DNA from: Fusobacterium sp. IOR10
Lineage (GTDB): Bacteria > Fusobacteriota > Fusobacteriia > Fusobacteriales > Fusobacteriaceae
Assembly (NCBI RefSeq): GCF_010367435.1
Contig: NZ_WJWY01000006.1
Coordinates: 1-64,000 of the forward strand
Length of the DNA: 64,000 bases
Direction of reading: 5' to 3'
Shown: positions 1-64,000 of the stretch, piece after piece
How positions within the stretch are numbered: the first letter of the stretch is position 1
Layout: the number at the start of each line of letters is the position of its first letter
The notes under the pieces: generated by a model
Seen by the model: only the letters and a program-made list of their open reading frames with translations
Told to the model about the DNA's origin: nothing
Database searches by the model: none
Made by a program: the position numbers and the translations under genes

Positions 1-32
1 AATCACATCCTTTCTTTTGGTGTCGCAACTTA

Positions 33-61
33 ATTGTAACGGATTTTTTTATTTGTCTCAA
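33..61 (-). promoter_or_regulatory. Leftward sigma-70-type promoter for a gene beyond the left edge
   Basis: On the minus strand a -35 TTGAGA and a -10 TACAAT are separated by exactly 17 bp. About 20 bases further on, at bases 4-13, the minus strand reads GGATG preceded by A's, which resembles a ribosome site. This suggests that a leftward gene starts just outside the window and is divergent from the DUF116 gene. The gene itself is not visible. Confidence 0.55.
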
Positions 62-181
62 TTTTTTTTTGCAAAAAATAAAGGCATTAGTATTTTTACA
101 AATACCAACACCAAATATTATAGACCCAAAAAAAATTGGTCATTTTTATGCCCATTTTTTTTTATGTAAAACTTTTAGATG

Positions 182-210
182 TTTAAAATAGTCTAAAGTT
201 GTGATATAAT
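182..210 (+). promoter_or_regulatory. Promoter of the DUF116-TPR-TonB cluster
   Basis: A consensus -10 TATAAT (205-210) is preceded by TG one base upstream (extended -10, TGATATAAT). A weak TTTAAA lies 17 bp further upstream. The predicted start is about 30 bases before the ATG at 248, and GAGGTG provides the ribosome site. No terminator is visible between here and about 12.9 kb, so this promoter could feed a long operon. Confidence 0.55.
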
Positions 211-247
211 CTTAATGTATAAAAAAAAATCTTAGTGAGGTGAATAA

Positions 248-787
248 ATGACCAAAACATTTTTTCACAAGATCATTTATAGTTGCTATTATATTTCATA
301 TTTAATGAGTGAAAAGAAAATTCATGACCAAAAGAAAAGAAATAATGTAGCTGTAAATTTTGTGAAATATAACAATAAATTAGTTTTAAAAAATATAAAT
401 AAGCAAGAAATAAAAAATATTTCAATTCTTTTACCTCATTGTATTCAAAGTTATGATTGCAAATATAAAATAACATCTAATATTGAAAATTGTGTTAGAT
501 GTAAAAAATGTAAAATCTATAGATTTTTAGAGTTTAAAGAAAAATATAATGTTGATGTGAAAATAGCCACAGGTGGAACATTGGCAAGATTGTATTTAAG
601 GGAAAAGCATCCAGATTTTATTATTGCAGTTGCATGTAAAAGGGATTTAATTTCTGGTATTTATGATGCATTTTCTCAGAATATATATGGAATATTTAAT
701 CAAATAGTGGGATCCCCTTGTATAAATACTGATATAGATTTAGATGAGGTGGAGGAAATATTGAAAAAATTATATTATAAGGAGTGA
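248..787 (+). CDS. DUF116 family protein
   Basis: This is a 179-residue protein of the DUF116 family, whose function is unknown. The diagnostic pattern is present: an LPHC segment (C65), C71, a CVRCKKC cluster (C82, C85, C88), a central ATGG glycine motif, AVACKRDL (C130) and SPCINT (C158). Seven such cysteines suggest metal or Fe-S binding, which is inference. The N-terminus is hydrophobic and aromatic and may be a membrane segment. GAGGTG precedes the ATG by a good distance. The stop overlaps the ribosome site of the next gene, so the two are probably co-transcribed. Confidence 0.8.
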   Translation: MTKTFFHKIIYSCYYISYLMSEKKIHDQKKRNNVAVNFVKYNNKLVLKNINKQEIKNISILLPHCIQSYDCKYKITSNIENCVRCKKCKIYRFLEFKEKYNVDVKIATGGTLARLYLREKHPDFIIAVACKRDLISGIYDAFSQNIYGIFNQIVGSPCINTDIDLDEVEEILKKLYYKE

Positions 788-792
788 TCAAT

Positions 793-3693
793 TTGAAAAA
801 CCCAAGATTAATGAAGATTGCTTTAATTATTTCAATTATTACAAATGTTGCCTATGGGGATATGAAGGATGATTTAAGTAATTTAAACACTTTATACTCT
901 AAAGGACAGTATAGTAAAGCAGTTATTAAATCTAAAAAATTTATTATGGAATATCCCCAGTCAAAATATAATAAAAATCTAGCACTTAGAATATGTAAAG
1001 TTGAATATTTAAATAAAAATTATTCAAAATCCAGTGATTCCTTTGAAAATCTTTTGAGAAATTACAAATTAGGAAGAAGTGAGAGAATGGAAGTTTATTC
1101 ATATTTATATAGAATAAACAAATTATATGGGAATATTCAAAAATCCAGTTACTATGAAGAGTTGTTAAAGAAAAGAAAAAAAAGTTATGAAGATGCACTT
1201 TTTAGAACAGGAATGTTACTTGTGGACAACGAGAATAATATTTCAGCTATTAAGGAATTTAAAAAGGCAATCTCTTTAAAGGGGGATAATTATGAAGACA
1301 GTTTCCTATATATGTCCCTTGCATATGTTAATATTAAAGAGTATAAGGAAGCCCTAGGTTATATAAATAAGTATTATAACTTTAAGAACAAGAAAAAACC
1401 TGAAAATATAGTTTTAGCAAAGTATATACTAGGAACTATTAGCTATAAGAAAAATGATATTGAAACAGCAATAAAATATTTTTCATCTTTAATAGAAAAT
1501 AATCCTGGTTATATATACACTGAAAAGGGAAAGGTTTCCTTAATTGAGATATATTTAAATAGTGGAGATATACAAGAGGCTTTAAAATTATATCCAACTA
1601 TAGAAAATACTTACTTAAAAAATCAAAGTTCCAAAGTTGTGGGAAACTATTTTCTTTTAAGGGAGCAGTTTGAAAAGGGAATAGAATATTATGAAAAGAT
1701 AATAGGGAAAAAGGATGATGAAAGTAAGTATAACTATGCCTACGCCCTTTATAAAATTGGAAATTATTCAAAGGCTATAGAGGAATTTACAAGTATACAG
1801 GGAAGATATTACACATTTAATAAAAGATATTATATTATTTTATCCCTAGATAAAAACAAGGACTATGAAGCAGTTATCAATTATGAAAAATATTTAGAAG
1901 ATTATGTTTCAGACAGTGAAAAATATAATGATTTAAGAATGGTGCTATTAAATGCCTTTTATGAATTAAAAGATTATGAAAAGGCAAATAACTATATAAA
2001 AGAAATATATACAGATTATTCAACTGCAAAGAATATGAGTAAATATATATTGATCACCAGTGAAATTGGGGACAAGGATAAAATTGAAGAATTATTTAAA
2101 GACTATAAAAACCTTTACAAGGAAGATGAAGAATATAGAAGAGAAATTTATTTGGCAGTTGCAGATTTTGAAATTTCAAGAAATGATTTAATCTCAGCTG
2201 AAAAGGCATATGTGGATTATTTAAAAACCCATGATGACAAGGAAATAAGAGGAAAATTAATAGATCTTTTAATTAACCAAAAAAAATATGCAGTTACAAT
2301 TAAATATTTAGACAGTCAAGAAAATACAGAGGACAACATTTATTTAAAGGGTATTGCCTATATTGGAATAGGAAAATATGAAAATGCAGATAAATTATTT
2401 AAAAGTCTTTTGGAAAAAACTTCAAATAATGTTTTACTTGAAAAAACAAAGTTCAATATTATAAAAAATTATTTCCTATGGGAAAAATACAAGGAAACAA
2501 TTAAAGAGGGAAAATTCTATTTAGATAATAACAATGATTATTTAACTTCTGAAGTTTTAAACAGGGTAGCAATAAGTTATTATAGGCTTGGAGATTATAA
2601 TAATGCTAGAAAATATTATGAAAAATTAGGAAAGGACTCTAATTTCCATTCCTATTCTAAGTATCAAATAGCAGATTCATACTACACTGAAAAAAATTAT
2701 AAGAAAGCTTTAGAGCTATTTGAAGAAATAATAAATTCAAATGAAATAAAGGGTTATAAGGAAATAGCTAAGTATTGGTCTATAAGCTGTTACTTTAACT
2801 TGGAAAAATTTGATGAATATTTAATGGAAAGTAAAGAATTTCTAGATGATTATCCAAATTCAGTATATTATAAAACTGTTCTTTTAAAAAGAGGGAAATA
2901 TTTATCTGAAACAAAAAATTATGATGAGGCTATAGAGGAGTATGCATCTCTATTTAAAAAGGAAACTGATGTTTTAGAAAAGGATAAAATACTAGAAAAT
3001 ATCCTAGATGTCTATATTTTACAAGATAATATAGACTCTGGAAAAGAATGGATAGATAAGATTCATAATAAGTTTAAAAAAAGCTATTACAGTTCTCATT
3101 ATTACAGAAAAAAAGGTATGACAGGAAAAGCTTTAAATGAAGATAAAATTTTATTAGATAGTAAATTTTACAGGGATTATGCTCTTAAAAATTTAGGAGA
3201 GTATAATTATGAAATAAAATCATATGATAAGGCTAGAAAATATTATAGTGAAACTTTAAAATTAGATTCTAGTATATACAAAGATTTAGCCACATTTAGA
3301 CTAGCTTATTTAGATAAGAATGATAAAAAATATGAGGAATCTCTAAAGGGCTTTACCAAGGTAATAGTTATTTATCCTCAAAGCAAATATGTAACACTTT
3401 CTAAGATAAATATATGTGGAATATACGAGGCTCAAAATAATATTGATAAGGCTATAAAGGCATACAAAGAAGTATATAATGATCCAAATGCTGATTCATA
3501 CTTGGAATATTTAGTTGAGAAATTATTAATCTTGTCCCTAAGAAAGGAAGATAAGATAAATTCTGATAAATATTATAATGAACTTACTGGATTAAATAAA
3601 GAAACTGTAAAAAAATACGAACAATTTTTAATTAAAGACAAGGAGGAGATTACAGATGAAAAAAATGTTAGTAATAATGATGCTAAGTTGTAG
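793..3693 (+). CDS. Large exported tetratricopeptide-repeat protein
   Basis: This protein of about 966 residues is made almost entirely of TPR-like helical repeats. Repeated patterns such as YYEKLG, AxxxYxxxL and GxYxxAxxxF run from about residue 20 to the end. A short N-terminal hydrophobic stretch ending near VAYGD looks like a signal peptide, so it is probably periplasmic or envelope-associated. The start is uncertain. GTG at 784 overlaps the AAGGAG ribosome site, whereas TTG at 793 lies 8 bases after it and is preferred; ATG at 811 is a third option. It precedes a small exported protein and exbB-exbD-tonB, which suggests a scaffold in the same envelope complex (inference). It resembles TPR/YbgF-like partners of Tol/Ton systems only in general architecture. 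Confidence 0.75.
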   Translation: MKNPRLMKIALIISIITNVAYGDMKDDLSNLNTLYSKGQYSKAVIKSKKFIMEYPQSKYNKNLALRICKVEYLNKNYSKSSDSFENLLRNYKLGRSERMEVYSYLYRINKLYGNIQKSSYYEELLKKRKKSYEDALFRTGMLLVDNENNISAIKEFKKAISLKGDNYEDSFLYMSLAYVNIKEYKEALGYINKYYNFKNKKKPENIVLAKYILGTISYKKNDIETAIKYFSSLIENNPGYIYTEKGKVSLIEIYLNSGDIQEALKLYPTIENTYLKNQSSKVVGNYFLLREQFEKGIEYYEKIIGKKDDESKYNYAYALYKIGNYSKAIEEFTSIQGRYYTFNKRYYIILSLDKNKDYEAVINYEKYLEDYVSDSEKYNDLRMVLLNAFYELKDYEKANNYIKEIYTDYSTAKNMSKYILITSEIGDKDKIEELFKDYKNLYKEDEEYRREIYLAVADFEISRNDLISAEKAYVDYLKTHDDKEIRGKLIDLLINQKKYAVTIKYLDSQENTEDNIYLKGIAYIGIGKYENADKLFKSLLEKTSNNVLLEKTKFNIIKNYFLWEKYKETIKEGKFYLDNNNDYLTSEVLNRVAISYYRLGDYNNARKYYEKLGKDSNFHSYSKYQIADSYYTEKNYKKALELFEEIINSNEIKGYKEIAKYWSISCYFNLEKFDEYLMESKEFLDDYPNSVYYKTVLLKRGKYLSETKNYDEAIEEYASLFKKETDVLEKDKILENILDVYILQDNIDSGKEWIDKIHNKFKKSYYSSHYYRKKGMTGKALNEDKILLDSKFYRDYALKNLGEYNYEIKSYDKARKYYSETLKLDSSIYKDLATFRLAYLDKNDKKYEESLKGFTKVIVIYPQSKYVTLSKINICGIYEAQNNIDKAIKAYKEVYNDPNADSYLEYLVEKLLILSLRKEDKINSDKYYNELTGLNKETVKKYEQFLIKDKEEITDEKNVSNNDAKL

Positions 3694-3988
3694 TGCAGGG
3701 TTATTTGCTGCTGAAAATGTAGTTCTTGATAAGGAGGTTACAGGAATTAATAAGGAAACTATTGAAACAAGGGAAATAAAAGATAGTGGGGTAAAATTAG
3801 AAACAGAAAATGTAGAAGGAATGAGAGCTAAAATTTCTGATAAAAATATAAAGAATGAAAAACAAGGGGTTTTAAATAAAGATAGTGATTTACAAAATGA
3901 ATTATCTGGAGAAGTTAAAAAGGATACTTCTTTTTTAAAGATCTTATTAGGTGTAGTTGGGATAGTTGCTATTGGAATAGCCTTATAA
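3656..3988 (+). CDS. Small exported protein with C-terminal membrane anchor
   Basis: This is a 110-residue protein of no recognised family. The N-terminus (MKKMLVIMMLSCSAGLFAA) is a convincing signal peptide with a likely cleavage site after about residue 19. The middle is Lys/Glu/Asn-rich and low in hydrophobics. The last 18 or so residues (FLKILLGVVGIVAIGIAL) form a membrane helix. It overlaps the end of the TPR gene by 38 bases in another frame and has a strong AAGGAGGAG site seven bases before its ATG, so it is translated in its own right. Its place directly before exbB suggests an accessory component of the Ton-type complex (inference). Confidence 0.7.
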   Translation: MKKMLVIMMLSCSAGLFAAENVVLDKEVTGINKETIETREIKDSGVKLETENVEGMRAKISDKNIKNEKQGVLNKDSDLQNELSGEVKKDTSFLKILLGVVGIVAIGIAL

Positions 3989-4003
3989 TTTTAGGAGGAA
4001 TTT

Positions 4004-4612
4004 ATGTACTGGATAAAAAACGGTGGAGCATTAATGTATTTTATAATCTTAATGTCTGTACTAGGAACTGGGGTAATAATAGAAAAATTTATATATTTTA
4101 AAGTTTCAGAAAAGAGAAAGTTTGACGATTTAAAGGAAGAAATTAATGAATATTTGGAAAAGGGAGATTTACCAGGTGTGATAGAATATTTAGGTAAAAC
4201 TAAATGTTCCACAGGTAAAGTTCTTAAGGAAGTATTTACATCATGTAATAAAGACACAAAAAGTATTGTTGTGTTAGAAGAAAAGGCAAGGGAACAAGCT
4301 CTAGCTCAAATTCCCCGTTTGGAAAAAAATATGTGGATACTTTCTATGGTAGCCCACGTTACACCTCTTATTGGGTTATTAGGTACAGTTACAGGGATGA
4401 TTAAAGCCTTTCAAGCTGTTGCAATTCACGGAACAGGGGATGCTTCAATATTAGCTGAAGGAATCTCAGAGGCTTTATTTACAACTGCAGGGGGTCTATT
4501 TGTAGCTATACCAGCTCTTATTATTTATAACTACTATAATAAAAAAATAGATGACATTGTAAATGATATGGAAAAGGGTAGTGTTGAGGTAATAAACTAT
4601 TTTAGGAGGTAA
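4004..4612 (+). CDS. exbB: ExbB/TolQ-type proton channel subunit
   Basis: This 202-residue MotA/TolQ/ExbB family inner-membrane protein, together with ExbD, uses the proton gradient to energise TonB. Three hydrophobic helices are visible, at about residues 7-30, 107-133 and 150-175. The last two carry the family signature, with HVTPLIGLLGTVTGMI and ALFTTAGGLFVAIPALI. The cytoplasmic loop lies between helices 1 and 2, as in the family. GGAGG precedes the ATG. It is followed five bases later by exbD and then tonB. TolQ is the alternative name, but the TonB-like third gene and the absence of TolA/TolB/Pal favour ExbB. Confidence 0.9.
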   Translation: MYWIKNGGALMYFIILMSVLGTGVIIEKFIYFKVSEKRKFDDLKEEINEYLEKGDLPGVIEYLGKTKCSTGKVLKEVFTSCNKDTKSIVVLEEKAREQALAQIPRLEKNMWILSMVAHVTPLIGLLGTVTGMIKAFQAVAIHGTGDASILAEGISEALFTTAGGLFVAIPALIIYNYYNKKIDDIVNDMEKGSVEVINYFRR

Positions 4613-4617
4613 GTAAT

Positions 4618-5052
4618 ATGAAATTTCAAAATTTCAGAAGACGTAATAATAAAAATATCGTTTTAGAATTAACTCCTCTTATAGATGTAGTTTTCTTACT
4701 TCTTATATTTTTTTTAGTGGCAACAACATTTGAAGATGTTGATACAGGTATAAAAATAGAGCTTCCAAAATCAACAATAAGAGAATTAAAACCTGTTAAA
4801 GATTTACAAATTAGTATAACAGGGAAAAAGACTATTTATTTAAAATATAAGGATGGAAAGGAAAATAAAAAGGTAGTTGTTAAGAAGGGAAATCTTAAGG
4901 GAAAATTAGCAAAGGTACTTGGAGAGTCAGAAAGTAAGAATGTAATTATTAGTGGAGACAAATCTATAGACTATGGATTTATTGTTGAAATTATGACAAT
5001 TTCCAAAGAAGCTGGTGCAGAGGAATTAGACATTGACACAGTATTAAAATAG
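4618..5052 (+). CDS. exbD: ExbD/TolR-type biopolymer transport protein
   Basis: This 144-residue protein has one N-terminal membrane helix (about residues 21-38) and a periplasmic domain. The helix begins with LTPLIDVVFLLLIFFL. Its Asp (D23) is the conserved residue of the proton pathway in ExbD/TolR. The periplasmic part is short and Lys-rich and ends with the family-like segment in which GADK is replaced by SGDKSIDYGFIVEIM. It is the obligate partner of the upstream ExbB. A ribosome site, GGAGG, lies just before the ATG. Confidence 0.9.
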   Translation: MKFQNFRRRNNKNIVLELTPLIDVVFLLLIFFLVATTFEDVDTGIKIELPKSTIRELKPVKDLQISITGKKTIYLKYKDGKENKKVVVKKGNLKGKLAKVLGESESKNVIISGDKSIDYGFIVEIMTISKEAGAEELDIDTVLK

Positions 5053-5062
5053 GAGATAATTT

Positions 5063-5941
5063 ATGAAAATACAAAAAAGTGATGCAATTTCATTTTCTTT
5101 GGCTATTATTATAAATTTAATAATTCTTATCTGTATACCAGGCTTAGATAAAGTAGAGGATGTAAAGGATAAAAAATTAAAAGTTGGACTAGTTGCTCTA
5201 GAAAAACAAAAATATACATCTAAAGCTAAGGACAAAGCGATACCAAATAAGAAAAAAGCTGAGAAAAAAGAAATATTAGATACAACTAAACAAGATTTAA
5301 TAGAGGAAAGAAAGAGAATAAAAAGAGAGAAAAATTTAAATCTTATGAAAATTTCAAAGTCTTTAAAGACACCTTCTCTAGATGTTTTAACCTCTAATAA
5401 ATCAGCTATTAACAAAAAATTAAATTCTATAAAGTCTGATGAAAAAAGCTATAAAGAGCAGGTTAAATTAGAAAGGGAAGATAGTGATGGAGTAAATAAA
5501 AATAGTTCTATCTTCAATGACTCTAAAATAATTGATAAAATTGCTTCAGAATCAAAGGATGAAGCAATAGATATTAAAAACAAAAATGGAAGTGGAGATA
5601 TAGAGGTAAAGGAAGGAAAAGTTGAAGGACTTCCTAGTGGATACAAATTAGGAGTTGAAGATGCAGAAATCATAGCTAGATGGGATGGATCTAACAAGGA
5701 ACCTAAGTATCCAGAGAAAGCTGAACTTTCAGGAATGCAAGGAACTGTAAAGGTTAAACTTGACATTGATGCAAATGGTCGAGTTATTAATTTAATTATG
5801 GAAAAGGGAAGTGGAGTACCTGAAATAAATACAGCTATAGAAACCATTGGAAGAACTTGGAATATATATCTAAGTAAAAGAGGTCAAAGAATTAAAGGAA
5901 AGGTAATATTAGAGTATTCTTTTAAACTAAAGGGAATATAA
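5063..5941 (+). CDS. tonB: TonB family energy transducer
   Basis: This 292-residue protein has the TonB layout. A membrane anchor lies at about residues 9-28. A long charged Lys/Glu/Ser-rich linker follows (about 30-200), rather than the classical Pro-Glu/Pro-Lys linker. A C-terminal TonB domain (about 210-291) carries PKYPEKAELSGMQGTVKV and a later GSGVPEINTAI, matching the family pattern. It should span the periplasm and transmit ExbB/ExbD energy to outer-membrane receptors. No TonB-dependent receptor lies in this window, so the transported substrate is unknown. It is third in the exbB-exbD-tonB set. Confidence 0.88.
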   Translation: MKIQKSDAISFSLAIIINLIILICIPGLDKVEDVKDKKLKVGLVALEKQKYTSKAKDKAIPNKKKAEKKEILDTTKQDLIEERKRIKREKNLNLMKISKSLKTPSLDVLTSNKSAINKKLNSIKSDEKSYKEQVKLEREDSDGVNKNSSIFNDSKIIDKIASESKDEAIDIKNKNGSGDIEVKEGKVEGLPSGYKLGVEDAEIIARWDGSNKEPKYPEKAELSGMQGTVKVKLDIDANGRVINLIMEKGSGVPEINTAIETIGRTWNIYLSKRGQRIKGKVILEYSFKLKGI

Positions 5942-5956
5942 AACAAGGGGGATAAA

Positions 5957-7348
5957 GTGAAATTATTAGGTTTTAGATTGGAAGATGAGTTAGCAGAAAA
6001 GCTAGAAAATAATATGGATAATGAATTAAACGTTATTAATAATGTTACAGAGTTCATGGATACAGTAAAGGGAAAAAAATATGAGTGTATTTTAATAGAA
6101 GAAATGCAACTACCTTCAGAAACTTTAATAAATATTATAAGAAAAGTTGAAGAATTTCAAAAGAAAGCTGTTATAATAATACTTGGTCAAAGTTCAAATC
6201 TAAAAGTAGTAGCAGGAAGTATTAAAGCAGGAGCCTATGATTATATTTTAAAACCAATATCAAGTGAAGAAGTTATTAAAATTATTGAAAAATCTGTAAA
6301 GGATCATAAATTATTAGCTGAAAGAGTTGATAAGAATAAAAATACAGGGGATAAGCTTATAGGTCAAACTAAGGAAATAGTTGAAGTATATAAGAAAATA
6401 GGAAAGGTTGCAATAAATAAGGTTCCAGTTTTAGTAGTAGGTGAAAAGGGAACTGGAAAGAGAAGTGTTGCAAATGCAATACACCAATTTAGTGATGCTT
6501 CTAAAAAACCATTTATAAGTATCAACTGTACTTCATTTCAAAATTCTTTGTTAGAAAGAAGATTGTTTGGATATGAAAAGGGAGCCTTTGAAGGAGCAGT
6601 ATTTTCCCAAGCAGGGGATTTGGAAAAGGCCAATAGTGGAACTTTACATCTTGGAAATATTGAGTTTTTAAACTTGGACATTCAATCAAAAATCCTTTAT
6701 TTATTACAAGAAAAGGAATTTTTTAGAATGGGTGGAGCAGATCCTATAAAAACTGATATTAGAATAATAGCAACTACAAGTGCAAATTTAGAAGAGGCAA
6801 TAACAAATGGGGAATTTATAGAAGAACTATATTTAAAATTAAGGGTTCTAGAAATTAATATTCCACCACTAAGAGAAAGAAAGGACGACATTCCCTTTAT
6901 AATAGATAGATATTTAGTTGATTGTAATGCAGAACTTCATAAATCAGTTAAGGGAATTAGTAAACCTGCTTTGAAAAAAATAATGAGATATGATTGGCCT
7001 GGAAATGTTAATGAATTAAAAAATGCAATGAAATCTGCTGTTGCCTTGTGTAGAGGAACTTCAGTATTAATTGAGGATTTACCAAGTAATGTTTTGGGAA
7101 ATAAACCAGTTAAGAGAAAGGGAGACATTCAAAATTGGATACTTGGAGATTGGATAGAAGGGGAAATAACAGCATATAAATCAAATGGGAAAACAGCTTA
7201 CTATACACATATAATTTCAAAGGTTGAAAAGGAACTAATAAGACAAGTTTTAGAAATAACCAACGGAAAAAGAGTAGAAACTGCTGAACTATTAGGAATT
7301 ACTAGAAATACCCTTAGAACAAAAATGGGTAATTATGAGTTAGATTAA
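5957..7348 (+). CDS. Degenerate sigma-54-activator-like regulator (receiver-AAA+-Fis HTH)
   Basis: This 463-residue protein has NtrC-like architecture: a receiver-like domain (1-115), an AAA+ sigma-54-interaction domain (about 135-375) and a C-terminal Fis-type helix-turn-helix (TAELLGITRNTLRTKM). Key residues are altered. The phospho-acceptor position is in IEEM (E48/E49) rather than Asp, although K99 remains. GAFTGA reads GAFEGA (209-214). Walker B GTLFLDEI reads GTLHLGNI (G233, N234). The arginine-finger segment FREDLYYRL reads FIEELYLKL (I288, K294). Walker A (GEKGTGKR) keeps its lysine. ATPase activity and sigma-54 contact are therefore unlikely; a sigma-70-type repressor or activator role, as in TyrR or Rhodobacter NtrC, is inferred. 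The start is GTG, after an AAGGGGG site. It follows tonB by 15 bases. Confidence 0.85.
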   Translation: MKLLGFRLEDELAEKLENNMDNELNVINNVTEFMDTVKGKKYECILIEEMQLPSETLINIIRKVEEFQKKAVIIILGQSSNLKVVAGSIKAGAYDYILKPISSEEVIKIIEKSVKDHKLLAERVDKNKNTGDKLIGQTKEIVEVYKKIGKVAINKVPVLVVGEKGTGKRSVANAIHQFSDASKKPFISINCTSFQNSLLERRLFGYEKGAFEGAVFSQAGDLEKANSGTLHLGNIEFLNLDIQSKILYLLQEKEFFRMGGADPIKTDIRIIATTSANLEEAITNGEFIEELYLKLRVLEINIPPLRERKDDIPFIIDRYLVDCNAELHKSVKGISKPALKKIMRYDWPGNVNELKNAMKSAVALCRGTSVLIEDLPSNVLGNKPVKRKGDIQNWILGDWIEGEITAYKSNGKTAYYTHIISKVEKELIRQVLEITNGKRVETAELLGITRNTLRTKMGNYELD

Positions 7349-7381
7349 GTAATTTAACTTAATTTTATGAAGGGGGCTATT

Positions 7382-8839
7382 GTGCAAACAACGCTATATA
7401 GGAAATATAGACCTAAGAACTTTGAAGAAATAGCAGGGGAAGCTGATATAATAAGAACTTTAAAAAATTCTTTAGATAATGATAGAATGTCTCAAGCTTA
7501 TCTTTTCTGTGGACCAAGGGGAATAGGGAAAACAACATGTGCAAGACTTATTGCAAAGGGAATAAATTGTATTAACAACGGAATTAGCAGTGTTCCTTGT
7601 AATGAATGTGAAAATTGTAAAGCTATAGACAATGGAAGTTTTATAGATTTAATAGAAATAGATGCTGCTTCAAATAGGGGTATTGATGAAATAAGAGATT
7701 TAAAGGAAAAAATAAATTATCAACCTAGTAAAGGTAGAAAAAAAATATATATAATTGACGAGGTTCATATGTTAACTAAAGAGGCATTTAATGCTCTTTT
7801 AAAAACTTTAGAAGAACCACCTGTTCATGTTATATTTATACTAGCAACAACTGAACCAGATAAAATTTTACCTACAATTATATCAAGATGTCAAAGATAT
7901 GATTTTCAAATTTTAACACCTAAGGAATCTAAAGATAAGCTTAAAGAAATTTGTGAAGCTGAAAAAGTTGTAATAGATGATGGAAGTTTAGAACTTATTT
8001 ATGACATATCTGGGGGAAGTATGAGAGATGCAATATCTGTACTTGAAAGAGTCATTGTATCTTGCCTTGGTAATGAAATTAAAGAGGAAGACACTAGTAG
8101 AATCCTTGGTTCAACTTCAAAGACTTTGTTAAAGGAGTTTTATGAAACTATAAAGTCTGGATCAATGATGAATGGAGTTAAGTTTTTAGATAAACTATGG
8201 GAAGAATCCTTTGACATTGAAAAATTTTTCAAGGATTTTGCAAGATACATGAAGGATTCCTTGGTAAATGAAAGTGTGAAAGTGGAAGAGGGACTAAATA
8301 TAATTGGAAAAGTTTACGATTCATTAAATAAGTTTAAATATGAAGAGGATAAGAGACTTTTAGGTTATGTTGTTTTAAATAATTTATTAAAAAAAGAACC
8401 TAGAACAAGTGGTAATGAAGAAAAAGCACAAATAAAAGAAATAATAAAGGAAAAAATTGTGTATAAGGATTCTAAGGAAAAGAATTCTAGAAAGAAAGAA
8501 AAAGTAGATGTTACAATAGAAGATATAAAATCAATGTGGAATGATATTGTGGATAAGGCAAAGAGTAAAAAACCTCCTTACGGGGCTTTTTTAATAACAG
8601 CAAAACCAACTAAAGTAGATAATGGATTCCTATACATAGATTTAGGAGACAGTTTATTTGCAAAGGATCAACTTGAAAGTGAGTACTATAATATTCCTTT
8701 TCAAGATATAGTTCAAAGTATGACAAAATCTAAAATAAAAATGAAGTATACAGTAGCAGAAGAAAAAAATGAAATAGAAGCAAGTGATGATGATACACTG
8801 TCTAAAGTAGTGGACTTCTTTTCAAGGGGAGAAGATTAA
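7382..8839 (+). CDS. dnaX: DNA polymerase III subunit gamma/tau
   Basis: This is the clamp-loader ATPase of about 485 residues. It shows the DnaX N-terminus (TTLYRKYRPKNF), Walker A GPRGIGKTT, a zinc-binding cysteine group (CINNG...PCNECENC), Walker B IYIIDEVHML with the adjacent NALLKTLEEPP, and the sensor segment ISRCQRYDF. The tau-like C-terminus is short and charged. The usual annotation would start at ATG 7367, but the AAGGGGG at 7370-7375 sits between that ATG and the GTG at 7382. GTG 7382 also gives the family-typical N-terminus, so it is preferred. The stop overlaps the next start by one base (TAATG). Confidence 0.93.
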   Translation: MQTTLYRKYRPKNFEEIAGEADIIRTLKNSLDNDRMSQAYLFCGPRGIGKTTCARLIAKGINCINNGISSVPCNECENCKAIDNGSFIDLIEIDAASNRGIDEIRDLKEKINYQPSKGRKKIYIIDEVHMLTKEAFNALLKTLEEPPVHVIFILATTEPDKILPTIISRCQRYDFQILTPKESKDKLKEICEAEKVVIDDGSLELIYDISGGSMRDAISVLERVIVSCLGNEIKEEDTSRILGSTSKTLLKEFYETIKSGSMMNGVKFLDKLWEESFDIEKFFKDFARYMKDSLVNESVKVEEGLNIIGKVYDSLNKFKYEEDKRLLGYVVLNNLLKKEPRTSGNEEKAQIKEIIKEKIVYKDSKEKNSRKKEKVDVTIEDIKSMWNDIVDKAKSKKPPYGAFLITAKPTKVDNGFLYIDLGDSLFAKDQLESEYYNIPFQDIVQSMTKSKIKMKYTVAEEKNEIEASDDDTLSKVVDFFSRGED

Positions 8840-9681
8840 TGAATAAAAAGATGATAAAGTATAGTTTAATTTCAATTTTATTGTATAGTTTAGCTATGAT
8901 AATACCAGTTGCTGGTTTTATGTTACCAAGCTATAAAATAAAAAATGGTTTAGCTTTTACTTTGAAAGAACATATACTTACAAATATAGTTATAATAGCA
9001 GGAATAGCTGTTACTAGCTATGAAAATGCTTTAATATATGTATCGATTTTTTTAACAATAGAAATAATGTTTTATGTATTTAAGGATGCTAAGATTAAGA
9101 ATTCAAGATTTAAAATTTTTGATAGAATGGTTATAACTTCTATAATATCAACAATTTTAATTGTAATATGCATGGGATTATTAAAAACAGATATACTAGA
9201 AATCAAAAAATTAGTTGAAGATATGTATGTTAATAATTATAAAATGTCAGAAACAGATTTAAAACTAGTCTTTAATTTTATTAGAGATTATAAATATTTC
9301 CTTATTTATACTTATGTTGGTCTTATGACTTATTTAACATATTTATCAAGGGGGAGAAAGCATTATAGTGGCTGGAACCTATCATATATATGGGTATTAT
9401 TTTATATTATTCCATTTATAGGAAAAGAATATTTTGGTATGGATAGTTTGTTATTACAAAACATTTTACTTATAACAAAAATATCTTATATTGTATATGC
9501 AGCTAAAATATTATATAATCTTATAGGGACTAAAATAAGATTTGATATTTTAAAACATGTACTTTCAATAGTCATAGTTTTTTATTTCCCTAATGTTTTC
9601 TTTATATTAGGGGGACTAGCAAGTTTTAAAATAATAAAATTTAACGTGATCAAAGAAGACAATAAAAAAAATAAGAAATAA
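8839..9681 (+). CDS. DUF2232 polytopic membrane protein
   Basis: This 280-residue protein is strongly hydrophobic with about seven or eight membrane segments and no catalytic motif that I recognise. Its position directly before rplI and dnaB matches that of YybS/DUF2232 proteins in many Firmicutes, where gdpP usually intervenes; here gdpP is absent. Family assignment rests mainly on topology and context. Start and stop are firm: the ATG overlaps the dnaX stop, implying translational coupling. Confidence 0.65.
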   Translation: MNKKMIKYSLISILLYSLAMIIPVAGFMLPSYKIKNGLAFTLKEHILTNIVIIAGIAVTSYENALIYVSIFLTIEIMFYVFKDAKIKNSRFKIFDRMVITSIISTILIVICMGLLKTDILEIKKLVEDMYVNNYKMSETDLKLVFNFIRDYKYFLIYTYVGLMTYLTYLSRGRKHYSGWNLSYIWVLFYIIPFIGKEYFGMDSLLLQNILLITKISYIVYAAKILYNLIGTKIRFDILKHVLSIVIVFYFPNVFFILGGLASFKIIKFNVIKEDNKKNKK

Positions 9682-9708
9682 CAAGAAAAAAATACTGGAG
9701 GATGAGAA

Positions 9709-10155
9709 ATGGCAAAAATACAAGTAATACTTACAGAGGACGTTGCAGGACAAGGAAGAAAAGGAGACTTAGTATCAGTTTCTGAAGGTTATGCAAAAAA
9801 CTTCATTATAAAAAATAACAAAGGGATGTTAGCAACTCCTGAAGCTTTGAAAAAAATTGAAAATGACAAGAAAAAAGCAGCAAAAAGAGATGAAGAAGAA
9901 AAACAAAAGGCAATTGATGTGAAAAATCTATTGGAAAAGGAAAAATTAGTTTTAGAGGTAAAAGTTGGGAATAATGGAAAATTATTTGGAGCTATTACAA
10001 ATAAAGAAATTTCTGCAGAAATAGAAAATAAATATGGGAAAAAAATAGACAGAAAAAAAATAGAAGGAAACATTAAAAGTACAGGGGAACATAAAGTAAC
10101 AGTTAAATTACACAGGGATGTAAAGGCTGAAATAACAGTAGTAACAAAAGGATAA
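9709..10155 (+). CDS. rplI: 50S ribosomal protein L9
   Basis: This 148-residue protein has the L9 N-terminal signature (VILTEDVAGQGRKGDLVSVSEGY and AKNFIIKNNKGMLAT), a long lysine-rich connecting helix (about 45-75) and a C-terminal RNA-binding domain with NGKLFGAITNKEI. Length is normal for the family. A ribosome site GGAGG lies before the ATG. It is followed six bases later by dnaB, a common pairing. Confidence 0.97.
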   Translation: MAKIQVILTEDVAGQGRKGDLVSVSEGYAKNFIIKNNKGMLATPEALKKIENDKKKAAKRDEEEKQKAIDVKNLLEKEKLVLEVKVGNNGKLFGAITNKEISAEIENKYGKKIDRKKIEGNIKSTGEHKVTVKLHRDVKAEITVVTKG

Positions 10156-10160
10156 AATAT

Positions 10161-11498
10161 ATGGATAGATTAGAAAAGTTAAAGTCAGTTCCAAGCAGTT
10201 TAGAGTCAGAAAGAGCTGTGCTAGGGGGAATATTTTTAAGACCTGATATTTATGGTGAGGTTGCAGCAATTATTTCCAGTCAAGATTTTTATAAGGTAGG
10301 ACATAGATACATATTTGATGCTATGGGAGTATGTTATACTAACCAAGAAAGTATAGATCCACTACTTGTTATGAATAATTTAAAGAAGATTAATAAATTT
10401 GATGAAATTGGTGGAGAATCTATATTCTATGATATTTTAGAAGAGGTTCCAACAGCAGCAAATATTCTTTCCTATGCTAAAATTGTTAAGGAAAAATCTC
10501 TTTTGAGAAAATTAGGATCAGCAGGAACTAAAATAGTTGAAATGTCCTATGAAGGTTATGAGGATGTTGATGTTATTTTAGATAAGGCAGAAAGCTTAAT
10601 TTTTAAAATTTCTGAAACAAAGGATTCAAAAGAATTAGTTGATATGAGACAGGCAATTTCAGATGAAATTAAAAGATTAGAGCAAATTATGAACAATAAG
10701 GGAATGACCTCAGGAATATCATCAGGATTTGTATCCTTTGATGATAAGACAAGTGGTTTTCACCCTTCAGACTTAGTAATTATAGCAGCAAGACCTGCAA
10801 TGGGAAAAACAGCCCTAGCTCTTAATATGGCCCTTAATATGGCAACTAATGATAATAAAGGAATATTACTATTTAGTTTGGAAATGTCTAGTTCCCAATT
10901 ACTTCAAAGACTTATTTCAATGGAATCAGGAATAGGATTACAAAAAATAAGAAATGGTTTTTTATTGGATAAGGAATGGGGAAAAATAGGTATTGCCTGT
11001 GGGCAAATATCAAACTCAAACATTCATATTGCAGATACTCCCAATGTAAATGTTCTAGAAATAAGATCAATAGCTAGAAAATTAAAAATAGCAGGGGAGT
11101 TAGATGTTATAATAGTTGACTATCTTCAATTAATAAAAAGTGCAGGTAAGGGAGAAAATAGACAACAGGAAATTTCTGAAATTTCTAGATCACTAAAGGG
11201 AATAGCAAGGGAATTAGATGTCCCTATAATAGCCCTATCACAGTTATCTAGAGCTCCTGAACAAAGAGCTGATAGAAGACCTATGCTTTCAGATTTAAGA
11301 GAATCTGGAGCAATTGAGCAAGATGCGGATATGGTTGTGTTTCTTTATAGGGATGATTATTATAATGAAAATTCTGAGGAAAAGGGAATTACAGAAGTAA
11401 TAATTGGAAAGCAAAGAAATGGACCAGTTGGAACAGTTAAACTTAAATTCTTTAATGAGATTACAAAATTTGGAGATTTTACAACTGCAATTGATTAA
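10161..11498 (+). CDS. dnaB: Replicative DNA helicase DnaB
   Basis: This 445-residue hexameric replication-fork helicase begins with the DnaB N-terminal domain (PSSLESERAVLGGIFL). The RecA-like domain carries Walker A ARPAMGKTALALN, then SLEMSSSQLLQRL, Walker B VIIVDYLQLI and the arginine-finger/loop region LSRAPEQRADRRPMLSDLRESGAIEQDADMV-type residues near the C-terminus. Length is standard. There is no intein or insertion. It is co-oriented and nearly contiguous with rplI. Confidence 0.97.
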   Translation: MDRLEKLKSVPSSLESERAVLGGIFLRPDIYGEVAAIISSQDFYKVGHRYIFDAMGVCYTNQESIDPLLVMNNLKKINKFDEIGGESIFYDILEEVPTAANILSYAKIVKEKSLLRKLGSAGTKIVEMSYEGYEDVDVILDKAESLIFKISETKDSKELVDMRQAISDEIKRLEQIMNNKGMTSGISSGFVSFDDKTSGFHPSDLVIIAARPAMGKTALALNMALNMATNDNKGILLFSLEMSSSQLLQRLISMESGIGLQKIRNGFLLDKEWGKIGIACGQISNSNIHIADTPNVNVLEIRSIARKLKIAGELDVIIVDYLQLIKSAGKGENRQQEISEISRSLKGIARELDVPIIALSQLSRAPEQRADRRPMLSDLRESGAIEQDADMVVFLYRDDYYNENSEEKGITEVIIGKQRNGPVGTVKLKFFNEITKFGDFTTAID

Positions 11499-11534
11499 AT
11501 ATAAGTATAAAATATATAAGAGAGGAATTATCAA

Positions 11535-12764
11535 ATGAAAAAAGTAGAATTATTAGCACCAGCAGGAAACTATGAAAAAATGGAGATGGCATTTCATTAT
11601 GGAGCTGATGCTGTATTTCTTGGGGGAAAAATATTTAACCTAAGAGCTGGAAGTCATAACTTTTCAAATGAAGAATTGGAAAAGGCTGCAAATTATGCAC
11701 ATGATCTTGGAAAGAAAGTTTATGTGGCACTTAATATAATACCACACAATGAGGATTTAGAAGTACTTCCTGAGTATGTTAGATTTTTAGATAAAATAGG
11801 AGTAGATGGAGTTATTGTAGCTGATCTTGGAGTTTTCCAAATAGTTAAAGAAAATTCAAATATTCCAATTAGTGTAAGTACTCAAGCTAGTAATACAAAT
11901 TGGCGTTCTGTTAAAATATGGAAGGATATGGGAGCAAAGAGAGTTGTTCTTGCTAGGGAAATTTCTTTGGAAAACATTAAAGAAATTAGAGCTAAAGTTC
12001 CAGATATAGAATTGGAAGTATTTGTGCATGGAGCTATGTGTATGTCTATTTCAGGAAGATGTCTACTTAGTAATTATCTTACAGGAAGAGATGCAAATCG
12101 TGGAGACTGTGCTCAACCTTGTAGATGGAGATATTCTCTAATGGAAGAAAAAAGACCAGGTCAATATATGCCAGTTTTTGAAGATGAACATGGAACATTT
12201 ATTTTTAGTTCAAAGGATTTATGTACAATAGATATAATAGATCAAATTTTAGATGCAGGGGTAGATTCTCTAAAAATTGAAGGAAGAATGAAGGGAATTT
12301 ATTATGTTGCAAATGCAGTAAAAGCATATAGGGAAGCAATAGATAAATACAATGCTGGAGAATATGTTTTTGATGAAAATTGGTTAAAGGAATTGGAATC
12401 AACATCTCATAGATTGTATACTAAAGGTTTTTATTTTGGAAATCCAGGTGTAGATGGTCAAAACTATAACGATAGAAATTCATACAGCCAAACTCATCAA
12501 CTAGTTGCTAAAGTTATTGAAAAAGTCTCAAGTGATGAATATATTTTAGATATTAGAAACAGAGTGGAAAGTGGAGAAGTTCTAGAAGTTGTTACTCCAA
12601 ATACAAAGGCAATTGAATTTACTTTACCTAAAATGATATTAATTGATAAACGTGGTCATGAATCAGAAACTTTATTTGCAAATCCCAATTCAATAGTTAG
12701 AATTAAAACAAATATAAAAATGGAAGTTTTAGATATGATTAGAATAGTTAAGGGGTCAAATTAA
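11535..12764 (+). CDS. U32 peptidase-family protein, TrhP-like (tRNA hydroxylation)
   Basis: This is a 409-residue member of the U32 family. It starts with ELLAPAGNYEKMEMAFHYGADAVFLGG and contains the family signature EVFVHGAMCMSISGRCLLS followed by RGDCAQPCRW, whose cysteines bind the Fe-S cluster in U32 proteins. Members such as TrhP/YegQ hydroxylate tRNA uridine 34 using prephenate, while older literature calls some of them collagenases (PrtC). The length fits the TrhP group better than the longer RlhA group. A GAGAGG ribosome site precedes the ATG. It is the last sizeable gene of the rightward operon. Confidence 0.85.
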   Translation: MKKVELLAPAGNYEKMEMAFHYGADAVFLGGKIFNLRAGSHNFSNEELEKAANYAHDLGKKVYVALNIIPHNEDLEVLPEYVRFLDKIGVDGVIVADLGVFQIVKENSNIPISVSTQASNTNWRSVKIWKDMGAKRVVLAREISLENIKEIRAKVPDIELEVFVHGAMCMSISGRCLLSNYLTGRDANRGDCAQPCRWRYSLMEEKRPGQYMPVFEDEHGTFIFSSKDLCTIDIIDQILDAGVDSLKIEGRMKGIYYVANAVKAYREAIDKYNAGEYVFDENWLKELESTSHRLYTKGFYFGNPGVDGQNYNDRNSYSQTHQLVAKVIEKVSSDEYILDIRNRVESGEVLEVVTPNTKAIEFTLPKMILIDKRGHESETLFANPNSIVRIKTNIKMEVLDMIRIVKGSN

Positions 12765-12783
12765 TTATTCCTAGGAGGCTATT

Positions 12784-12927
12784 ATGCAATATATTAATCA
12801 AGCTTCAAATCGTTTAGTAAAATGGTTCACAATGATAATTCTCTTGCCATTAATTTTTGTTGGATTAATGCTAAGGTATTATGATAAATATTATAAAAAG
12901 AAAAAAGATCATCCCATTATGAGATAA
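12784..12927 (+). CDS. Tiny single-span membrane protein (47 aa)
   Basis: An ATG follows a strong AGGAGG site by six bases, 20 bases after the U32 gene, and opens a 47-codon frame. The peptide has one hydrophobic helix (about residues 15-30, MIILLPLIFVGLMLRYY) and a basic tail (YDKYYKKKKDH). No family is recognised. The last codons lie inside the operon terminator, so the stop is in the hairpin itself. The combination of ribosome site, sensible topology and operon position supports a real gene. Confidence 0.65.
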   Translation: MQYINQASNRLVKWFTMIILLPLIFVGLMLRYYDKYYKKKKDHPIMR

Positions 12928-12944
12928 TGGGATGATCTTTTTTT
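12901..12944. terminator. Bidirectional terminator between the U32 operon and ugd
   Basis: A 19-bp perfect inverted repeat (902-920 with 924-942) has a GAG loop; the outer part is A5/T5, so both strands end in a U-run. The hairpin contains the 3' ends of both convergent genes. Confidence 0.95.
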
Positions 12945-14257
12945 CCAAAGGGAAAATATTTAAATATCTTTTTTATTTCAGTATTTTTATTATGGATATT
13001 TCTTAAATCAAAATAGAAATTATCCCTCATATTTTTTTTCATTTTATTTAAATCTAAGTTTTCAAACTGAGACCATTCAGTTATTAATACAATTGAGTCT
13101 GCTTTATTTGAAACCTCATACTCATTTTCACAGTAAAGGATTTTATTATTAAAATCATGCAACCTCCATTTAGCTTCCTTCATTCCCTTAGGGCAGTATG
13201 CATTTATTTTGGCCCCATTGTTTATTAAATGTTTTATAATATCAATGCTAGGTGCATCTCTCACATCATCAGTATCAGGCTTAAAGGAAAGCCCAAGTAT
13301 TCCAATAATTTTTCCCTCTAGTCCATTCATTTCTTTTTTTATTTTTTCAACAATTTTAAATTTTTGTTTTTCATTAGCATAAATAGCAGCCTTTACAACT
13401 GACATTTCTTCCCCAACATTATCTCCAATTTTAACAAGGGCCTTGGTATCCTTGGGAAAACAAGAACCTCCATATCCAGGTCCACATTTTAAAAATTTAG
13501 GGGAAATTCTATTGTCCATTCCCATAGCAAGGGATATGTCATCTGTATTAGCTCCAACTTTTTCTGCTAAAAGTGAGATTTCATTAATAAATGATATTTT
13601 CACAGCTAGAAAAGCGTTAGATGCATATTTTATCATTTCAGAGGTTTTTATATTAGTAAAAACAAAGGGAATATTTTTTTCTATTAATTTCCCATATAGT
13701 TCTTTCATAATATTTAGAGCCTTTGTGCTGTCATAACCTATAACTATTCTATCAGGGTTAAGACAATCTTCAACTGCCTTTCCCTCTCTTAAGAATTCTG
13801 GATTGGAAACTATATCAAATTCCACAGGGGTATTTCTTTTTTTAAGCTCCTTTTCTAAAGTATCCTTTACTAGCTCACCAGTTCCTATTGGCACAGTGGA
13901 TTTATTAACAATAACCTTATAATCTTCAATATTTTCACCAATTTCCCTTGCTACATTTAAAACATATTGTAAGTCAGCAGATCCGTCCATTGCTGGAGGT
14001 GTTCCCACTGCTATAAATATAATTTCAGAATTTTTAATTGCAGATTTTATATTTGATGTAAAGGTGATTTTTTTCCTAAGAATATTCTTCTTTAAAAGCT
14101 CTTCTAATCCAGGTTCATATATTGGAACTTCCCCCCTTTGTAGTCTGTTTATTTTATCAATATCTATATCCACACAGGTTACATTATGATTGAAATCTGC
14201 CATTATAATTCCTTGAACTAGTCCCACATAACCTGTTCCAATTACTGCAATATTCAT
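12917..14257 (-). CDS. ugd: UDP-glucose 6-dehydrogenase
   Basis: This 446-residue enzyme oxidises UDP-glucose to UDP-glucuronate with two NAD+. The N-terminal Rossmann motif is IAVIGTGYVGLVQG. The catalytic cysteine C266 lies in GPGYGGSCFPKDTKAL. NPEFLREGKAVEDC and NKSTVPIGT are also family motifs, and the C-terminal UDP-binding domain begins near GILGLSFKPDTDDVRDAPS. It is the last gene of the leftward five-gene envelope locus and starts three bases after the epimerase. It would supply UDP-glucuronate to that epimerase. The final residues, KKDHPIIS, are encoded within the terminator hairpin. Confidence 0.96.
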   Translation of the reverse strand: MNIAVIGTGYVGLVQGIIMADFNHNVTCVDIDIDKINRLQRGEVPIYEPGLEELLKKNILRKKITFTSNIKSAIKNSEIIFIAVGTPPAMDGSADLQYVLNVAREIGENIEDYKVIVNKSTVPIGTGELVKDTLEKELKKRNTPVEFDIVSNPEFLREGKAVEDCLNPDRIVIGYDSTKALNIMKELYGKLIEKNIPFVFTNIKTSEMIKYASNAFLAVKISFINEISLLAEKVGANTDDISLAMGMDNRISPKFLKCGPGYGGSCFPKDTKALVKIGDNVGEEMSVVKAAIYANEKQKFKIVEKIKKEMNGLEGKIIGILGLSFKPDTDDVRDAPSIDIIKHLINNGAKINAYCPKGMKEAKWRLHDFNNKILYCENEYEVSNKADSIVLITEWSQFENLDLNKMKKNMRDNFYFDLRNIHNKNTEIKKIFKYFPFGKKDHPIIS

Positions 14258-14260
14258 ATA

Positions 14261-15274
14261 TTAATCCTCCTTATACCAATTAAAAAATTGTTCTATTCCA
14301 CTAGTAAATGATGTTTTTGGTTGGTAGGATATAAGCTTTTTAGCCTTGCTTATGTCTGCGTAAGTTTTATCAACGTCTCCAGGTTGCATAGGTAAATATT
14401 TTATTTTAGCCTTTTTATTTAAAACCTTTTCAATGGTTTTAATCATTTCCTTTAGGGAAATAGGATGAGAGCTACCTAGGTTTAATATTTCATAGACATT
14501 ATTATTTACTAATAAGTAATCCATGGATTTTAAAATACCTTGGATAATATCTTGAATATATGTGTAATCTCTGTAGGTAGATCCATCTCCAAACATTTGA
14601 ATTTCTTTATTTTCTAATATTAATTTTATAAATTTATGAATTGCAAGATCAGGTCTTTGCCTTTGTCCATAAACAGTGAAAAATCTCAATTGAAACATAT
14701 CAATATTATATAGTTTATGATAAACATGTCCTATTACCTCTGCTGATTTTTTAGTAAAAGCATAGGGAGAAATTGCAAAATCAACTATGTCAGTTTCTTT
14801 AAAGGGAACCTTAGTGTTATTTCCGTAAATAGAAGATGAAGAAGCTTGGATAAATTTAGTAACCTTATATTTTTTACAAATTTCTAGTAAATTCATAGTT
14901 CCCCGTACATTAACATCCTCATAAAGTAAAGGTTTCATTATAGATGGTCTAACCCCAGCAAGTCCAGCTAAATGTATTACCAATTGAGGTTTTTCTTTTA
15001 CAAATATATTATCTAAGTCCTCAAGATTTCTAATGTCATTAAAGTATAATTTATATGTGTCACAATTAACTATTTTAATTAAACTTTCAATGTCTTTAAC
15101 TGTGGAAATATATTTTTTGTTATTTGTACTTTCTAAAACATTTTTAATTTTTATATTTTTTCCATAGAAATCATGAAAATTATCAATATTTATAATATGA
15201 TGTCCTAAAGATAGTAGATTTTCACAAAGATTGGAACCTATAAATCCAGCTCCCCCTGTTACAAGTATTTTCAT
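14261..15274 (-). CDS. NAD-dependent UDP-sugar epimerase, probable UDP-glucuronate 4-epimerase
   Basis: This is a 337-residue extended short-chain dehydrogenase. The N-terminal VTGGAGFIGSNLCENL is the NAD site. The catalytic set is visible as ASSSSIYGNN and SPYAFTKKSAE (Tyr-x3-Lys), and QLRFFTVYGQRQRPDLAIHKF is typical of the UDP-glucuronate/galacturonate epimerase subgroup (LpsL/Cap1J-like). Next to ugd, the natural reaction is UDP-glucuronate to UDP-galacturonate. Its ATG overlaps the stop of the LAB_N gene by one base, so the two are translationally coupled. UDP-glucose 4-epimerase activity is the alternative. Confidence 0.85.
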   Translation of the reverse strand: MKILVTGGAGFIGSNLCENLLSLGHHIINIDNFHDFYGKNIKIKNVLESTNNKKYISTVKDIESLIKIVNCDTYKLYFNDIRNLEDLDNIFVKEKPQLVIHLAGLAGVRPSIMKPLLYEDVNVRGTMNLLEICKKYKVTKFIQASSSSIYGNNTKVPFKETDIVDFAISPYAFTKKSAEVIGHVYHKLYNIDMFQLRFFTVYGQRQRPDLAIHKFIKLILENKEIQMFGDGSTYRDYTYIQDIIQGILKSMDYLLVNNNVYEILNLGSSHPISLKEMIKTIEKVLNKKAKIKYLPMQPGDVDKTYADISKAKKLISYQPKTSFTSGIEQFFNWYKED

Positions 15275-15546
15275 TAATTATTACATCTCCTTTTTTTTCT
15301 TTTTATTAAATAGATATTTCTAGAATAAATAAATAAATTTGGAGTTTGCCCTAAAATAAATACAGGGTCCCTCCTATAGATAGCATAGGTTAAAAGAAAA
15401 AAACTACCCATTAAACTAAAAATCCAAAATGAAAAGGGAATAATACTTCTTCCTGCCTTTTCACTTGCTAGCCACTGAACTAAAAATCTCATTGAAAAGA
15501 AAGTTTGTCCAACAAAACCAATTATCATCCAAAAGTTAAGAGTCAT
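15274..15546 (-). CDS. LAB_N-domain membrane protein (RgtF-like)
   Basis: This is a protein of about 90 residues with three hydrophobic helices and the lipid-A-disaccharide-synthase N-terminal-like (LAB_N) motif SMRFLVQWLASEKAGRSIIP, ending in GQTPNLFIYSRNIYLI. In Rhizobium the LAB_N protein RgtF works with the glycosyltransferase RgtE to make polyprenyl-phosphate-galacturonic acid. The longer open frame reaches 15597, but AAGGAGG sits five bases before the internal ATG at 15546, and that ATG overlaps the glycosyltransferase stop (TAATG). The shorter start is therefore chosen. It should be an inner-membrane partner of its upstream neighbour. Confidence 0.85.
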   Translation of the reverse strand: MTLNFWMIIGFVGQTFFSMRFLVQWLASEKAGRSIIPFSFWIFSLMGSFFLLTYAIYRRDPVFILGQTPNLFIYSRNIYLIKRKKRRCNN

Positions 15547-16259
15547 TAGTCCTCCTTTTTCACAATTTTGTAATTTAAATGTCTTTTTTTCATCCATCTA
15601 ACTGCAAGGGCATCCTTTAAACTTTTAAATAAACGATTAAATATCCCATATTTAGATGTTCCAAATTCCCTGTCATAATGTCTAACTGGAATTTCAATTA
15701 CCTTAAAGCCATTTATTTTTGCAAGGGTAGGTAAAAATCTGTGCATTCCTTCAAATAAATAAAAACTATCTACAACTTCTTTTTTAAACAGTTTCAATGG
15801 ACATCCAGTATCTGTAATATTGTCCTTTGTGATAAAATTTCTGATTTTATTTGCAACAGCAGAAGGGATTTTTCTTTTAAGTCCATCTTCCCTTGTTTTT
15901 CTACATCCATTGACCATATCATATGTATCGATATATTTTAAAAGTAAGTAAATATCATCAGGATTAGTTTGCAAATCTGAGTCCATTGTTACAATTAAGT
16001 CCCCAGTTGCCATTTTAAATCCAGCATCAATTGCAGCTGTTTGTCCATTATTTTTTGAAAAATGATATGTTTTCACATGGGCATTTTCATGTATAGCTTG
16101 ATCAAGTATTAAATCACTTCCATCTGAACTTCCATCATCTATTAAAATTATTTCATAGGAGTTAAATTCCTTTTTTAGAGATTTTTCAACTTCATTAATA
16201 AATCTTGTAATATTTTGTTTCTCATTATAAACTGGTGCTATTACTGATATTCTTTTCAT
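15546..16259 (-). CDS. Family 2 glycosyltransferase, polyprenyl-phosphate type
   Basis: This 237-residue GT2 enzyme resembles dolichol-phosphate mannose synthase, ArnC and RgtE. It has ISVIAPVYNEKQNI at the start, IILIDDGSSDGS for nucleotide-sugar binding, MDSDLQTNPDD as the DxD metal site, and TGCPLKLFKKEVV with a late RHYDREFGTSKY. The C-terminal membrane helices of ArnC are missing, so membrane attachment may depend on the adjacent LAB_N protein. The inferred reaction is transfer of a uronic acid from UDP to undecaprenyl phosphate. It is the second gene of the leftward locus. Confidence 0.87.
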   Translation of the reverse strand: MKRISVIAPVYNEKQNITRFINEVEKSLKKEFNSYEIILIDDGSSDGSDLILDQAIHENAHVKTYHFSKNNGQTAAIDAGFKMATGDLIVTMDSDLQTNPDDIYLLLKYIDTYDMVNGCRKTREDGLKRKIPSAVANKIRNFITKDNITDTGCPLKLFKKEVVDSFYLFEGMHRFLPTLAKINGFKVIEIPVRHYDREFGTSKYGIFNRLFKSLKDALAVRWMKKRHLNYKIVKKED

Positions 16260-16276
16260 ATGTCTCCCCTTGTGTT

Positions 16277-17758
16277 TTAAATTTTATATAAATAATAATT
16301 TTTGTTTTTTAGAATTATCTTTGCATTTTTAAAGTCCTTGGAAATGTCTTCTTTTCTATTTGACTTTGTAATAATAAAGCTTTCCTTAGGTAAAATAAGG
16401 GTAGTTCCGTTGTTAATTGGAATAATATTTTTATTAATTATGTATTTAGCATTTTGGAAATCTTCAAACCTGTAGGCATATATATTTTCTTCAGGTATGT
16501 CTTCAATTTTTTTTATAATAGGTTTAAGTGTGTAGCGTTTGCTGTAAAAATTTCCATTTATAGAAACTAGAAATATTAATGACAACATTGTGGAGCTAAT
16601 TATATTTAAAGTTTTATGTACAGAATTATCTCTGTTTAACTTTTTATTTATAATAAAGGGTATTATTAAATTAAGTAGAGCTATATTTATAAGTATTTTA
16701 TTTAAATGTCTATCTTTAAACTCAATTAAATATAAAATAGTTAATCCAATGAATCCATATAAAACAGGAAGTAAATATATAAGTAACTTACCACTTGCAA
16801 GGGATAAAAGAATAAATAGAGGTAGGGACATTGAGAAAAATATTTTTTCTAGCTCCTTCCAATTTTTAAAATTTCTAATATTTTTTATATAGTGATGTAT
16901 TGAGAAAAATACTCCTATACCATAGGGAATTAAAACTAATGGTAAATGTTTTAAATAGTAAGCTATACCTCTAACATGGGCTTTTGATTTTACAATTCTA
17001 CCTAGGGTTTCTTCCCCTAGTAAAAGATTTAAATAATTTATTCCATTATGAGAAGTATAAACTTTAAAAAACCACAGGGCTATGGAGATAAAAATAAATA
17101 TAACCCCCTTTGTAAAATGAATCTTTTTTAGGAACTTTAAATCTCTATTAAGCAATAGAAAACTTAAAATAATGATAATAGGATCAATAAATCCAACAAT
17201 ACCCTTAGTAAAAAGTCCTAAAAAAATAAATGCATACATGAAAATTAAAATTTTGTAATTTATTATTTTAAATCCATAGTACATATTAAAAAATAAATAG
17301 ATACTGGAAAAAATAAATAAATACATTAACATATCCATTCTTAAAACACTGGTACCTCCTATGAATAAAGGAGAAGCAATCAATGCTAAAGTTATGGTAA
17401 AGCTTAAAGGTTCAATAAATTTATAGGTTTTTTTAAAGTTCAATATAAAATTATAGCTAAGTATTGAAATAATATAAGATGGGATGATACTCCCAATTAA
17501 GATTCCAAGCTGGAAAAAATACTTTGGAAAATACACGTCAATTGTTTTTAATATCCAGAAATAAAATGGTGGCTTATCTGGGTAAAGATTATTTAAATAA
17601 TTTAAAATAAATAAGTTGTTATTTAGGGACTCCCTTGTTATAGCTAGATATTTAATTTCATTTCTAATATCAGGAAATCTAAAAAACATTAAAGGTATAA
17701 ATATAGCTAAATATATAAAAGTAAATTTAATTATTGATTTTTTGTAGTTAAGTTTCAA
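16277..17758 (-). CDS. ArnT-like membrane glycosyltransferase
   Basis: This is a protein of about 493 residues with 10-12 hydrophobic helices and the PMT/ArnT-like N-terminal periplasmic signature (FPDIRNEIKYLAITRE and later LYPDKPPFYFWI). A Lys-rich C-terminal domain follows. Such enzymes transfer a sugar from a polyprenyl-phosphate carrier to lipid A or core on the periplasmic face. With ugd, an epimerase and an RgtE/RgtF-like pair, galacturonic acid is the expected sugar. The open frame extends to TTG 17794, but TTG at 17758 follows an AAAGGATG site and gives a normal membrane N-terminus; the choice is not certain. It is the first large gene of the locus. Confidence 0.83.
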   Translation of the reverse strand: MKLNYKKSIIKFTFIYLAIFIPLMFFRFPDIRNEIKYLAITRESLNNNLFILNYLNNLYPDKPPFYFWILKTIDVYFPKYFFQLGILIGSIIPSYIISILSYNFILNFKKTYKFIEPLSFTITLALIASPLFIGGTSVLRMDMLMYLFIFSSIYLFFNMYYGFKIINYKILIFMYAFIFLGLFTKGIVGFIDPIIIILSFLLLNRDLKFLKKIHFTKGVIFIFISIALWFFKVYTSHNGINYLNLLLGEETLGRIVKSKAHVRGIAYYLKHLPLVLIPYGIGVFFSIHHYIKNIRNFKNWKELEKIFFSMSLPLFILLSLASGKLLIYLLPVLYGFIGLTILYLIEFKDRHLNKILINIALLNLIIPFIINKKLNRDNSVHKTLNIISSTMLSLIFLVSINGNFYSKRYTLKPIIKKIEDIPEENIYAYRFEDFQNAKYIINKNIIPINNGTTLILPKESFIITKSNRKEDISKDFKNAKIILKNKNYYLYKI

Positions 17759-17783
17759 GTTTTCACATCCTTTTAGGTATCTT

Positions 17784-17825
17784 TTATTTTGCAATTGCCA
17801 TTATAATTAGAATTATTAATATCAC
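17784..17825 (-). CDS. Candidate 13-codon hydrophobic leader peptide
   Basis: On the minus strand a near-ideal GGAGGTGA site is followed, after a six-base gap from GGAGG, by GTG and 12 further codons to TAA. The peptide is MILIILIIMAIAK, almost purely aliphatic. It ends 25 bases before the preferred start of the ArnT-like gene. The ribosome site is the strongest in this intergenic region and belongs to no other frame, which argues for translation. A regulatory leader, or a tiny membrane peptide, is inferred. No known family is assigned. Confidence 0.45.
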   Translation of the reverse strand: MILIILIIMAIAK

Positions 17826-17844
17826 AGGTCACCTCCAAATTTAG

Positions 17845-17873
17845 TTTATACACAATAGTAATTCATTTTTATT
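17845..17873 (-). promoter_or_regulatory. Probable promoter of the lipid A modification locus
   Basis: On the minus strand TATAAA (845-850) is preceded by TGTG, an extended -10 character. The 17-bp-distant -35 (AATAAA) is poor. The poor -35 abuts the phased repeats, as expected for an activator-dependent promoter. This is inference from position. Confidence 0.4.
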
Positions 17874-17911
17874 AAAATTAGATTAAAATTTTATAAAATT
17901 ATTATAAAAAT
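17871..17911. promoter_or_regulatory. Four phased direct repeats, OmpR/PhoB-type operator
   Basis: Nonamers ATTAAAATT (17871), ATTAAAATT (17882), TATAAAATT (17892) and TATAAAAAT (17903) recur every 10-11 bp, the spacing used by OmpR-family dimers. They lie between the leftward envelope locus and the rightward two-component system that encodes an OmpR-type regulator, and touch the -35 regions of both promoters. Confidence 0.5.
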
Positions 17912-17913
17912 AT

Positions 17914-17942
17914 TAATGTAATTTTAATAATAGTGTTATAAT
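17914..17942 (+). promoter_or_regulatory. Promoter of the two-component system
   Basis: A perfect TATAAT at 17937-17942 lies about 31 bases before the response-regulator ATG. The hexamer 17 bp upstream (TAATGT) is a weak -35 directly beside the phased repeats, consistent with autoactivation. Confidence 0.5.
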
Positions 17943-17973
17943 ATTTATTATATTTATTTAAAGGAAGTGACAC

Positions 17974-18645
17974 ATGAAAAAAATACTTATAATTGAGGAT
18001 AATGAAAAAATAAGAAAATTATTAAAGATGGAATTAATTCATGAGGAATATTTAGTTGATTTAGCTGAAGATGGTGAGATAGGAATTAAAAAATTTAAAG
18101 AGGGTAATTTTGATTTGATTCTTTTGGATTTAATGCTTCCTAAATATTCAGGGGAAGAGATTTGTAAAATAATAAGAAAGATATCAAACATACCTATAAT
18201 AATTTTAACAGCAAAGGATCAAATATTAAATAAAATAGAACTTTTGGATATGGGAGCTGACGACTATTTAACAAAGCCCTTTAATATTCAGGAACTATTT
18301 GCAAGAATGAGGGTTATATTTAGAAATAAAAAGGATTTTTATTCAAGTAATTTTATTAAGTATAATGATCTTAAAATTCACAGTGAAAAAAAGGTTCTTT
18401 ACATTGATGAAAAGGAAATTAAACTAACAAAGACAGAATATAATCTAATGTATACGTTAATATTAAATAAAGAAATTGTTCTATCTAGAGAAAAACTAAT
18501 AGAAGATGTTTGGGGCTGGGATTTTCAAGGGGATAATAAAATTATAGATGTATATATAAATGCCCTTAGGAAAAAGATAGAAACAAAGGAAAAAAAATAC
18601 ATTAAAACTGTAAGGGGATTTGGATATATCTTAAAATGTAACTAG
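17974..18645 (+). CDS. OmpR/PhoB-family response regulator
   Basis: This 223-residue protein has a receiver domain (1-118) with the acidic pair E8/D9, phospho-acceptor D52 (LILLDLMLP), T80-region ILTAKD and K101 (LTKPF). A winged-helix DNA-binding domain follows (about 125-222) with LTKTEYNLMYTLILNKEIVLSREKLIEDVWG. All catalytic positions are intact. The partner kinase begins 15 bases downstream. The likely targets are its own promoter and the divergent lipid A locus, because phased repeats lie between them; that is inference. Confidence 0.93.
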   Translation: MKKILIIEDNEKIRKLLKMELIHEEYLVDLAEDGEIGIKKFKEGNFDLILLDLMLPKYSGEEICKIIRKISNIPIIILTAKDQILNKIELLDMGADDYLTKPFNIQELFARMRVIFRNKKDFYSSNFIKYNDLKIHSEKKVLYIDEKEIKLTKTEYNLMYTLILNKEIVLSREKLIEDVWGWDFQGDNKIIDVYINALRKKIETKEKKYIKTVRGFGYILKCN

Positions 18646-18660
18646 ATTTAAAGGAGGAGT

Positions 18661-20112
18661 ATGAAATATATTTCAAAGGAACTAAGTAAAAATTATAAAA
18701 AAATAATAGTGATATTTTGTATATCATACATAGGTATAATTTCCTTTTATAGCTCATATATGTATAAAAATACAAAGAATCAAATAAGATCAATTGAGAC
18801 CTTTGTAAACTATGAATTTTTAGATTTTCAACAGGAAATTGCTTTTTTAGGGGAAAACCCTAAAACCTTTTTCAAAGAAGCTTTAGATGAAAGTCCTAAA
18901 CCAGATAGAACCATAATTAATTTAGAATACCAAGGTAAAAATTATTTTTATGTACCAAGAAAATTAATAAAAAATAGAAAAAATTCAAAAAATCAAGATG
19001 AAGATCTTTTGAAGTCAGAATTATTAGAAGAGATATTAAGTGGCTTTGATAAAATGAATTTATCAAATGACATTAGAAATTACAGTGGATATAGATATAA
19101 AATTTTATATAAAGAAGTAAATGTAAAGGGAATGAGTCCGATAAAATTAAAGGTTATAAAGGATATGTCAAAGGAATATGAAAGGTTGGCACTTCTTAGT
19201 TTATTTTCCCTAGTTTGGATAGTTCTAACAATATTAATAGCTAGGAATATAACTAAGAAATTTTATGTGAAATTTTCAAATTCCATTGAAGATTTGGATA
19301 ATTCAACAAATAATATAAACTTAAATTCCCTAGAACTTAAGGACAAAGAACTTGATCAAAAGCTTAACTTTAAAAATGAATTTGAAGAATTTAATTTAAT
19401 AAAAAGATCCTATATTGATATGGTGAAAAGATTGAAACTACAAATGGATTCCCAAATAGACTTTGTAAATAATGCTTCCCATGAATTAAAAACACCTCTT
19501 TTTATAATCAGTGGTTATGTTGATATGATAAAAAGATGGGGTATTGATGATAAAAAGATAGTTTTAGAAGCCTTAACTTCAATTGAAGAAGAAAATAAAA
19601 ATATGATATCCCTAGTTGAAAAACTTTTATTTTTAGCAAAGGATAAGGAGCTCAATAAAAATTATTATGAAGATATTGATCTTGAAGAGGAGATGAAACA
19701 TACAGTAAACAATTTAAAAGTTTTATACCCAGACCAAGAAATAAAACTTTATTTGGATAAAAATTTACATTTAATATTTTCTGATAAGGCCCTGTTAAAT
19801 CAATTGATTTTAAATTTACTAGAAAATGCTATAAAATATGGAGAAAATAATCTGATAGAGGTTTTTCTTACTTTTGAAGATAATTATATTATAAAAATAA
19901 GAGATCATGGAATAGGAATATCTGAAGAGAATATAAGCCTTATATTTGATAAATTCTATAGGGTGGATAAGTCTAGAAGTAAAAGTATGGGAGGACATGG
20001 ATTAGGTCTAACTATAGTAAAGGATATTGTTGATTTTTTAAAGGGAGAAATAATTATTACCAGTGAAGTTGGAAAATTTACAGAGGTTAAATTAATAATT
20101 CCAAGGGGATAA
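18661..20112 (+). CDS. Membrane sensor histidine kinase
   Basis: This 483-residue partner of the preceding regulator has membrane helices at about residues 14-34 and 177-196 enclosing a periplasmic sensor region of about 140 residues. A HAMP-like linker follows. The HisKA box is NNASHELKTPLF with phospho-acceptor H274. The ATP-binding domain has the N box (LLENAIKYGEN), G1 (RDHGIGI), F box (IFDKFYRVDKS) and G2 (GGHGLGLTIV). GGAGG precedes the ATG. The ligand is unknown; envelope stress or cationic peptides would suit the neighbouring lipid A genes (inference). Confidence 0.93.
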   Translation: MKYISKELSKNYKKIIVIFCISYIGIISFYSSYMYKNTKNQIRSIETFVNYEFLDFQQEIAFLGENPKTFFKEALDESPKPDRTIINLEYQGKNYFYVPRKLIKNRKNSKNQDEDLLKSELLEEILSGFDKMNLSNDIRNYSGYRYKILYKEVNVKGMSPIKLKVIKDMSKEYERLALLSLFSLVWIVLTILIARNITKKFYVKFSNSIEDLDNSTNNINLNSLELKDKELDQKLNFKNEFEEFNLIKRSYIDMVKRLKLQMDSQIDFVNNASHELKTPLFIISGYVDMIKRWGIDDKKIVLEALTSIEEENKNMISLVEKLLFLAKDKELNKNYYEDIDLEEEMKHTVNNLKVLYPDQEIKLYLDKNLHLIFSDKALLNQLILNLLENAIKYGENNLIEVFLTFEDNYIIKIRDHGIGISEENISLIFDKFYRVDKSRSKSMGGHGLGLTIVKDIVDFLKGEIIITSEVGKFTEVKLIIPRG

Positions 20113-20143
20113 AAAAAGGTGTTGATAATTCAACACCTTTTTA
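20112..20143. terminator. Bidirectional terminator after the kinase and his operon
   Basis: An 8-bp stem, GGTGTTGA/TCAACACC, with a TAAT loop is flanked by an A-run and a T-run. It serves the rightward kinase gene and the leftward histidine operon. Confidence 0.92.
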
Positions 20144-20144
20144 T

Positions 20145-20957
20145 TTATATTTCTATAAATGTTACCTTTCTATTTTTAAATTGTGCAATATGTTTAAAAC
20201 CAATGTTTTTTAGGATGTTAATACCCTCTTTAAAATCTCTACATAAATCATTTGCACTATGTGCATCTGAACCTAAGGTTATAATTTTTCCACCTAATTG
20301 AAAATATCTTTTTAATATATCTCTGTTAGGATGCATTTCTCCTAGGTTATATCTTAACCCAGATGTGTTTAGTTCAATACCCTTTCCCCTTTGTATAATT
20401 AAATTTAAAATATTATCTATAGCTTCTTTAAAATCTAAATATTCTATTTTTTTATTTGGGAAATTCCCATATCTAACTATTGCATCTAAATGTCCATAAA
20501 CATCAAAATTATCATAGTTCTCAATGGATTTTTCAATAGTTTTAAAATAGCTTTTATAGCTTTCCTCTTGAGTTTTTCCCTTAAAGAAATCCCCATTATA
20601 AAAATCAAGTCCCTCACATGAGTGAATGGAACAGATTACAAAATCAAAGGGATAAGATTTTATAAACTTATCCAATCTTTCATTTAAATGTGTTTGATAA
20701 CCTATTTCAACTCCCAATAAAATATCAATATTAGGAAAAATATTTCTTAAATTTTCAAGTTTTTTCATATAATCAACATAATCTATTTCATATAAAAATA
20801 TTTCCTCAGGACTGTCAAAATCAACATGATCTGTGAATATTACTTCTTTTAAACCTAGATCAATAGCTCTTTTAATAATATCAATCATTTTAGAATTTGA
20901 ATCAGGGGAAAATTCTGTGTGAACATGGCTATCTATAATTAAATTTGTATTGTTCAA
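20145..20957 (-). CDS. hisJ: Histidinol-phosphatase, PHP family
   Basis: This 270-residue enzyme dephosphorylates histidinol phosphate. It is a PHP metal-dependent phosphatase (HisJ/HisK type), with the N-terminal DSHVHTEFSPDS motif, FTDHVDF, a mid-protein SIHSCEG and YGHLDA, and the C-terminal GSDAHSANDL. The start is TTG, placed four bases after GGAGGTG. It is the last gene of the histidine operon and supplies the phosphatase that the separate HisB dehydratase lacks. Confidence 0.92.
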   Translation of the reverse strand: MNNTNLIIDSHVHTEFSPDSNSKMIDIIKRAIDLGLKEVIFTDHVDFDSPEEIFLYEIDYVDYMKKLENLRNIFPNIDILLGVEIGYQTHLNERLDKFIKSYPFDFVICSIHSCEGLDFYNGDFFKGKTQEESYKSYFKTIEKSIENYDNFDVYGHLDAIVRYGNFPNKKIEYLDFKEAIDNILNLIIQRGKGIELNTSGLRYNLGEMHPNRDILKRYFQLGGKIITLGSDAHSANDLCRDFKEGINILKNIGFKHIAQFKNRKVTFIEI

Positions 20958-20975
20958 AATTCACCTCCCTATACT

Positions 20976-21614
20976 TTACTTTCTTCTTTTTACAAGTTCT
21001 TTTTTTATATCTTCAATGGAAACACCTTGATTAATCATAAGAACTATAACATGGTAAACTAAGTCACTTATTTCATAAATCATTTCTTCCTTACTTTCAT
21101 TTTTAGAAGCTATAATGACCTCTGCTGATTCTTCACCAACTTTTTTTAGAATTTTATCTATTCCTTCTCTAAATAAATAATTTGTATAAGAACCTTCTCT
21201 TGGATTATTCTTTCTATCTGTGATACTTAAATATAATTCCTTTAGTACATCTTCATTATTTTGAAAATTTTCCTTCTTATCTTCATTTAATACTTCATTG
21301 AAAAAGCAAGAATAATTTCCAGTGTGGCAAGCAACTCCAACTTGTTCAACTTTAATTAAAATAGTGTCCTTATCACAGTCATAGTAAAATCCCTTTATTT
21401 TTTGGATATTTCCTGATGTTTCACCTTTTTTCCAAAGCTCTTGTCTACTTCTACTGTAGTAGTGAGCTATTTTTTTATTTAATGTTTTTTCAACTGCTTC
21501 TTTATTCATATAAGCAAGCATTAAAACCTTACCAGTATTTATATCTTGGGCTATTGCTGGAACAAGTCCCTTATCATCAAATTTAATTTCATTTATTACA
21601 TTATTAATATTCAC
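20976..21614 (-). CDS. hisIE: Bifunctional phosphoribosyl-AMP cyclohydrolase / phosphoribosyl-ATP pyrophosphatase
   Basis: This 212-residue fusion catalyses steps two and three of histidine synthesis. The HisI part (about 1-105) has [29 protein letters not shown] and a zinc cysteine/histidine segment ([11 protein letters not shown]). The HisE part (about 120-210) has GSYTNYLF and [14 protein letters not shown]. The start is GTG after AGGAGG. It lies between hisF and hisJ with short gaps. Confidence 0.95.
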
Positions 21615-21623
21615 GTTGACCTC

Positions 21624-22382
21624 CTAAAGTCTAATTTCTATTTTTTTATTTTTCAAATATTTTTTAAGATCTCTTATTTTAATTTCCCCAAAATGAAATA
21701 CTGATGCTGCAAGTAAACCATCAACATTGGCATATTCCACAGCTTCATAAAAATTTTCCATATTACCAGCACCACCAGATGCAATTACTGGAACATTTAC
21801 TGCAGCAGTTATTTTTTTCAGTAGTTCAATATCATATCCACTTTTCATACCATCTTCATCAATACTATTTACAACTATTTCCCCTGCTCCAAGTTCTACA
21901 CCTTTCACAGCCCACTGTATAGCATCTAAGCCAGTGTTTTCTCTTCCACCTTTAACATATACATCCCAAGAGCCAACATTGTTTTTCTTAGCATCTATGG
22001 ATAGTACAACACACTGGGCACCAAACTTTAAAGAGGCCTCTTTAATTAATTGTGGATTTCTAACAGCTGCAGAGTTAACAGAAACCTTATCTGCACCCTT
22101 TCTTAAAATACTTGTGAAATCATCAATTGAAGAAACTCCTCCTCCCACAGAAAAGGGAATATTTATATTCTTTGCAACCTTTGCAACAAATTCAAGGGAA
22201 GTTTTTCTTTCTTCATTTGAAGCAGTAATATCATAAAATACAAGCTCATCAGCACCACAATCACTGTAGTATTTACCAAGACTTTCAGGGCTGTCAACAT
22301 CCATTAAATTTTCAAATTTAACACCTTTAACCACCCTTCCATTTTTTACATCTAAACATGGTATTATTCTTTTTGCAAGCAT
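21624..22382 (-). CDS. hisF: Imidazole glycerol phosphate synthase, cyclase subunit
   Basis: This 252-residue TIM barrel forms imidazole glycerol phosphate from PRFAR and ammonia delivered by HisH. It begins with the textbook [20 protein letters not shown] containing catalytic Asp, and has [13 protein letters not shown] with the second catalytic Asp and VIASGGAGN for phosphate binding. Its start lies within the last 19 bases of hisA, so the two are coupled. Confidence 0.97.
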
Positions 22383-23083
22383 TCTATCACATCCTTTAAT
22401 TTTAAATTTTCATTATAAAGAGCCTTTCCAATTATTGCTCCATAAAGATTCATTTTATTTAGTCTTTTAATGTCATCCATGGAAGTAACCCCACCTGAAG
22501 CAATTATGTTTAGGGAAGTTTTTTTAGACAATTCTTCATATATTTCAAAGTTAGGTCCTTGAAGCATTCCATCTTTGGATATATCTGTATAAACTATAGT
22601 TTTAACACCTATTTTTTCAAGTTCAAGGCATAGATCCAAAGAGTTTACCTCACTTATAACTTCCCATCCCCTAAGGGCTACCTTTCCATTTTTAGCATCT
22701 ATGGAAACCACTATTTTTTCCTTGTACTTTGAAACTAATTTTTTTAATAATTCTTTATTTTCAATTGCAATGGTACCTACAATTACCCGTTCAACTCCAG
22801 TTTCAAGTAGTTCTTCAACTCTTTTTTCAGATCTGATTCCCCCTCCAACTTGTACAGGTAATCCTATGTTCTTTGCTATTTTTTCTATTGACTTTCTATT
22901 GACAATTTCTTCATTTCTAGCACCATCTAAATCAACTAAATGTAAGAATGTTCCCCCTTGTTCTTTCCATTTAACAGCCATATCAAAGGGATCATGAGAA
23001 TATACATTAATTTTATTAAAATCCCCTTGGGAAAGTCTCACACTGTTATTATTTTTTATATCAATAGCAGGAAATATTATCAT
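22364..23083 (-). CDS. hisA: ProFAR isomerase
   Basis: This 239-residue TIM-barrel isomerase begins [21 protein letters not shown], with the catalytic Asp in AIDIKN. It continues with [21 protein letters not shown] and [10 protein letters not shown] containing the second Asp, and ASGGVTS for phosphate. It overlaps hisH by four bases and hisF by 19. Length and motifs are standard. Confidence 0.97.
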
Positions 23084-23682
23084 TTTATCATCTCCCCATA
23101 TGCTCTCAATATATTAAATCCCACATCTGAGCTTTTTTCAGGGTGAAATTGAATTCCATAGACATTATTATTTCTAACTATAGCTGGAATTTTTTCCCCG
23201 TATTTAGCATATGCAATAAGTTCTTCATTGGAAGAATTAACATAGTATGAATGTACAAAATAAACATAGTCATCTTCCTTTATATATTTTAAGATTTCAT
23301 CATTTTTATTAAATTTAAGATTGTTCCATCCCATGTGAGGGATTTTAAAATCTATCTCAAGTTTTTCAACACTTCCCTTAATAATACCAAGTCCCTCATA
23401 TTCACCATTTTCATAACTTTTTTCATAAAGAAGCTGCATTCCCAAGCATATTCCCATTAAAAATTTTCCCTTTTCCACATGTTCTTTAATAATTGGAATT
23501 AAATTTGTCTCATGTAATGCCTTTATTGCATCTCTAAATGCACCTACTCCAGGTAGAATAAGGGAAGTAGCAGCAGCTATTTCATCTTTATCACTTGAAA
23601 TTTTAGTTTCTATTCCAAGTTTTTCAAAAGCTGTGTACACAGATTCTAGGTTACCTAATCCATAATCAATTATAATATTCAA
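23080..23682 (-). CDS. hisH: Imidazole glycerol phosphate synthase, glutaminase subunit
   Basis: This 200-residue class I glutamine amidotransferase provides ammonia to HisF. It starts IIIDYGLGNLESV. The catalytic cysteine is in GICLGMQLLYE, the oxyanion segment is LPGVGAFRDA, and His-Glu of the triad are in GIQFHPEKSS. It directly follows hisB and overlaps hisA. Confidence 0.97.
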   Translation of the reverse strand: MNIIIDYGLGNLESVYTAFEKLGIETKISSDKDEIAAATSLILPGVGAFRDAIKALHETNLIPIIKEHVEKGKFLMGICLGMQLLYEKSYENGEYEGLGIIKGSVEKLEIDFKIPHMGWNNLKFNKNDEILKYIKEDDYVYFVHSYYVNSSNEELIAYAKYGEKIPAIVRNNNVYGIQFHPEKSSDVGFNILRAYGEMIK

Positions 23683-24261
23683 CTATAAAACCCCCTTTGA
23701 TGAAGATATTTTATCAGATATAACTTCCATTCCTTCATTTAAGGCCCTTGCAAAGGCTTTAAAGATCCCTTCTATTTTATGATGGTCATTTTCCCCGTAT
23801 AAAACATTAATATGAAGAGTTATTCCAGCTTTTCCAATAAATGCTCTAAAAAATTCTTTAAAATTTTCACTGGCCATTGTTCCAATTTTTTCATTTTTAA
23901 AATCAGCATTAAATACTAAATATGGACGATTACTTATGTCTAGTACCACGTGACTTAAGGATTCATCCATGGGAATATAAATACTTGCATATCTTCTAAT
24001 TCTCCTTTTATCCCCTAGAGCTTTATTAAAAGCTTCCCCTAGAGCTATTCCAATATCTTCAACTGTATGATGGTCATCAACATATAAATCCCCTGTACAT
24101 TTTACTTCCATATCAAAGGAACCATGGAAAGCCATTAAAGTAAGCATATGATCTAAAAATCCTATACCTGTATCTATGGTGCTTTTTCCACTTCCATCTA
24201 AGTCAATGTCCACAAGAATATCTGTTTCTAAAGTTTTTCTTTCTATTCTAGATTTTCTCAT
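23683..24261 (-). CDS. hisB: Imidazoleglycerol-phosphate dehydratase
   Basis: This 192-residue monofunctional dehydratase shows the manganese-binding histidine clusters [22 protein letters not shown] and [15 protein letters not shown], plus [10 protein letters not shown]. It lacks the phosphatase domain of the enterobacterial fusion, which is why hisJ is present. Its start overlaps the end of hisC by 14 bases and has an AAAGGAG site. Confidence 0.97.
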
Positions 24262-25300
24262 ATTTTATTATCTCCTTTAAGTTTTCAATAAAAATCCTAT
24301 TTTCATTTTTATTTCCCACAGAAACTCTATAATAACCTTCAAGGTCTTCTTTGAACTTTCTTATTAATATTCCCTTATGTGCCAGTTTCCCATATAAATT
24401 TTCTATATTTGAATTAAAAAATATAAAATTTCCAGAGGAATCATATGCTTTAATTTTCATTTTTATTAACTGGGAATATAAAAATTTTCTTTCTTTTTTA
24501 ACCTCTTTAACATAATCAAAAATTTTATTTTTATTTTTAAAAGCCTGTACTCCTATGTATTGGGTAATTGAGTTTAAATTATATGGAGATTTAACCCTGT
24601 TAATTATTTCAATTATATCAGTATTAGCTCCCATATACCCAAGTCTAATTCCTGCAAGTCCCAAGGCTTTAGATAAGGTTCTTAAAACAATTAATCTATC
24701 ATAGTTGAAAATTTCATTTATCATTGAACCTTGTGCAAATTCAATGTATGCCTCGTCAACTACTATAATTGCACTAGTATTTTCAATAAGTTTTTGTATA
24801 TCTTTTTTAGTCATTAAATATCCTGTTGGATTGTTGGGATTACAGATAATTATTATTTTAGGATTAATTTCATTTGCCCTGTCTATTAATTTATCAACAT
24901 CAATTGAAAAATCTTTATTGCACTGGACACCAACAAATTTAGTTGAATATATTTGAGCAAATATTGAATACATACTAAATGATGGAGTTGGACTTAGAAT
25001 AATTTCATCTTTATCAACAAATGTCTTTATAACAAGCTCTATCATTTCACTAGAACCATTTCCAACTATAATATTTTCCTTTGGAATATTTACATATTTA
25101 CTTATTTCACTTTTTAGAAGGGAAGCCTCGTCATCTGGGTAATAATTTAAATTAAAGTCTTTGTTAAATATTAACCCCTCTTTAATTACATTCTCTAATA
25201 AAATATTTTTACCTTCATTTGCATCAAGTTTCACAGTAAAAGGCAGATCACATGCTTTATAAGCATTTAAATTTTTTATGCTTTTTTTTATCATTTCCAT
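24248..25300 (-). CDS. hisC: Histidinol-phosphate aminotransferase
   Basis: This is a PLP aminotransferase of about 350 residues. It shows KLDANEGKN near the N-terminus, [32 protein letters not shown] and the PLP lysine motif [16 protein letters not shown]. The open frame continues upstream to 25330, but GGAGG lies six bases before ATG 25300, and this start avoids overlap with hisD. It is the fourth gene of the operon. Confidence 0.95.
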
Positions 25301-25319
25301 AGTTGTCCTCCAATTTAAA

Positions 25320-26603
25320 TTAATCTTCAACTCTCACCTGTATAGAATTTGCATGGGCAGTTAGCCCTTCTTCATTGGCAAGGGTTATTATGGAATTTTT
25401 AGCTTTCATAAGAGCTTTTTTGCTGTAATAGATTAAAGAAGTTTTCTTTATAAAATCATCAACTCCCAAGGGTGAAGAAAATTTAGCTGTTGAACTAGTT
25501 GGAAGAATATGATTAGTTCCTGCAAAATAATCTCCCACTGGTTCAGGGGAAAACTCACCTAGAAAGATAGCCCCTGCATTTTTAATTTTCTCATATATTT
25601 CAAAGGGATTCTTTGTAAGTATTTCCAAATGTTCAGGGGCAACTTCATTGGCAATATTTATAGATTCATTTAAGGAATCTGTTAATATTATAGCCCCATA
25701 GTTATTAAGGGATTTTTCAATTGTTTCCTTTCTTTCAAGAAGGGGAACTTGTCTCTCTAACTCTTTAATTACTTTTTCAGGTAAAGTTTTTGAATCTGTT
25801 ATAAGTATTGAAGCTGCCATTTCATCATGTTCTGCTTGGGATATTAAATCAGCTGCGATATATTTAGGATTTGCTAGTTCATCTGCAATTATTAAAATTT
25901 CACTAGGTCCTGCTACCATATCTATTCCCACATAACCTGAAACTCTTTTTTTAGCCATTGCAACATAAATGTTTCCAGGGCCAACTATTTTAGATACCTT
26001 AGGTATGCTCTCTGTTCCATAGGTTAAAGCTCCTATTCCATGGGCTCCACCAACCTTATAAATTTTATCAACTCCAGAAATAAAAGCTGCAACAAGAATG
26101 GAATCTTTAATTTTTCCCTCTTTATTTGGAGGAGTTATCATTATTATTTCTTCAACCCCTGCAATTTTAGCTGGAACAGCGTTCATTAGAACTGTAGATG
26201 GATATGATGCACTTCCCCCTGGAACATATATTCCAACTTTTTCTATAGGTCTAACAAGTTGTCCAAGGATTATATCTTCATTGTCAGAGGATGTGTAGGA
26301 TTTTTTAATTTGTTTTTTATGATACTTTTCAATATTTTCCCTTGCTTGAATAAGACTATTTTTCAAATTCTTATCTATATTTTTTAAGGCATTGTCTATT
26401 TCTTCCTTGGATACTAATAAATCTTCAATTAAAACCTTATCAAATTTTAAAGTATAATGGATTAAGGCCTCATCTTTTCTTTCTCTAACATCTGATAAAA
26501 TTTCTCCAACAGCTTTATTTATATCTTCATATTCAAATTGACTTCTATCTAAAAGGCTTTGTAAAAAAGTTTTTTCCCTTTTAGAATCTATGATTTTTAT
26601 CAT
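25320..26603 (-). CDS. hisD: Histidinol dehydrogenase
   Basis: This 427-residue zinc enzyme catalyses the last two steps, histidinol to histidine. Family motifs include the VGIYVPGGSASYPSTVLMNAVPA stretch (IYVPGG core), KVGGAHGIGALTYGT, GPGNIYVAMAKK, DMVAGPSEILIIADE and the catalytic and zinc region SQAEHDEMA, with NHILPTSSTAKF near the end. It is complete and of normal length. Confidence 0.97.
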   Translation of the reverse strand: MIKIIDSKREKTFLQSLLDRSQFEYEDINKAVGEILSDVRERKDEALIHYTLKFDKVLIEDLLVSKEEIDNALKNIDKNLKNSLIQARENIEKYHKKQIKKSYTSSDNEDIILGQLVRPIEKVGIYVPGGSASYPSTVLMNAVPAKIAGVEEIIMITPPNKEGKIKDSILVAAFISGVDKIYKVGGAHGIGALTYGTESIPKVSKIVGPGNIYVAMAKKRVSGYVGIDMVAGPSEILIIADELANPKYIAADLISQAEHDEMAASILITDSKTLPEKVIKELERQVPLLERKETIEKSLNNYGAIILTDSLNESINIANEVAPEHLEILTKNPFEIYEKIKNAGAIFLGEFSPEPVGDYFAGTNHILPTSSTAKFSSPLGVDDFIKKTSLIYYSKKALMKAKNSIITLANEEGLTAHANSIQVRVED

Positions 26604-26615
26604 GATAACCTCCCA

Positions 26616-27242
26616 TTATAAATTGTTTTCTAATAATTTTGTAATATTTTGTATTCGATCATACTGGAATCTATAACTTATTCTATTACATATAAGCCTT
26701 GCACTAATGTTAAACATGTCCTCTATTACCTCAAGGCCATTTGCCTTTAAAGTATCCCCTGTTTCAACTAGATCAACTATAACATCAGATAATTTAACTA
26801 GAGGAGCTAGCTCAACTGATCCATTAAGTTTGATTATTTCAATTTTCTGTTGTTTTTCTTTAAAGTATTTTTTTGATATTTCTGGGTATTTAGTGGCAAC
26901 CTTTAAAGTGTCATCCTTTTTATAAATATTTTGTCCCTTTATGCTAGCTATGGAAAATTTACATTTTCCAAATCCCAAGTCTAAAATTTCATATATATCT
27001 GTGTCATTTTCCAAGATAACATCTTTACCAACTATACCTAAATCAGCAACTCCCTTTTCAACATATGTAACAACATCAGATGGTTTAACATATATATAGT
27101 CAATTTTATTTTTTTCATCTTTAAAAATTAATTTTCTTGAATCTAAGTCTATGGAATCTCCTAAACCTATTTTTTTAAGAATCTTATATGCTTGTTTCCC
27201 AAGTCTTCCCTTTGCAAGTGCTATTGTTATTGTATTGTCCAA
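26616..27242 (-). CDS. hisG: ATP phosphoribosyltransferase, short form catalytic subunit
   Basis: This 208-residue enzyme performs the first committed step, ATP plus PRPP to phosphoribosyl-ATP. Motifs are ALAKGRLG, DLGIVGKDVILE, GKCKFSIA and the PRPP loop region VDLVETGDTLKANGLEV. The C-terminal feedback domain of the long form is missing, so it should need HisZ, encoded just upstream, for activity and for histidine inhibition. Confidence 0.97.
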   Translation of the reverse strand: MDNTITIALAKGRLGKQAYKILKKIGLGDSIDLDSRKLIFKDEKNKIDYIYVKPSDVVTYVEKGVADLGIVGKDVILENDTDIYEILDLGFGKCKFSIASIKGQNIYKKDDTLKVATKYPEISKKYFKEKQQKIEIIKLNGSVELAPLVKLSDVIVDLVETGDTLKANGLEVIEDMFNISARLICNRISYRFQYDRIQNITKLLENNL

Positions 27243-27244
27243 TG

Positions 27245-28204
27245 CTATTCACCATCCCTGTAAAGAATTTTTATTAATTCATCTAAATCTATTGAAAAAC
27301 CAACAGCTGGAATTTTTATACCAAAGGTTTTAGTTAAGGAATCGTATCTTCCACCACTTATAACTTCCCTAGAAGAATTTTTATAATAACCTTTAAACAC
27401 TAACCCATTATAATAATCTAGTTCTGTAATCATGGATAGATCAAGATGTATACATTTTAAATATCCATAGTCCAAGGCCATTTTCTTAAAATCTTTAAGT
27501 TTTTCTATTGATAATTTCATGTTCTCATTCATGTAATTATTTTCTGCTTTATTTATAACCTCTTCCATATTCCCTTGGAAATCTAAAATATTAGAAAATA
27601 AATCTTTAATTTCTTTTTTTATATCTAAAGCACTGATACATTCTATTATTTCATTTTTATTTTTTTTATAAATTAGATTCTTTAGTTTTATTTTTAGATT
27701 TTCTTCCAAGTTAAGTTCTTTAAGTAAGGCATTAATATACTTACTAGTTCCAATTTCTAGAATGAAATTTTTTCTGTAATTTTTAAAAATCTTAAAAACT
27801 AAACCTATAATTTCCATGTCAGCTTCTAGGGAATCTTCACCTAGGTATTCTATTCCCATTTGTTTAAATTCCCTTATATTACTGTCTAATTTATTTATAA
27901 AGATAGAGGAATTATAAAATAGTTTAACCTTTAGATCCTTTTCCCATCTGGGAATTAAATTTTTAATTATATTAGTTGTAATATCTGGTCTTAAAATAAG
28001 AACTTTAGAATTTCCATCAATTATTTTAACCATTTTTTCTTTTTTTATTCTTTTGTTAATTAATGTGAAAGTGTCATAGTCCTCAAAAATTGAAGGTTCT
28101 AACTTAATATATTTAGATTCTACAAATATATCCTCTATTTCCCTTGTTAGCTTATATTTTTTATATGAATAATCTAATTCATCTTTAATTTTAATAAATT
28201 CCAT
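27245..28204 (-). CDS. hisZ: ATP phosphoribosyltransferase regulatory subunit
   Basis: This 319-residue protein resembles the catalytic core of histidyl-tRNA synthetase without an anticodon-binding domain. It has KLEPSIFEDYDTFTLI, LILRPDITTNI (class II synthetase motif 2-like), KQMGIEYLGEDSLEADMEII and near the end ISGGRYDSLTKTFG. That matches HisZ, which forms a hetero-octamer with short HisG. It is the first structural gene of the operon, directly after the attenuator. Confidence 0.93.
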   Translation of the reverse strand: MEFIKIKDELDYSYKKYKLTREIEDIFVESKYIKLEPSIFEDYDTFTLINKRIKKEKMVKIIDGNSKVLILRPDITTNIIKNLIPRWEKDLKVKLFYNSSIFINKLDSNIREFKQMGIEYLGEDSLEADMEIIGLVFKIFKNYRKNFILEIGTSKYINALLKELNLEENLKIKLKNLIYKKNKNEIIECISALDIKKEIKDLFSNILDFQGNMEEVINKAENNYMNENMKLSIEKLKDFKKMALDYGYLKCIHLDLSMITELDYYNGLVFKGYYKNSSREVISGGRYDSLTKTFGIKIPAVGFSIDLDELIKILYRDGE

Positions 28205-28241
28205 TGTTCACCACCTATTTTGTAATAAAATGTGTTGAGAA

Positions 28242-28344
28242 TAAAAAAAAGCCATATAGGTTATCCCTACATGGCTTTACAGTATGTAAATCATCATAGA
28301 AACAATCCTAAAATTTAGTATGTAAACTAAGGATTGCTTCTATG
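28242..28344 (-). promoter_or_regulatory. Histidine operon attenuator (mutually exclusive hairpins and terminator)
   Basis: Downstream of the His-codon leader, the transcript can form a long stem (arms near 28295-28311 and 28328-28344, CATAGAAGCAATCC with GGATTGTTTCTATG). It then forms a 13-bp terminator, AAAGCCATGTAGG-loop-CCTATATGGCTTT, followed by a U-run (28242-28278). The 3' arm of the first stem, TTTCTATGATGAT, can instead pair with the leader's own CATCATCATAGAGAAA, giving the expected ribosome-controlled switch. The exact antiterminator pairing has not been folded computationally. Confidence 0.85.
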
Positions 28345-28360
28345 AACTATTTTTCGTTCA

Positions 28361-28459
28361 TTATTGCAAACCTTTTTCTCTATGATGATGATGAATATGA
28401 AATTGTAAAGTTAAGTTATTAATATTTAAATTTAATTTTTTTAAAATTGATTTTTTCAT
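28361..28459 (-). CDS. hisL: His operon leader peptide
   Basis: This is a 32-codon frame with a GGGAGAG ribosome site, too short for most gene callers. It encodes ...LQFHIHHHHREKGLQ, with five histidine codons out of six (CAT ATT CAT CAT CAT CAT). It lies between the his promoter and the terminator hairpin that precedes hisZ. This is the classical arrangement in which ribosome stalling at His codons during histidine shortage prevents termination. Confidence 0.9.
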   Translation of the reverse strand: MKKSILKKLNLNINNLTLQFHIHHHHREKGLQ

Positions 28460-28501
28460 TTTAACTCTCCCTACGAAATTCTTTAATTTATATTATTATA
28501 C

Positions 28502-28511
28502 TTAGCGCTAA
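28502..28511. repeat. Perfect palindrome TTAGCGCTAA at the his transcription start
   Basis: This ten-base perfect palindrome lies about 6-15 bases downstream of the his start point, in an otherwise AT-only stretch. It could be an operator for an additional repressor, or chance. No known binding site is assigned. Confidence 0.35.
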
Positions 28512-28523
28512 AGTATTTGAAAC

Positions 28524-28552
28524 AGTATAGCACTTGTGTCTATATTTTTCAA
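28524..28552 (-). promoter_or_regulatory. Promoter of the histidine operon
   Basis: On the minus strand -35 TTGAAA and -10 TATACT are separated by exactly 17 bp. The predicted start near 28517 leaves about 58 bases of leader before hisL. Confidence 0.85.
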
Positions 28553-28571
28553 GTATTTTTATAAAAATTTT

Positions 28572-28604
28572 AAAAAAAATAACCTTTCCCCTAGGAGAAA
28601 GGTT
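28572..28604 (-). terminator. Terminator of the riboflavin operon
   Basis: The minus strand reads AACCTTTCTCC-TA-GGGGAAAGGTT, an 11-bp stem with one wobble, followed by A and eight T's. It lies 13 bases past the ribBA stop and just upstream of the his promoter. Confidence 0.9.
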
Positions 28605-28616
28605 ACAAATTATATG

Positions 28617-29837
28617 TTATTTACATTTACAATCAGGGCAATCACAAATATGTAATTTATGTCCCATTCTTTGTTCTTTAGTCTTTAAATATGATTTGTT
28701 AACACTATTAGGTTCTATTTCAATTTCTTCTCTTTTGCAAACTTTCATACCATAAGATTCAAGTCCACTTATTTTATCAGGATTATTAGTCATAAGTCTA
28801 ACTGATTTAACATCCAAAGCCTTTAACATTTGAGCAGCTATTGCATAATCCCTTTCGTCAGCTCCAAATCCAAGCTCTAAATTAGCATCAACTGTGTCTC
28901 TACCTTGATCTTGAAGATTATAGGCTTTTATCTTATTAACAAGTCCTATTCCTCTTCCCTCTTGTCTTAGATAAATGATAACTCCTTCTCCATTTTCATC
29001 AATCTCTTTCATAGCTCTATGTAGTTGAGAACCACAATCACATCTAAGAGATCCTAAAACATCCCCAGTGAAACATTCAGAATGAATTCTCACAAGAACA
29101 TTTTCCTTTCCTGAAATATCTCCCTTTACAAGGGCAATATGTTCCTTGTCGTCTAATTTATTGTCAAAGCCAACTATAGTAAACTCCCCTGAACCTGTTG
29201 GAAGTTTAGCAGTACATTCTACTTTAACTAACTTGTCATGGGTTTTTCTATATTGAATTAAATCTTCTATTGAAACTATTTTCAAATTATGAACCTTAGC
29301 AAAGGTTAATAAATCATCTAGTCTAGACATTGTTCCATCTTCTTTCATAATTTCACAACAAAGTCCCATTGGTTTTAATCCAGCTAGTCTAACTAAATCA
29401 ACAGTTGCCTCAGTGTGACCATTTCTAACTAATACTCCATCATCCTTAGCCTTTAGTGGGAACATATGTCCAGGTCTTCTAAAGTCTTCAGGTTTAGCTT
29501 CATCCTCAGCAGCTTTAACAGCAGTGATAGAACGTTCCAAAGCTGATATACCTGTAGTTGTATCACAGTGATCTATGGATACTGTAAATGCTGTTTCATG
29601 GTTGTCAGTGTTATTTGCAACCATTTGTGGTAAGTTTAATTTTTTAATGTAATAATCAGACATAGGCATACAAATTAGACCCTTTGCATAGGTAGCCATG
29701 AAGTTTACATTTTCAAGAGTTGCAAATTCTGCAGCACAAATTACATCTCCTTCATTTTCCCTATCCTCATCATCTATAACTAATATGTTTTTTCCTTGTC
29801 TTAAATCCTCTAAAGCTTCTTCTATAGTGTTTAACAT
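28617..29837 (-). CDS. ribBA: Bifunctional DHBP synthase / GTP cyclohydrolase II
   Basis: This protein of about 406 residues makes both riboflavin precursors. The RibB part (about 1-200) has [17 protein letters not shown] and [10 protein letters not shown]. The RibA part has [23 protein letters not shown] (zinc cysteines) and [10 protein letters not shown]. The protein ends in an unusual cysteine-rich tail, [11 protein letters not shown]. The open frame extends to 29870, but GGAGG lies nine bases before the internal ATG at 29837, which gives the normal N-terminus. It is the last gene of the operon. Confidence 0.96.
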
Positions 29838-29856
29838 TATATTTTTCCTCCAATTT

Positions 29857-30522
29857 TTAAAAGAATCCATTTGATGCTAGGAATTCTTTACTTAATTTTG
29901 ATTTTTTACCTTTCTTTTCTTCATTTTGGAAAGTTAAAAATCTTTCTATATATTTTCCAATTAAGTCAGTTTCTATATTAATATAGTCTCCAACTTTTTT
30001 ATTTCCAAGGGTTATCATTTCTTGAGTATGTGGAATAAGAGAAACAGACAGTGTATCCCCTTGAAATCCAACAATTGATAAACTAGCTCCATCTAAACTA
30101 ACTCTTCCCTTTTCAACAATATATTTCATATATCTATGTTCCATTTGAATAATATATACTTTAGCTATACCATCCTTTGTTATACTTTTAATTTGCCCTT
30201 CACAGTCAACATCTCCAGTGACTAAATGCCCCCCAAGGGGAGTGGAAAGGGAAATTGATTTTTCAAGATTTACTAAGCTACCAGCTTTCAGTCTTTTTAA
30301 ATTAGTTCTTTTAACAGTTTCATGCATACAATCAGCAACAAAATAATTAGAACCAACTTCAACTGCAGTAAGGCAAGTACCGTTAGTTGCAATACTATCA
30401 CCTATTTTGGCATTTTTTAAAACCTTAGTACATTTTATTTTAAGTTGTACAGATTTATCCCCACTTTTAATGGAAATAACCTCACCTATTTCTTCAACTA
30501 ATCCAGTAAAAATCTTACTCAC
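29857..30522 (-). CDS. ribE: Riboflavin synthase, alpha subunit
   Basis: This 221-residue enzyme dismutates lumazine to riboflavin. It contains the two homologous lumazine-binding halves: [11 protein letters not shown]...[13 protein letters not shown] in the first, and [12 protein letters not shown]...[14 protein letters not shown] in the second. Both carry the usual TGDVD and NG(T/C)CLT-type residues. The start is odd. GTG at 30522 nearly abuts GAGAGG, while the usual family N-terminus (M-FTGLVEE) would place the start at an ATT codon three residues on. GTG is retained. It lies between ribD and ribBA. Confidence 0.95.
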
Positions 30523-30533
30523 CTCTCTTTATC

Positions 30534-31922
30534 CTATTTGTTTTGATCAAATTCCACTGAAATATTATCTTGAAAAATATTATACTTAACATTTTCAAGA
30601 TTGAATCCTTCTTTAACAGTTTTAAAATTGAAACCATCAATAAAAGGAAGTCCTCCTCCTAAAATTTTAGGAGCTATAAATATTTCTCCACCGTCTATTC
30701 TATTTTCTGAAAAGGCTTTGGAAATAAGAAATGATCCACCTTCAAGGAGAACAGAATCAATGTTTAATTTTCCAATTTCATCTAATATTTCATCAACACT
30801 AAAATCATATCCATCTAAATAAATAAATTTTATGTTTTTTTTCTTAAGTTCTTCAGTTTTTAAATATATATTTTTTAAATTATCAAAGTTAAATTTTTTT
30901 TCCAATAGGTCAATTTTTCTAAGAATTTGTAATCTACAATATTTTTCTTCATCCACAAGTTTAGATAATTCATCATTATTTAAACCATGTAAATGTTCTA
31001 AAGTGTTTAATTTTTTAATTTTCTTAAATTCTTCACTTTGATTTATTTCATCAAAATTCACTAATAATTTGCACAGTTTAGAATTTTTTTCTAATTTTTT
31101 AATATGATTAATTTCTTCAACAGTATCAGGATGAGTTAAATCCCTTATTTTATCAAAGACTTCTATTTTTTTATAATCTATAATATTATTTTTTGATGTG
31201 ACAATGATACTTTTACCATCATCCATATTTACAAAATTACTATTAAGGGGAGTTTTTAAATAGGGATCAATAACTATTCTAAAGGGATCATTTCCATTTT
31301 CAACTCTAGCTGTAAGCCTTGGATTGTCATTAATAACAGTGTTTATTCCAACCATAATCCCAGAATATTTATTTCTCAATTTTTGTACTTTTTCCCTAGC
31401 TAATTCATTTGTAATCCATTTGGAATCCTTTGAATTTGTGGCTATTTTCCCATCTAGAGTAATAGCACATTTTAAGAATAAGTATGGTTTTTTAGTTTGG
31501 ATATATTTGAAAAAAACTTTGTTTAAATTTTTAACTTCCTTTTCAAGGACTCCAACAACAACTTCAATACCAGCATCTTCTAATATTTTTTTCCCATTTC
31601 CTGAAACTAAAGGATTAGGGTCTAAAGTTCCAATAACACATTTTTTAATACCCATTTCCTTTATTTTTTTTACACAAGGTGGAGTTTTACCTTGATGAGA
31701 ACAAGGTTCTAAAGTTACATAAATAGTTGCATCCTTTGCATCTTCCCCAGCTTGATCAAGAGCATAAACCTCAGCATGTGGGCCACCAAAAAATTTATGA
31801 TAACCTTTACCAATAATTTTGTTATTTTTAACTACAACAGCCCCAACCAATGGATTTGGATTAACATAACCTTCTCCTTTTAATGCAAGGGTAAGGGCTA
31901 AATTCATGTACTTTTGATCCAT
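30534..31922 (-). CDS. ribD: Bifunctional riboflavin deaminase/reductase with a central insertion
   Basis: This is a 462-residue RibD, about 100 residues longer than usual. The deaminase domain (1-145) has NPLVGAVVV, the zinc motif HAE (49-51) and PCSHQGKTPPC (73-83). The reductase domain starts near 146 with PYLFLKCAITLDGKIA and SKWITNELAREKVQKLR. It is then interrupted at about 251-360 by a Lys/Glu/Leu-rich, helical-looking segment. It resumes with FIYLDGYDF and SVLLEGGSFLISKAF. No separate start lies in the insertion and the frame stays open, so it is an insertion rather than a break. It follows ribH by four bases. Confidence 0.93.
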   Translation of the reverse strand: MDQKYMNLALTLALKGEGYVNPNPLVGAVVVKNNKIIGKGYHKFFGGPHAEVYALDQAGEDAKDATIYVTLEPCSHQGKTPPCVKKIKEMGIKKCVIGTLDPNPLVSGNGKKILEDAGIEVVVGVLEKEVKNLNKVFFKYIQTKKPYLFLKCAITLDGKIATNSKDSKWITNELAREKVQKLRNKYSGIMVGINTVINDNPRLTARVENGNDPFRIVIDPYLKTPLNSNFVNMDDGKSIIVTSKNNIIDYKKIEVFDKIRDLTHPDTVEEINHIKKLEKNSKLCKLLVNFDEINQSEEFKKIKKLNTLEHLHGLNNDELSKLVDEEKYCRLQILRKIDLLEKKFNFDNLKNIYLKTEELKKKNIKFIYLDGYDFSVDEILDEIGKLNIDSVLLEGGSFLISKAFSENRIDGGEIFIAPKILGGGLPFIDGFNFKTVKEGFNLENVKYNIFQDNISVEFDQNK

Positions 31923-31926
31923 GATA

Positions 31927-32388
31927 TTACATCTCCTTTAGTAGATTACACATTTCTATAGCACCATTAGCAACATCAAAACCTTTGTTTCCAGCCTTTG
32001 TTCCTGCTCTTTCAATAGCTTCTTCAATGCTGTTAGTTGTTAACACACCAAACATTACAGGAATACCACTTTCAAGGGAAATAGTAGCACATCCCTTTGA
32101 AACTTCAGAACATACATAATCAAAATGAGGAGTAGCTCCCTTTATTACAGCTCCTAAAGCAATAACAGCGTCGTATTTTTTAGATTCAACCATTTTTTTA
32201 ACAGCTATAGGTATTTCAAAGGCTCCTGGAACCCATGCTAAAGTAATGTTATCTCCATTAACTTCATGTCTTCTTAGAGCATCTTCAGCTCCACCTATTA
32301 GTTTTGAAGTTATAAATTCATTAAATCTTCCTGCTACAATTCCTATTCTTAAACCTTTTCCACTAAAATTTCCTTCTAATACTTTCAT
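31927..32388 (-). CDS. ribH: 6,7-dimethyl-8-ribityllumazine synthase
   Basis: This 153-residue enzyme condenses the ribityl-pyrimidine with DHBP. It has [46 protein letters not shown] and the late [14 protein letters not shown]. Length is normal for the icosahedral or pentameric enzyme. It is the first gene after the FMN riboswitch. Confidence 0.97.
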
Positions 32389-32427
32389 TTCTGCCTCCTA
32401 AATTTTTTTTTTAAGCTTGCAGGGACC

Positions 32428-32457
32428 AAAAAAAACCTGAAATAAAATTTCAGGTTT
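32428..32457 (-). terminator. Terminator arm of the FMN riboswitch
   Basis: The minus strand has AAACCTGAAAT-TTT-ATTTCAGGTTT followed by a U-run, placed between the FMN aptamer and ribH. It should form when FMN is bound and switch the operon off. Confidence 0.85.
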
Positions 32458-32540
32458 GGTTACAATTGCTAATTATTTCCAAGCTAAATAAATCATTAAA
32501 ATTATATTTTAACAATCAACGTGAAAAAAAGCATATATTG

Positions 32541-32656
32541 TAATCTTCTTTCATCCAGACTATACTGTCGGTCTTGGAGTTTCACCAAGTCTGTGATTTA
32601 TCACTTGCGGACTTTACCGCCGATCGGGAATTTCACCCTGCCCTGAAGTTTTACAT
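32541..32656 (-). ncRNA. FMN riboswitch (RFN element)
   Basis: The minus strand carries the conserved RFN blocks in order: CAGGGCAGGGTGAAATTCCC, GATCGGCGGTAAAGTCCGC, GACTTGGTGAAACTCCAAG, GACCGACAGTATAGTCTGG and ATGAAAGAAGA. The aptamer lies upstream of ribH with a terminator 80 or so bases downstream, and controls ribH-ribD-ribE-ribBA. Confidence 0.97.
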
Positions 32657-32684
32657 TTTCATTATTCTATTTACTAACAAACAA

Positions 32685-32714
32685 ATTATACAATATATAC
32701 ATTGAAAATGTCAA
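32685..32714 (-). promoter_or_regulatory. Promoter of the riboflavin operon
   Basis: On the minus strand perfect -35 TTGACA and -10 TATAAT hexamers are separated by 18 bp, about 25 bases before the aptamer. Only 11 bases separate it from the gltS stop, and no terminator is visible there, so gltS readthrough into this unit is possible. Confidence 0.88.
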
Positions 32715-32725
32715 TATTTCTTTAA

Positions 32726-34072
32726 TTAATTTTTAAATTTCTTAGAATTAAAGTATTCAAGAATTGCAAAACCTATAACTAGCATAACTGATAAAAGCAA
32801 AATAGGTGCTATTGGACTGTACTGAACTCTTAGCTTAGTGGTATAGAAAACTAAGTTGAATATAGGTCCAAGAATGGCAATAACTGAAAATCCAAGGGAA
32901 TAATCTTTTAAAACAGGGGTTTTTAATTCAGGATCACAAATTCTCAATAGTAATAACCCTGTTATAAATATTCCTGTTGAAGTTCCAAACATAGTAACAC
33001 ATCTTTGAAAGTGAAAATTATCTTTGAAATATTTTTTACATAAAAAATCAATGAAAAACCATGTGGAGAATATTCCAATTGTTGCAGTTATAAGTATAGG
33101 AACAATGTATGTGTATACAGCTCTTAGAGGTAGAGTAGCAACAGCTGAAACAACAGCGTATTCAATTAAAAGCCCAGAGACCATGTTTCTCAATTCAAGG
33201 TTAACACCTTCTGCCACACTATAATTTTTAACATATTTCCAAATAACAAACATTATAATCATAGCCAAAGACCAAGAGGATATATTTGAAAGTATGAAAA
33301 TATTATATTTCCTAAATAAATTAGACATTACAAAGGCAGCTCCACATGCAAAAAATACAAGGGAAAAATATACAATTAATCTATTTGTTTTTAAATTTGT
33401 TCCTTTGTTGGAAACAGTTGGAGATTCTTTTTCATTACTTATATTGTATTTTATAATTTCAAGTTCCTTAAAAGAATAGGTTCTTCTTTTTCTTTTTTCA
33501 ATATTTATTAGAACTATTCCAAATATAATTCCAAAAACAAGACCAAATGTTGCCATTGAAGCAGCTACCCCTTGGGCTAAATTCCAATATTTTAAATTTA
33601 AATCCTTTAGAATAAGTCCAATGATACCAGCTATTCCATGTCCCCCAGCAAATCCAGCATTAAGCTCAGAACCAAAGGATTCATAAATTGAATTTGGTTT
33701 AAAAATAGTGTAAAAATAATTTACTAAAAATCCAATTAAAAGTTGTAGAAAGGTAACTAAAAAAAGAATTAAAGTCATATTAATTCCTGAAAAATTATGT
33801 TTTTTAGATTTTTCAAGCTTTAGTCCAATTGGAATTGAAGCTGTTAATGGGATGATTAAAATACTAGGTATTGATTTTATACTTTGGTATATTTCAACAG
33901 GAATAATATTAAAATATCTTCCTAAAATTTCAGGACCTATAATTAACCCAATTAATCCTCCAATAATAGAGGAAGGAATAAAAAATTTATTTAAAAATCT
34001 AGACTTTGATTTTATAAATATCCCAAGTAGTGTAAGTAAACTGATGAAAGACAAGTTGTAAAGTATTTCCAT
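32726..34072 (-). CDS. GltS-type sodium/glutamate symporter
   Basis: This is a membrane transporter of about 448 residues with 10-12 hydrophobic helices. The family motif GGHGIAG (within AGFAGGHGIAGIIG) and a second-half FGTSTGIF match the glutamate:Na+ symporter (GltS/ESS) fold of two inverted repeats. The open frame runs to 34204 but crosses a terminator hairpin. ATG 34072 has AAAGGAG eight bases before it and is chosen. Glutamate specificity is inferred from the family and from the adjacent D-glutamate-cyclase-like gene. A 55-bp relic of a second copy lies at 35138-35192. Confidence 0.85.
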   Translation of the reverse strand: MEILYNLSFISLLTLLGIFIKSKSRFLNKFFIPSSIIGGLIGLIIGPEILGRYFNIIPVEIYQSIKSIPSILIIPLTASIPIGLKLEKSKKHNFSGINMTLILFLVTFLQLLIGFLVNYFYTIFKPNSIYESFGSELNAGFAGGHGIAGIIGLILKDLNLKYWNLAQGVAASMATFGLVFGIIFGIVLINIEKRKRRTYSFKELEIIKYNISNEKESPTVSNKGTNLKTNRLIVYFSLVFFACGAAFVMSNLFRKYNIFILSNISSWSLAMIIMFVIWKYVKNYSVAEGVNLELRNMVSGLLIEYAVVSAVATLPLRAVYTYIVPILITATIGIFSTWFFIDFLCKKYFKDNFHFQRCVTMFGTSTGIFITGLLLLRICDPELKTPVLKDYSLGFSVIAILGPIFNLVFYTTKLRVQYSPIAPILLLSVMLVIGFAILEYFNSKKFKN

Positions 34073-34102
34073 GATATATTCTCCTTTAATAAATTTAGAA
34101 CT

Positions 34103-34131
34103 ATTATTACATAAATACACAATAAAGTCAA
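34103..34131 (-). promoter_or_regulatory. Promoter of the glutamate symporter gene
   Basis: On the minus strand TTGACT is followed after 17 bp by AATAAT (or after 16 bp by TAATAA). It lies between the upstream terminator and the gltS start, so gltS is an independent unit. Confidence 0.7.
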
Positions 34132-34172
34132 AAATGGATTCTGTAAGTTCTTTGACCACTGGAAAATTTTCT

Positions 34173-34202
34173 AAAAAAAAGATACTCTTAAAAAAGAGTA
34201 TC
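34173..34202 (-). terminator. Terminator after the DUF1445 gene
   Basis: A 9-bp perfect stem, GATACTCTT/AAGAGTATC, is followed on the minus strand by eight T's. It separates the DUF1445 gene from gltS. Confidence 0.92.
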
Positions 34203-34240
34203 AAATAATTTTATTAATTTAGATTGATAATTCTTGCTTA

Positions 34241-35023
34241 TTAGTATGTTGCTAGGTCATCATCTTTTATATCAGAAATAAACATACATCCAGGAGCATG
34301 AGTTATTACAAGCTCTGGTTTAACATTCATTATTACTGCTTGAGGTGTGACTCCACATGCCCAGAATACAGGTACTTCCCCCTCTTTAATAGTTACAGCA
34401 TCTCCAAAATCTGGTTTTGATATGTCTTTTATTCCAATTTTTTCAGGTTCTCCTATATGAATAGGTGCTCCATGAACTCTAGGAAATCTTGAGGTAATTG
34501 CAACAGCTTTTTCAACTAGATCCTTTGCTATTGGTCTCATACTAACAACAGTAGGTCCATTAAAAATTCCTGCTGGATTGCATTCTATATTTGTTATATA
34601 CATAGGAACATTACGATTTTCTTCAATATGACGTATACCAATTTCTTCATCTGACAAAGCCTTTTCAAATGTAAAACTACAACCAAGTAGAAAAGAAACT
34701 AAATCATCAGACCACAAATTTAAGATATTATTTACTTCTTCTACCAATATTCCATCTCTATAAACACGATATTTTGGTATATCTGTACGAATATCTGCAG
34801 AAGGTGCAATTAAACCAGGTATAAATTTCCCAGGTTCACAGATATCTAAGATAGGACAAGGTTTAGGATTCCGTTGGCAGAATATAAGAAAATCCATAGC
34901 ATATTTAGCAGGAAGTATTACCAGATTAGCTTGAGTGTATCCGTAAGCCATGCCTGGTGTGGGACCTGTCCATTTTTCTAGTCTTATTTCGTTTCTTGCT
35001 TGTTCTCCATTATTAATAACCAA
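34241..35023 (-). CDS. DUF1445 protein, putative hydro-lyase / D-glutamate cyclase-like
   Basis: This is a protein of about 260 residues of the DUF1445 (YcsI/UPF0317) family. It has [21 protein letters not shown] at the start ([16 protein letters not shown] core), [52 protein letters not shown] and the C-terminal [10 protein letters not shown] with [13 protein letters not shown]. Human DGLUCY, whose domain belongs to this family, turns D-glutamate into 5-oxo-D-proline, and its pairing with a GltS transporter fits glutamate metabolism. The AAGGAG touches ATG 35032, so TTG 35023, nine bases downstream, is the likelier start. Confidence 0.85.
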
Positions 35024-35137
35024 TATTACCATCTCCTTTTTAAAGTTATCATCATATTTTGTTATTATGTATACGTCTTTCTTTTAAATAGATTATATAC
35101 TTACAAATAGAAAGCGTTTATAAAAAAAAGTATAACA

Positions 35138-35192
35138 TCCATATGTGAAAAATACAAGGAAAAAATATATAGTTAATTTATTTGTTTTTAAA
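35138..35192 (-). pseudogene. 55-bp relic of a second gltS gene
   Basis: This stretch matches 33341-33395 inside the intact symporter gene at 48 of 55 positions, without gaps; all seven differences are transitions. Read on the minus strand in the gltS frame it encodes LKTNKLTIYFFLVFF, against LKTNRLIVYFSLVFF in the intact gene. The flanks do not match. The stop codon of the neighbouring MATE gene lies within the relic. It looks like the remainder of a decayed or recombined gltS paralogue. Confidence 0.7.
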
Positions 35193-36525
35193 CGTATTTT
35201 TTATTGATACTTTTAAGTCCAATAGTTATAAATATTGAAATAGAGATTATTAAAGTAAGTAATTCATTTGTTGGGGCAGACATCCAAATTCCAAGTTCAT
35301 TAAACATATTAGGGAAAGTATAAAGTAAAATATTTATTAAAATAAAGCCTCTAAGGGCACTTAATATACTAGAAATAAATGAATTTTCTATAGCTGTAAA
35401 GAAGGATGAAATAACAATATTTACACCAACTAATAAATATGTGAAACTATAAATATTTATTGCTTTTTTAGTAATGTTATAAATTGTTCTATCACCATTT
35501 ATAAATATAGAAATTATATTTCCCACATAGGTATTTATAAATATATAAAATATTATTCCAAGTAAAATAACAGTGGTCAATTCTATTTTTAGTATTTTTT
35601 TAATTCTTTCAAATTTTAAAGCTCCATAATTATAACTTATAACAGGCTGTATTCCCTGTGAAAAACCAGTCATAGTCATAGTTACCAATGTGGAAATATA
35701 TCCAATTATTCCAAAGGCAGAAACACCCTTTTCTCCCATAATCTTCATAATAATAATATTAAAGGCCATAATAACTATTCCTGTGGCAGTTTCTGTTATA
35801 AACTCTGAAAATCCTTTGTAACAAATATTCAATGAATTTTTAAGGGTTACTTTAGTAGGAATAAATTTTAATTTTTTAGAATGAAGAACAAGATATAGAA
35901 GAAGGAAAAAAGCAGTTCCAAACTGAGCAATTCCAGTTGCAAGGGCAGCTCCTTTTATTCCCCAATGTAAATGCAGTATAAAATAATAATCTAAAAAAAT
36001 ATTTAAAATTGCTCCAACAAATAGACATAGCATTGAATATGCAGGACATCCTTCTATTCGAACAAATACTTCAAAACCATAAGATAGTAAATAAAAAAGT
36101 GTAAAAAAGGATAAATAAGATAAATAAGTGGCAGCATCATTTAAGATAACATCATTGGCCCCTAAAAGCCTAACAATTTCCTTAGGGAAAAGAACTCCCA
36201 ATGTTCCTAAAAATGATCCGAATATAAATAGTAACTCTAAAGACAAACTATAGATTTGGTTTGCTTTTTCTTTATTACCTTCACCTAAATTAATGGCTAT
36301 TATTGTTGAACTACCTATTGCAATCATTATACCTAGGGCAAAGGATAAATTAACATAGGGCATCACAATGTTTACCGCTGCAATTTCCTTTGTTCCCAAA
36401 TATCTTCCAATAAATGTTCCATCAACAATTGTATATAAAGAAAAAATCCACATGGTTATCACAGAGGGACAACCGTACTTGAAGATAATCCTCGTGAGGC
36501 TATCCTTACCTAAATCTAATTTCAT
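35188..36525 (-). CDS. MATE family multidrug efflux protein
   Basis: This 445-residue inner-membrane protein has 12 predicted helices and the MATE layout of two similar halves. It begins RIIFKYGCPSVITMWIFSLYTIVDGTFIGRYLG, has GAILNIFLDYYFI in the first half and SQGIQPVISYNYGA in the second, all typical of the NorM/MepA-like branch. It exports cationic compounds by Na+ or H+ exchange; the substrate is unknown. It follows the precorrin-2 dehydrogenase gene by 28 bases and is probably co-transcribed. Its 3' end runs into a gltS relic. Confidence 0.9.
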   Translation of the reverse strand: MKLDLGKDSLTRIIFKYGCPSVITMWIFSLYTIVDGTFIGRYLGTKEIAAVNIVMPYVNLSFALGIMIAIGSSTIIAINLGEGNKEKANQIYSLSLELLFIFGSFLGTLGVLFPKEIVRLLGANDVILNDAATYLSYLSFFTLFYLLSYGFEVFVRIEGCPAYSMLCLFVGAILNIFLDYYFILHLHWGIKGAALATGIAQFGTAFFLLLYLVLHSKKLKFIPTKVTLKNSLNICYKGFSEFITETATGIVIMAFNIIIMKIMGEKGVSAFGIIGYISTLVTMTMTGFSQGIQPVISYNYGALKFERIKKILKIELTTVILLGIIFYIFINTYVGNIISIFINGDRTIYNITKKAINIYSFTYLLVGVNIVISSFFTAIENSFISSILSALRGFILINILLYTFPNMFNELGIWMSAPTNELLTLIISISIFITIGLKSINKKYV

Positions 36526-36553
36526 AATATCACTCTCCTACTAACATTATAAA

Positions 36554-37039
36554 CTATAGAATAGTTCCAATGTCAAGAGAATGTAGCTTATTTTTTAGAG
36601 CCTTGGATTTTTTAGGATCCCCATTAGCTGAAATTCCTATTACATATTCCCCTTCCTTAAGAACACTTGCAAATCTAGTGTTCATAAGAGTTTTAGATGT
36701 GATGTTATTAACTAGTATGTTGTGTTCATCACAATACATATATAGTTCTTCATTTAATTTCTCATTATCTGTTGCAAGAATAACTAAAAAACTATTTAAA
36801 CATTGTTTTTTTAAATCTTCCCTACTAAAATTACCAACTTGAAGATCTATTAAATTATTATTGAGAGCTAATTTTGTCAATCTAGGATCTCTTACTTCCC
36901 TTGTGAGAATCTTTATATTTCCTTCATATTCTAGAACAGTGGAAACCTTTCTAAAGGCAATCTTCCCAGCTCCAATTACAAGGATATTTTTATTTTTTAA
37001 ATTAATAAATAATGGAAAAAAATTATTTGAATTATTCAT
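36554..37039 (-). CDS. Precorrin-2 dehydrogenase (siroheme synthase N-terminal type)
   Basis: This 161-residue protein matches the CysG/Met8 N-terminal NAD-binding domain. It begins FFPLFINLKNKNILVIGAGKIAFRKV, with the GxGxxxxRK signature, and continues ILATDNEKLN and later FASVLKEGEYVIGISANGDPKKS. It oxidises precorrin-2 to sirohydrochlorin on the way to siroheme. The methyltransferase and most of the ferrochelatase part are absent. No other siroheme or cobalamin gene is in the window, so its place before a MATE gene is unusual. Confidence 0.87.
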   Translation of the reverse strand: MNNSNNFFPLFINLKNKNILVIGAGKIAFRKVSTVLEYEGNIKILTREVRDPRLTKLALNNNLIDLQVGNFSREDLKKQCLNSFLVILATDNEKLNEELYMYCDEHNILVNNITSKTLMNTRFASVLKEGEYVIGISANGDPKKSKALKNKLHSLDIGTIL

Positions 37040-37166
37040 AAATCCTCCTTAAAAAATTAATACTTTATTGTAACCTTTTCTTAAAATAAAAGCTAGTATA
37101 TTATATAGTCCGATAAAACATTTAAATATTAATTTATTTTTAAGTATATAAAACCTAACATTTTTA

Positions 37167-37178
37167 GATAAATTTATC
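37167..37178. promoter_or_regulatory. Palindrome GATAAATTTATC upstream of the MerR gene
   Basis: A perfect 12-bp palindrome lies 22 bases upstream of an extended -10 (TGTTATAAT, -10 at 37200-37205) that serves the MerR gene, and between the divergent genes. It is a candidate operator for the MerR protein, by position only. Confidence 0.4.
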
Positions 37179-37234
37179 AATAGTTTTTATCTTTTATGTT
37201 ATAATATTGTAAATTGTTAGGTGGAGGAAGATAT

Positions 37235-38062
37235 ATGAATTCTCATAAGAAAACATTTTATAAAATAGGAGAGATTAGTAAGTTATATGGAATTAGCAGT
37301 GATCTTTTAAGATATTATAATAAAATAGGCCTAGTGAAACCAGATTTTATTGGAGAGAATGGATATAGATACTACTCTAAAAGACAAATTTGGAAATTAA
37401 ATAGTATAAGAAATTTGAGAAATTTAGGTATAGGATTAGAGGATATAAAAAAGTTTCTTTATGAAAGAAACACGAGAAATACTGAGGAAATGCTTGAATT
37501 TCAGCTAAATGTTATATCTGATAAAATTAATAATTTGCAAGAATTAAAAGAAGAAATTAATAATAAAATAGAAAATATAAACTTTTTTAAAGGATTTGAA
37601 GAATTTGATAAACCTATACTAAAATATATTCCAGAAAGAAAAATTTTAAAATCCAAGGGGATATTAAAAAAAGACTGGGAAATAGACTTTGAGATAAAAA
37701 TTTTAAATAAAAAAACAACCTACAAAGATGACATTATATTAACTAACAATGAAATAGGAGCTTTTATATCCAAGGAGAATTTTTACAAAAAAGAATACCA
37801 AACCTTTTCAGGAACCTTTATAATAAATGAAGAAAAGGGAGAAAAGCTTAAAGAAGGTTATTATTTAAGTTTAACTTTCAGAGGGAGCTATAAATATAGT
37901 TCCAAATATTATGAAATTTTAAAACTTTACATTAAAAATAATAACTATAGGATAATTGGTGAGATTTTAGAAATTTACCATATAGAAGTTCATATAACAG
38001 AAGAGGAAGATGAATATATAACAGAAATTCAAATTCCAATTGAAAAAATAATTTGTGATTAA
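37235..38062 (+). CDS. MerR family regulator with effector-binding domain (BmrR-like)
   Basis: This is a regulator of about 275 residues. The N-terminal MerR winged helix is clear: YKIGEISKLYGISSDLLRYYNKIGLVKPDFIGENGYRYYSKRQ. A coiled-coil linker follows (about 85-120). The C-terminal half resembles a GyrI/BmrR-like ligand pocket that often senses drugs. The open frame extends to TTG 37214, but GGAGG precedes ATG 37235 by seven bases. It is divergent from the precorrin-2 dehydrogenase-MATE pair, so control of that pump is a reasonable inference. It may also be co-transcribed with the decarboxylase downstream. Confidence 0.88.
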   Translation: MNSHKKTFYKIGEISKLYGISSDLLRYYNKIGLVKPDFIGENGYRYYSKRQIWKLNSIRNLRNLGIGLEDIKKFLYERNTRNTEEMLEFQLNVISDKINNLQELKEEINNKIENINFFKGFEEFDKPILKYIPERKILKSKGILKKDWEIDFEIKILNKKTTYKDDIILTNNEIGAFISKENFYKKEYQTFSGTFIINEEKGEKLKEGYYLSLTFRGSYKYSSKYYEILKLYIKNNNYRIIGEILEIYHIEVHITEEEDEYITEIQIPIEKIICD

Positions 38063-38099
38063 AGGATGTATAAAAAATAAAAGGAAAAGGAGATGTTTT

Positions 38100-39311
38100 A
38101 TGTTTAACAAAGAAGTGATATTAGAACAAGGAAAAAAGTATGATAGTTTTTATCTTTATGATGAAAATATTGTTTTAGGAAACATTAAAAAATTAAAGAA
38201 AAATTTTCCAAATGTTAAATTTTTGTATTCTGTAAAATCAAATCATCATCCAGAAATATTAAAAACAATATTTGCCCAAGGAATTGGAGCAGATGCAGCT
38301 AGTAGTAATGAAGTTTTAAAGGCTTTTAATAATAATGTACCAAAGGAAGAAATTCTATACTCTGCTCCAGGAAAATCAATTAAAGATATTGAAACAGCCT
38401 TTGATAAATGTATATTTACAGCTGATAGTTTAAATGAAATTAAAATGTTAAATGATTTTGGAAAAGAAAAAGATCAAATAATGGAAATAGGTATTAGAGT
38501 TAATCCAGATTTTACTTTTTATTCTGATTTTGGAGTTGCCACTAAGTTTGGAATAGACGAAGAAATATTAATGGAAAATTTAGATCTATTAAATTCTTTT
38601 GAAAATATAAAAATAATAGGAATACATGTTCACTCAAGTAGTCAAGAATTGAATACAGAAATATTAAAAAAATATTATAGAAATATGTTTTCCCTAACTA
38701 AAGAACTTCAAAATAAGTTGAATTTAAAGTTAAAATTTATTAATTTAGGATCAGGAATAGGAATTCCTTTTTCAGTTACTGACAATCCTGTTGATGTTAA
38801 GGATTTAGGAAAAGAATTAAATTCCCTTTGTGAAAAATTTAAAGATGAAATAAAAGGTGTTCAACTTTATATAGAAACTGGTCGTTATTTATGTGGACCT
38901 AGTGGAGTCTATGCTACAAAAGTAATAGACATTAAAATCTCTAGAGGAAAGAAATTTGTTATATTAAAAAATACTTTCAATGGATTTATAAGACCATCAA
39001 TGGAAGCATTTGTTAAATCATATTCTGACAATCCAAAAATGAATGAACCTTTATTTACTAAAAAGGGAGCTTTTCAATATGTTGTGTTAACAGATGAAAA
39101 GAAATTAGAGAAAGTTGATTTATATGGAAATCTATGTACTTCAACAGATTTAGTTGGAAAAGATTTGATTTTACCAAAAATAAAAATTGGAGATTTAATA
39201 GTTATGACAAATGCAGGATGTTACGCAGCAGTATTAACTCCTTTCCAATTTTCTTCACAAATTCCACCAAAGGAACTATATTTAAAAAAAGATGGAAACA
39301 TAATACTTTAA
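38100..39311 (+). CDS. PLP-dependent decarboxylase, fold type III (LysA/ornithine decarboxylase 2 family)
   Basis: This enzyme of about 403 residues has an alanine-racemase-like barrel and a C-terminal beta domain. The PLP lysine is K46 in FLYSVKSNHHPEIL. GADAASSNEV, IGIHVHSSSQELN, LGSGIGIPF and the phosphate/substrate segment IETGRYLCGPSGVYA follow, and GNLCTSTD provides the catalytic cysteine position. The substrate cannot be read from sequence; it is not a clear diaminopimelate decarboxylase, and group IV acyl-carrier or polyamine decarboxylases are alternatives. The longer frame begins at 38055 inside the MerR gene; ATG 38100 follows AGGAG and is chosen. Confidence 0.8.
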   Translation: MFNKEVILEQGKKYDSFYLYDENIVLGNIKKLKKNFPNVKFLYSVKSNHHPEILKTIFAQGIGADAASSNEVLKAFNNNVPKEEILYSAPGKSIKDIETAFDKCIFTADSLNEIKMLNDFGKEKDQIMEIGIRVNPDFTFYSDFGVATKFGIDEEILMENLDLLNSFENIKIIGIHVHSSSQELNTEILKKYYRNMFSLTKELQNKLNLKLKFINLGSGIGIPFSVTDNPVDVKDLGKELNSLCEKFKDEIKGVQLYIETGRYLCGPSGVYATKVIDIKISRGKKFVILKNTFNGFIRPSMEAFVKSYSDNPKMNEPLFTKKGAFQYVVLTDEKKLEKVDLYGNLCTSTDLVGKDLILPKIKIGDLIVMTNAGCYAAVLTPFQFSSQIPPKELYLKKDGNIIL

Positions 39312-39324
39312 TAATAATTAATTA

Positions 39325-39366
39325 TAAAAAAATTCTAGCACATATAAGTGTTGGCATTTTTTTATT
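39325..39366. terminator. Weak terminator between the decarboxylase and MFS genes
   Basis: An imperfect stem, CTAGCAC...GTGTTGG (seven pairs with wobbles), is flanked by A7 and T7 runs in the 55-base gap between convergent genes. Confidence 0.5.
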
Positions 39367-40584
39367 TTATGCAAAAGTAACTTCATCTTTCCCTGCTTTT
39401 ATTCCACAAAATATTAAAAATAAAATTGCAATTATTAAAATTATCATTGTAGAATTCCATGAATTAGTTAAATCAAATAAGAATCCAATTAAAATTGGTC
39501 CAATTGATGCAATTAGATAACCTGCTGATTGAGCCATTCCAGAAAGTTCTGCTGCTTTTTTTGCATTTGGAGTACGAAGGGATAAAAACAAAATTGCAAG
39601 ACTTATTCCACCTCCAGCACTTAATCCCATAAATAATAATGAAAACATTATTAAAAATTTAGTTTTTGCAAAGAAAAGTAAGGTCATACCTAGTAAATAG
39701 AAAGACAAAATTATAATTGAAATTAATTTCTGACTTTTAAATTTAGCAGCAACAATTGGCACAATTAAAGTTGTAGGTAAACTTACCAATTGATAAAATA
39801 AAAGCATTGATCCAGAAAATTCAAAAGTCATATTCTTAGATACAATTATTGCAGGTAACCATGCAACTAAAGAATAGAATAAAAAAGATTGAGTTCCCAT
39901 AAATAGAGTTACCCACCAAGCTAATGGGGATTTCCATATGGAATTACTTTTTAATTGCTTATTAATATTGTCATTATTAAAAATTTCTTTCTTTCTTAAT
40001 TGGGGAGTCCATATTCCTATGGCAATTAATATTAAGATTATCCATATTCCTAAACTATTTCTCCAAGTAAAGGATAATTTAGTTACTAAAGGAACACTTA
40101 GGCCAGATCCAATAGCTGCAAAACTACACATACTTGTAATATATATGCTTATTATTATTCCTATATGTTTTGAAAAATTATATTTTATAATACTAGGAAG
40201 TAACACATTTCCTATTGCTATTCCTAATCCTATTAAAGTTGTTCCTAAAAATAATCCAAAGGAATTTGTATAGGACCTGATAATTTCTCCAATAAATATT
40301 AGTATTAAACCTCCTAACATTATTAAACCGTCACCAAATTTAAAACTTAATTTTGGCACATAGGGAGAGAAAATTGCAAAGGCTATTAGTGGTAGAGTTG
40401 TGACAAAACCAGCCATACTATTATTTAAGAGATATTCTTTCTTAATCAAAGCTATAATTGGTCCAACTGAAGTAATTGGTGCTCTTAAATTAAATGAAAC
40501 AAAAATGATCCCTAAAATCATTAATGTTAAATATTTAGTAGATACTCTATTGTTCTTTTTTAAATTTTTTGGATCTATTCCCAT
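39367..40584 (-). CDS. CynX/NimT-like major facilitator transporter
   Basis: This 405-residue protein has 12 hydrophobic helices. Its N-terminal half carries the cyanate/nitroimidazole-resistance (CynX/NimT/YeaN) signature NLRAPITSVGPI, with GLGIAIGNVLLPSIIK and a second-half MGLSAGGGISLAILFLSLR. The substrate is unknown. It ends convergently with the decarboxylase gene. A GGGGGAG site precedes the ATG. Confidence 0.85.
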   Translation of the reverse strand: MGIDPKNLKKNNRVSTKYLTLMILGIIFVSFNLRAPITSVGPIIALIKKEYLLNNSMAGFVTTLPLIAFAIFSPYVPKLSFKFGDGLIMLGGLILIFIGEIIRSYTNSFGLFLGTTLIGLGIAIGNVLLPSIIKYNFSKHIGIIISIYITSMCSFAAIGSGLSVPLVTKLSFTWRNSLGIWIILILIAIGIWTPQLRKKEIFNNDNINKQLKSNSIWKSPLAWWVTLFMGTQSFLFYSLVAWLPAIIVSKNMTFEFSGSMLLFYQLVSLPTTLIVPIVAAKFKSQKLISIIILSFYLLGMTLLFFAKTKFLIMFSLLFMGLSAGGGISLAILFLSLRTPNAKKAAELSGMAQSAGYLIASIGPILIGFLFDLTNSWNSTMIILIIAILFLIFCGIKAGKDEVTFA

Positions 40585-40670
40585 AATACTCCCCCTTGAA
40601 TTATCTATATTTTTAATTAAAAATAAATAATTAATATACAGAGTATATATTAACTCAAGGTAAAAGTCAA

Positions 40671-40703
40671 TAAAAATAGAGTAGAAATATTTATTTCTAC
40701 TCT
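40671..40703 (-). terminator. Terminator of the aldehyde dehydrogenase gene
   Basis: AGAGTAGAAAT and its inverted copy ATTTCTACTCT form an 11-bp stem (678-703). On the minus strand it is followed by ATTTTTATT. It starts 25 bases past the dehydrogenase stop. Confidence 0.85.
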
Positions 40704-40727
40704 AGGAAAAATCTAACTTTTAAATTT

Positions 40728-42095
40728 TTATTTTAATATTTTTTTAATAGCGTGCAATTTTTTCAATGAATATGGTGGAAAGATTAAAGTATTATTAATT
40801 CTTGTGGATTTATTAAGCACACCCTTTGCATGGGAAAAAGTTTTAAAACTTTCTTCCCCGTGATAATTTCCCATACCAGAATTTCCAACACCACCAAATG
40901 GCAAATGATGATTACTATAATGATTAATAACATCATTTATACAAACTCCCCCTGAACTAGTTCTTTCAATAACTTTATTAGCAACATCTTCATTTTCAGT
41001 AAAGAGATATAGAGCAAGGGGCTTTGGTCTTCCATTGACAATTTCAATAGCTTCATTAATAGCATCAAAGGATATTATTGGTAGTATAGGTCCAAAAATT
41101 TCCCCTTCCATACATTTATCATCCCAAGAAGCATTGTTAATTAATGTAGGTTCTATATACTTATCTTCAAGGTTATAATTTCCACCAAAAATAATTTTTT
41201 CTTTATCATTTTCTATAATATTTATAAGCCTTGTAGTATGTTTTTCATTTATAATTCTTGCAAAGTCAGGGGATGCATAAATATCTTCCCCATAAAATCT
41301 TTTAATAACTTTTTGTAATTCTTGAATAAATTCATTTTTTACAGAATTATGAACCAATAAATAATCTGGAGATATACAAATTTGACCTGCATTAAAAAAT
41401 TTACCCCAAGCTATTCTTTCAGCAGCTGTTTTTAAATTAGCATCATGATTTATTATACAAGGACTTTTTCCACCTAGCTCCAATGTTACAGGAATTAAAT
41501 TTTCACTAGCTCCCTTCATAACAATTTTTCCAACTGTAACGCTTCCAGTAAAAAATATATAGTCAAATTTACTGTGAATTAATGTGGTTATAACTTCTTT
41601 TCCCCCTTGGACAACTCTAATATATTTCTTTAAAAAGTTTTCATCAAAGATTTTTTGAATAATATTTGAAACATTTACTGTTTCTTCAGAAGGCTTAATA
41701 ACTGCACAGTTTCCAGCTGCAATTGCCCCAATTAATGGTTCAATACATAAATTAAATGGGAAATTAAAGGGAGCAATAATTAAAACAACTCCATAGGGTT
41801 CTTGTTTAATATAACTTTTAGATCTAAACTGTGAAATAGGAGTTTTTACTTTTTTAATCTTACTCCATTTTTTTAAATTATTAATGGCAAAGGAAATACT
41901 TTCTAATATTACCCCAATTTCAGAAACATAACTTTCAAATTGAGGCCTTTTTAAATCAGCTTTTAGAGCATTTATAATATCATCCTCATGAAATGATATT
42001 ATTTTTTTTAATTTTGTTAATTGGTTAATTCTAAAGGAAATCTCTTTTGTTTCACCTGTATAATAATAATCTTTCATTTCTTGTAAAACATCCAT
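40728..42095 (-). CDS. Aldehyde dehydrogenase (class 3-like)
   Basis: This 455-residue NAD(P)-dependent aldehyde dehydrogenase has the short class 3/CoB-like form. It contains GVVLIIAPFNFPFNL, KPSEETVNVS, FTGSVTVGKIVM, the glutamate motif ELGGKSPCII and the catalytic cysteine in FNAGQICISPDYLL, plus NHHLPFGGVGNSGMG at the end. It oxidises aliphatic or aromatic aldehydes; the substrate cannot be specified. It is monocistronic by its own terminator. Confidence 0.93.
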   Translation of the reverse strand: MDVLQEMKDYYYTGETKEISFRINQLTKLKKIISFHEDDIINALKADLKRPQFESYVSEIGVILESISFAINNLKKWSKIKKVKTPISQFRSKSYIKQEPYGVVLIIAPFNFPFNLCIEPLIGAIAAGNCAVIKPSEETVNVSNIIQKIFDENFLKKYIRVVQGGKEVITTLIHSKFDYIFFTGSVTVGKIVMKGASENLIPVTLELGGKSPCIINHDANLKTAAERIAWGKFFNAGQICISPDYLLVHNSVKNEFIQELQKVIKRFYGEDIYASPDFARIINEKHTTRLINIIENDKEKIIFGGNYNLEDKYIEPTLINNASWDDKCMEGEIFGPILPIISFDAINEAIEIVNGRPKPLALYLFTENEDVANKVIERTSSGGVCINDVINHYSNHHLPFGGVGNSGMGNYHGEESFKTFSHAKGVLNKSTRINNTLIFPPYSLKKLHAIKKILK

Positions 42096-42116
42096 AACAT
42101 ACCCCCTTAATTGTTA

Positions 42117-42148
42117 CAAAAAAATCCCTCAATATTTATACTGAAGGA
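42117..42148 (-). terminator. Terminator of the rnmV operon
   Basis: The minus strand has TCCTTCAGTAT-AA-ATATTGAGGGA, an 11-bp stem with wobbles, followed by seven or eight T's. It lies 22 bases after the rnmV stop. Confidence 0.88.
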
Positions 42149-42169
42149 CCTTTGAAGTAAATATTTAAT

Positions 42170-42715
42170 TTATAAAGTTTCTATTATTTCATTCATGGCT
42201 TTTTCAAATTCTTCCATTGAAATTCCATAGTGATTTAATTTAACTAAAAGTTGTTTTCCATTGGAATATCCAATTCCTAATTTTTCTCCAATTTTTTCCC
42301 TTAGGGATTTAGAGTTAGGAAATCCTGTTAAATGATATTCTAATAAATCTTCAACTGTGAAAATATTTTCAGATTCAATTGTTTCATATTTTGCCTTTTC
42401 CAAAGCCTTTATAATAGATTCAGGATTGGCATTTTCAACACCAATATTTCCATTTTTAATACCTTCATATCTATTTATATAAGCTTGTTTTGCCTCTGGA
42501 AAACGTTCAGATATAATTCTTCTAATTTGAACACCAGCAAAATCAGGATCTGTTAATATAATTATACCATTATTATCGTAAGCTTTTTGTATTCTATCTA
42601 AATTCTTTTTTACTGAATATCCATGAACTGCTATTAATTCTGCATCAACCGCTCTTTTTACAGCAGTTATGTCGTCTCTTCCTTCAACTACAATTACTTC
42701 TTTTATTTTCTTCAT
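42170..42715 (-). CDS. rnmV: Ribonuclease M5
   Basis: This 181-residue Toprim nuclease matures 5S rRNA. The Toprim motifs are IKEVIVVEGRDD (catalytic Glu) and IIILTDPDFAGVQIRR (DxD). KQAYINRYE and a C-terminal region with EDLLEYHLTGFPNSKSLREKIGEKLGIGYSNGKQLL match the M5 family. It is encoded 34 bases after the methyltransferase gene, with which it is likely co-transcribed. The usual partner ksgA is not adjacent. Confidence 0.94.
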   Translation of the reverse strand: MKKIKEVIVVEGRDDITAVKRAVDAELIAVHGYSVKKNLDRIQKAYDNNGIIILTDPDFAGVQIRRIISERFPEAKQAYINRYEGIKNGNIGVENANPESIIKALEKAKYETIESENIFTVEDLLEYHLTGFPNSKSLREKIGEKLGIGYSNGKQLLVKLNHYGISMEEFEKAMNEIIETL

Positions 42716-42749
42716 TATATCTCCTTAATATTGTGTAAAATTTAATAAA

Positions 42750-43955
42750 CTATTTAATTAAAAAATATGGTTTAAGTAAAGTATCTAAAATAGGTTCTAT
42801 TCCTAAAAAATCTTTAAAAGTATTGTATTCTCTTAATTTTTTTTCAAGGGATTCATTTGTAGTTTTTTCTTTGATTCCACGAATAAGAACATTTTTAGGT
42901 GTGTTTACTAAATCTATAAATTCTATAACTTGAGTTTTAAAACCACATAGTTCCAAAGCCTGTGCTCTAAATGCATCAGTTGCAATTGAAGAAAACTTTT
43001 CCAGCAATATTCCGTGTTTTCCAATTAAAGATTCACTTTCATAAAAAGAACTATTTTTATTAGATGATATTTTTTCATTAAATTCATGTTGACAACATGG
43101 AACAGCTAAAATAGCCTTGGCATTTAATTCCATAGCTTTTAATAAAGAGTAATCTGTTGCATTATTACAAGCATGAAGAGAAAATATAAGATCCACATCC
43201 TTCATTTTATTAACATCTTTAATATCCCCAGTTAAAAATTCTATGTTCTTTAAGTTAAGTTCATCAACTATATTATTACAATCTTTCATAACATCATCTT
43301 TTAAATCCAATCCAATAATATCAAATTCCAAATCATTTTTCATTTTAAAATAATAATGTAGAGCAAATGTTAAATATGATTTTCCACAACCAAAGTCTAT
43401 TATTTTAATTGAATTTGTAACTAACTTTTTAGATTTCATTTCAGAAACTGTCTCATCTATAAATTGCAAATACTTATTTATTTGTTTGAACTTGTCATAA
43501 CTTTTTTTAAATATTTTTCCATTTTCTCCCATAACTCCAAGTTTAACTAAAAATGGAATAGGTTCTCCCTCTTGTAAAATATAATTTTTGTTCTTATTAT
43601 GTTCTAAAGAAACTTCTTCTTTTATATTCTTCGTACTTTTAATTTTAAATCCTTTTTTATTTTTTAAAATTTGAATATCTTCTTCCTTTGTAAATATCAT
43701 ATATTGATTAAAATTTTCTAGTAATAAATATATTTTATTTAAAGCTTCCTCTATATTCAAATTAGAATGGTAGGCCTTGTTGTTTTTGAACTCTTCAAAT
43801 TGATAAAAAAATTCATTTTTTATTAAAATGGGTTTTATCATAACTTTACTATAGGGGTAATTTCCTTTCATATTGGAAAAAACACATTTAACTAATTTTT
43901 TATTGGAAAAAACATCCTCCATAAGTAAGTTAACTTTCTCTTCATTTACTTTCAT
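42750..43955 (-). CDS. Class I SAM-dependent methyltransferase (METTL-like, PF13679 type)
   Basis: This 401-residue protein has an N-terminal region of about 170 residues of unknown role, followed by a Rossmann methyltransferase domain. SAM motif I is IKIIDFGCGKSYLTFALHYYF, and DIIGLDLKDDVM, LTGDIKD and DLIFSLHACNNATDYSL follow. The late AVPCCQHEFNEKI is the cysteine/histidine signature of this branch, which includes proteins suspected of acting on tRNA. The substrate is not known. It precedes rnmV in the same direction, suggesting an RNA-related role (inference). Confidence 0.8.
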   Translation of the reverse strand: MKVNEEKVNLLMEDVFSNKKLVKCVFSNMKGNYPYSKVMIKPILIKNEFFYQFEEFKNNKAYHSNLNIEEALNKIYLLLENFNQYMIFTKEEDIQILKNKKGFKIKSTKNIKEEVSLEHNKNKNYILQEGEPIPFLVKLGVMGENGKIFKKSYDKFKQINKYLQFIDETVSEMKSKKLVTNSIKIIDFGCGKSYLTFALHYYFKMKNDLEFDIIGLDLKDDVMKDCNNIVDELNLKNIEFLTGDIKDVNKMKDVDLIFSLHACNNATDYSLLKAMELNAKAILAVPCCQHEFNEKISSNKNSSFYESESLIGKHGILLEKFSSIATDAFRAQALELCGFKTQVIEFIDLVNTPKNVLIRGIKEKTTNESLEKKLREYNTFKDFLGIEPILDTLLKPYFLIK

Positions 43956-44163
43956 TAAAACTCCTTAACATAATTTTATTAATTTTTGTCTATTAGAAAT
44001 TATAACTCAAAAAATAAAAAAAAGCAATGGGAACAACTTAATTTTAAAATTCTAATAAATTTAGGTTGTTTTTATGTAATATTTTAGGTATAATTATATA
44101 TATAAAATACACTTGTTTTATATAATAGATGTTTAAATGTTTTTCAGGGGGAGATGTACTATA

Positions 44164-45039
44164 ATGAAGAATTTTATTAAAAATAACGAAAGCAAATGTT
44201 TTGCTTTTGGAACAATTTTCCTGTGGGCTTCAGCTTTTCCAGTTACTAAAATGGCTCTTTCTTATTTTACACCACAGGCTCTTGGATTTATTAGATATTT
44301 AACGGCAACTATTTGTTTGCTTTTAATAGGATATTTAAAAAAAATAGGATTACCTAAAACTAAAGATGTTCCTAAATTTTTATTTTCTGGTGGAATGGGT
44401 TTTTTCATGTATATGATAGCTTTTAATACAGGATCTATTTATTTAACCTCAGCAACAAGTAGCATTATAATAGCAATTGCTCCAATACTTACAGCATTAA
44501 TGTCAAATCTCCTGTTAAAGGAAAAGATTAATGTTTATGGTTGGATTGCAATTATTATGGAATTTGTAGGGATTTTATTTTTAACATTGTGGGATGGAGA
44601 GTTTTCATTAAATGTTGGAATTTTATGGATGATATGTGCAGCTGTTGTTTTAGCTATTTATAACATTACCCAAAGGGAATATTCAAAAAATTACACAGCT
44701 TTTCAATCTACAACTTATAGTATTATTGGAGGAACGATTTTACTTTCTATATTTATGCCAGAATCAATTCCTCAAATAATAGGTGCTCCATTAAAAGCGT
44801 GGTATTTAATAATTTATTTGGGAATATTTCCAAGTGCCATTGCTTATATATGGTGGACTAAAGCTTTATCCCTTGCAAAGATTACCAGCGAGGTTACAAA
44901 TTTTATGTTTGTAACTCCATTATTATCTGGTATAATGGGGTGTATACTAATTGGTGAATATCCTTCTTCAGCAACATACATAGGAGGAACAATAATTTTA
45001 AGTGGATTAATGTTATTTAATTTAACATCTAAAAAATAA
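44164..45039 (+). CDS. EamA/DMT superfamily exporter
   Basis: This is an inner-membrane protein of about 291 residues with ten helices in two EamA repeats. Signatures are FLWASAFPVTKMALSYFTPQAL in the first and YLGIFPSAIAYIWWTKAL with TPLLSGIMGCILIGE in the second. It probably exports amino acids or small metabolites; the substrate is unknown. The frame reaches back to 44137, but ATG 44164 after AGGGGGAG gives the standard N-terminus. A 53-codon gene follows 20 bases later. Confidence 0.87.
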   Translation: MKNFIKNNESKCFAFGTIFLWASAFPVTKMALSYFTPQALGFIRYLTATICLLLIGYLKKIGLPKTKDVPKFLFSGGMGFFMYMIAFNTGSIYLTSATSSIIIAIAPILTALMSNLLLKEKINVYGWIAIIMEFVGILFLTLWDGEFSLNVGILWMICAAVVLAIYNITQREYSKNYTAFQSTTYSIIGGTILLSIFMPESIPQIIGAPLKAWYLIIYLGIFPSAIAYIWWTKALSLAKITSEVTNFMFVTPLLSGIMGCILIGEYPSSATYIGGTIILSGLMLFNLTSKK

Positions 45040-45059
45040 TATTTTAAAGAGGTGACGTT

Positions 45060-45221
45060 ATGGCAATGATTACAGACAAGAAAAAAGCTATTTTGAAAAA
45101 AATACTAGCTATTTATGATGACGATTATAAGAAGGTTCTTCTTCAAAGAAAAAAAGAAATCTTTCACTGTGAAATGTTAAAAAATTACAAAAAAGTAAGA
45201 ATAGACAATTATAAGAAATAA
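45060..45221 (+). CDS. Small charged protein (53 aa)
   Basis: A 53-codon frame starts at ATG with AGAGGTG six or so bases upstream, directly after the DMT exporter gene and before the shared terminator. The peptide is Lys-rich (about 16 Lys), with an N-terminal MAMITDKKKAILKKILAIYD that should be helical, and no membrane segment. No family is recognised. The ribosome site and its exact fit between the exporter and the terminator support expression. Confidence 0.6.
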   Translation: MAMITDKKKAILKKILAIYDDDYKKVLLQRKKEIFHCEMLKNYKKVRIDNYKK

Positions 45222-45224
45222 AAT

Positions 45225-45263
45225 AAAAAGAGTTGAAAGATTATATCCTTCAACTCTTTTTTA
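45225..45263. terminator. Bidirectional terminator between the DMT operon and clpB
   Basis: AAAAAGAGTTGAA and TTCAACTCTTTTT form a 13-bp stem around a loop of about 11 bases, with A- and T-runs at the ends. Confidence 0.92.
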
Positions 45264-45282
45264 TTTATGTTAAGATCTAAAA

Positions 45283-47844
45283 CTAGATACTTTTAAAATG
45301 AATTTTTCCATCAATTAATTCAACTGATATTGTATCCTTTTCTTTGATTTTTCCAGATAAAATCTCTTTAGCTAAATCAGTTTCAATGGATTTTTGAATA
45401 AATCTACCTAAAGGTCTAGCTCCATAATGTGGATCGTAGGAATTTGTAGCTAAATAATCAACTACAGAATCTGTAAATTTAACTTTAATATATTTATCTT
45501 TTAATTTTTCTTCTGTTTCTTTAAGTAAAGATTTAACAATTCTTCTAATAGATTCAAAATCAAGGCTCTTAAACATAATAATGTCATCTATTCTGTTTAA
45601 GAATTCAGGTTTAAAGGATTGTTTCATTAGTTCATTTATTTTTTTCCTAGTTTCTTCATTTAAATTAGGATCTTCCAAAATAAAATTACTTCCTAGGTTA
45701 GAAGTCATTATAATTAATGTGTTTTTAAAGTCAACAACTTTTCCCTTTCCATCTGTTAATCTACCATCATCTAGAATTTGAAGGAAGGTATTAAATACAT
45801 CTGGATGAGCCTTTTCAATTTCATCAAATAAAATTACAGAATAAGGTTTTCTTCTAACTGCCTCTGTAAGTTGTCCCCCTTCTTCATATCCAACATATCC
45901 TGGAGGTGCACCAATAAGTCTAGTTACTGAGAATTTTTCCATATACTCACTCATATCAATTCTTATCATATTATTTTCATCATCAAATAAATTATAAGCT
46001 AGAGATTTAGCAAGATAAGTTTTTCCTACCCCAGTAGGTCCTAAAAATATAAAGGATCCAATTGGTTTGTTTTTATCCTTTAGTCCTGCCCTTGCTCTTA
46101 AAATAGTATTAGAAACTAAACCTACAGCTTCCTCTTGTCCAATTACTCTACTATTTAAAGATTTTTCAAGGTTCAAGATTTTTTCCTTTTCACTTTCAAT
46201 TAGTTTATTCAAAGGAACACCTGTCCATTTGGAAACTATATCTGCAATTTCAGCTTCATTAACTTCTAGTTTTAATAGGGCGTGGTCAAATTTATTGTCA
46301 GTTATTTCTTGTTGTTTCTTTAGTTCTTTTTCTAAGTTAGCTAATTTTCCATATTTTAATTCAGCTAATTTATTTAAATCATAATCTCTTTCTGCTTTTT
46401 CAATTTCAAGTTTAGTTTTGTCTATATCTGATTTTAACTCCTTAACTTTTCCAACTTCTTGTTTTTCAACATCCCATTGAGATTTTAATATATTTTTCTT
46501 AGAGTTTATTTCAGATAATTCCTTTTCTAAAATTTGTAATCTTTCCTTAGATGCGTCATCTTTTTCTTTCTTTAGAGCTTGTTTTTCAATTTCAAGTTGC
46601 ATTGATTTTCTTGTAAGCTCATCTAATTCGCTAGGCATTGAATCAATTTCAGTTCTTACCATTGCAGCAGCTTCATCTACTAAATCAATTGCTTTATCTG
46701 GTAAAAATCTATCACTTATGTATCTGTCACTTAAAACAGCTGCAGAAACTATAGCACTATCACTAATTCTAATTCCATGATATACTTCATATTTTTCCTT
46801 AAGTCCCCTTAAAACAGAAATAGTATCTTCAACACTTGGTTCATCTATTAAAACTGTTTGGAATCTTCTTTCAAGGGCAGGATCTTTTTCAATATATTTT
46901 CTATATTCATCTATTGTAGTAGCACCAATTATTCTAACTTCTCCCCTTGCAAGCATTGGTTTTAAAAGATTTCCAGCATCCATAGCTCCATCTGTTTTAC
47001 CTGCTCCAACTATAGTATGAATTTCATCAATGAATAAAAGTATTTTCCCTTCAGAAGATTCAACTTCCTTTAAAACTGCTTTTAATCTTTCCTCAAATTC
47101 ACCTCTAAATTTAGCTCCTGCAATTAAAGACCCCATATCAAGGGAAAATATCTTTTTATTTTTAAGGCTTTCTGGAACATCTCCATTAAGGATTCTTTGT
47201 GCTAGTCCCTCTGCTATTGCAGTTTTACCAACACCTGGTTCCCCTATTAAAATAGGATTATTTTTAGTTCTTCTTGAAATAATTTGAATAGTTCTTCTTA
47301 TTTCTGCATCTCTACCAATAATAGGGTCAATTTTACCCTCTCTAGCTAATTCTACTAAATCCCTTGCATATTTTTGAAGTACTTCATATTTTTCCTCAGG
47401 ATTTTGAGAATCAACCTTTTGATTTCCTCTAACTTCCTTTAATGCATCTTTAAATTCTTTAATTTTTATTCCAGATTTTGTAAGTATCTTACAATTTTCA
47501 AGTAAGGCTATGAAAATATGCTCCACACTTATATATGTATCTTCCATCTTATTCATTTCTTTTTCCGCTTGAATAATTATTTTGTTACTGTCATTATCAA
47601 GACCTATTTGGTTATTTCCCTCTACTGTTGCATAGGATCTTATTTCTGCTTCCAAAAGAGAAATAATGTTATTTAAATTTAATCCCATTTTCTCTATAAT
47701 TCTTGGAATTAAACCTTCTTTATTCAAAAGTAATGCAAGGGCTATTATCTCTGGCTTAATACTTGATTGTTTATATTTTATAGCTAAGGCTCTCGCGTCA
47801 TTTAAAGCTAGCATTGAATTTTCAGTAAACATATTTTGGTTCAT
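45283..47844 (-). CDS. clpB: ATP-dependent chaperone ClpB
   Basis: This 853-residue disaggregase works with the DnaK system. The order is: Clp N-domain (1-145), first AAA+ (Walker [10 protein letters not shown], Walker [11 protein letters not shown]), a long coiled-coil middle domain (about 400-520, heavy in Lys/Glu/Leu), then second AAA+ (Walker A GPTGVGKT, Walker [11 protein letters not shown]) and C-terminal [13 protein letters not shown]. The middle domain distinguishes it from ClpA/ClpC. AGGAGGGG precedes the ATG. A CIRCE operator and a perfect promoter lie immediately upstream, so HrcA control is expected. Confidence 0.97.
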
Positions 47845-47867
47845 ATAAATCCCCTCCTTTTAGCTTT

Positions 47868-47894
47868 TTAGCACTCTATACATGTGACTGCTAA
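47868..47894. promoter_or_regulatory. CIRCE operator (HrcA site)
   Basis: TTAGCACTC, nine bases, then GACTGCTAA match the CIRCE inverted repeat with one mismatch in the second arm (GACTGCTAA for GAGTGCTAA). It sits at the clpB transcription start, where HrcA binding would block expression. Confidence 0.92.
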
Positions 47895-47901
47895 CAAATA
47901 A

Positions 47902-47930
47902 ATAATACCCCTTTTTCACTATATTGTCAA
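47902..47930 (-). promoter_or_regulatory. Promoter of clpB
   Basis: On the minus strand a perfect TTGACA -35 is followed after 17 bp by TATTAT. The start point falls at the edge of the CIRCE element. Confidence 0.9.
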
Positions 47931-48071
47931 GAGGTTTATTTATAAAGTTCATAAATTTCATATTTGAAAAAGGCTCAAAATAAATAATAAATTTTTATAA
48001 AAATTATTGATTTATTATTTAAAATATGAAATAATATTAGAACAAGATAAAATAAGGATAAGGAGATAAAT

Positions 48072-48563
48072 ATGGGATTTTTAAATATGTTCAAAGGGAA
48101 AAAGAAACACAATATAATTGAAATTTTTTCACCACTTAATGGAAAGGTTATAACTTTAGAAGAAGTACCAGATGAAGCCTTTTCTCAAAAAATGATTGGT
48201 GATGGTTGCGCAATAGATCCAACAGAGGGAGCTATTTATTCACCAATTGACGCACAAATAGATATTTTCGATACTAATCATGCAATTAGTTTTGAAACTA
48301 AAGATGAATTGGAAATGATAGTTCACTTTGGTATTGATACTGTTAAACTAAATAGTGAAGGTTTAAAAAGAGTTAGTACTTCTGATAAAGTTTCTGTGGG
48401 AGATAAATTAATAGAATACGATTTAGATTTTATTAAAAAAAATGCAAAGTCAACAAAAACCCCAATAATAATTACAAGTATGGATATAGTTGAAAATATT
48501 GAAGTAGTTGCAAAGGGAAATGTTAAAGTTGGAGACCTTTTAATGAAAATAACTTTAAAGTAA
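48072..48563 (+). CDS. crr: PTS glucose-type enzyme IIA
   Basis: This 163-residue soluble phosphocarrier protein begins with a short amphipathic N-terminus and then SPLNGKVITLEEVPDEAF...MIGDGCAIDPTEGAIYSPIDA. H70 (FDTNHAISF) and the phosphorylated H85 (MIVHFGIDTVKLNSEGL) are both present, as in IIA-Glc. It receives phosphate from HPr and passes it to sugar-specific IIB domains. No IIBC gene is next to it, so it may serve several transporters or act as a regulator, as Crr does in enterics. It has its own terminator. Confidence 0.95.
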   Translation: MGFLNMFKGKKKHNIIEIFSPLNGKVITLEEVPDEAFSQKMIGDGCAIDPTEGAIYSPIDAQIDIFDTNHAISFETKDELEMIVHFGIDTVKLNSEGLKRVSTSDKVSVGDKLIEYDLDFIKKNAKSTKTPIIITSMDIVENIEVVAKGNVKVGDLLMKITLK

Positions 48564-48576
48564 TCACTATTAATTT

Positions 48577-48612
48577 AAAAGTAGCAGAAATTGTATTTCT
48601 GCTACTTTTTTT
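48577..48612 (+). terminator. Terminator after crr
   Basis: A perfect 15-bp stem, AAAAGTAGCAGAAAT/ATTTCTGCTACTTTT, with a two-base TG-type loop is followed by further T's. It lies just before the acylphosphatase gene, whose ribosome site begins a few bases later. Confidence 0.92.
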
Positions 48613-48629
48613 ATAAAAGGGAGATGAAT

Positions 48630-48899
48630 ATGAAAACTTATAAATATATAGTAAGGGGAAGAGTTCAAGGGGTAGGATATAGATTCTATGTTGGATTGAG
48701 ATTGAAAAAACTAGGAGCAAGGGGATATGTTAAAAACCTAAGTAATAAAGATGTTGAAATTATTCTTCAAATAGAAGGAGAAAATCTTCTCACTGCTGAA
48801 AAATATATAAAGAATGGTTCTCCCATTGGGAAAGTTCACGAAATAAAAAAGAGCATTCTTCAAATGGAAGAATACCCTAGTTTTAATTTAAAATATTAG
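48630..48899 (+). CDS. acyP: Acylphosphatase
   Basis: This 89-residue enzyme hydrolyses acyl phosphates. The active-site arginine lies in GRVQGVGYRFYV and the asparagine in GYVKNLSNKDVEIILQIEG. The length is normal. A longer frame begins inside the crr terminator; ATG 48630, seven bases after AAAGGGAG, is chosen. Its stop is three bases from the end of the convergent gshF gene, with no room for a terminator between them. How it is transcribed beyond the crr terminator is unclear. Confidence 0.93.
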   Translation: MKTYKYIVRGRVQGVGYRFYVGLRLKKLGARGYVKNLSNKDVEIILQIEGENLLTAEKYIKNGSPIGKVHEIKKSILQMEEYPSFNLKY

Positions 48900-48902
48900 T
48901 TT

Positions 48903-51242
48903 TTAATAACCTAGAACATCTAATATTTTTTCACCTAAATGTCTGTTTTTACCTATATATGGATAGCAATGTATGTGGATCGCTGGATTAAAATTAATTT
49001 CTATAATACTGTAGTTTCCTTGTGGAACTGGATTTTTTAAATCCTTAATCATCATATCAACACCACAAATAGTTGCATTTGCAGATTTTGCAGCAGCTAC
49101 AGCTATTTCTTTATATGAATCAAAAATATCATCTGTATAATCAATACTGTCTCCTCCAGTACTAATGTTTGAATTTTCTCTTAAGTACACAATTTCTTCT
49201 TTTTTAGGGATATAATCAAATGTTTTATTTTGATTTTTTAAAAATAGTTCTTCAGCTTCCCCTAATTTAATTTTTTCAAGGGGAGTTTTATAACCTTTCC
49301 CTCTTAAAGGATTTTTATTTTTTTCTTCAACTAATTCATAGATATTTGACTTACCATTTCCCTTAACATTTGCAGGAACCCTATGTAAAATTCCAGCAAC
49401 TTCATCTCCAATTACAAAGAATCTATATTCTTTTCCTGAAATAAATTCTTCAATTAAAATTGAAGAATCCTCTTTAAATGCTAAATCAATGGCTTTCTTA
49501 TAATCTTCAAAATCATATTTATCCTTAAAAATACTAATACCTAAACCAAAATTTGTAGATTTAGGTTTTACAACAATTGCACGCCCGTCATATTTATAAA
49601 AATCATTTATAGAAGTTTCTTTATCAGAATAATCAAGACCCCTTGGAACAGAGATTCCATTTTTTTCCAAAACTTTTTTAGTAACAACTTTATTTTCCAT
49701 AATAAGCATTGTAATATATGAATCTAAAGAAGTTTTTGTAGCTTGCTTAACATATTCTTCGTGGGAATTTTTATTGAAATATATGAAATTTTCTCCTTCA
49801 TCTAAAATTTCAAAGGTAATTCCCCTTTTAATAGCTTCCTTTAATAAAATTTGACTGGAAAGTTCTAAATTTTCATATCCCTTTAGTGCAAAACTTTTAT
49901 TTTCACTTTGAACTAAATATTCCTTAGCCTTTTTCAAATGAAATTCTATGTATCCATTTTTTTCAACTTCCTTTAAAAGTTTATTAACATAAAGATTTTC
50001 TGGATTTTTAATTTTATTTTCTTGGAAGTTTAAAATTTCCTGATCATCCTCTGAAAACAAAGAGATTTCTTGTAAATTAGCCTTTAAATCTTCTATTATT
50101 TCAAGAGCATAATCTGTTATTTTTATAGGATTATCCTTACAACAAGTAATTTCTAAGTTGGGATTTCTATCTTCATTTGCTATTAATTCTTGATTTTTTA
50201 AAAATCTATTATAATCATTTTCATTAAATTCATGATCCTCTTCTTTAATGGCAAAATATTTTACAAGTAAATGAATAAATTTTAAATCTTCTAAATTAAC
50301 CCCAACTTGCGAAAATGGATTTATATCAACAGTTCTTATTTCTAAATATTCTATTCCATCCTTTAAAAGAGAATCAAGAATATTCTTAGGATCCTTTGAT
50401 TTCAATCTTATTGGACTATAATATTCCCTAGCCCCATCAAGAATTTTTCCATCTATTAATCCTTTAATATCATTTACATAATTTTCAACAGAATCATGGG
50501 AAATGAAAAATTTATCTTTGTTTTTATAACCACATCTACCATTTCTAAATGAAAGAGTTCCATCAAAATAAAAGGAATTTTGATTTAATTTTTCCATATT
50601 TTCCATACAAGTTTTTCTATATGACTTGTGCACTGTTGAACTAGAACCTAAAAGATAAATAATAAGCCAACCATATTTAAAGAAATTTCTAGTTGTTTTA
50701 AGATAAAGCTCATCTTTAAAATCCTTTAAAGATAGGTCACTTTTGGATTTTTCATGCAAAAGATTTATAAAATCCTTTGAAAATGAAAAATTATAATGTA
50801 TTCCTGATATTAATTGAATTTTCTTTCCATATTTTTTAGCCAGTTGATTCCTATATTCTTCAGATTTTTTCCCCTCTTCCCCTTGAAATCTAGCAATTGG
50901 AATCTTTTCTTCCTCTGGAATAATACAAGGTATACTTTGAGGCCAAAGGTATTCATTAGTTAAATTAGTTGAAACAATATCATTTAAATTTTTTAGAAAA
51001 TCATATGTTTTCTCTATGTTTTTAAAAGCAGGTGTTATCATTTCTATTTGACTTTCTGAAAAATCAACTGTTATATAGGGATTATTAATTTTATTTCCAA
51101 ATACTTTTGGAAAATCAGTTAAGGCTAAATTCCCTGTTAAATCAGTTCTTAAATTTTCCTTTTCTATACCAAAGTTTCCTTGGTTAAAAAAATTAGATAA
51201 ATTATTTTCCTTAATAATTTCTTTAAAATTTATTTTGTTCAT
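48903..51242 (-). CDS. gshF: Bifunctional glutathione synthetase GshF (GshAB)
   Basis: This fusion of about 779 residues makes glutathione from glutamate, cysteine and glycine. The N-terminal glutamate-cysteine ligase half has GNFGIEKENLRTD, DFSESQIEMITPAF, WPQSIPC and ISGIHYNFSF. The C-terminal half is an ATP-grasp domain with VVKPKSTNFGLGIS, LIEEFISGKEYRFFVIG and VDMMIKD...IEINFNPAIHIHCYP. The first ATG (51254) overlaps GGAGG, so ATG 51242, after that site, is chosen. It overlaps the end of the upstream MATE gene by 20 bases. Confidence 0.94.
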   Translation of the reverse strand: MNKINFKEIIKENNLSNFFNQGNFGIEKENLRTDLTGNLALTDFPKVFGNKINNPYITVDFSESQIEMITPAFKNIEKTYDFLKNLNDIVSTNLTNEYLWPQSIPCIIPEEEKIPIARFQGEEGKKSEEYRNQLAKKYGKKIQLISGIHYNFSFSKDFINLLHEKSKSDLSLKDFKDELYLKTTRNFFKYGWLIIYLLGSSSTVHKSYRKTCMENMEKLNQNSFYFDGTLSFRNGRCGYKNKDKFFISHDSVENYVNDIKGLIDGKILDGAREYYSPIRLKSKDPKNILDSLLKDGIEYLEIRTVDINPFSQVGVNLEDLKFIHLLVKYFAIKEEDHEFNENDYNRFLKNQELIANEDRNPNLEITCCKDNPIKITDYALEIIEDLKANLQEISLFSEDDQEILNFQENKIKNPENLYVNKLLKEVEKNGYIEFHLKKAKEYLVQSENKSFALKGYENLELSSQILLKEAIKRGITFEILDEGENFIYFNKNSHEEYVKQATKTSLDSYITMLIMENKVVTKKVLEKNGISVPRGLDYSDKETSINDFYKYDGRAIVVKPKSTNFGLGISIFKDKYDFEDYKKAIDLAFKEDSSILIEEFISGKEYRFFVIGDEVAGILHRVPANVKGNGKSNIYELVEEKNKNPLRGKGYKTPLEKIKLGEAEELFLKNQNKTFDYIPKKEEIVYLRENSNISTGGDSIDYTDDIFDSYKEIAVAAAKSANATICGVDMMIKDLKNPVPQGNYSIIEINFNPAIHIHCYPYIGKNRHLGEKILDVLGY

Positions 51243-52572
51243 AAATTCCTCCATTTTGTTTTATTAAACTTTTTAATTTAAAAGTAAAAGCTGTAGGTGT
51301 AATTAACCCCTTTGCTAACATTGAAAAACTAATAGCCATCCAAACCCCTTTAATTCCATATATAGATGACAAATAATATGCAACTGGAATTCTTGCTCCT
51401 GTAAAAATAATACTTACAGAGGATGGTATATTAGGAGACCCTATTCCGTGGAAAGAAGCGCTTGAAATTATTTCAATACACATAAATATTTGAGTGTAAC
51501 CTAATATAGTCAAATAATCTCTTCCTATTTCTATTGTTTTAGGATCATTTATAAATAACATCATTAAATTTTCAGGGAAAAACACAAATAAAATAGATGT
51601 AAATAATCCAAAGGCAATAGCTAGGGATCTAGCTATTTTAAATCCTTCCTTTATTCTAAGTAATTGCTTAGCACCAAAATTTTGTCCAACAAAGGCAGAC
51701 ATTGCTCCGTATAATCCTCCTGCTGTAAGGTAGGAAATGGATTCTATTTGTAATCCTATTCTCTGTGCTGCAATAGCATCAGAACCAAAATTAGAAACTA
51801 TTTTTCCAAGTACAATACTGATACCTGTAAATATAATTCTCTGAATTCCTCCAGGAAGACCTAATTTAAAAATATTTTTTATTTTATCCAAATAAACTTT
51901 AAAAAGAGAAGATAGTACAAAATATTTTCTTGAAACAATTATATATAGTATAGTTGTAAAACATTGGGATAATAAAGTTGCTATTGCTGCACCTGTTACC
52001 TTGTAATCCAAAAGAAATATAAAAATTGGATCTAAAAGTATATTTAATAAAAGTCCAATGGCGCTTATTTTAAAGGGAAGTTTAGTTTCCCCAAAACTAT
52101 TTAATATTCTCATAAAAAGCATGTTCTCAAATAAGAAAACTAATCCAAATCCTGCTATAACTAAATATGCAATGGCATCCATTTCAATTTGTACATCAGT
52201 TAAATTAAAATATCCAATTAGAGGAACTCTTAATAAATATAATAAAATAAAGTATATAATGGAAATTACTATATTAACAGTAAAAGCTGAATTAATATAT
52301 TCATGTAAATCCTTTTTATTTTGTGAACCAATACAATGGGCTGCTTTAATACCTCCCCCCATGACAATAATAGAGTTTATAGCATAACCCATACCTATGT
52401 AAAAGGAAGCTGTTCCTATTGAGGCTACAGCGCTGCTTCCAAGTTTACCAATCCACATCATATCCACAAGACCATATGTCATCTGTAAAAATGAAGTTCC
52501 TATAATTGGTAAAGCCAAAGAAATAAGAATCTTTAAAATATTTCCATCTGTTAAATTTTTACCTTTAATCAC
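51223..52572 (-). CDS. MATE family efflux protein (second of a tandem pair)
   Basis: This 449-residue protein has 12 helices in the MATE fold: LALPIIGTSFLQMTYGLVDMMWIGKLGS at the start, LLLNILLDPIFIF at the end of the first half, and AFVGQNFGAKQLLRI in the second. It overlaps the first MATE gene by four bases and gshF by 20, so the three genes form one translationally coupled unit. The two MATE proteins are related but clearly different, and may act separately. Confidence 0.92.
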   Translation of the reverse strand: MIKGKNLTDGNILKILISLALPIIGTSFLQMTYGLVDMMWIGKLGSSAVASIGTASFYIGMGYAINSIIVMGGGIKAAHCIGSQNKKDLHEYINSAFTVNIVISIIYFILLYLLRVPLIGYFNLTDVQIEMDAIAYLVIAGFGLVFLFENMLFMRILNSFGETKLPFKISAIGLLLNILLDPIFIFLLDYKVTGAAIATLLSQCFTTILYIIVSRKYFVLSSLFKVYLDKIKNIFKLGLPGGIQRIIFTGISIVLGKIVSNFGSDAIAAQRIGLQIESISYLTAGGLYGAMSAFVGQNFGAKQLLRIKEGFKIARSLAIAFGLFTSILFVFFPENLMMLFINDPKTIEIGRDYLTILGYTQIFMCIEIISSASFHGIGSPNIPSSVSIIFTGARIPVAYYLSSIYGIKGVWMAISFSMLAKGLITPTAFTFKLKSLIKQNGGIYEQNKF

Positions 52573-53927
52573 TTTTTCTCTCCTAATAATATTTTTTTTA
52601 AAGTATATTCACTATAAAAATAAGTTAATATAACTGCTAGCCAATTAACAATAACAATTCCAATCCAAATACCTGTGATTCCCAAATCAAATATATTTGT
52701 AAAGACATTGAATAAAATAAAAGGCATGATAATTTGTCTAAATAATCCTATAAAAACAGACCAATTAGGTTTTTTGATTCCTTGTAAAACGCTTAAATAC
52801 AATCCCAAAATTATATATGTAGGTAGGGCAAAAATTTCTATTTTTAAATAATTTGTCCCAGCTGTTACAACATTAATATCTGAGGCAAATACTCCAATTA
52901 ATGAAGATATAAAAGGATATATAATTATTCCTCCTACAATGATAAATCCCACTCCAATTAAAAGAATTTTATTTTTAACTTCAATAACCCTAGAAAATAT
53001 TTTTCCTCCAAAATTTTGTCCAACAATTGTAATTCCTGCAATATTCAATCCCATTGTTGGTAGTAAAATCAACTGTTCAACCCTCATAGCAGAACCAAAG
53101 GCAGCTATAGTAACTGGACCAGGAGCAATTTTTAATATAAAATAATTAATTACAAAAACTCCAAGGGCAGTGGTTGCTGTAGTTAAAGTAGAGGGAATTC
53201 CTTGTTCTAATAATTCTAGCATAGTTTTAATTCTTAAATTACATCTTTTAAATATATGAATTTTAAAAACATGATTTTTATATAATCTATTGGCTAAATA
53301 AAAAGTTCCAGTGATTTGAACAAAAATAGTCGCAAGGGCAACTCCCATTATTCCAAACTTAGGAAAACCAAACCAACCCATTATAAACAATGGATCAAGT
53401 ATTATATTTAAAAAGAACCCTATAATTAAAAAATTTCTATAGGATTTAGTATCTCCATAGGAAGTTAGTAGGGCATTTAATATTGAATTAAGTATAAAAA
53501 ATACAGAACCTAGAAATATCACATTCATGTATTTTACACCATATTCCAATTCAAGTCCACTAGCACCTGAAAATTTAAATAAAAAAGGAATAAAAGTTTT
53601 CATGGAAAAAACCAAAATTAAACTTGATATGATACCTATGAACATTGAATTTAAAGCTAGGGAATGATAATTATCTATGTCATTTTCCCCAAGGGAAATA
53701 GAGGTTAAAGCAGTGGTACCATTTCCTATTCCTGTACTTATTGCAATTATTATAAAGTAAATTGGAAAACCTATTGTAATACCTGCTAGGGCCTCTGTTC
53801 CTAGAATTTTTCCTGCAAAATAAGTATCAACAACATTATAAAAAGTATTAAAAACTAAACCTGTACTTGCAGGTATAGCTATATTTTTAATTAATTTAAA
53901 AATTGAATCCTCAGTTAAATTATTCAT
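52569..53927 (-). CDS. MATE family efflux protein (first of a tandem pair)
   Basis: This 452-residue protein has 12 helices, with IKNIAIPASTGLVFNTFYNVVDTYFAGKILGT, GFFLNIILDPLFIMGWFGFPKFGIMG and ITIVGQNFGGKIFSRV. These are the MATE half-repeat signatures. It leads a unit that continues into the second MATE gene and gshF. A palindrome overlapping its promoter region suggests repressor control. The substrate is unknown. Confidence 0.92.
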   Translation of the reverse strand: MNNLTEDSIFKLIKNIAIPASTGLVFNTFYNVVDTYFAGKILGTEALAGITIGFPIYFIIIAISTGIGNGTTALTSISLGENDIDNYHSLALNSMFIGIISSLILVFSMKTFIPFLFKFSGASGLELEYGVKYMNVIFLGSVFFILNSILNALLTSYGDTKSYRNFLIIGFFLNIILDPLFIMGWFGFPKFGIMGVALATIFVQITGTFYLANRLYKNHVFKIHIFKRCNLRIKTMLELLEQGIPSTLTTATTALGVFVINYFILKIAPGPVTIAAFGSAMRVEQLILLPTMGLNIAGITIVGQNFGGKIFSRVIEVKNKILLIGVGFIIVGGIIIYPFISSLIGVFASDINVVTAGTNYLKIEIFALPTYIILGLYLSVLQGIKKPNWSVFIGLFRQIIMPFILFNVFTNIFDLGITGIWIGIVIVNWLAVILTYFYSEYTLKKILLGEKK

Positions 53928-53941
53928 AAAAATCCCCTCTT

Positions 53942-53967
53942 GTTATATTATAATATTATTATATAAC
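53942..53967. promoter_or_regulatory. Candidate operator upstream of the tandem MATE genes
   Basis: GTTATAT and ATATAAC arms flank 12 AT-rich bases containing ATTATAATATTA-type -10 sequence, 15 bases before the MATE start. The size and position resemble a MarR-like operator. AT-richness makes chance possible. Confidence 0.4.
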
Positions 53968-54055
53968 ATATTCAAAGAAATGTGTCTATTTAATATTGTT
54001 TATAATGTTTTTATATGCTACTATCTTTAGTATATTATTAAAGTAGGTGAAATTT

Positions 54056-54835
54056 ATGGAAACAATTTTCTTTGATTTTTCAATTGGTAAATTTTTATTT
54101 TTAAGTGTAGCTTGTTTCATTGGAGCCTTTATAGATGCCATAGCTGGGGGAGGGGGAATAATAACTGTTCCTGCCTATATACTTTCAGGTATGCCAATAC
54201 ATTTTGCTCTGGGAACTAATAAGTTTACTTCTGTTTTTTTAGGTTTAGGAAGTTCCCTTAAATATTTTTATTCTGGAAAAGTTAATTTTTCAATTATAAA
54301 ATATACATCAGTTGCTGCTTTTTTTTCCTCTCTTCTTGGAGTTTATACAGTTAGTAAAATAGACGACAAGTTTTTAGAACCACTAGTTATGATTCTTTTA
54401 ATCCTTCTTACTGTTTATGTAATTTTCAATAAAAGGCTTGGATTTGAAAATACATTTAAATATTTGGATATGAAAACTAATATTATTGGATTAATTGCAA
54501 CCTTTATAATTAGTTTTTACATTGGATTTTTTGGACCTGGAGGAGGATCATTTTTATTATTTGCATATGTAAAAATCTATGGTTTTGATTTTATAAGTGC
54601 ATCTGCAAATGTTAAAGCTACAACTTTCTTTGCTGCTATTGCAGCAGTTCTTGGATTTATAATTTTAGGAAAGATTATATATATTTATGCTATTCCCTTA
54701 AGCTTTGTAATGTTTATAGGAGGGCAACTGGGAGCTAAGTTTGCTATAAAAAATGGTGCCTCTGTAGTTAGACCTGTATTTATAAGTATTTCAATTTTAA
54801 CTGTTGGGAAAATGATATTTGATAAATTCATATAA
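54056..54835 (+). CDS. TSUP (TauE/SafE) family permease
   Basis: This is a membrane protein of about 259 residues with eight helices. The family signature GAFIDAIAGGGGIITVPAYILSGMPIHFALGTNKFTS (GGGGIITVPAYILSG core) is present in the first half and GFFGPGGGSFLLFAYV in the second. Members move sulfite, thiosulfate, sulfoacetate or other small sulfur compounds. It is followed by a TudS-like desulfidase, which makes sulfur-compound transport plausible. ATG 54056 after AGGTG is preferred to GTG 54047. Confidence 0.88.
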   Translation: METIFFDFSIGKFLFLSVACFIGAFIDAIAGGGGIITVPAYILSGMPIHFALGTNKFTSVFLGLGSSLKYFYSGKVNFSIIKYTSVAAFFSSLLGVYTVSKIDDKFLEPLVMILLILLTVYVIFNKRLGFENTFKYLDMKTNIIGLIATFIISFYIGFFGPGGGSFLLFAYVKIYGFDFISASANVKATTFFAAIAAVLGFIILGKIIYIYAIPLSFVMFIGGQLGAKFAIKNGASVVRPVFISISILTVGKMIFDKFI

Positions 54836-54860
54836 AATTTGACTTTTAAAAAATTAGAAG

Positions 54861-54888
54861 GTAAGCTTATATTAAAGAAACTATAAGC
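54861..54888 (+). other. Hairpin between the TSUP and TudS-like genes
   Basis: GCTTATA and TATAAGC arms with a ten-base AT-rich loop lie between the two genes. No U-run follows, so a terminator is doubtful. It may be an RNA processing site or an operator. Confidence 0.3.
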
Positions 54889-54917
54889 ATCCCATTTAAT
54901 TTTTAGAAGGAGGAAAT

Positions 54918-55820
54918 ATGGATTTAAAGTTAGAAGAAAAAATAAATATTGGTATTTCTGCTTGTCAAATAGGGGCAAAGGTTAGATATAATGTTAAAGG
55001 ATACGATATGCTCGGATATTTAGATAGGGAAAAATCAGATTATATTTGGCATCCTGTATGTCCTGAGGTTATGGCTGGACTTGGGGTTCCAAGATATCCA
55101 ATAAGAATAATTGGAGGAAATGGTTTTGATGTTCTAAATGGAATAGCAGAAATTAAAAATAGAAGAGGGAAACGTTTAACAAAAGAGCTTTTAAGTGGCT
55201 CAAAAGCCTGTTTAGAAACTTTAAAGGCTGGAAATGTAGAAGTGTTTATATATATGGAAGGTAGTCCAAGCTGTGGAGTATACAGAACAACATTGAAAAA
55301 TAAAAGATTAGGACATCCCCCTGGATTATTTGGAGCTATGCTATTAAATGAAGAAATATTCTTAATTCCATCATCAGATCTTCAAAGTCCAGTAAAATGG
55401 TGGGATTCTAGAAGAAGACTTCAAGCCTTTGTTTGGTTGAAAAGACAAGATATAAAGGAAGCAAAGGATATTTATGAAGCATGGCATTTTTTGAAATTTT
55501 TATGCCAAGAATTGGATAATGAATGGGCTAGGAATTTTGGTCGGAAAATAGGTGATTTAACAAACTATGACCTTCAAGAAATTAAAAAAGAGATTTTATT
55601 TTGTTTGAGGAAACCTTCTTCATTGGAAAGAATTATGGGTAGTCTTAAGAAAAATTATTCATTCTTAAGAAAGAAATTTGATCTTTCCTTAGATGCTGAT
55701 TTTGATGATGTAAGAGGTATGACAAGAATCGCTGAAAAAATGTTGCTTTTAGAAAGACTGTTAAAGAAAGAAGAATATTTATTTGGGACAGCTCCAATTG
55801 ATTATAAACCACCAAGATAA
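54918..55820 (+). CDS. TudS-like (DUF523) desulfidase with long C-terminal extension
   Basis: This is a 300-residue protein. The first 160 or so residues are DUF523/TudS, with cluster cysteines C16 (GISACQIGAKVRY), C48 (HPVCPEVMAGLGVPR) and C119 (GSPSCGVYR). TudS enzymes use a [4Fe-4S] cluster to remove sulfur from 2-thiouracil and related thio compounds. Residues 165-300 are an Arg/Lys/Leu-rich helical extension starting WWDSRRRLQAFVWLKRQ, absent from minimal TudS and not recognised. GGAGG precedes the ATG. It lies downstream of a TSUP permease and ends at a terminator. Confidence 0.85.
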   Translation: MDLKLEEKINIGISACQIGAKVRYNVKGYDMLGYLDREKSDYIWHPVCPEVMAGLGVPRYPIRIIGGNGFDVLNGIAEIKNRRGKRLTKELLSGSKACLETLKAGNVEVFIYMEGSPSCGVYRTTLKNKRLGHPPGLFGAMLLNEEIFLIPSSDLQSPVKWWDSRRRLQAFVWLKRQDIKEAKDIYEAWHFLKFLCQELDNEWARNFGRKIGDLTNYDLQEIKKEILFCLRKPSSLERIMGSLKKNYSFLRKKFDLSLDADFDDVRGMTRIAEKMLLLERLLKKEEYLFGTAPIDYKPPR

Positions 55821-55852
55821 AAAAAGGTAGCATCAAAATGATGCTACCTTTT
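55821..55852. terminator. Bidirectional terminator after the TudS-like gene
   Basis: GGTAGCATC/GATGCTACC forms a nine-bp perfect stem with a five-base loop, flanked by A5 and T4. It also ends the convergent DUF2249 gene. Confidence 0.9.
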
Positions 55853-55856
55853 ATAA

Positions 55857-56558
55857 TTAAACTGTTTTTACATCTGGATTTTTTTCTCCAAATAATTCAA
55901 CTAATTTTTCCATGATTTCTTTTCTACTTCTTCCTAGTCCCTCTTCCTTCTTTATAAACTTATAAGTTTTAAATAAAGTAGATGGACCTATTTCTGATGA
56001 AAAATATCCAATTCCTTGATTCCAAGCAAATAGAGAAAATAATTCATCTAATTCTTCTGTTTTAAGACCTATTGAGTAAGCCTTTACAAGTTCCCTTGTA
56101 GCTTGTCTATATCTTCCTGCTCCAACTGCATTTGATAAAGAAAGTAATAACTTTGTTTTTAAATCAATTGCAGGATTTTCCTTTTCCCAAATAAACTCCC
56201 AAAAATTAACAACTTTATCTGCAAGTCTACTATCAATTTCCTTATAATTAAGAATTGAAGTTGGTTTAAAGGGCATATCTCCACTTTTTTGACTCATTTC
56301 CTTTTTAGTTATTCTAAAGAAATATGTTTTATATTCATCTTCACTTATTTTTTCTGTATAGTGTTCATAACCTAAAGCTTCATAAGCTTTGTATAGAGGT
56401 TTTGGTTCAAAGGATTGAATAACTGCAATTCCTTCTCCAACTTCCTTTGATTCACCTTTTTTCAACATACCTGGTAAAAAATTATTACTTGCTTTTCTTA
56501 CATCTATAACTTCAAAACTATCAGCCTTATTCATCCAAACTTTTCTTTCTTTTTCCAT
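55857..56558 (-). CDS. DUF2249 protein with carboxymuconolactone-decarboxylase-like C-terminus
   Basis: This is a protein of about 233 residues. Residues 10-95 match DUF2249: FEVIDVRKASNNFLPGMLKKGESKEVGEGIAV...SFEPKPLYKAYEALGYEHYTEK. Residues 120-230 form an all-helical AhpD/CMD-like domain (LLLSLSNAVGAGRYRQATRELVKAYSIGLKTEEL) in which the usual redox CxxC is absent, so peroxidase activity is not expected. ATG 56558 follows AAGGATGG and is preferred to ATG 56570. Function is unknown; DUF2249 often accompanies nitrogen-oxide and redox genes in other genomes. Confidence 0.78.
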   Translation of the reverse strand: MEKERKVWMNKADSFEVIDVRKASNNFLPGMLKKGESKEVGEGIAVIQSFEPKPLYKAYEALGYEHYTEKISEDEYKTYFFRITKKEMSQKSGDMPFKPTSILNYKEIDSRLADKVVNFWEFIWEKENPAIDLKTKLLLSLSNAVGAGRYRQATRELVKAYSIGLKTEELDELFSLFAWNQGIGYFSSEIGPSTLFKTYKFIKKEEGLGRSRKEIMEKLVELFGEKNPDVKTV

Positions 56559-56651
56559 AATATCTACCATCCTTATAATTAATTTATTTATATTTCATAA
56601 TGTAATTATAAGCTTTTTTCTATAAATTAGATGTTGCTAGGGCAACAGTTT

Positions 56652-57836
56652 TTATATAATCTCATCTTTTAATAACTTTTTAATTTCATCTTCATTATAT
56701 CCAAGTTTTACTAAAACTTCCTTAGTGTGATAACCAAGTGGATAACCACTTTTAGAATATTTAACAGGACATTTTGATAATTTTATAGGAGAGCCCATTT
56801 GTTTTATTTTTAAATCATTATCATTTGAAATGTTTACTTCCACAACCATTTCCCTAGCTTTAATTTGATCATCTTCCATTAAAGCTTCTTTCATATTTAA
56901 AACAGGTTCAACACACACATCTTTTCCTTTAAATACATCCATCCACTCACTGAGAGTTTTTCCCTTTAATGTATTTTTTATAATTTCTTTTATTTCTAGA
57001 ATATTTTCTAATGTAATTTCCTTTTCAATTAATTGAGGAAGCTCTATGCATTTACAAAAATTCCTCCAAAATTTAGGTTCCAAAGCTCCAACACTTAAAT
57101 ATCTATCATCTTTAGTTTTATAAAAATCATAAATATCTCCACCATTTAATCTAGTTTCTTCCCTTTTAGATTCTATTCCTGTGGCTAAAAAACTTGCCCC
57201 TTCCATTGCGTGAAATGGAATTAAGCCATCTAACATTGAAACATCAATGTATTGCCCTTCCCCTGTGTTATTCCTATAATTTACAGCAGCAAGAATTCCA
57301 ACAACAGAATGAAGAGATCCAACTCCCATATCAGCTATTTGCATATTAGTTAAAACAGGGCCAGTTGATTTTCTACCAGAATAAGACATGTTTCCACTTC
57401 TAGCAAGATAATTAATATCATGACCTGCATTATTTTTCATAGGACCACTTTGACCATAACCTGTGAGAGAACAATAAATTAATTTTGGATTAATTTTCCT
57501 TAAAGTTTCATAATCAAGACCTAATTTTTTCATAACTCCAGGTCTAAACTGTTCCAATAAAATATCATATTCTAAAATTAATTTTTTAATTATATTTTTC
57601 CCCTCTTCTGATTTTAAATTTAAAAACATATTTTTTTTATTTCTTCCTAGCCAAGCTTGGTTTGCAGATAAGTTACTTCCTTTAATAAATGGAGGATAGT
57701 CAGCTACTATATCACCTCTAGTGGGAGAACTTATTTTTAAAACTTCAGCACCTAAATCTGCCAACATTAAAGTTGCATAGGGTCCTGGTAGCAATGTTGA
57801 AAAATCTAGTATTTTTAATCCAGTTAAAGCACCCAT
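56652..57836 (-). CDS. CaiB/BaiF-type family III CoA-transferase
   Basis: This 394-residue family III CoA-transferase has the N-terminal LDFSTLLPGPYATLMLADLGAEVLKI, LGRNKKNMFLNLKSEEG, SLTGYGQSGPM and the catalytic aspartate in ADMGVGSLHSVVG. The closest subtype looks like alpha-methylacyl-CoA racemase or CaiB; the sequence does not decide which acid is used. The ribosome site AAAGGAAGTGA lies directly behind the iadA terminator, so there is no ordinary space for a promoter (see the nested promoter). Confidence 0.9.
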   Translation of the reverse strand: MGALTGLKILDFSTLLPGPYATLMLADLGAEVLKISSPTRGDIVADYPPFIKGSNLSANQAWLGRNKKNMFLNLKSEEGKNIIKKLILEYDILLEQFRPGVMKKLGLDYETLRKINPKLIYCSLTGYGQSGPMKNNAGHDINYLARSGNMSYSGRKSTGPVLTNMQIADMGVGSLHSVVGILAAVNYRNNTGEGQYIDVSMLDGLIPFHAMEGASFLATGIESKREETRLNGGDIYDFYKTKDDRYLSVGALEPKFWRNFCKCIELPQLIEKEITLENILEIKEIIKNTLKGKTLSEWMDVFKGKDVCVEPVLNMKEALMEDDQIKAREMVVEVNISNDNDLKIKQMGSPIKLSKCPVKYSKSGYPLGYHTKEVLVKLGYNEDEIKKLLKDEII

Positions 57837-57853
57837 ATCTTCACTTCCTTTCT

Positions 57854-57896
57854 AAAAAAATTCACTCTACTTCATTATATCATAAAGTAGAGTGAA
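57854..57896 (-). terminator. Terminator of iadA with a promoter in its loop
   Basis: TTCACTCTACTT/AAGTAGAGTGAA forms a perfect 12-bp stem, followed on the minus strand by seven T's, immediately after the iadA stop. The 12-base loop carries TGATATAAT, an extended -10 (hexamer at 57874-57879), suitable for starting the caiB transcript inside the 3' arm. Confidence 0.9.
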
Positions 57897-57900
57897 TCCA

Positions 57901-59052
57901 TTATTTTTCGTAAGTGCCCTTAACAACTATTTTTTTATTTTCCATCATTATTTTACCATTGCTTATAACAAAATCCAAATCTAGATTTTCATCTAATATA
58001 AGTACATCTGCAAAATATTCCTCTTTAATATAACCTCTGTTCTTTGAAATACCAATGGCTGTGGCAACATTGGATGTTCCAAATTTTATGGAAGTTTCCA
58101 AAGGGAAAATATTATTTTTTACTAATTCTATAATTTTATTTAAAACAGCGTCACATTTAGATGCTCCTATTTCTATCATTTTCCCAGAGGCATCATAGTT
58201 TGACCAGCTTCCATTTCCATCAGAAGTTAAAGTTATCTTTGAAAAATCACTGTTATTTTCCTTTAATACATTGAAAAGATCAGGTAGTTTCATTATATTC
58301 CCATTATCATCAGCAGTAATATCTATATACCCTCCTAATTTATTGAATTTTATACAATCATAGAATAATTCCTTTTTTCTTCCAACATGTGTAGGCCTAA
58401 AATGATTAATTGGAATATCTGAATTTTCTAGAATTTCAAATATAGGCTGTATGGATCTTACTCCATCTCCCATATGTAAAGTAACATATCCTGCTTTTCC
58501 AGAAAGCATTCCTCCAACCCTTGCTTCAGTAACAAGTCTTCCTAATTCATGATTGTTAATTAATGATGATCTATGATCAGAAAGGGCTATTTTAATCCCT
58601 ATTACTTCCTCTATAAACATAATATCTTTTTTTACATTTCCTGTTAAATTAGGTGAAGGAAATTCATATCCCCCTGTTAGACAATAGGCATTTATTCCCT
58701 CTTCCTTTAGAGCCTTTGTTTTTGCAACTAAATTCTCCATACTTCTAGTAAGACAATCTGTTCCAAGTAGTCCTACTACAGTTGTTATTCCCCCTTTAAC
58801 TAAGTCAGAAAGATTAACCTCAGGAACTCTAGTTTTAAAACTTCCTTCTCCCCCTCCACCAGTAACATGAATGTGTTGATCCATTATCCCTGGAATTAGC
58901 TTCTTTCCTTTTCCATTAATTGTTTTTAAGTTTTTTAAATTATAGGAAATATCTTCACCTATCTCTATAATTTTATCATTACATATTAATACATCCCTTT
59001 CCCCTATATAATCAGGAGAATAGATGTCTATATTTTTTATAAGTATGAACAT
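57901..59052 (-). CDS. iadA: Isoaspartyl (beta-aspartyl) dipeptidase
   Basis: This 383-residue binuclear-metal amidohydrolase cleaves beta-aspartyl dipeptides formed by protein ageing. It has the HxH metal motif in IPGIMDQHIHVTGGGGEGSF (MDQHIHVTGGGGEGSF core), substrate-loop TCL-type residues GLLGTDCLTRS, LHMGDGVRS, NHFRPTHVGR with further metal histidines, and the catalytic Asp in TLTSDGNGSWSNYD. Length matches E. coli IadA. It is encoded seven bases after nhaC in the same transcript, downstream of the sigma-54 promoter. It releases aspartate that a fermenter can use. Confidence 0.94.
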   Translation of the reverse strand: MFILIKNIDIYSPDYIGERDVLICNDKIIEIGEDISYNLKNLKTINGKGKKLIPGIMDQHIHVTGGGGEGSFKTRVPEVNLSDLVKGGITTVVGLLGTDCLTRSMENLVAKTKALKEEGINAYCLTGGYEFPSPNLTGNVKKDIMFIEEVIGIKIALSDHRSSLINNHELGRLVTEARVGGMLSGKAGYVTLHMGDGVRSIQPIFEILENSDIPINHFRPTHVGRKKELFYDCIKFNKLGGYIDITADDNGNIMKLPDLFNVLKENNSDFSKITLTSDGNGSWSNYDASGKMIEIGASKCDAVLNKIIELVKNNIFPLETSIKFGTSNVATAIGISKNRGYIKEEYFADVLILDENLDLDFVISNGKIMMENKKIVVKGTYEK

Positions 59053-59058
59053 CCCTCT

Positions 59059-60510
59059 CTATTCCTCCTCTGTAATATTTAATTTTTTCATATATGTTTC
59101 TTGTTCTTCTTTGGATAATTTTGCTATACCAATACCAGTGAAAGCTAAAATTATTGCTATAACTATTCCTAAATAGTTTAATATTGCCCAAGGAGCATAG
59201 GAAAAAGTTGAAACTCCAAGTGTTGCAGTCATATAGGCTCCTGCTGCAGACCAAGGAACCAATGGAACTAATACAGTACCTGAATCTTCAAGTGTTCTTG
59301 ATAAGTTTTTAGGATGTAACCCTCTTCTAACATATGTAGCTTGAAATAATTCACCAGGTATAAGTATTGTTAAATAAGAACTTCCTGTAACAAAGGCCAT
59401 TGTGAAACATGATAAAATAGTAGAGTTAATTATACCAGCTGTTGTTTTTACTCTAGAAAGTATTTCTCCTAATACAACATCTAACATTCCTGAAACACTT
59501 ATAATTCCAGCAAAACCCATAGCACAAAATATTAATACTGTAGTTCCTGTAACAGATACTACTCCACCTCTATTTATTAATCTAATTACATCTGGCATAA
59601 CAGTTCCTTGAAAACCTGTCATATTAATATTGAAACCTTTAACTAAAGCAGCAAAACCATTTTTCAAAGTAAACCCTTGAACTATAACCCCTAAAACTAC
59701 TGAAAACAAACTTGTTCCAAGCATAGTTGGAATAGATGGCCATTTTTTAACTGAACCAATTATAATTAATAAAACTGGAAGTATTAATATTATATTCCAA
59801 CTGAACATATTGTCAAGTTGAGATAATAACATTGTAACTTTTTCAGGAGTTGCAACTTCACCAGTTGCCTTTAATCCAACAAATAAATAAATAACAATTG
59901 AAATTAAAGCTGCTGGTATTGTTGTATAAAGCATATGTCTTATATGTTCATATAATTCACTTCCTGCAGCTATTGGAGCAAGATTTGTAGTATCTGAAAG
60001 AGGTGATAATTTATCTCCAAAATAAGCTCCTGCAACAATGGCACCTGCTGTGGCAGGTAATGAAACTCCAAGACCTCCAGCTATTCCCATAAGAGCAACA
60101 CCTATAGTTCCTGCACTTCCCCAAGAAGTTCCTGTAACTGTTGAAACTAAAGCTGTTATTAGAAAAGATGTTACAAGTAAAAATCTTGGATTTACAATTT
60201 GAACACCATAGTATATAATCATTGGAACTGTTCCTGAGAACATCCAAGAACCAATTAATAATCCAACACTCCATAATATTAATGTGGCTGGCATTGCCTT
60301 TCCAATTTTATCAATAATTGCTTCTTGCATTTCTTCCCAAGTATAGCCCAATCTTAAAGCTAATATTCCTGCAACAAAGGCAGATAAAATCAGAATAGGC
60401 TCTGTTCTAAATCTTAAATATCCATATCCTATAGATAGGGCTAAAATCATAAATACAATTGGAAATAATCCCTCTTTAACCGTTGGTTTTCTTTTTACAT
60501 TTTTCTTCAT
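59059..60510 (-). CDS. nhaC: NhaC-family Na+/H+ antiporter
   Basis: This 483-residue membrane protein has 11-12 helices and NhaC motifs: VSTVTGTSWGSAGTIGVALMGIA (TGTSWGSAGTIG core), IVAGAYFGDKLSPLSDTTNLAP and later LVPLVPWSAAGAYMTATLGV. Members exchange sodium for protons or, in the MleN branch, couple Na+/H+ to organic acid exchange such as malate/lactate. Because it is co-expressed with IadA, an aspartyl-dipeptide or amino-acid-related transport role is possible (inference). GGAGGG precedes the ATG. A -24/-12 promoter lies about 40 bases upstream. Confidence 0.92.
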   Translation of the reverse strand: MKKNVKRKPTVKEGLFPIVFMILALSIGYGYLRFRTEPILILSAFVAGILALRLGYTWEEMQEAIIDKIGKAMPATLILWSVGLLIGSWMFSGTVPMIIYYGVQIVNPRFLLVTSFLITALVSTVTGTSWGSAGTIGVALMGIAGGLGVSLPATAGAIVAGAYFGDKLSPLSDTTNLAPIAAGSELYEHIRHMLYTTIPAALISIVIYLFVGLKATGEVATPEKVTMLLSQLDNMFSWNIILILPVLLIIIGSVKKWPSIPTMLGTSLFSVVLGVIVQGFTLKNGFAALVKGFNINMTGFQGTVMPDVIRLINRGGVVSVTGTTVLIFCAMGFAGIISVSGMLDVVLGEILSRVKTTAGIINSTILSCFTMAFVTGSSYLTILIPGELFQATYVRRGLHPKNLSRTLEDSGTVLVPLVPWSAAGAYMTATLGVSTFSYAPWAILNYLGIVIAIILAFTGIGIAKLSKEEQETYMKKLNITEEE

Positions 60511-60545
60511 ATATTCCCTCCATAAACTTTATTGTAGTATTAAAA

Positions 60546-60562
60546 AGCAATTTCAATGCCAA
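60546..60562 (-). promoter_or_regulatory. Sigma-54 (-24/-12) promoter of nhaC-iadA
   Basis: The minus strand reads TTGGCATTGAAATTGCT. It has the invariant GG and GC at exactly ten-base separation and matches TGGCACG-N4-TTGCT except at two positions. The predicted start is near 60535, about 25 bases before the nhaC ATG. A sigma-54 activator gene is divergent from it. Confidence 0.85.
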
Positions 60563-60584
60563 AGCTTTTATTTTCTTCATTGGA

Positions 60585-60599
60585 ACATAAAACCTATGT
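60585..60599. promoter_or_regulatory. Candidate activator-binding inverted repeat
   Basis: ACATA-AAACC-TATGT forms a short inverted repeat about 25 bases upstream of the -24 element. Enhancer sites for sigma-54 activators usually lie further upstream, so this is only a candidate. Confidence 0.25.
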
Positions 60600-60716
60600 A
60601 TTTTCTATTTTAAAACACAAAGCTAAAATAAAATTTTTAATAAAAATCATATATTTTAAATTTATTTATGTTATACTAATACAACACCAAAATATATCCA
60701 AAACAAAGGAGAAATT

Positions 60717-62660
60717 ATGAAAGTTATAACGTTAATAGCAGGAACTTATGTAACTAAAATCAATCTATTAAAACAACTTAAAGATTTATTGTTTGAAGAT
60801 GTTATTATTAATGGATATTCTTTGGATGAGATTGGAGAAAATGAAATTAATGGAGATTTAATAGTTTTCTCAAGCAATTATACATTTGAAAAGGTAAAGA
60901 AAAGAAAAATAAGTTTCCAATTAAAAAATTCAATTGTTGCTAAGAGAACAATAAATTATAACAATATTGATATTTTGTTCAATATAAAAGACAGAAATGA
61001 AGTTATTTTTGTAAATGACTCTAGGGAATCCACATATGAAGCTCTTACATCATTGGAAGAAATAGGTATAAAGCACATTAAATTCATACCCTATTATCCT
61101 GAAAAATCAGGAATTATTAAAAAATTTAAAATTGCAGTAACTCCAGGGGAAGTGGACAAGGTACCACCCTTTGTTGAAAAAATATATGATATAGGATCTA
61201 GATTAATTGAAATGGAAACTTTAATATTAATATTAAATAAGTTGGACTTATTCTCTTTAAATAGTAGTAGAATATCAAATAATTTTCTAAATAAAATAGT
61301 AAAATTAAATGAAGAAAAGCATAGGACCATGAGAAAAGAAAAGGAGAAGAGGGATAGTTTATTTAACATTATAGACACCCTTGATAAAAATTATATTATT
61401 TTCTATAAGGATGAACTGCAAGAGTTTTCCTTTGAAAATGATATTGTAAAACATATAAAATTACAAATTAAATATGAAAATTCTAAAAAATACTTAAAAC
61501 AAGGGGAAATACTGGAATTTTTAAAGGATAAAAATAACTTTTCAAAGACAGCATTAATAAACAACAGTAAATTTATTTTAAAAAAGAATATATTTAACAA
61601 ATTCACATATATAAGCATATATAAGGAAGACATGCATTTGGAATCAAATTTTAAAGGTAAGTATTTTCTAAATCATATAATTGGGGAATCTGAAAAAATA
61701 GTTAGTTTAAAAAATAAGATAGAAAAATTATCCAAAAGTGAAATAACTGTTTTGCTAGAAGGGGAAACAGGAACAGGGAAGGAACTTTTTGCATCTGCTA
61801 TACATAATTCTTCAAGTAGAAAAAATAATCCATTTATTCCTATTAATTTTTCATCATTAAATGAAACTATTATAGAAAGTGAACTTTTTGGCTATGAAAA
61901 GGGAGCCTTTACTGGAGCAAGTCCAAAGGGGAAAAAGGGATTCTTTGAACTTGCTCAAGGGGGGACAATATTCCTTGATGAAATAGGGGATATAAGTTTA
62001 AAGATACAGTCAAGACTCCTTAGAGTTTTAGAAGAAAAGGAAATAGTGAGAATAGGAGGAGAGAAAATAATTCCAATAGATATTAGAATTATAGGAGCTA
62101 CAAACAAGGATATTTATCAAATGTGCAAGGAGAACAGATTCAGGAAGGATTTATACTATAGATTGAGAAGCGGATACCTAAGAATACCTCCCCTAAGGGA
62201 AAGGAAAGAGGATATTGAAACTATTATAGAAGACTTCCTAGTTAAAAATTCCTATGAAAACTATGAAATTTCAAAGAAGGCTATGGATTTTTTAAAAAAT
62301 TATCCATGGGAGGGAAATGTAAGGGAATTAATAAATACAATATCTTACGCTATACTTTTAAGTGATTCTAATTTAATAACCATAGACACCTTAATGGAAA
62401 ATGATTTTCTAAAAGATAAGATAAAATGTGGAAAAGAAAAAAGAATTTTCAATAGGGAAGAAATAAAAAAAGATATATTAAATATTATAAAGGATCACTG
62501 TATTAAGGAAGTTTCCATAGGAAGAACTAAGATATTCAAAATTCTAAAGAACACATACAACATAAGTGAGTATAAAGTTAGAAAATTAATAGATGAGCTA
62601 AAGGAAGAGGGAAGAGTGGAACAGGGGAAAAAAAGCCAAGGTATTAGATATATCAATTAA
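60717..62660 (+). CDS. Sigma-54-dependent transcriptional activator
   Basis: This 647-residue regulator has an N-terminal sensory region (1-310) without a receiver domain. It resembles the input part of PrpR-like proteins only loosely, and its signal is unknown. The AAA+ domain is intact: Walker A GETGTGKE (about 347-354), GAFTGA (about 396-401), Walker [13 protein letters not shown] and arginine fingers in FRKDLYYRL. The C-terminus (about 590-647) is not Fis-type but looks like a winged helix: [33 protein letters not shown]. It is divergent from nhaC-iadA, which has a -24/-12 promoter, and is therefore its likely activator. Confidence 0.93.
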
Positions 62661-62664
62661 AAAA

Positions 62665-62693
62665 TTGACAAAAAATCAAAAATATAGTACAAT
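62665..62693 (+). promoter_or_regulatory. Promoter of yjdM
   Basis: Perfect TTGACA (62665) and TACAAT (62688) are separated by exactly 17 bp, placed in the gap after the sigma-54 activator gene. GGAGGGAG then precedes the ATG at 62728. Confidence 0.88.
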
Positions 62694-62727
62694 GTCCAAA
62701 CATATATTAATTTATTGGAGGGAGATA

Positions 62728-63066
62728 ATGAAAATAATACCAAATTGCCCTGAATGTGATTCAGCTTACACTTATAAAGATGGAAATTTATTTGTTTGTC
62801 CTGAATGTGCTTATGAGTGGACTGAAGAAAATGTTGAAGAAGAGATCAATGAGAAAATTTATAAAGATGCTAATGGAAATGTACTGTGTGATGGAAACTC
62901 TGTAACAATCATAAAAGATTTGAAAATTGGTGGAGGTTCTGGAGTTATTAAAAGAGGAACTAAAGTGAAAAATATAAAACTTACTGATGGGGATCATGAT
63001 ATTGATTGTAAAATACCAGGTTTTGGGCCAATGCAATTAAAAACATCTGTTGTTAAAAAAGGTTAA
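62728..63066 (+). CDS. yjdM: YjdM/PhnA-type zinc-ribbon protein
   Basis: This 112-residue protein has an N-terminal zinc ribbon (C7, C10, C24, C27; [13 protein letters not shown]...[10 protein letters not shown]) and a C-terminal YjdM/PhnA domain with [34 protein letters not shown] and the late [18 protein letters not shown]. It was once linked to alkylphosphonate use, but its role is not established. The longer frame begins at the -35 of its own promoter; ATG 62728 is chosen. It is a single-gene unit with its own promoter and terminator. Confidence 0.93.
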
Positions 63067-63067
63067 T

Positions 63068-63097
63068 AAAAAAAGGCATTATATGCCTTTTTTTATT
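63068..63097. terminator. Terminator after yjdM
   Basis: AAAAAAAGGCAT-TAT-ATGCCTTTTTTT forms a 12-bp perfect hairpin with a T-run. Confidence 0.93.
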
Positions 63098-63157
63098 TTT
63101 TTCAATTGATTCTTGATATTAGGTAGGAAGTATACTAAAATATAGTAGAGGTGTTAT

Positions 63158-63832
63158 ATGAAATTAGAAAAGAATAAGATAAAAATTAATTATGAACTTG
63201 AAATGGAGCGTCAATTAAAATCAATTGAAAATAAAAAGGATAAACCAAAACTATTATTACAAGTATGTTGTGCCCCTTGCAGTTCAGGAGTTTTAGAAAC
63301 TTTAATGGAATATTTTAAAATAACTTTATTTTACTATAATCCAAATACAACTGAAAAGGATGAATATGGGAAAAGATTAATAGAACTAAAAGAATATATT
63401 AGTAAAAGAAAGTATAATATAGATATAGAAGAGGGAAGATATGACCCTGTGGAAGATTTTTTTAACAAGGTTAAGGGAATGGAAGATTTAAAAGAAGGTG
63501 GAGAAAGATGTTATAAATGCTATACTATCCGTCTTGAAGAAACAGCTAAACATGCTAGTGAAAATAATTATGATTATTTTGCAAGTGTTCTTAGTATAAG
63601 TCCATTAAAAAATTCCAAGTGGATAAATGAAATTGGAGAAAATTTAGAAAATAAATATTTAGTTAATTATCTATATAATGACTTTAAGAAAAAGGGAAGA
63701 TATCAAGAATCAATTAAGCTGTCAAAGGAATACAACTTATACAGACAAGATTATTGTGGATGTATATTTTCTAAAATAGAAATGGACAATTATAGAAAAG
63801 AAAAATTAAAAAGGGAAGAAACCAATGAATAA
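63158..63832 (+). CDS. queH: Epoxyqueuosine reductase QueH
   Basis: This 224-residue QueH (DUF208) enzyme performs the last step of queuosine formation in tRNA. Cysteines for its Fe-S cluster and metal site are in LLQVCCAPCSSG (C37, C38, C41), GGERCYKCY (C118, C121) and RQDYCGCIFS near the end. YYNPNTTEKDEY and FASVLSISPLKNSKWIN are also family segments. Its stop overlaps the start of the next gene by eight bases, so the two are coupled. Confidence 0.95.
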   Translation: MKLEKNKIKINYELEMERQLKSIENKKDKPKLLLQVCCAPCSSGVLETLMEYFKITLFYYNPNTTEKDEYGKRLIELKEYISKRKYNIDIEEGRYDPVEDFFNKVKGMEDLKEGGERCYKCYTIRLEETAKHASENNYDYFASVLSISPLKNSKWINEIGENLENKYLVNYLYNDFKKKGRYQESIKLSKEYNLYRQDYCGCIFSKIEMDNYRKEKLKREETNE

Positions 63833-64000
63833 TGATAGATTTTATTCTTTGAATAACTATTTAAAGGATAAGTTTGGAAAAAAAATATATAAGGTTTCAT
63901 TGGATGGGGGCTTTACTTGTCCAAATAGAGATGGAACAATATCATCACAAGGATGTATTTTCTGCAGTGATGTTGGAAGTGGAGAATTTGCAGGGTCTAG
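63825..64000 (+). CDS. Radical-SAM protein of the YhcC/TIGR01212 type, cut by the window end
   Basis: Only the first 58 codons are present. The ATG lies inside the end of queH. The fragment carries NYLKDKFGKKIYKVSLDGGFTCPNRDGT and GCIFCSDVGSGEF (core FTCPNRDGT...GCIFCS), the unusual cysteine spacing of the YhcC/TIGR01212 radical-SAM family. The family's function is uncertain. The rest of the gene is outside the window. Confidence 0.85.
   Translation, partial: MNNDRFYSLNNYLKDKFGKKIYKVSLDGGFTCPNRDGTISSQGCIFCSDVGSGEFAGS

What the first reader, a model, noticed from the sequence alone, without database searches (positions are those of the whole stretch)
5957..7348. Sigma-54 activator-like protein that has lost all catalytic hallmarks
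The protein keeps a receiver-AAA+-Fis layout. However, GAFTGA is GAFEGA, the Walker B DE pair is GN (233-234), both arginine-finger positions are I288 and K294, and the receiver Asp is replaced by Glu. Walker A and the DNA-binding helix are kept, so the change is selective rather than random decay. Known parallels are TyrR and Rhodobacter NtrC, which act on sigma-70 promoters. Its position between tonB and dnaX suggests control of envelope or replication genes.
Basis: partly seen in the sequence, partly recalled or inferred. Interest (0 to 1): 0.6.

Follow-up and report, generated by a model that had tools for sequence, protein, structure and literature searches.

The report
Motor-dead transcription regulator of Fusobacteriaceae
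A bacterial gene-switch protein of a kind that normally burns ATP to start transcription has, in one bacterial family, lost the parts that burn ATP and touch its partner factor sigma-54, yet evolution still strongly preserves it, so it probably works simply by binding DNA.

Summary
ORF 5957-7348 (463 aa) is an NtrC-type receiver-AAA+-Fis protein with GAFEGA for GAFTGA, GN for Walker B DE, I288/K294 for the two arginines, and also N352 for the sensor II Arg. In 32 same-family loci (two more decayed g7 loci counted apart) none keeps the GAFTGA Thr, the DE pair or the first arginine, while dN/dS is low and the HTH is the best conserved domain. At the same operon position (exbB-exbD-tonB-X-dnaX) a sister family carries an intact copy that branches first, so the loss is derived. 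Fourteen family genomes keep the gene without a detectable Sigma54_CBD match, so it cannot need sigma-54 there. Most likely it is a motor-dead DNA-binding regulator of ordinary sigma-70-type promoters; no target or activity is shown. E. coli DhaR is the closest motif parallel; TyrR keeps its DE and arginines. A 2011 survey already noted a Glu-for-Thr EBP in sigma-54-less F. nucleatum. A second bEBP family of these bacteria (F2) shows a parallel, milder loss. Verdict: real; a new variant of a known kind; target genes unresolved.

The parts
5957..7348 (+). ATPase-dead NtrC-type regulator (F1 family), 463 aa
5957..6310 (+). pseudo-receiver domain (aa 1-118); acidic pair replaced by R7-L8, Asp position E48
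6440..6463 (+). Walker A GEKGTGKR (aa 162-169), Gly and Lys kept in 36 of 36, Glu replaced by R169
6581..6598 (+). L1 loop GAFEGA (aa 209-214)
6653..6658 (+). Walker B acidic pair replaced by G233-N234
6818..6838 (+). arginine hand (RxDxxxR) replaced by I288-E-E290-L-Y-L-K294
   Evidence: motif defined in PMC3419264
7010..7012 (+). sensor II Arg replaced by N352
7199..7345 (+). Fis-type HTH region (aa 415-463), the most conserved domain
182..210 (+). sigma-70-type promoter-like site with TG before the -10, upstream of the operon
   Evidence: consensus match only
248..787 (+). DUF116 protein, first operon gene
784..3693 (+). TPR protein
4004..4612 (+). exbB
4618..5052 (+). exbD
5063..5941 (+). 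tonB, ends 15 nt before the gene
7367..8839 (+). dnaX-like gene, starts 18 nt after the gene
   Evidence: name from reading the sequence

Best explanation
It is a sigma-54-independent DNA-binding transcription regulator descended from a working sigma-54 activator. SHOWN from sequence: the residues for ATP hydrolysis, inter-subunit catalysis and sigma-54 contact are gone in all family sequences read; an intact copy sits at the same locus in a sister family; the gene outlives rpoN in several genera; the HTH and the AAA+ domain are under strong purifying selection. INFERRED: it binds operators through its Fis-type HTH as an oligomer; the AAA+ domain is a scaffold that may still bind nucleotide (Walker A kept) without hydrolysing it; because loss of the arginine hand makes PspF a constitutive hexamer (PMC3419264, passages) the ring may be static; it represses or activates sigma-70-type promoters by occlusion or contact, without remodelling. 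The pseudo-receiver is unlikely to be switched by ordinary Mg-dependent phosphorylation. Target genes are unknown.
For: Motif table over 36 of the 56 genomes with the gene; intact positional orthologue L034 and partly decayed L035; tree with the family at 100/99 and L034 splitting first; 14 of 54 family genomes with the gene lack a Sigma54_CBD match; in the 14 genomes given to, 24 of 25 Sigma54_activat matches above 150 bits belong to this family or to F2; low dN/dS; HTH mean identity 0.82 against 0.67 for AAA; AAA+ part of the model fits solved bEBP AAA+ domains at 1.3-2.4 A; in the own genome 5 of 7 consensus sigma-54 promoters lie beside bEBPs with Thr/DE/Arg kept, none beside this gene; PspF changes at D107, E108, R162, R168 cut ATPase about 90-fold or more, R162K about 20-fold (PMC3419264); E. 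coli DhaR shows nearly the same set of losses and is called sigma-70 dependent in PMC3162934.
Against: No binding site, target, DNA-binding or nucleotide measurement exists. The gene is cleanly absent from G008 and G021, whose operon is otherwise present with tonB followed directly by dnaX, so it is not indispensable. Family F2 also has HTH above AAA conservation (0.89 against 0.67) while keeping most catalytic residues, so that ratio alone does not mark a dead motor. Some of the sigma-54-less genomes are drafts (4 of the 14 under 90% complete).
Confidence: 0.62

Rival explanations
1. It still works in the sigma-54 system as a negative partner: it forms mixed rings with intact bEBPs or competes with them for DNA, damping sigma-54 promoters.
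For: The window's genome still has rpoN and other bEBPs with their motifs; AAA+ fold kept.
Against: 14 of 54 family genomes with the gene have no Sigma54_CBD match and almost no other strong bEBPs.
Confidence: 0.08
2. It is a DNA-binding architectural or replication-linked factor rather than a regulator of promoters.
For: dnaX follows directly in 20 of 22 loci and dnaB lies further down; the HTH is the most conserved part.
Against: dnaX is detached in the two g11 loci, while exbB-exbD-tonB stays; gene order by itself shows no function.
Confidence: 0.12
3. It is a ligand-controlled regulator like FleQ or VpsR, with c-di-GMP as its signal.
For: FleQ and VpsR are among the solved matches; GGDEF proteins occur in 9 of 12 genomes tested.
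Against: G007, G011 and G025 have the gene but no GGDEF match. Another ligand is not excluded.
Confidence: 0.04
4. It is a decaying relic without function.
For: All catalytic motifs lost; absent from G008 and G021.
Against: dN/dS 0.01-0.11 over the whole protein in 28 within-genus pairs; open frame in all 56 genomes, no inner stops; fixed replacement residues.
Confidence: 0.03

Closest known systems
E. coli DhaR
   Same: bEBP-type AAA+ with GAFTGA gone, LEK for Walker B LDE, S and A at the two arginine positions, sensor II Arg gone, Fis-type HTH; called sigma-70 dependent in PMC3162934 (passages).
   Different: DhaR has other N-terminal sensory domains and a known target operon (recalled); here a pseudo-receiver, and the L1 loop keeps its length in most family members.
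E. coli TyrR
   Same: bEBP-type AAA+ without GAFTGA; called sigma-70 dependent in PMC3162934.
   Different: TyrR keeps LDE, FREDLYYRL and the sensor II Arg: only the loop is lost.
Rhodobacter capsulatus and Caulobacter NtrC
   Same: Receiver-AAA+-Fis, GAFTGA deleted, act at sigma-70 promoters (PMC10274813, passages).
   Different: Their receiver phosphorylation matters, and in Caulobacter Walker A and B are needed (same passages); here the acidic pair and Walker B are lost.
EBP of Fusobacterium nucleatum ATCC 25586 noted by Francke et al. 2011
   Same: Glu for Thr in GAFTGA, no sigma-54 in that genome, sigma-70 dependence proposed (PMC3162934, passages); probably a member of this family.
   Different: The passages report only the loop residue and call it orthologous to PhhR; whether it is this gene could not be tested (one search found no record).
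NtrC1 of Aquifex (1ny5, 4l4u)
   Same: Best match among solved structures by sequence and fold.
   Different: A complete sigma-54 activator with GAFTGA, DE and both arginines (alignment).
Family F2 of the same bacteria
   Same: Intact in G038 and G037, GAFTGA Thr lost in Fusobacteriaceae, pseudo-receiver, very conserved HTH.
   Different: A separate branch of the tree; arginines kept and Walker B mostly kept.

Membership tests
Sigma-54 activators of the NtrC type (bEBPs) | receiver + AAA+ (PF00158) + Fis HTH layout | tested here: met
Sigma-54 activators of the NtrC type (bEBPs) | GAFTGA with Thr or Ser at position 4 | tested here: not met
   GAFEGA; 0 of 32 family loci have Thr or Ser there
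Sigma-54 activators of the NtrC type (bEBPs) | Walker B DE and the RxDxxxR arginine hand | tested here: not met
   G233-N234, I288, E290, K294
Sigma-54 activators of the NtrC type (bEBPs) | occurs together with rpoN | tested here: not met
   14 of 54 family genomes with the gene have no Sigma54_CBD match; the window's own genome has rpoN
Sigma-54 activators of the NtrC type (bEBPs) | ATPase activity and opening of a sigma-54 promoter | not testable with these tools
   needs purified protein
Sigma-70-acting bEBP-like regulators (TyrR, DhaR, HupR, VpsR, some NtrC) | bEBP fold with a defective GAFTGA loop | tested here: met
Sigma-70-acting bEBP-like regulators (TyrR, DhaR, HupR, VpsR, some NtrC) | regulation of sigma-70 promoters | not testable with these tools
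   no target known; upstream motif scan negative
Pseudo-receiver (atypical response regulator) | receiver fold without the acidic pair | tested here: met
   R7-L8 here, E7-I8 in L034; receiver modelled with high confidence
Named NCBIfam equivalogs (NtrC, AtoC, TyrR, DhaR and others) | score above the curated cut-off | tested here: not met
   0 of the 25 families shown reaches its cut-off (72 matched, 25 shown)

The most novel reading that the evidence does not exclude
In Fusobacteriaceae two separate bEBP lineages, this one (F1) and F2, both intact in sister families, were released from sigma-54 in parallel while rpoN was still present, were kept as sigma-54-independent regulators inside housekeeping operons (F1: exbB-exbD-tonB...dnaX; F2 in several genera: rseP...ppiD-dnaG-rpoD), and are nearly the only strong bEBPs left where rpoN is now missing. 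F1 went furthest and became a static pseudo-ATPase ring whose nucleotide, if any, is structural.
Probability: 0.35. Interest if true: 0.6.

Novelty: new variant of a known kind. Interest (0 to 1): 0.45.

Why it matters
It offers a natural series at one fixed locus, from an intact sigma-54 activator (L034) through a partial loss (L035) to motor-dead forms under strong selection, with natural sigma-54-less hosts. That makes directly testable how an AAA+ transcription activator turns into a plain DNA-binding regulator, and whether its old regulon survives the change, in a family that includes Fusobacterium. It also warns that PF00158 annotation ('sigma-54-dependent regulator') is wrong for this gene.

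Tried and rejected
Operator search: exact inverted repeats (arms of 6, gaps 2-11, at least two G or C per arm) in 22 stretches upstream of the operon: none is shared by more than 2 loci (L049 and L132, near relatives; the repeats there look like terminators of the upstream gene). A simple scan of up to 330 bases per locus; sites elsewhere are not excluded.

Sigma-54 promoters in the outgroups: the consensus matches in G038 (5) and G037 (4) fall inside reading frames and gave no regulon.

c-di-GMP as a general ligand: weakened by 3 of 12 genomes without GGDEF. Relic without function: rejected by dN/dS. Dependence on sigma-54: rejected. The genome-contig scan returned, besides L049 and L050, bEBPs of other phyla, used only for alignment and model.

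Rows dropped: L036 and L037 (g7) are left out of the 32-locus counts because their AAA+ domain is much more diverged, and L034 and L035 because they belong to other families; all four are reported apart. Of 56 genomes with the gene 36 sequences were read. dN/dS is a simple NG86 script on 28 within-genus pairs; many dS values exceed 1, so the ratios are approximate. Domain identities are averages that count close relatives many times.

Full report
WHAT IS THERE. ORF 5957-7348 on the + strand encodes 463 aa with Response_reg, Sigma54_activat, AAA lid and Fis-type HTH domains. Against 38 related proteins from the search for related loci, D233, E234, R288, R294 and R352 are columns conserved in at least 90% of rows. 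Further losses are the sensor II Arg (N352), the sensor I Asn (S275), the Walker A Glu (R169) and the middle Asp of the arginine hand (E290); the Gly and Lys of Walker A are kept in 36 of 36 sequences. The AlphaFold model (39-row alignment, mean pLDDT 89, pTM 0.57) has a confident AAA+ core that fits solved bEBP AAA+ domains at 1.3-2.4 A, so the fold is predicted to be intact.

WHOSE GENOME. The window is the start of contig C6 of G000, 2.03 Mb. Two genomes of the same family could be named by equal contig lengths: G025 with a Fusobacterium gastrosuis record and G017 with a Fusobacteriaceae bacterium UBA2433 record. G000 has rpoN. Six other bEBPs of G000 that I read keep Thr in the loop, DE and both arginines (L038, L039, L041-L044; L038 and L039 read GTFTNA), and so does the one at 60717-62660 in this window. 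Of 7 consensus sigma-54 promoters in G000, 5 lie beside such bEBPs (C4, C6, C9, C13, C26), one of them at window 60546-60561; none lies near this gene (neighbour positions).

ORTHOLOGUES. At E up to 1e-72, 56 of 96 genomes of the order have the gene: 54 of 61 in f1, plus G038 (f3) and G037 (f2), and 0 of 33 in f4. I read 36 of the 56. In the 32 f1 loci outside g7, position 212 is E 15, K 9, P 3, F 3, Q 2; 233 is G 29, A 3; 234 is N 31, S 1; 288 is I 31, S 1; 294 is K 25, R 6, T 1; 352 is N 20, R 5, T 4, S 2, Y 1. In g7 (L036, L037) the loop is erased. L034 from G038 is fully intact (GAFTGA, LDE, FRDDLYHRL, NIREL) and L035 from G037 is partly decayed (APFSDG, FEE, first Arg kept, second Lys).

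SAME LOCUS. In 22 loci from 22 genomes exbB and exbD lie upstream in 22, tonB was recognised in 21 (in L139 an unrecognised 283-aa ORF takes its place), and dnaX is next downstream in 20, the exceptions being the two g11 loci L138 and L145. This includes L129 (G038, intact) and L130 (G037), so intact and dead forms are positional orthologues. A maximum-likelihood tree groups all 36 at 100/99, with L034 splitting first when the F2 family and paralogues are taken as outgroup (91/95 for the rest; L035 and the g7 pair have long branches and their exact place is unsure). The loss is therefore derived, and the different replacement patterns of L035, g7 and the rest suggest more than one route (inference). 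In G008 and G021 tonB is followed directly by dnaX: the gene is cleanly absent.

SELECTION. NG86 dN/dS over 28 within-genus pairs: AAA 0.00-0.08, HTH 0.00-0.08, receiver 0.00-0.20, whole protein 0.01-0.11 (dS often above 1, so approximate). Mean pairwise identity over the 32 loci: receiver 0.52, AAA 0.67, lid 0.72, HTH 0.82; to the intact L034: AAA 0.48, HTH 0.75. The AAA+ domain is thus kept for something other than hydrolysis, and the DNA-binding part most of all. As a caution, F2 shows the same order (AAA 0.67, HTH 0.89) although it keeps most catalytic residues; in one trio of ordinary bEBPs AAA was not below HTH (0.90 and 0.74 against 0.87 and 0.68).

INDEPENDENCE FROM SIGMA-54. Two rpoN domain models were searched (PF04552; PF04963). 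Of the 54 f1 genomes with the gene, 14 have no PF04963 match: G007, G011, G012, G014, G015, G017, G019, G020, G030, G031, G033, G079, G083, G084 (G020, G031, G083 and G084 are under 90% complete). With PF04552, G012 and G015 give only weak matches, the other 12 none. One search was given 12 of these 14 (not G083, G084) plus G008 and G021, which lack both gene and rpoN: 25 Sigma54_activat matches exceed 150 bits; 11 are this family, 13 are F2, and one (G017:C49) is neither. So ordinary bEBPs are nearly all missing where rpoN is missing, while these two families stay. Since the window's genome and most of the family still have rpoN, release from sigma-54 probably came before rpoN loss (inference; vertical descent of rpoN was not tested).

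PSEUDO-RECEIVER. The acidic pair is absent here (R7-L8) and in L034 (E7-I8), so ordinary phosphorylation control was probably gone before the motor was lost. The Asp position is E in 20 and D in 12 of 32.

MECHANISM. In PspF, single changes at D107, E108, R162 or R168 lower ATPase about 90-fold or more (R162K about 20-fold), and changes in the RxDxxxR hand give constitutive hexamers (PMC3419264, passages and table). Here every one of these positions differs. I infer no useful hydrolysis and possibly a nucleotide-independent ring. GAFTGA mutants mostly fail to activate transcription (PMC7175178, passages). With sigma-54 contact and hydrolysis gone and the HTH kept, binding to operators at sigma-70-type promoters is the simplest remaining function. 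The operon itself has a sigma-70-type site with TG before the -10 at 182-210, and similar sites are seen by eye in relatives.

WHAT IS KNOWN. E. coli TyrR, fetched here, lacks the loop but keeps LDE, both arginines and the sensor II Arg; DhaR lacks the loop and has LEK, S, A and F at the corresponding places. DhaR is therefore the closest motif parallel. Francke et al. 2011 (PMC3162934, passages) reported that F. nucleatum ATCC 25586 lacks sigma-54 and has an EBP with Glu for the GAFTGA Thr, and proposed sigma-70 dependence; it is probably a member of this family, which I could not test. My paper searches on Fusobacterium with sigma-54/rpoN, Fis family/ExbB, or NtrC/response regulator, and on Fusobacteriaceae with sigma54 (listings only) showed no functional study of this gene in the open library; subscription papers are not covered.

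LIMITS. No target, operator or activity is shown. Names of neighbours such as dnaX and the upstream dnaN-like gene rest on my reading of the sequence; exbB, exbD, tonB, DUF116 and TPR on Pfam. The label DUF2232 used for 8839-9681 is recalled and has no Pfam match.

Noticed in passing
G000:C14:21125-22423 (L040; L192:7039-8430), L149-L154, L156-L161, L163, L193-L201: A second bEBP family (F2) is intact (GAFTGA, LDE, both arginines) in G038 and G037 but has lost the GAFTGA Thr in the Fusobacteriaceae read (S, P, Q, I or L there), with arginines kept and Walker B mostly kept. In the own genome it lies between rseP-like and ppiD-dnaG-rpoD-like genes.
   Followed up: partly
window 60546-62660: A bEBP with intact motifs (60717-62660) beside a consensus sigma-54 promoter on the opposite strand (60546-60561), 36 nt upstream of the gene 59059-60510.
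   Followed up: partly
L186, L187 (G021, G008); L129, L130 (G038, G037): After dnaX these operons hold extra genes, among them a GGDEF protein of 525-582 aa; in G021 and G008 also a Lon-like protease next to rplI and dnaB.
   Followed up: no
L178 (G020), L174 (G007): Other bEBP-like proteins with erased GAFTGA loops in sigma-54-less genomes, possibly remnants.
   Followed up: no
L138 (G016), L145 (G027), L188 (G034): In genus g11 dnaX is not next to this gene, and in G034 dnaX lies without the exbB-exbD-tonB block on its contig.
   Followed up: no

What the first reader, a model, noticed from the sequence alone, without database searches (positions are those of the whole stretch)
12917..20112. 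Complete predicted lipid A galacturonic-acid pathway with its own two-component system
The locus encodes ugd, a UDP-glucuronate-epimerase-like enzyme, a LAB_N protein, a GT2 polyprenyl-phosphate transferase and an ArnT-like transferase. In Rhizobium, RgtE plus the LAB_N protein RgtF make polyprenyl-phosphate-GalA for Rgt transferases. The same logic here predicts a uronic acid on lipid A or core, not the aminoarabinose of enterics, because arnA/B/D homologues are absent. The GT2 lacks the usual C-terminal membrane helices, which would make the LAB_N partner essential.
Basis: partly seen in the sequence, partly recalled or inferred. Interest (0 to 1): 0.6.

Follow-up and report, generated by a model that had tools for sequence, protein, structure and literature searches.

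The report
Regulated galacturonic-acid pathway for LPS decoration
A gene cluster in a Fusobacterium-family bacterium very probably makes galacturonic acid, loads it on a membrane lipid and attaches it to the cell's lipopolysaccharide under control of its own sensor, and its least-known part (LAB_N) looks like a tiny sugar-transporter-type protein that may flip the loaded lipid across the membrane.

Summary
The genes are real and at the stated coordinates: ugd, epimerase, LAB_N, GT2, GT-C (minus strand) and a divergent response regulator/kinase. The genome encodes LpxC, so lipid A should exist; it belongs to Fusobacteriaceae. The epimerase carries the UDP-glucuronate-4-epimerase signature, and a true GalE lies elsewhere, so UDP-galacturonate is the likely product; ArnA and ArnB are absent. 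The module (two-component system, helix-free GT2, LAB_N, one or two GT-Cs, epimerase, ugd) recurs in Fusobacteriales, and GT2-LAB_N-GT-C in Halanaerobium, Bacteroidales and Acidobacteria. The regulator is tied to the operon by linkage and by a conserved direct repeat; a matching site precedes a second, distant GT-C that the finding missed. Corrections: RgtF is a galacturonic-acid transferase, not a LAB_N protein. LAB_N is a SemiSWEET-type three-helix protein, duplicated in Bacteroidales into a SWEET-like 3+1+3 form and replaced in a Vibrio by a VTT-domain (DedA-type) protein. I therefore favour LAB_N as flippase for the lipid-linked sugar, not only as GT2 anchor. Lipid A rather than core as acceptor is unproven; the GT-C has Asn where ArnT has its catalytic Asp. 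New variant of a known kind.

The parts
12917..14257 (-). ugd: UDP-glucose 6-dehydrogenase (UDP-Glc to UDP-GlcA)
   Evidence: three UDPG_MGDP_dh Pfam domains; TIGR03026 above cut-off; TuaD-like
14261..15274 (-). UDP-glucuronic acid 4-epimerase (UDP-GlcA to UDP-GalA)
   Evidence: best PDB relatives 5u4q and BcUGAE 6zl6 (E 4e-63); R109, S147, Y171, K175, T200, R207 equal BcUGAE R88, S127, Y149, K153, T178, R185; below GalE cut-off
15274..15546 (-). LAB_N protein, 90 aa, three helices, SemiSWEET/PQ-loop fold; proposed flippase (and membrane partner of the GT2) for polyprenyl-P-GalA
   Evidence: PF07578 E 3e-32; AF2 pLDDT 82 and Foldseek top hits all SemiSWEETs, prob 1.00; profile hits SemiSWEETs; TAATG overlap with GT2
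15546..16259 (-). GT2 polyprenyl-phosphate uronosyltransferase without the C-terminal membrane helices of ArnC
   Evidence: best PDB hit ArnC 9hwj E 1e-43 over residues 2-216; no hydrophobic segment
16277..17794 (-). GT-C (ArnT-like) periplasmic transferase, type B; likely true start 17758
   Evidence: AF2 pLDDT 91, best PDB fold ArnT 5f15 E 1.5e-12; profile vs 5ezm E 3e-41; NE-KY and YPDKPP motifs; start from comparison with L067
17784..17825 (-). conserved 13-codon hydrophobic mini-ORF (MILIILIIMAIAK) with Shine-Dalgarno between promoter and GT-C; possible leader or small membrane peptide
   Evidence: near-identical in sister species L067 while flanks diverge
17871..17888 (-). direct repeat TTTTAATCTAATTTTAAT facing the GT operon: proposed regulator site, upstream of a -10-like TACTAT
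   Evidence: same place as the conserved TTTTTACCAAWTTTTTACTTTT repeat of relatives; the window copy scores low (1.5) with the family matrix, the sister copy 11.4
17911..17928 (+). direct repeat TATTAATGTAATTTTAAT facing the regulator gene: proposed autoregulation site
   Evidence: 63 bp before the RR start, as the better RR-facing sites of relatives (51-68 bp)
17974..18645 (+). OmpR/PhoB-type response regulator
   Evidence: Response_reg + Trans_reg_C
18661..20112 (+). sensor histidine kinase, two TM helices around an extracytoplasmic domain
   Evidence: HisKA + HATPase_c; hydrophobic segments 15-33 and 176-194

Best explanation
The locus is a regulated three-component system for placing galacturonic acid on LPS. 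Ugd oxidises UDP-glucose to UDP-GlcA; the UGAE-type epimerase makes UDP-GalA; the helix-free GT2 transfers GalA to polyprenyl phosphate at the inner face of the membrane; the LAB_N protein, a SemiSWEET-like three-helix protein that I expect to work as a dimer, carries polyprenyl-P-GalA to the periplasmic face and probably also docks the GT2; the ArnT-like GT-C transfers GalA to lipid A or inner core. A second GT-C elsewhere in the genome probably uses the same donor for a second position. The two-component system controls the operon, itself and probably the second transferase through an 11-bp-period direct repeat. Shown here: gene content, families, predicted folds, conservation, epimerase signature, repeat conservation. 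Inferred: every reaction, the flipping step, the acceptor and the regulation.
For: LpxC in the genome. UGAE signature complete and GalE separate (residue roles from PMC12338863 and PMC11519531). No ArnA and no ArnB-level DegT. GT2 nearest ArnC; GT-C nearest ArnT by sequence and fold. Module conserved in 34 Fusobacteriales LAB_N loci: GT2 34, GT-C 33, epimerase 26, ugd 21, RR+HK 28; GT2-LAB_N-GT-C, mostly with an epimerase, in Halanaerobium and Bacteroidales. LAB_N fold SemiSWEET, duplicated with a linker helix in Bacteroidales, replaced by a VTT-domain protein between GT2 and GT-C in Vibrio rumoiensis, whose genome has no LAB_N; DedA-family proteins are candidate undecaprenyl-phosphate translocases (PMC9876793). 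No GtrA in the genome and only two-domain-length EamA proteins. PQ-loop protein MPDU1 is needed for all dolichol-P-monosaccharide reactions (PMC3281891). Repeat: motif log-likelihood 181 versus 62-68 for shuffles; a site before the orphan GT-C. Some relatives encode a GT-C after the kinase on the same strand (L080, L085, L087). GalA on lipid A is known chemistry (Rhizobiales, PMC7663294; Echinicola, PMC8707317).
Against: No chemistry of this organism is known. The characterised F. nucleatum ATCC 51191 lipid A is bis-phosphorylated and its abstract reports no added sugar (PMC8048906); whether that strain has the locus was not tested. The GT-C has Asn at the ArnT D55 position, described as critical in GT-C enzymes (PMC7801869). 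A second ugd+UGAE pair in an O-antigen-type cluster could also supply UDP-GalA. Eight relatives have neither ugd nor epimerase near LAB_N, so the sugar may vary. hhalign of LAB_N with five SemiSWEETs gave only 36% probability, E 4e-4. The repeat alone is not specific genome-wide: 30 sites versus 20 in the reversed control.
Confidence: 0.62

Rival explanations
1. Same donor, but the acceptor is the LPS core (Kdo or heptose) or another surface glycan, as with RgtA/B/C in Rhizobium, not lipid A.
For: GT-C sequence does not fix the acceptor; two distinct GT-C families share the donor genes; many GT-C enzymes of this fold act on other glycans.
Against: ArnT is the only solved relative found by the profile and the best fold match; one Leptotrichiaceae locus adds a PAP2 phosphatase after the epimerase, as in the M. 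loti rgtE-rgtF-lpxE lipid A cluster (PMC5644692).
Confidence: 0.35
2. LAB_N is only a membrane anchor or allosteric partner for the helix-free GT2 (like DPM2/DPM3 for DPM1), and an unlinked transporter flips the donor.
For: The GT2s beside LAB_N have no membrane helices, and the two genes overlap translationally here.
Against: SemiSWEET transporter fold with invariant polar residues Q14, R20, Q24, E29, D60, Q67, R76, N77; SWEET-like tandem duplication; replacement by a VTT-domain protein; in some loci LAB_N is separated from GT2 by the GT-C gene.
Confidence: 0.35
3. The sugar is glucuronic acid or another UDP-GlcA-derived sugar rather than galacturonic acid.
For: GT2 sugar specificity cannot be read from sequence; some relatives lack the epimerase near LAB_N.
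Against: UGAE signature complete in this locus and in the fusobacterial epimerases beside LAB_N; no ArnA.
Confidence: 0.12
4. The genes serve O-antigen or capsule precursor supply and the neighbourhood is accidental.
For: Ugd and UGAE also occur in the genome's O-antigen-type cluster.
Against: That cluster is separate; here the pair is conserved with GT2, LAB_N, GT-C and regulator across many genera.
Confidence: 0.05

Closest known systems
Rhizobium/Mesorhizobium Rgt pathway (RgtE donor synthase; RgtA-D, RgtF transferases)
   Same: Polyprenyl-P-GalA donor logic, several transferases, GalA on lipid A/core; a PAP2 phosphatase linked in one related locus
   Different: GT2 has no membrane helices and is paired with LAB_N; the GT-C is nearest ArnT among solved proteins; dedicated two-component system; RgtF is a transferase, not LAB_N
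ArnBCADTEF-PmrAB aminoarabinose pathway
   Same: GT2 (ArnC-like) plus ArnT-like GT-C plus OmpR-type two-component system; starts from UDP-GlcA
   Different: ArnA and ArnB absent; ArnE/F slot taken by LAB_N; ArnT catalytic D55 position is Asn
Three-component periplasmic glycosylation systems (GtrA/GtrB/Gtr; Citrobacter ORF15/14/12, PMC11127046)
   Same: Donor synthase, small proposed flippase, GT-C in one operon
   Different: Flippase candidate is LAB_N instead of GtrA/SMR/MATE type; includes sugar-nucleotide genes and its own regulator
SemiSWEET/SWEET and MPDU1 (MtN3-like clan)
   Same: LAB_N has the three-helix PQ-loop fold; Bacteroidales form has 3+1+3 layout; MPDU1 acts in dolichol-P-sugar use
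   Different: No PQ motif; different invariant residues; proposed cargo is a lipid-linked sugar

Membership tests
Arn aminoarabinose pathway | ArnA formyltransferase/UDP-GlcA oxidase | tested here: not met
   No genome hit above cut-off; E. coli control above it
Arn aminoarabinose pathway | ArnB aminotransferase | tested here: not met
   Only full-length DegT scores 155 versus ArnB cut-off 631; DesI-like
Arn aminoarabinose pathway | ArnE/ArnF short EamA flippase | tested here: not met
   All EamA hits are in ORFs of 288-317 aa
Arn aminoarabinose pathway | ArnD deformylase | not tested
   No search run
UDP-GlcA 4-epimerase | Carboxylate-binding and catalytic residues of BcUGAE (R88, S127, Y149, T178, R185) | tested here: met
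   All present at aligned positions; own GalE has Asn and Ile at T178 and R185
UDP-GlcA 4-epimerase | Activity on UDP-GlcA/UDP-GalA | not testable with these tools
   Needs enzyme assay
Rgt galacturonic-acid pathway | Polyprenyl-P-GalA synthase (RgtE-type GT2) | tested here: inconclusive
   GT2 of the ArnC type present; substrate not testable; direct comparison with RgtE not made
Rgt galacturonic-acid pathway | Rgt-type transferase using polyprenyl-P-GalA | not tested
   No Rgt sequence was compared; window GT-C has no Pfam match, the distant GT-C matches PMT_2 PF13231
ArnT-type GT-C | GT-C fold with ArnT as nearest solved relative | tested here: met
   5f15 E 1.5e-12 by fold; 5ezm E 3e-41 by profile
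ArnT-type GT-C | Catalytic Asp (D55) in first periplasmic loop | tested here: not met
   Asn at that position, Glu56 kept
MtN3-like clan (SemiSWEET/PQ-loop) | Three-helix PQ-loop bundle | tested here: met
   Foldseek TM 0.71-0.82 to most SemiSWEETs, prob 1.00; sequence profile hits; clan membership also stated in PMC4499210
MtN3-like clan (SemiSWEET/PQ-loop) | Transport activity as dimer | not testable with these tools
   Needs experiment; Bacteroidales tandem form is indirect support

The most novel reading that the evidence does not exclude
LAB_N proteins are a class of polyprenyl-phosphate-monosaccharide flippase: SemiSWEET-type dimers (SWEET-like tandem proteins in Bacteroidales) that replace ArnE/F, GtrA and MATE-type exporters in LPS-decorating three-component systems across several phyla, and are bacterial counterparts of MPDU1 in dolichol-P-sugar use.
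Probability: 0.45. Interest if true: 0.75.

Novelty: new variant of a known kind. Interest (0 to 1): 0.52.

Why it matters
It predicts a regulated acidic-sugar decoration of LPS in Fusobacteriaceae, where the literature read here describes a bis-phosphorylated lipid A for F. nucleatum, and it assigns a testable job to LAB_N, a widely distributed but functionally unexplained membrane protein family. If LAB_N flips lipid-linked sugars, it gives a simple bacterial model for the unresolved role of MPDU1, whose loss causes a human glycosylation disease.

Tried and rejected
Monoderm origin (which would exclude lipid A): rejected, LpxC is present. Epimerase as plain GalE: rejected on score and residues. 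ArnB hidden elsewhere: the DegT hit is DesI-like. A first simple search for 7-mer repeats with 10-12 bp period was not significant per sequence; a shared motif search across relatives was. Genome-wide regulon listing with the 18-bp pattern was not specific, so no regulon beyond the operon, the regulator and the orphan GT-C is claimed. Literature searches for LAB_N function found only clan membership; searches for a fusobacterial lipid A modification system turned up none. A contig of a 'Rhizobium sp.' MAG with GT2-LAB_N (L119) was not used as evidence on Rhizobium, because its content looks foreign to that genus.
Full report
Observation. On the minus strand the order is GT-C, GT2, LAB_N, epimerase, ugd; the regulator and kinase run the other way. 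GT2 and LAB_N overlap in TAATG, which moves the LAB_N start to 15546. Comparison with the sister genome L067 moves the likely GT-C start to about 17758 and shows a conserved 13-codon hydrophobic mini-ORF in front of it.

Organism. The genome is 2.03 Mb and encodes LpxC, so it should make lipid A. A genome of the same family (G030) has a contig of 961,624 bases, exactly the length of chromosome II of Ilyobacter polytropus, Fusobacteriaceae (PMC3035301). The window is therefore, by inference, from Fusobacteriaceae; the genus was not identified.

Which sugar. The epimerase matches the solved Bacillus cereus UDP-glucuronic acid 4-epimerase (E 4e-63) and keeps its signature residues, including the arginine that holds the galacturonate carboxylate and the serine that positions the substrate carboxylate (residue roles: PMC12338863, PMC11519531; alignment). 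The genome's true GalE is elsewhere and lacks both the threonine and that arginine. ArnA is absent and the only full-length DegT aminotransferase is DesI-like. UDP-GalA is the best prediction. A second ugd plus UGAE-like pair sits in an O-antigen-type cluster, so UDP-GalA supply is not unique to this locus.

Donor and transferase. The GT2 is nearest ArnC over residues 2-216 but stops before ArnC's membrane helices. The GT-C is nearest ArnT by sequence profile (E 3e-41) and by predicted fold (5f15, E 1.5e-12, model pLDDT 91). At the position of the ArnT catalytic Asp55 it has Asn, as do most of its fusobacterial and Bacteroidales relatives, while Halanaerobium and Acidobacteria copies keep Asp or Glu. 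The literature treats this Asp as critical in GT-C enzymes (PMC7801869), so activity needs proof, although strong conservation of the rest argues that the enzyme works.

A conserved module. Of 100 related genomes, 39 have LAB_N above cut-off. In the 34 fusobacterial LAB_N loci fetched, GT2 is present in 34, a GT-C in 33, two different GT-Cs in 17, epimerase in 26, ugd in 21, and regulator plus kinase in 28. The window genome has the second GT-C type as an orphan on contig C11. GT2-LAB_N-GT-C, often with an epimerase, also occurs in Halanaerobium, Bacteroidales and Acidobacteria loci. One Leptotrichiaceae-type locus adds a PAP2 phosphatase, reminiscent of the rgtE-rgtF-lpxE cluster of M. loti (PMC5644692).

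LAB_N. RgtF is a 549-aa alpha-(1,1)-GalA transferase (PMC5644692, PMC7663294), so that argument falls. The AF2 model of LAB_N (pLDDT 82) matches SemiSWEET sugar transporters in its top hits (probability 1.00, TM 0.71-0.82 for most), and the LAB_N profile finds SemiSWEETs by sequence; a profile-profile test with only five SemiSWEETs was weaker (36%, E 4e-4). Pfam already places LAB_N in the MtN3-like clan (PMC4499210). Two observations bear on function. In Bacteroidales LAB_N is duplicated in one protein with a hydrophobic stretch between the copies, the 3+1+3 layout of SWEETs. In Vibrio rumoiensis, whose genome has no LAB_N, the slot between GT2 and GT-C holds a VTT-domain protein; VTT is the domain of the DedA family (own knowledge), and DedA proteins are candidate undecaprenyl-phosphate translocases (PMC9876793). 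The window genome has no GtrA and no short ArnE/F-like EamA. I therefore favour LAB_N as the flippase of polyprenyl-P-GalA, with docking of the helix-free GT2 as a second role. The eukaryotic PQ-loop protein MPDU1, needed for all dolichol-P-monosaccharide reactions (PMC3281891), is a suggestive parallel.

Regulation. Divergent intergenic regions of 20 relatives share a 22-bp direct repeat, TTTTTACCAAWTTTTTACTTTT with 11-bp period; the log-likelihood was 181 against 62-68 for shuffled sets. It faces the GT operon, in many loci also the regulator, and lies just before a -10-like box. The window carries a diverged form on each side (17871-17888 and 17911-17928), which scores poorly with the family matrix but is shared with the sister species on the operon side. 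A close match lies in front of the orphan GT-C. The pattern alone is not specific genome-wide (30 versus 20 in the reversed control); the argument rests on position and on conservation across species. In L080, L085 and L087 a GT-C follows the kinase on the same strand.

Limits. No reaction was measured. Lipid A against core as acceptor is open. The characterised F. nucleatum ATCC 51191 lipid A is bis-phosphorylated with no added sugar reported (PMC8048906), so the decoration is unlikely to be universal in the family; 25 of the 61 same-family genomes had no LAB_N hit. The signal of the kinase and any effect on polymyxin sensitivity are unknown.

Noticed in passing
17784-17825 (-): A 13-codon hydrophobic mini-ORF with a good ribosome-binding site precedes the GT-C and is almost identical in the sister species while flanking DNA diverged; possible leader or small membrane peptide.
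   Followed up: partly
L097:6319-7971 (own genome, contig C11): Orphan second ArnT-like GT-C (PMT_2) with a regulator-type direct repeat upstream; usually part of the operon in relatives.
   Followed up: partly
L112:13108-15431 (own genome, contig C8): Second ugd plus UGAE-like pair within an O-antigen-type gene cluster of the same genome.
   Followed up: partly
L004:7421-10503 (Vibrio rumoiensis): GT2, VTT-domain protein and GT-C in a row: LAB_N slot taken by an unrelated putative lipid translocase.
   Followed up: partly
L092:10318-10851: PAP2 phosphatase gene directly after the epimerase in one Leptotrichiaceae-type locus, absent at that place in the related locus L093.
   Followed up: partly
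L121, L122, L123, L124: Weak LAB_N hits in relatives are SemiSWEETs with PQ motifs (L121 confirmed by Pfam); L124 has two in tandem beside groES/groEL-like genes.
   Followed up: partly
L119 (contig of a 'Rhizobium sp.' MAG): Contig with GT2-LAB_N whose content resembles the Arenimonas locus L120 more than Rhizobium; probable mis-binned contig.
   Followed up: no
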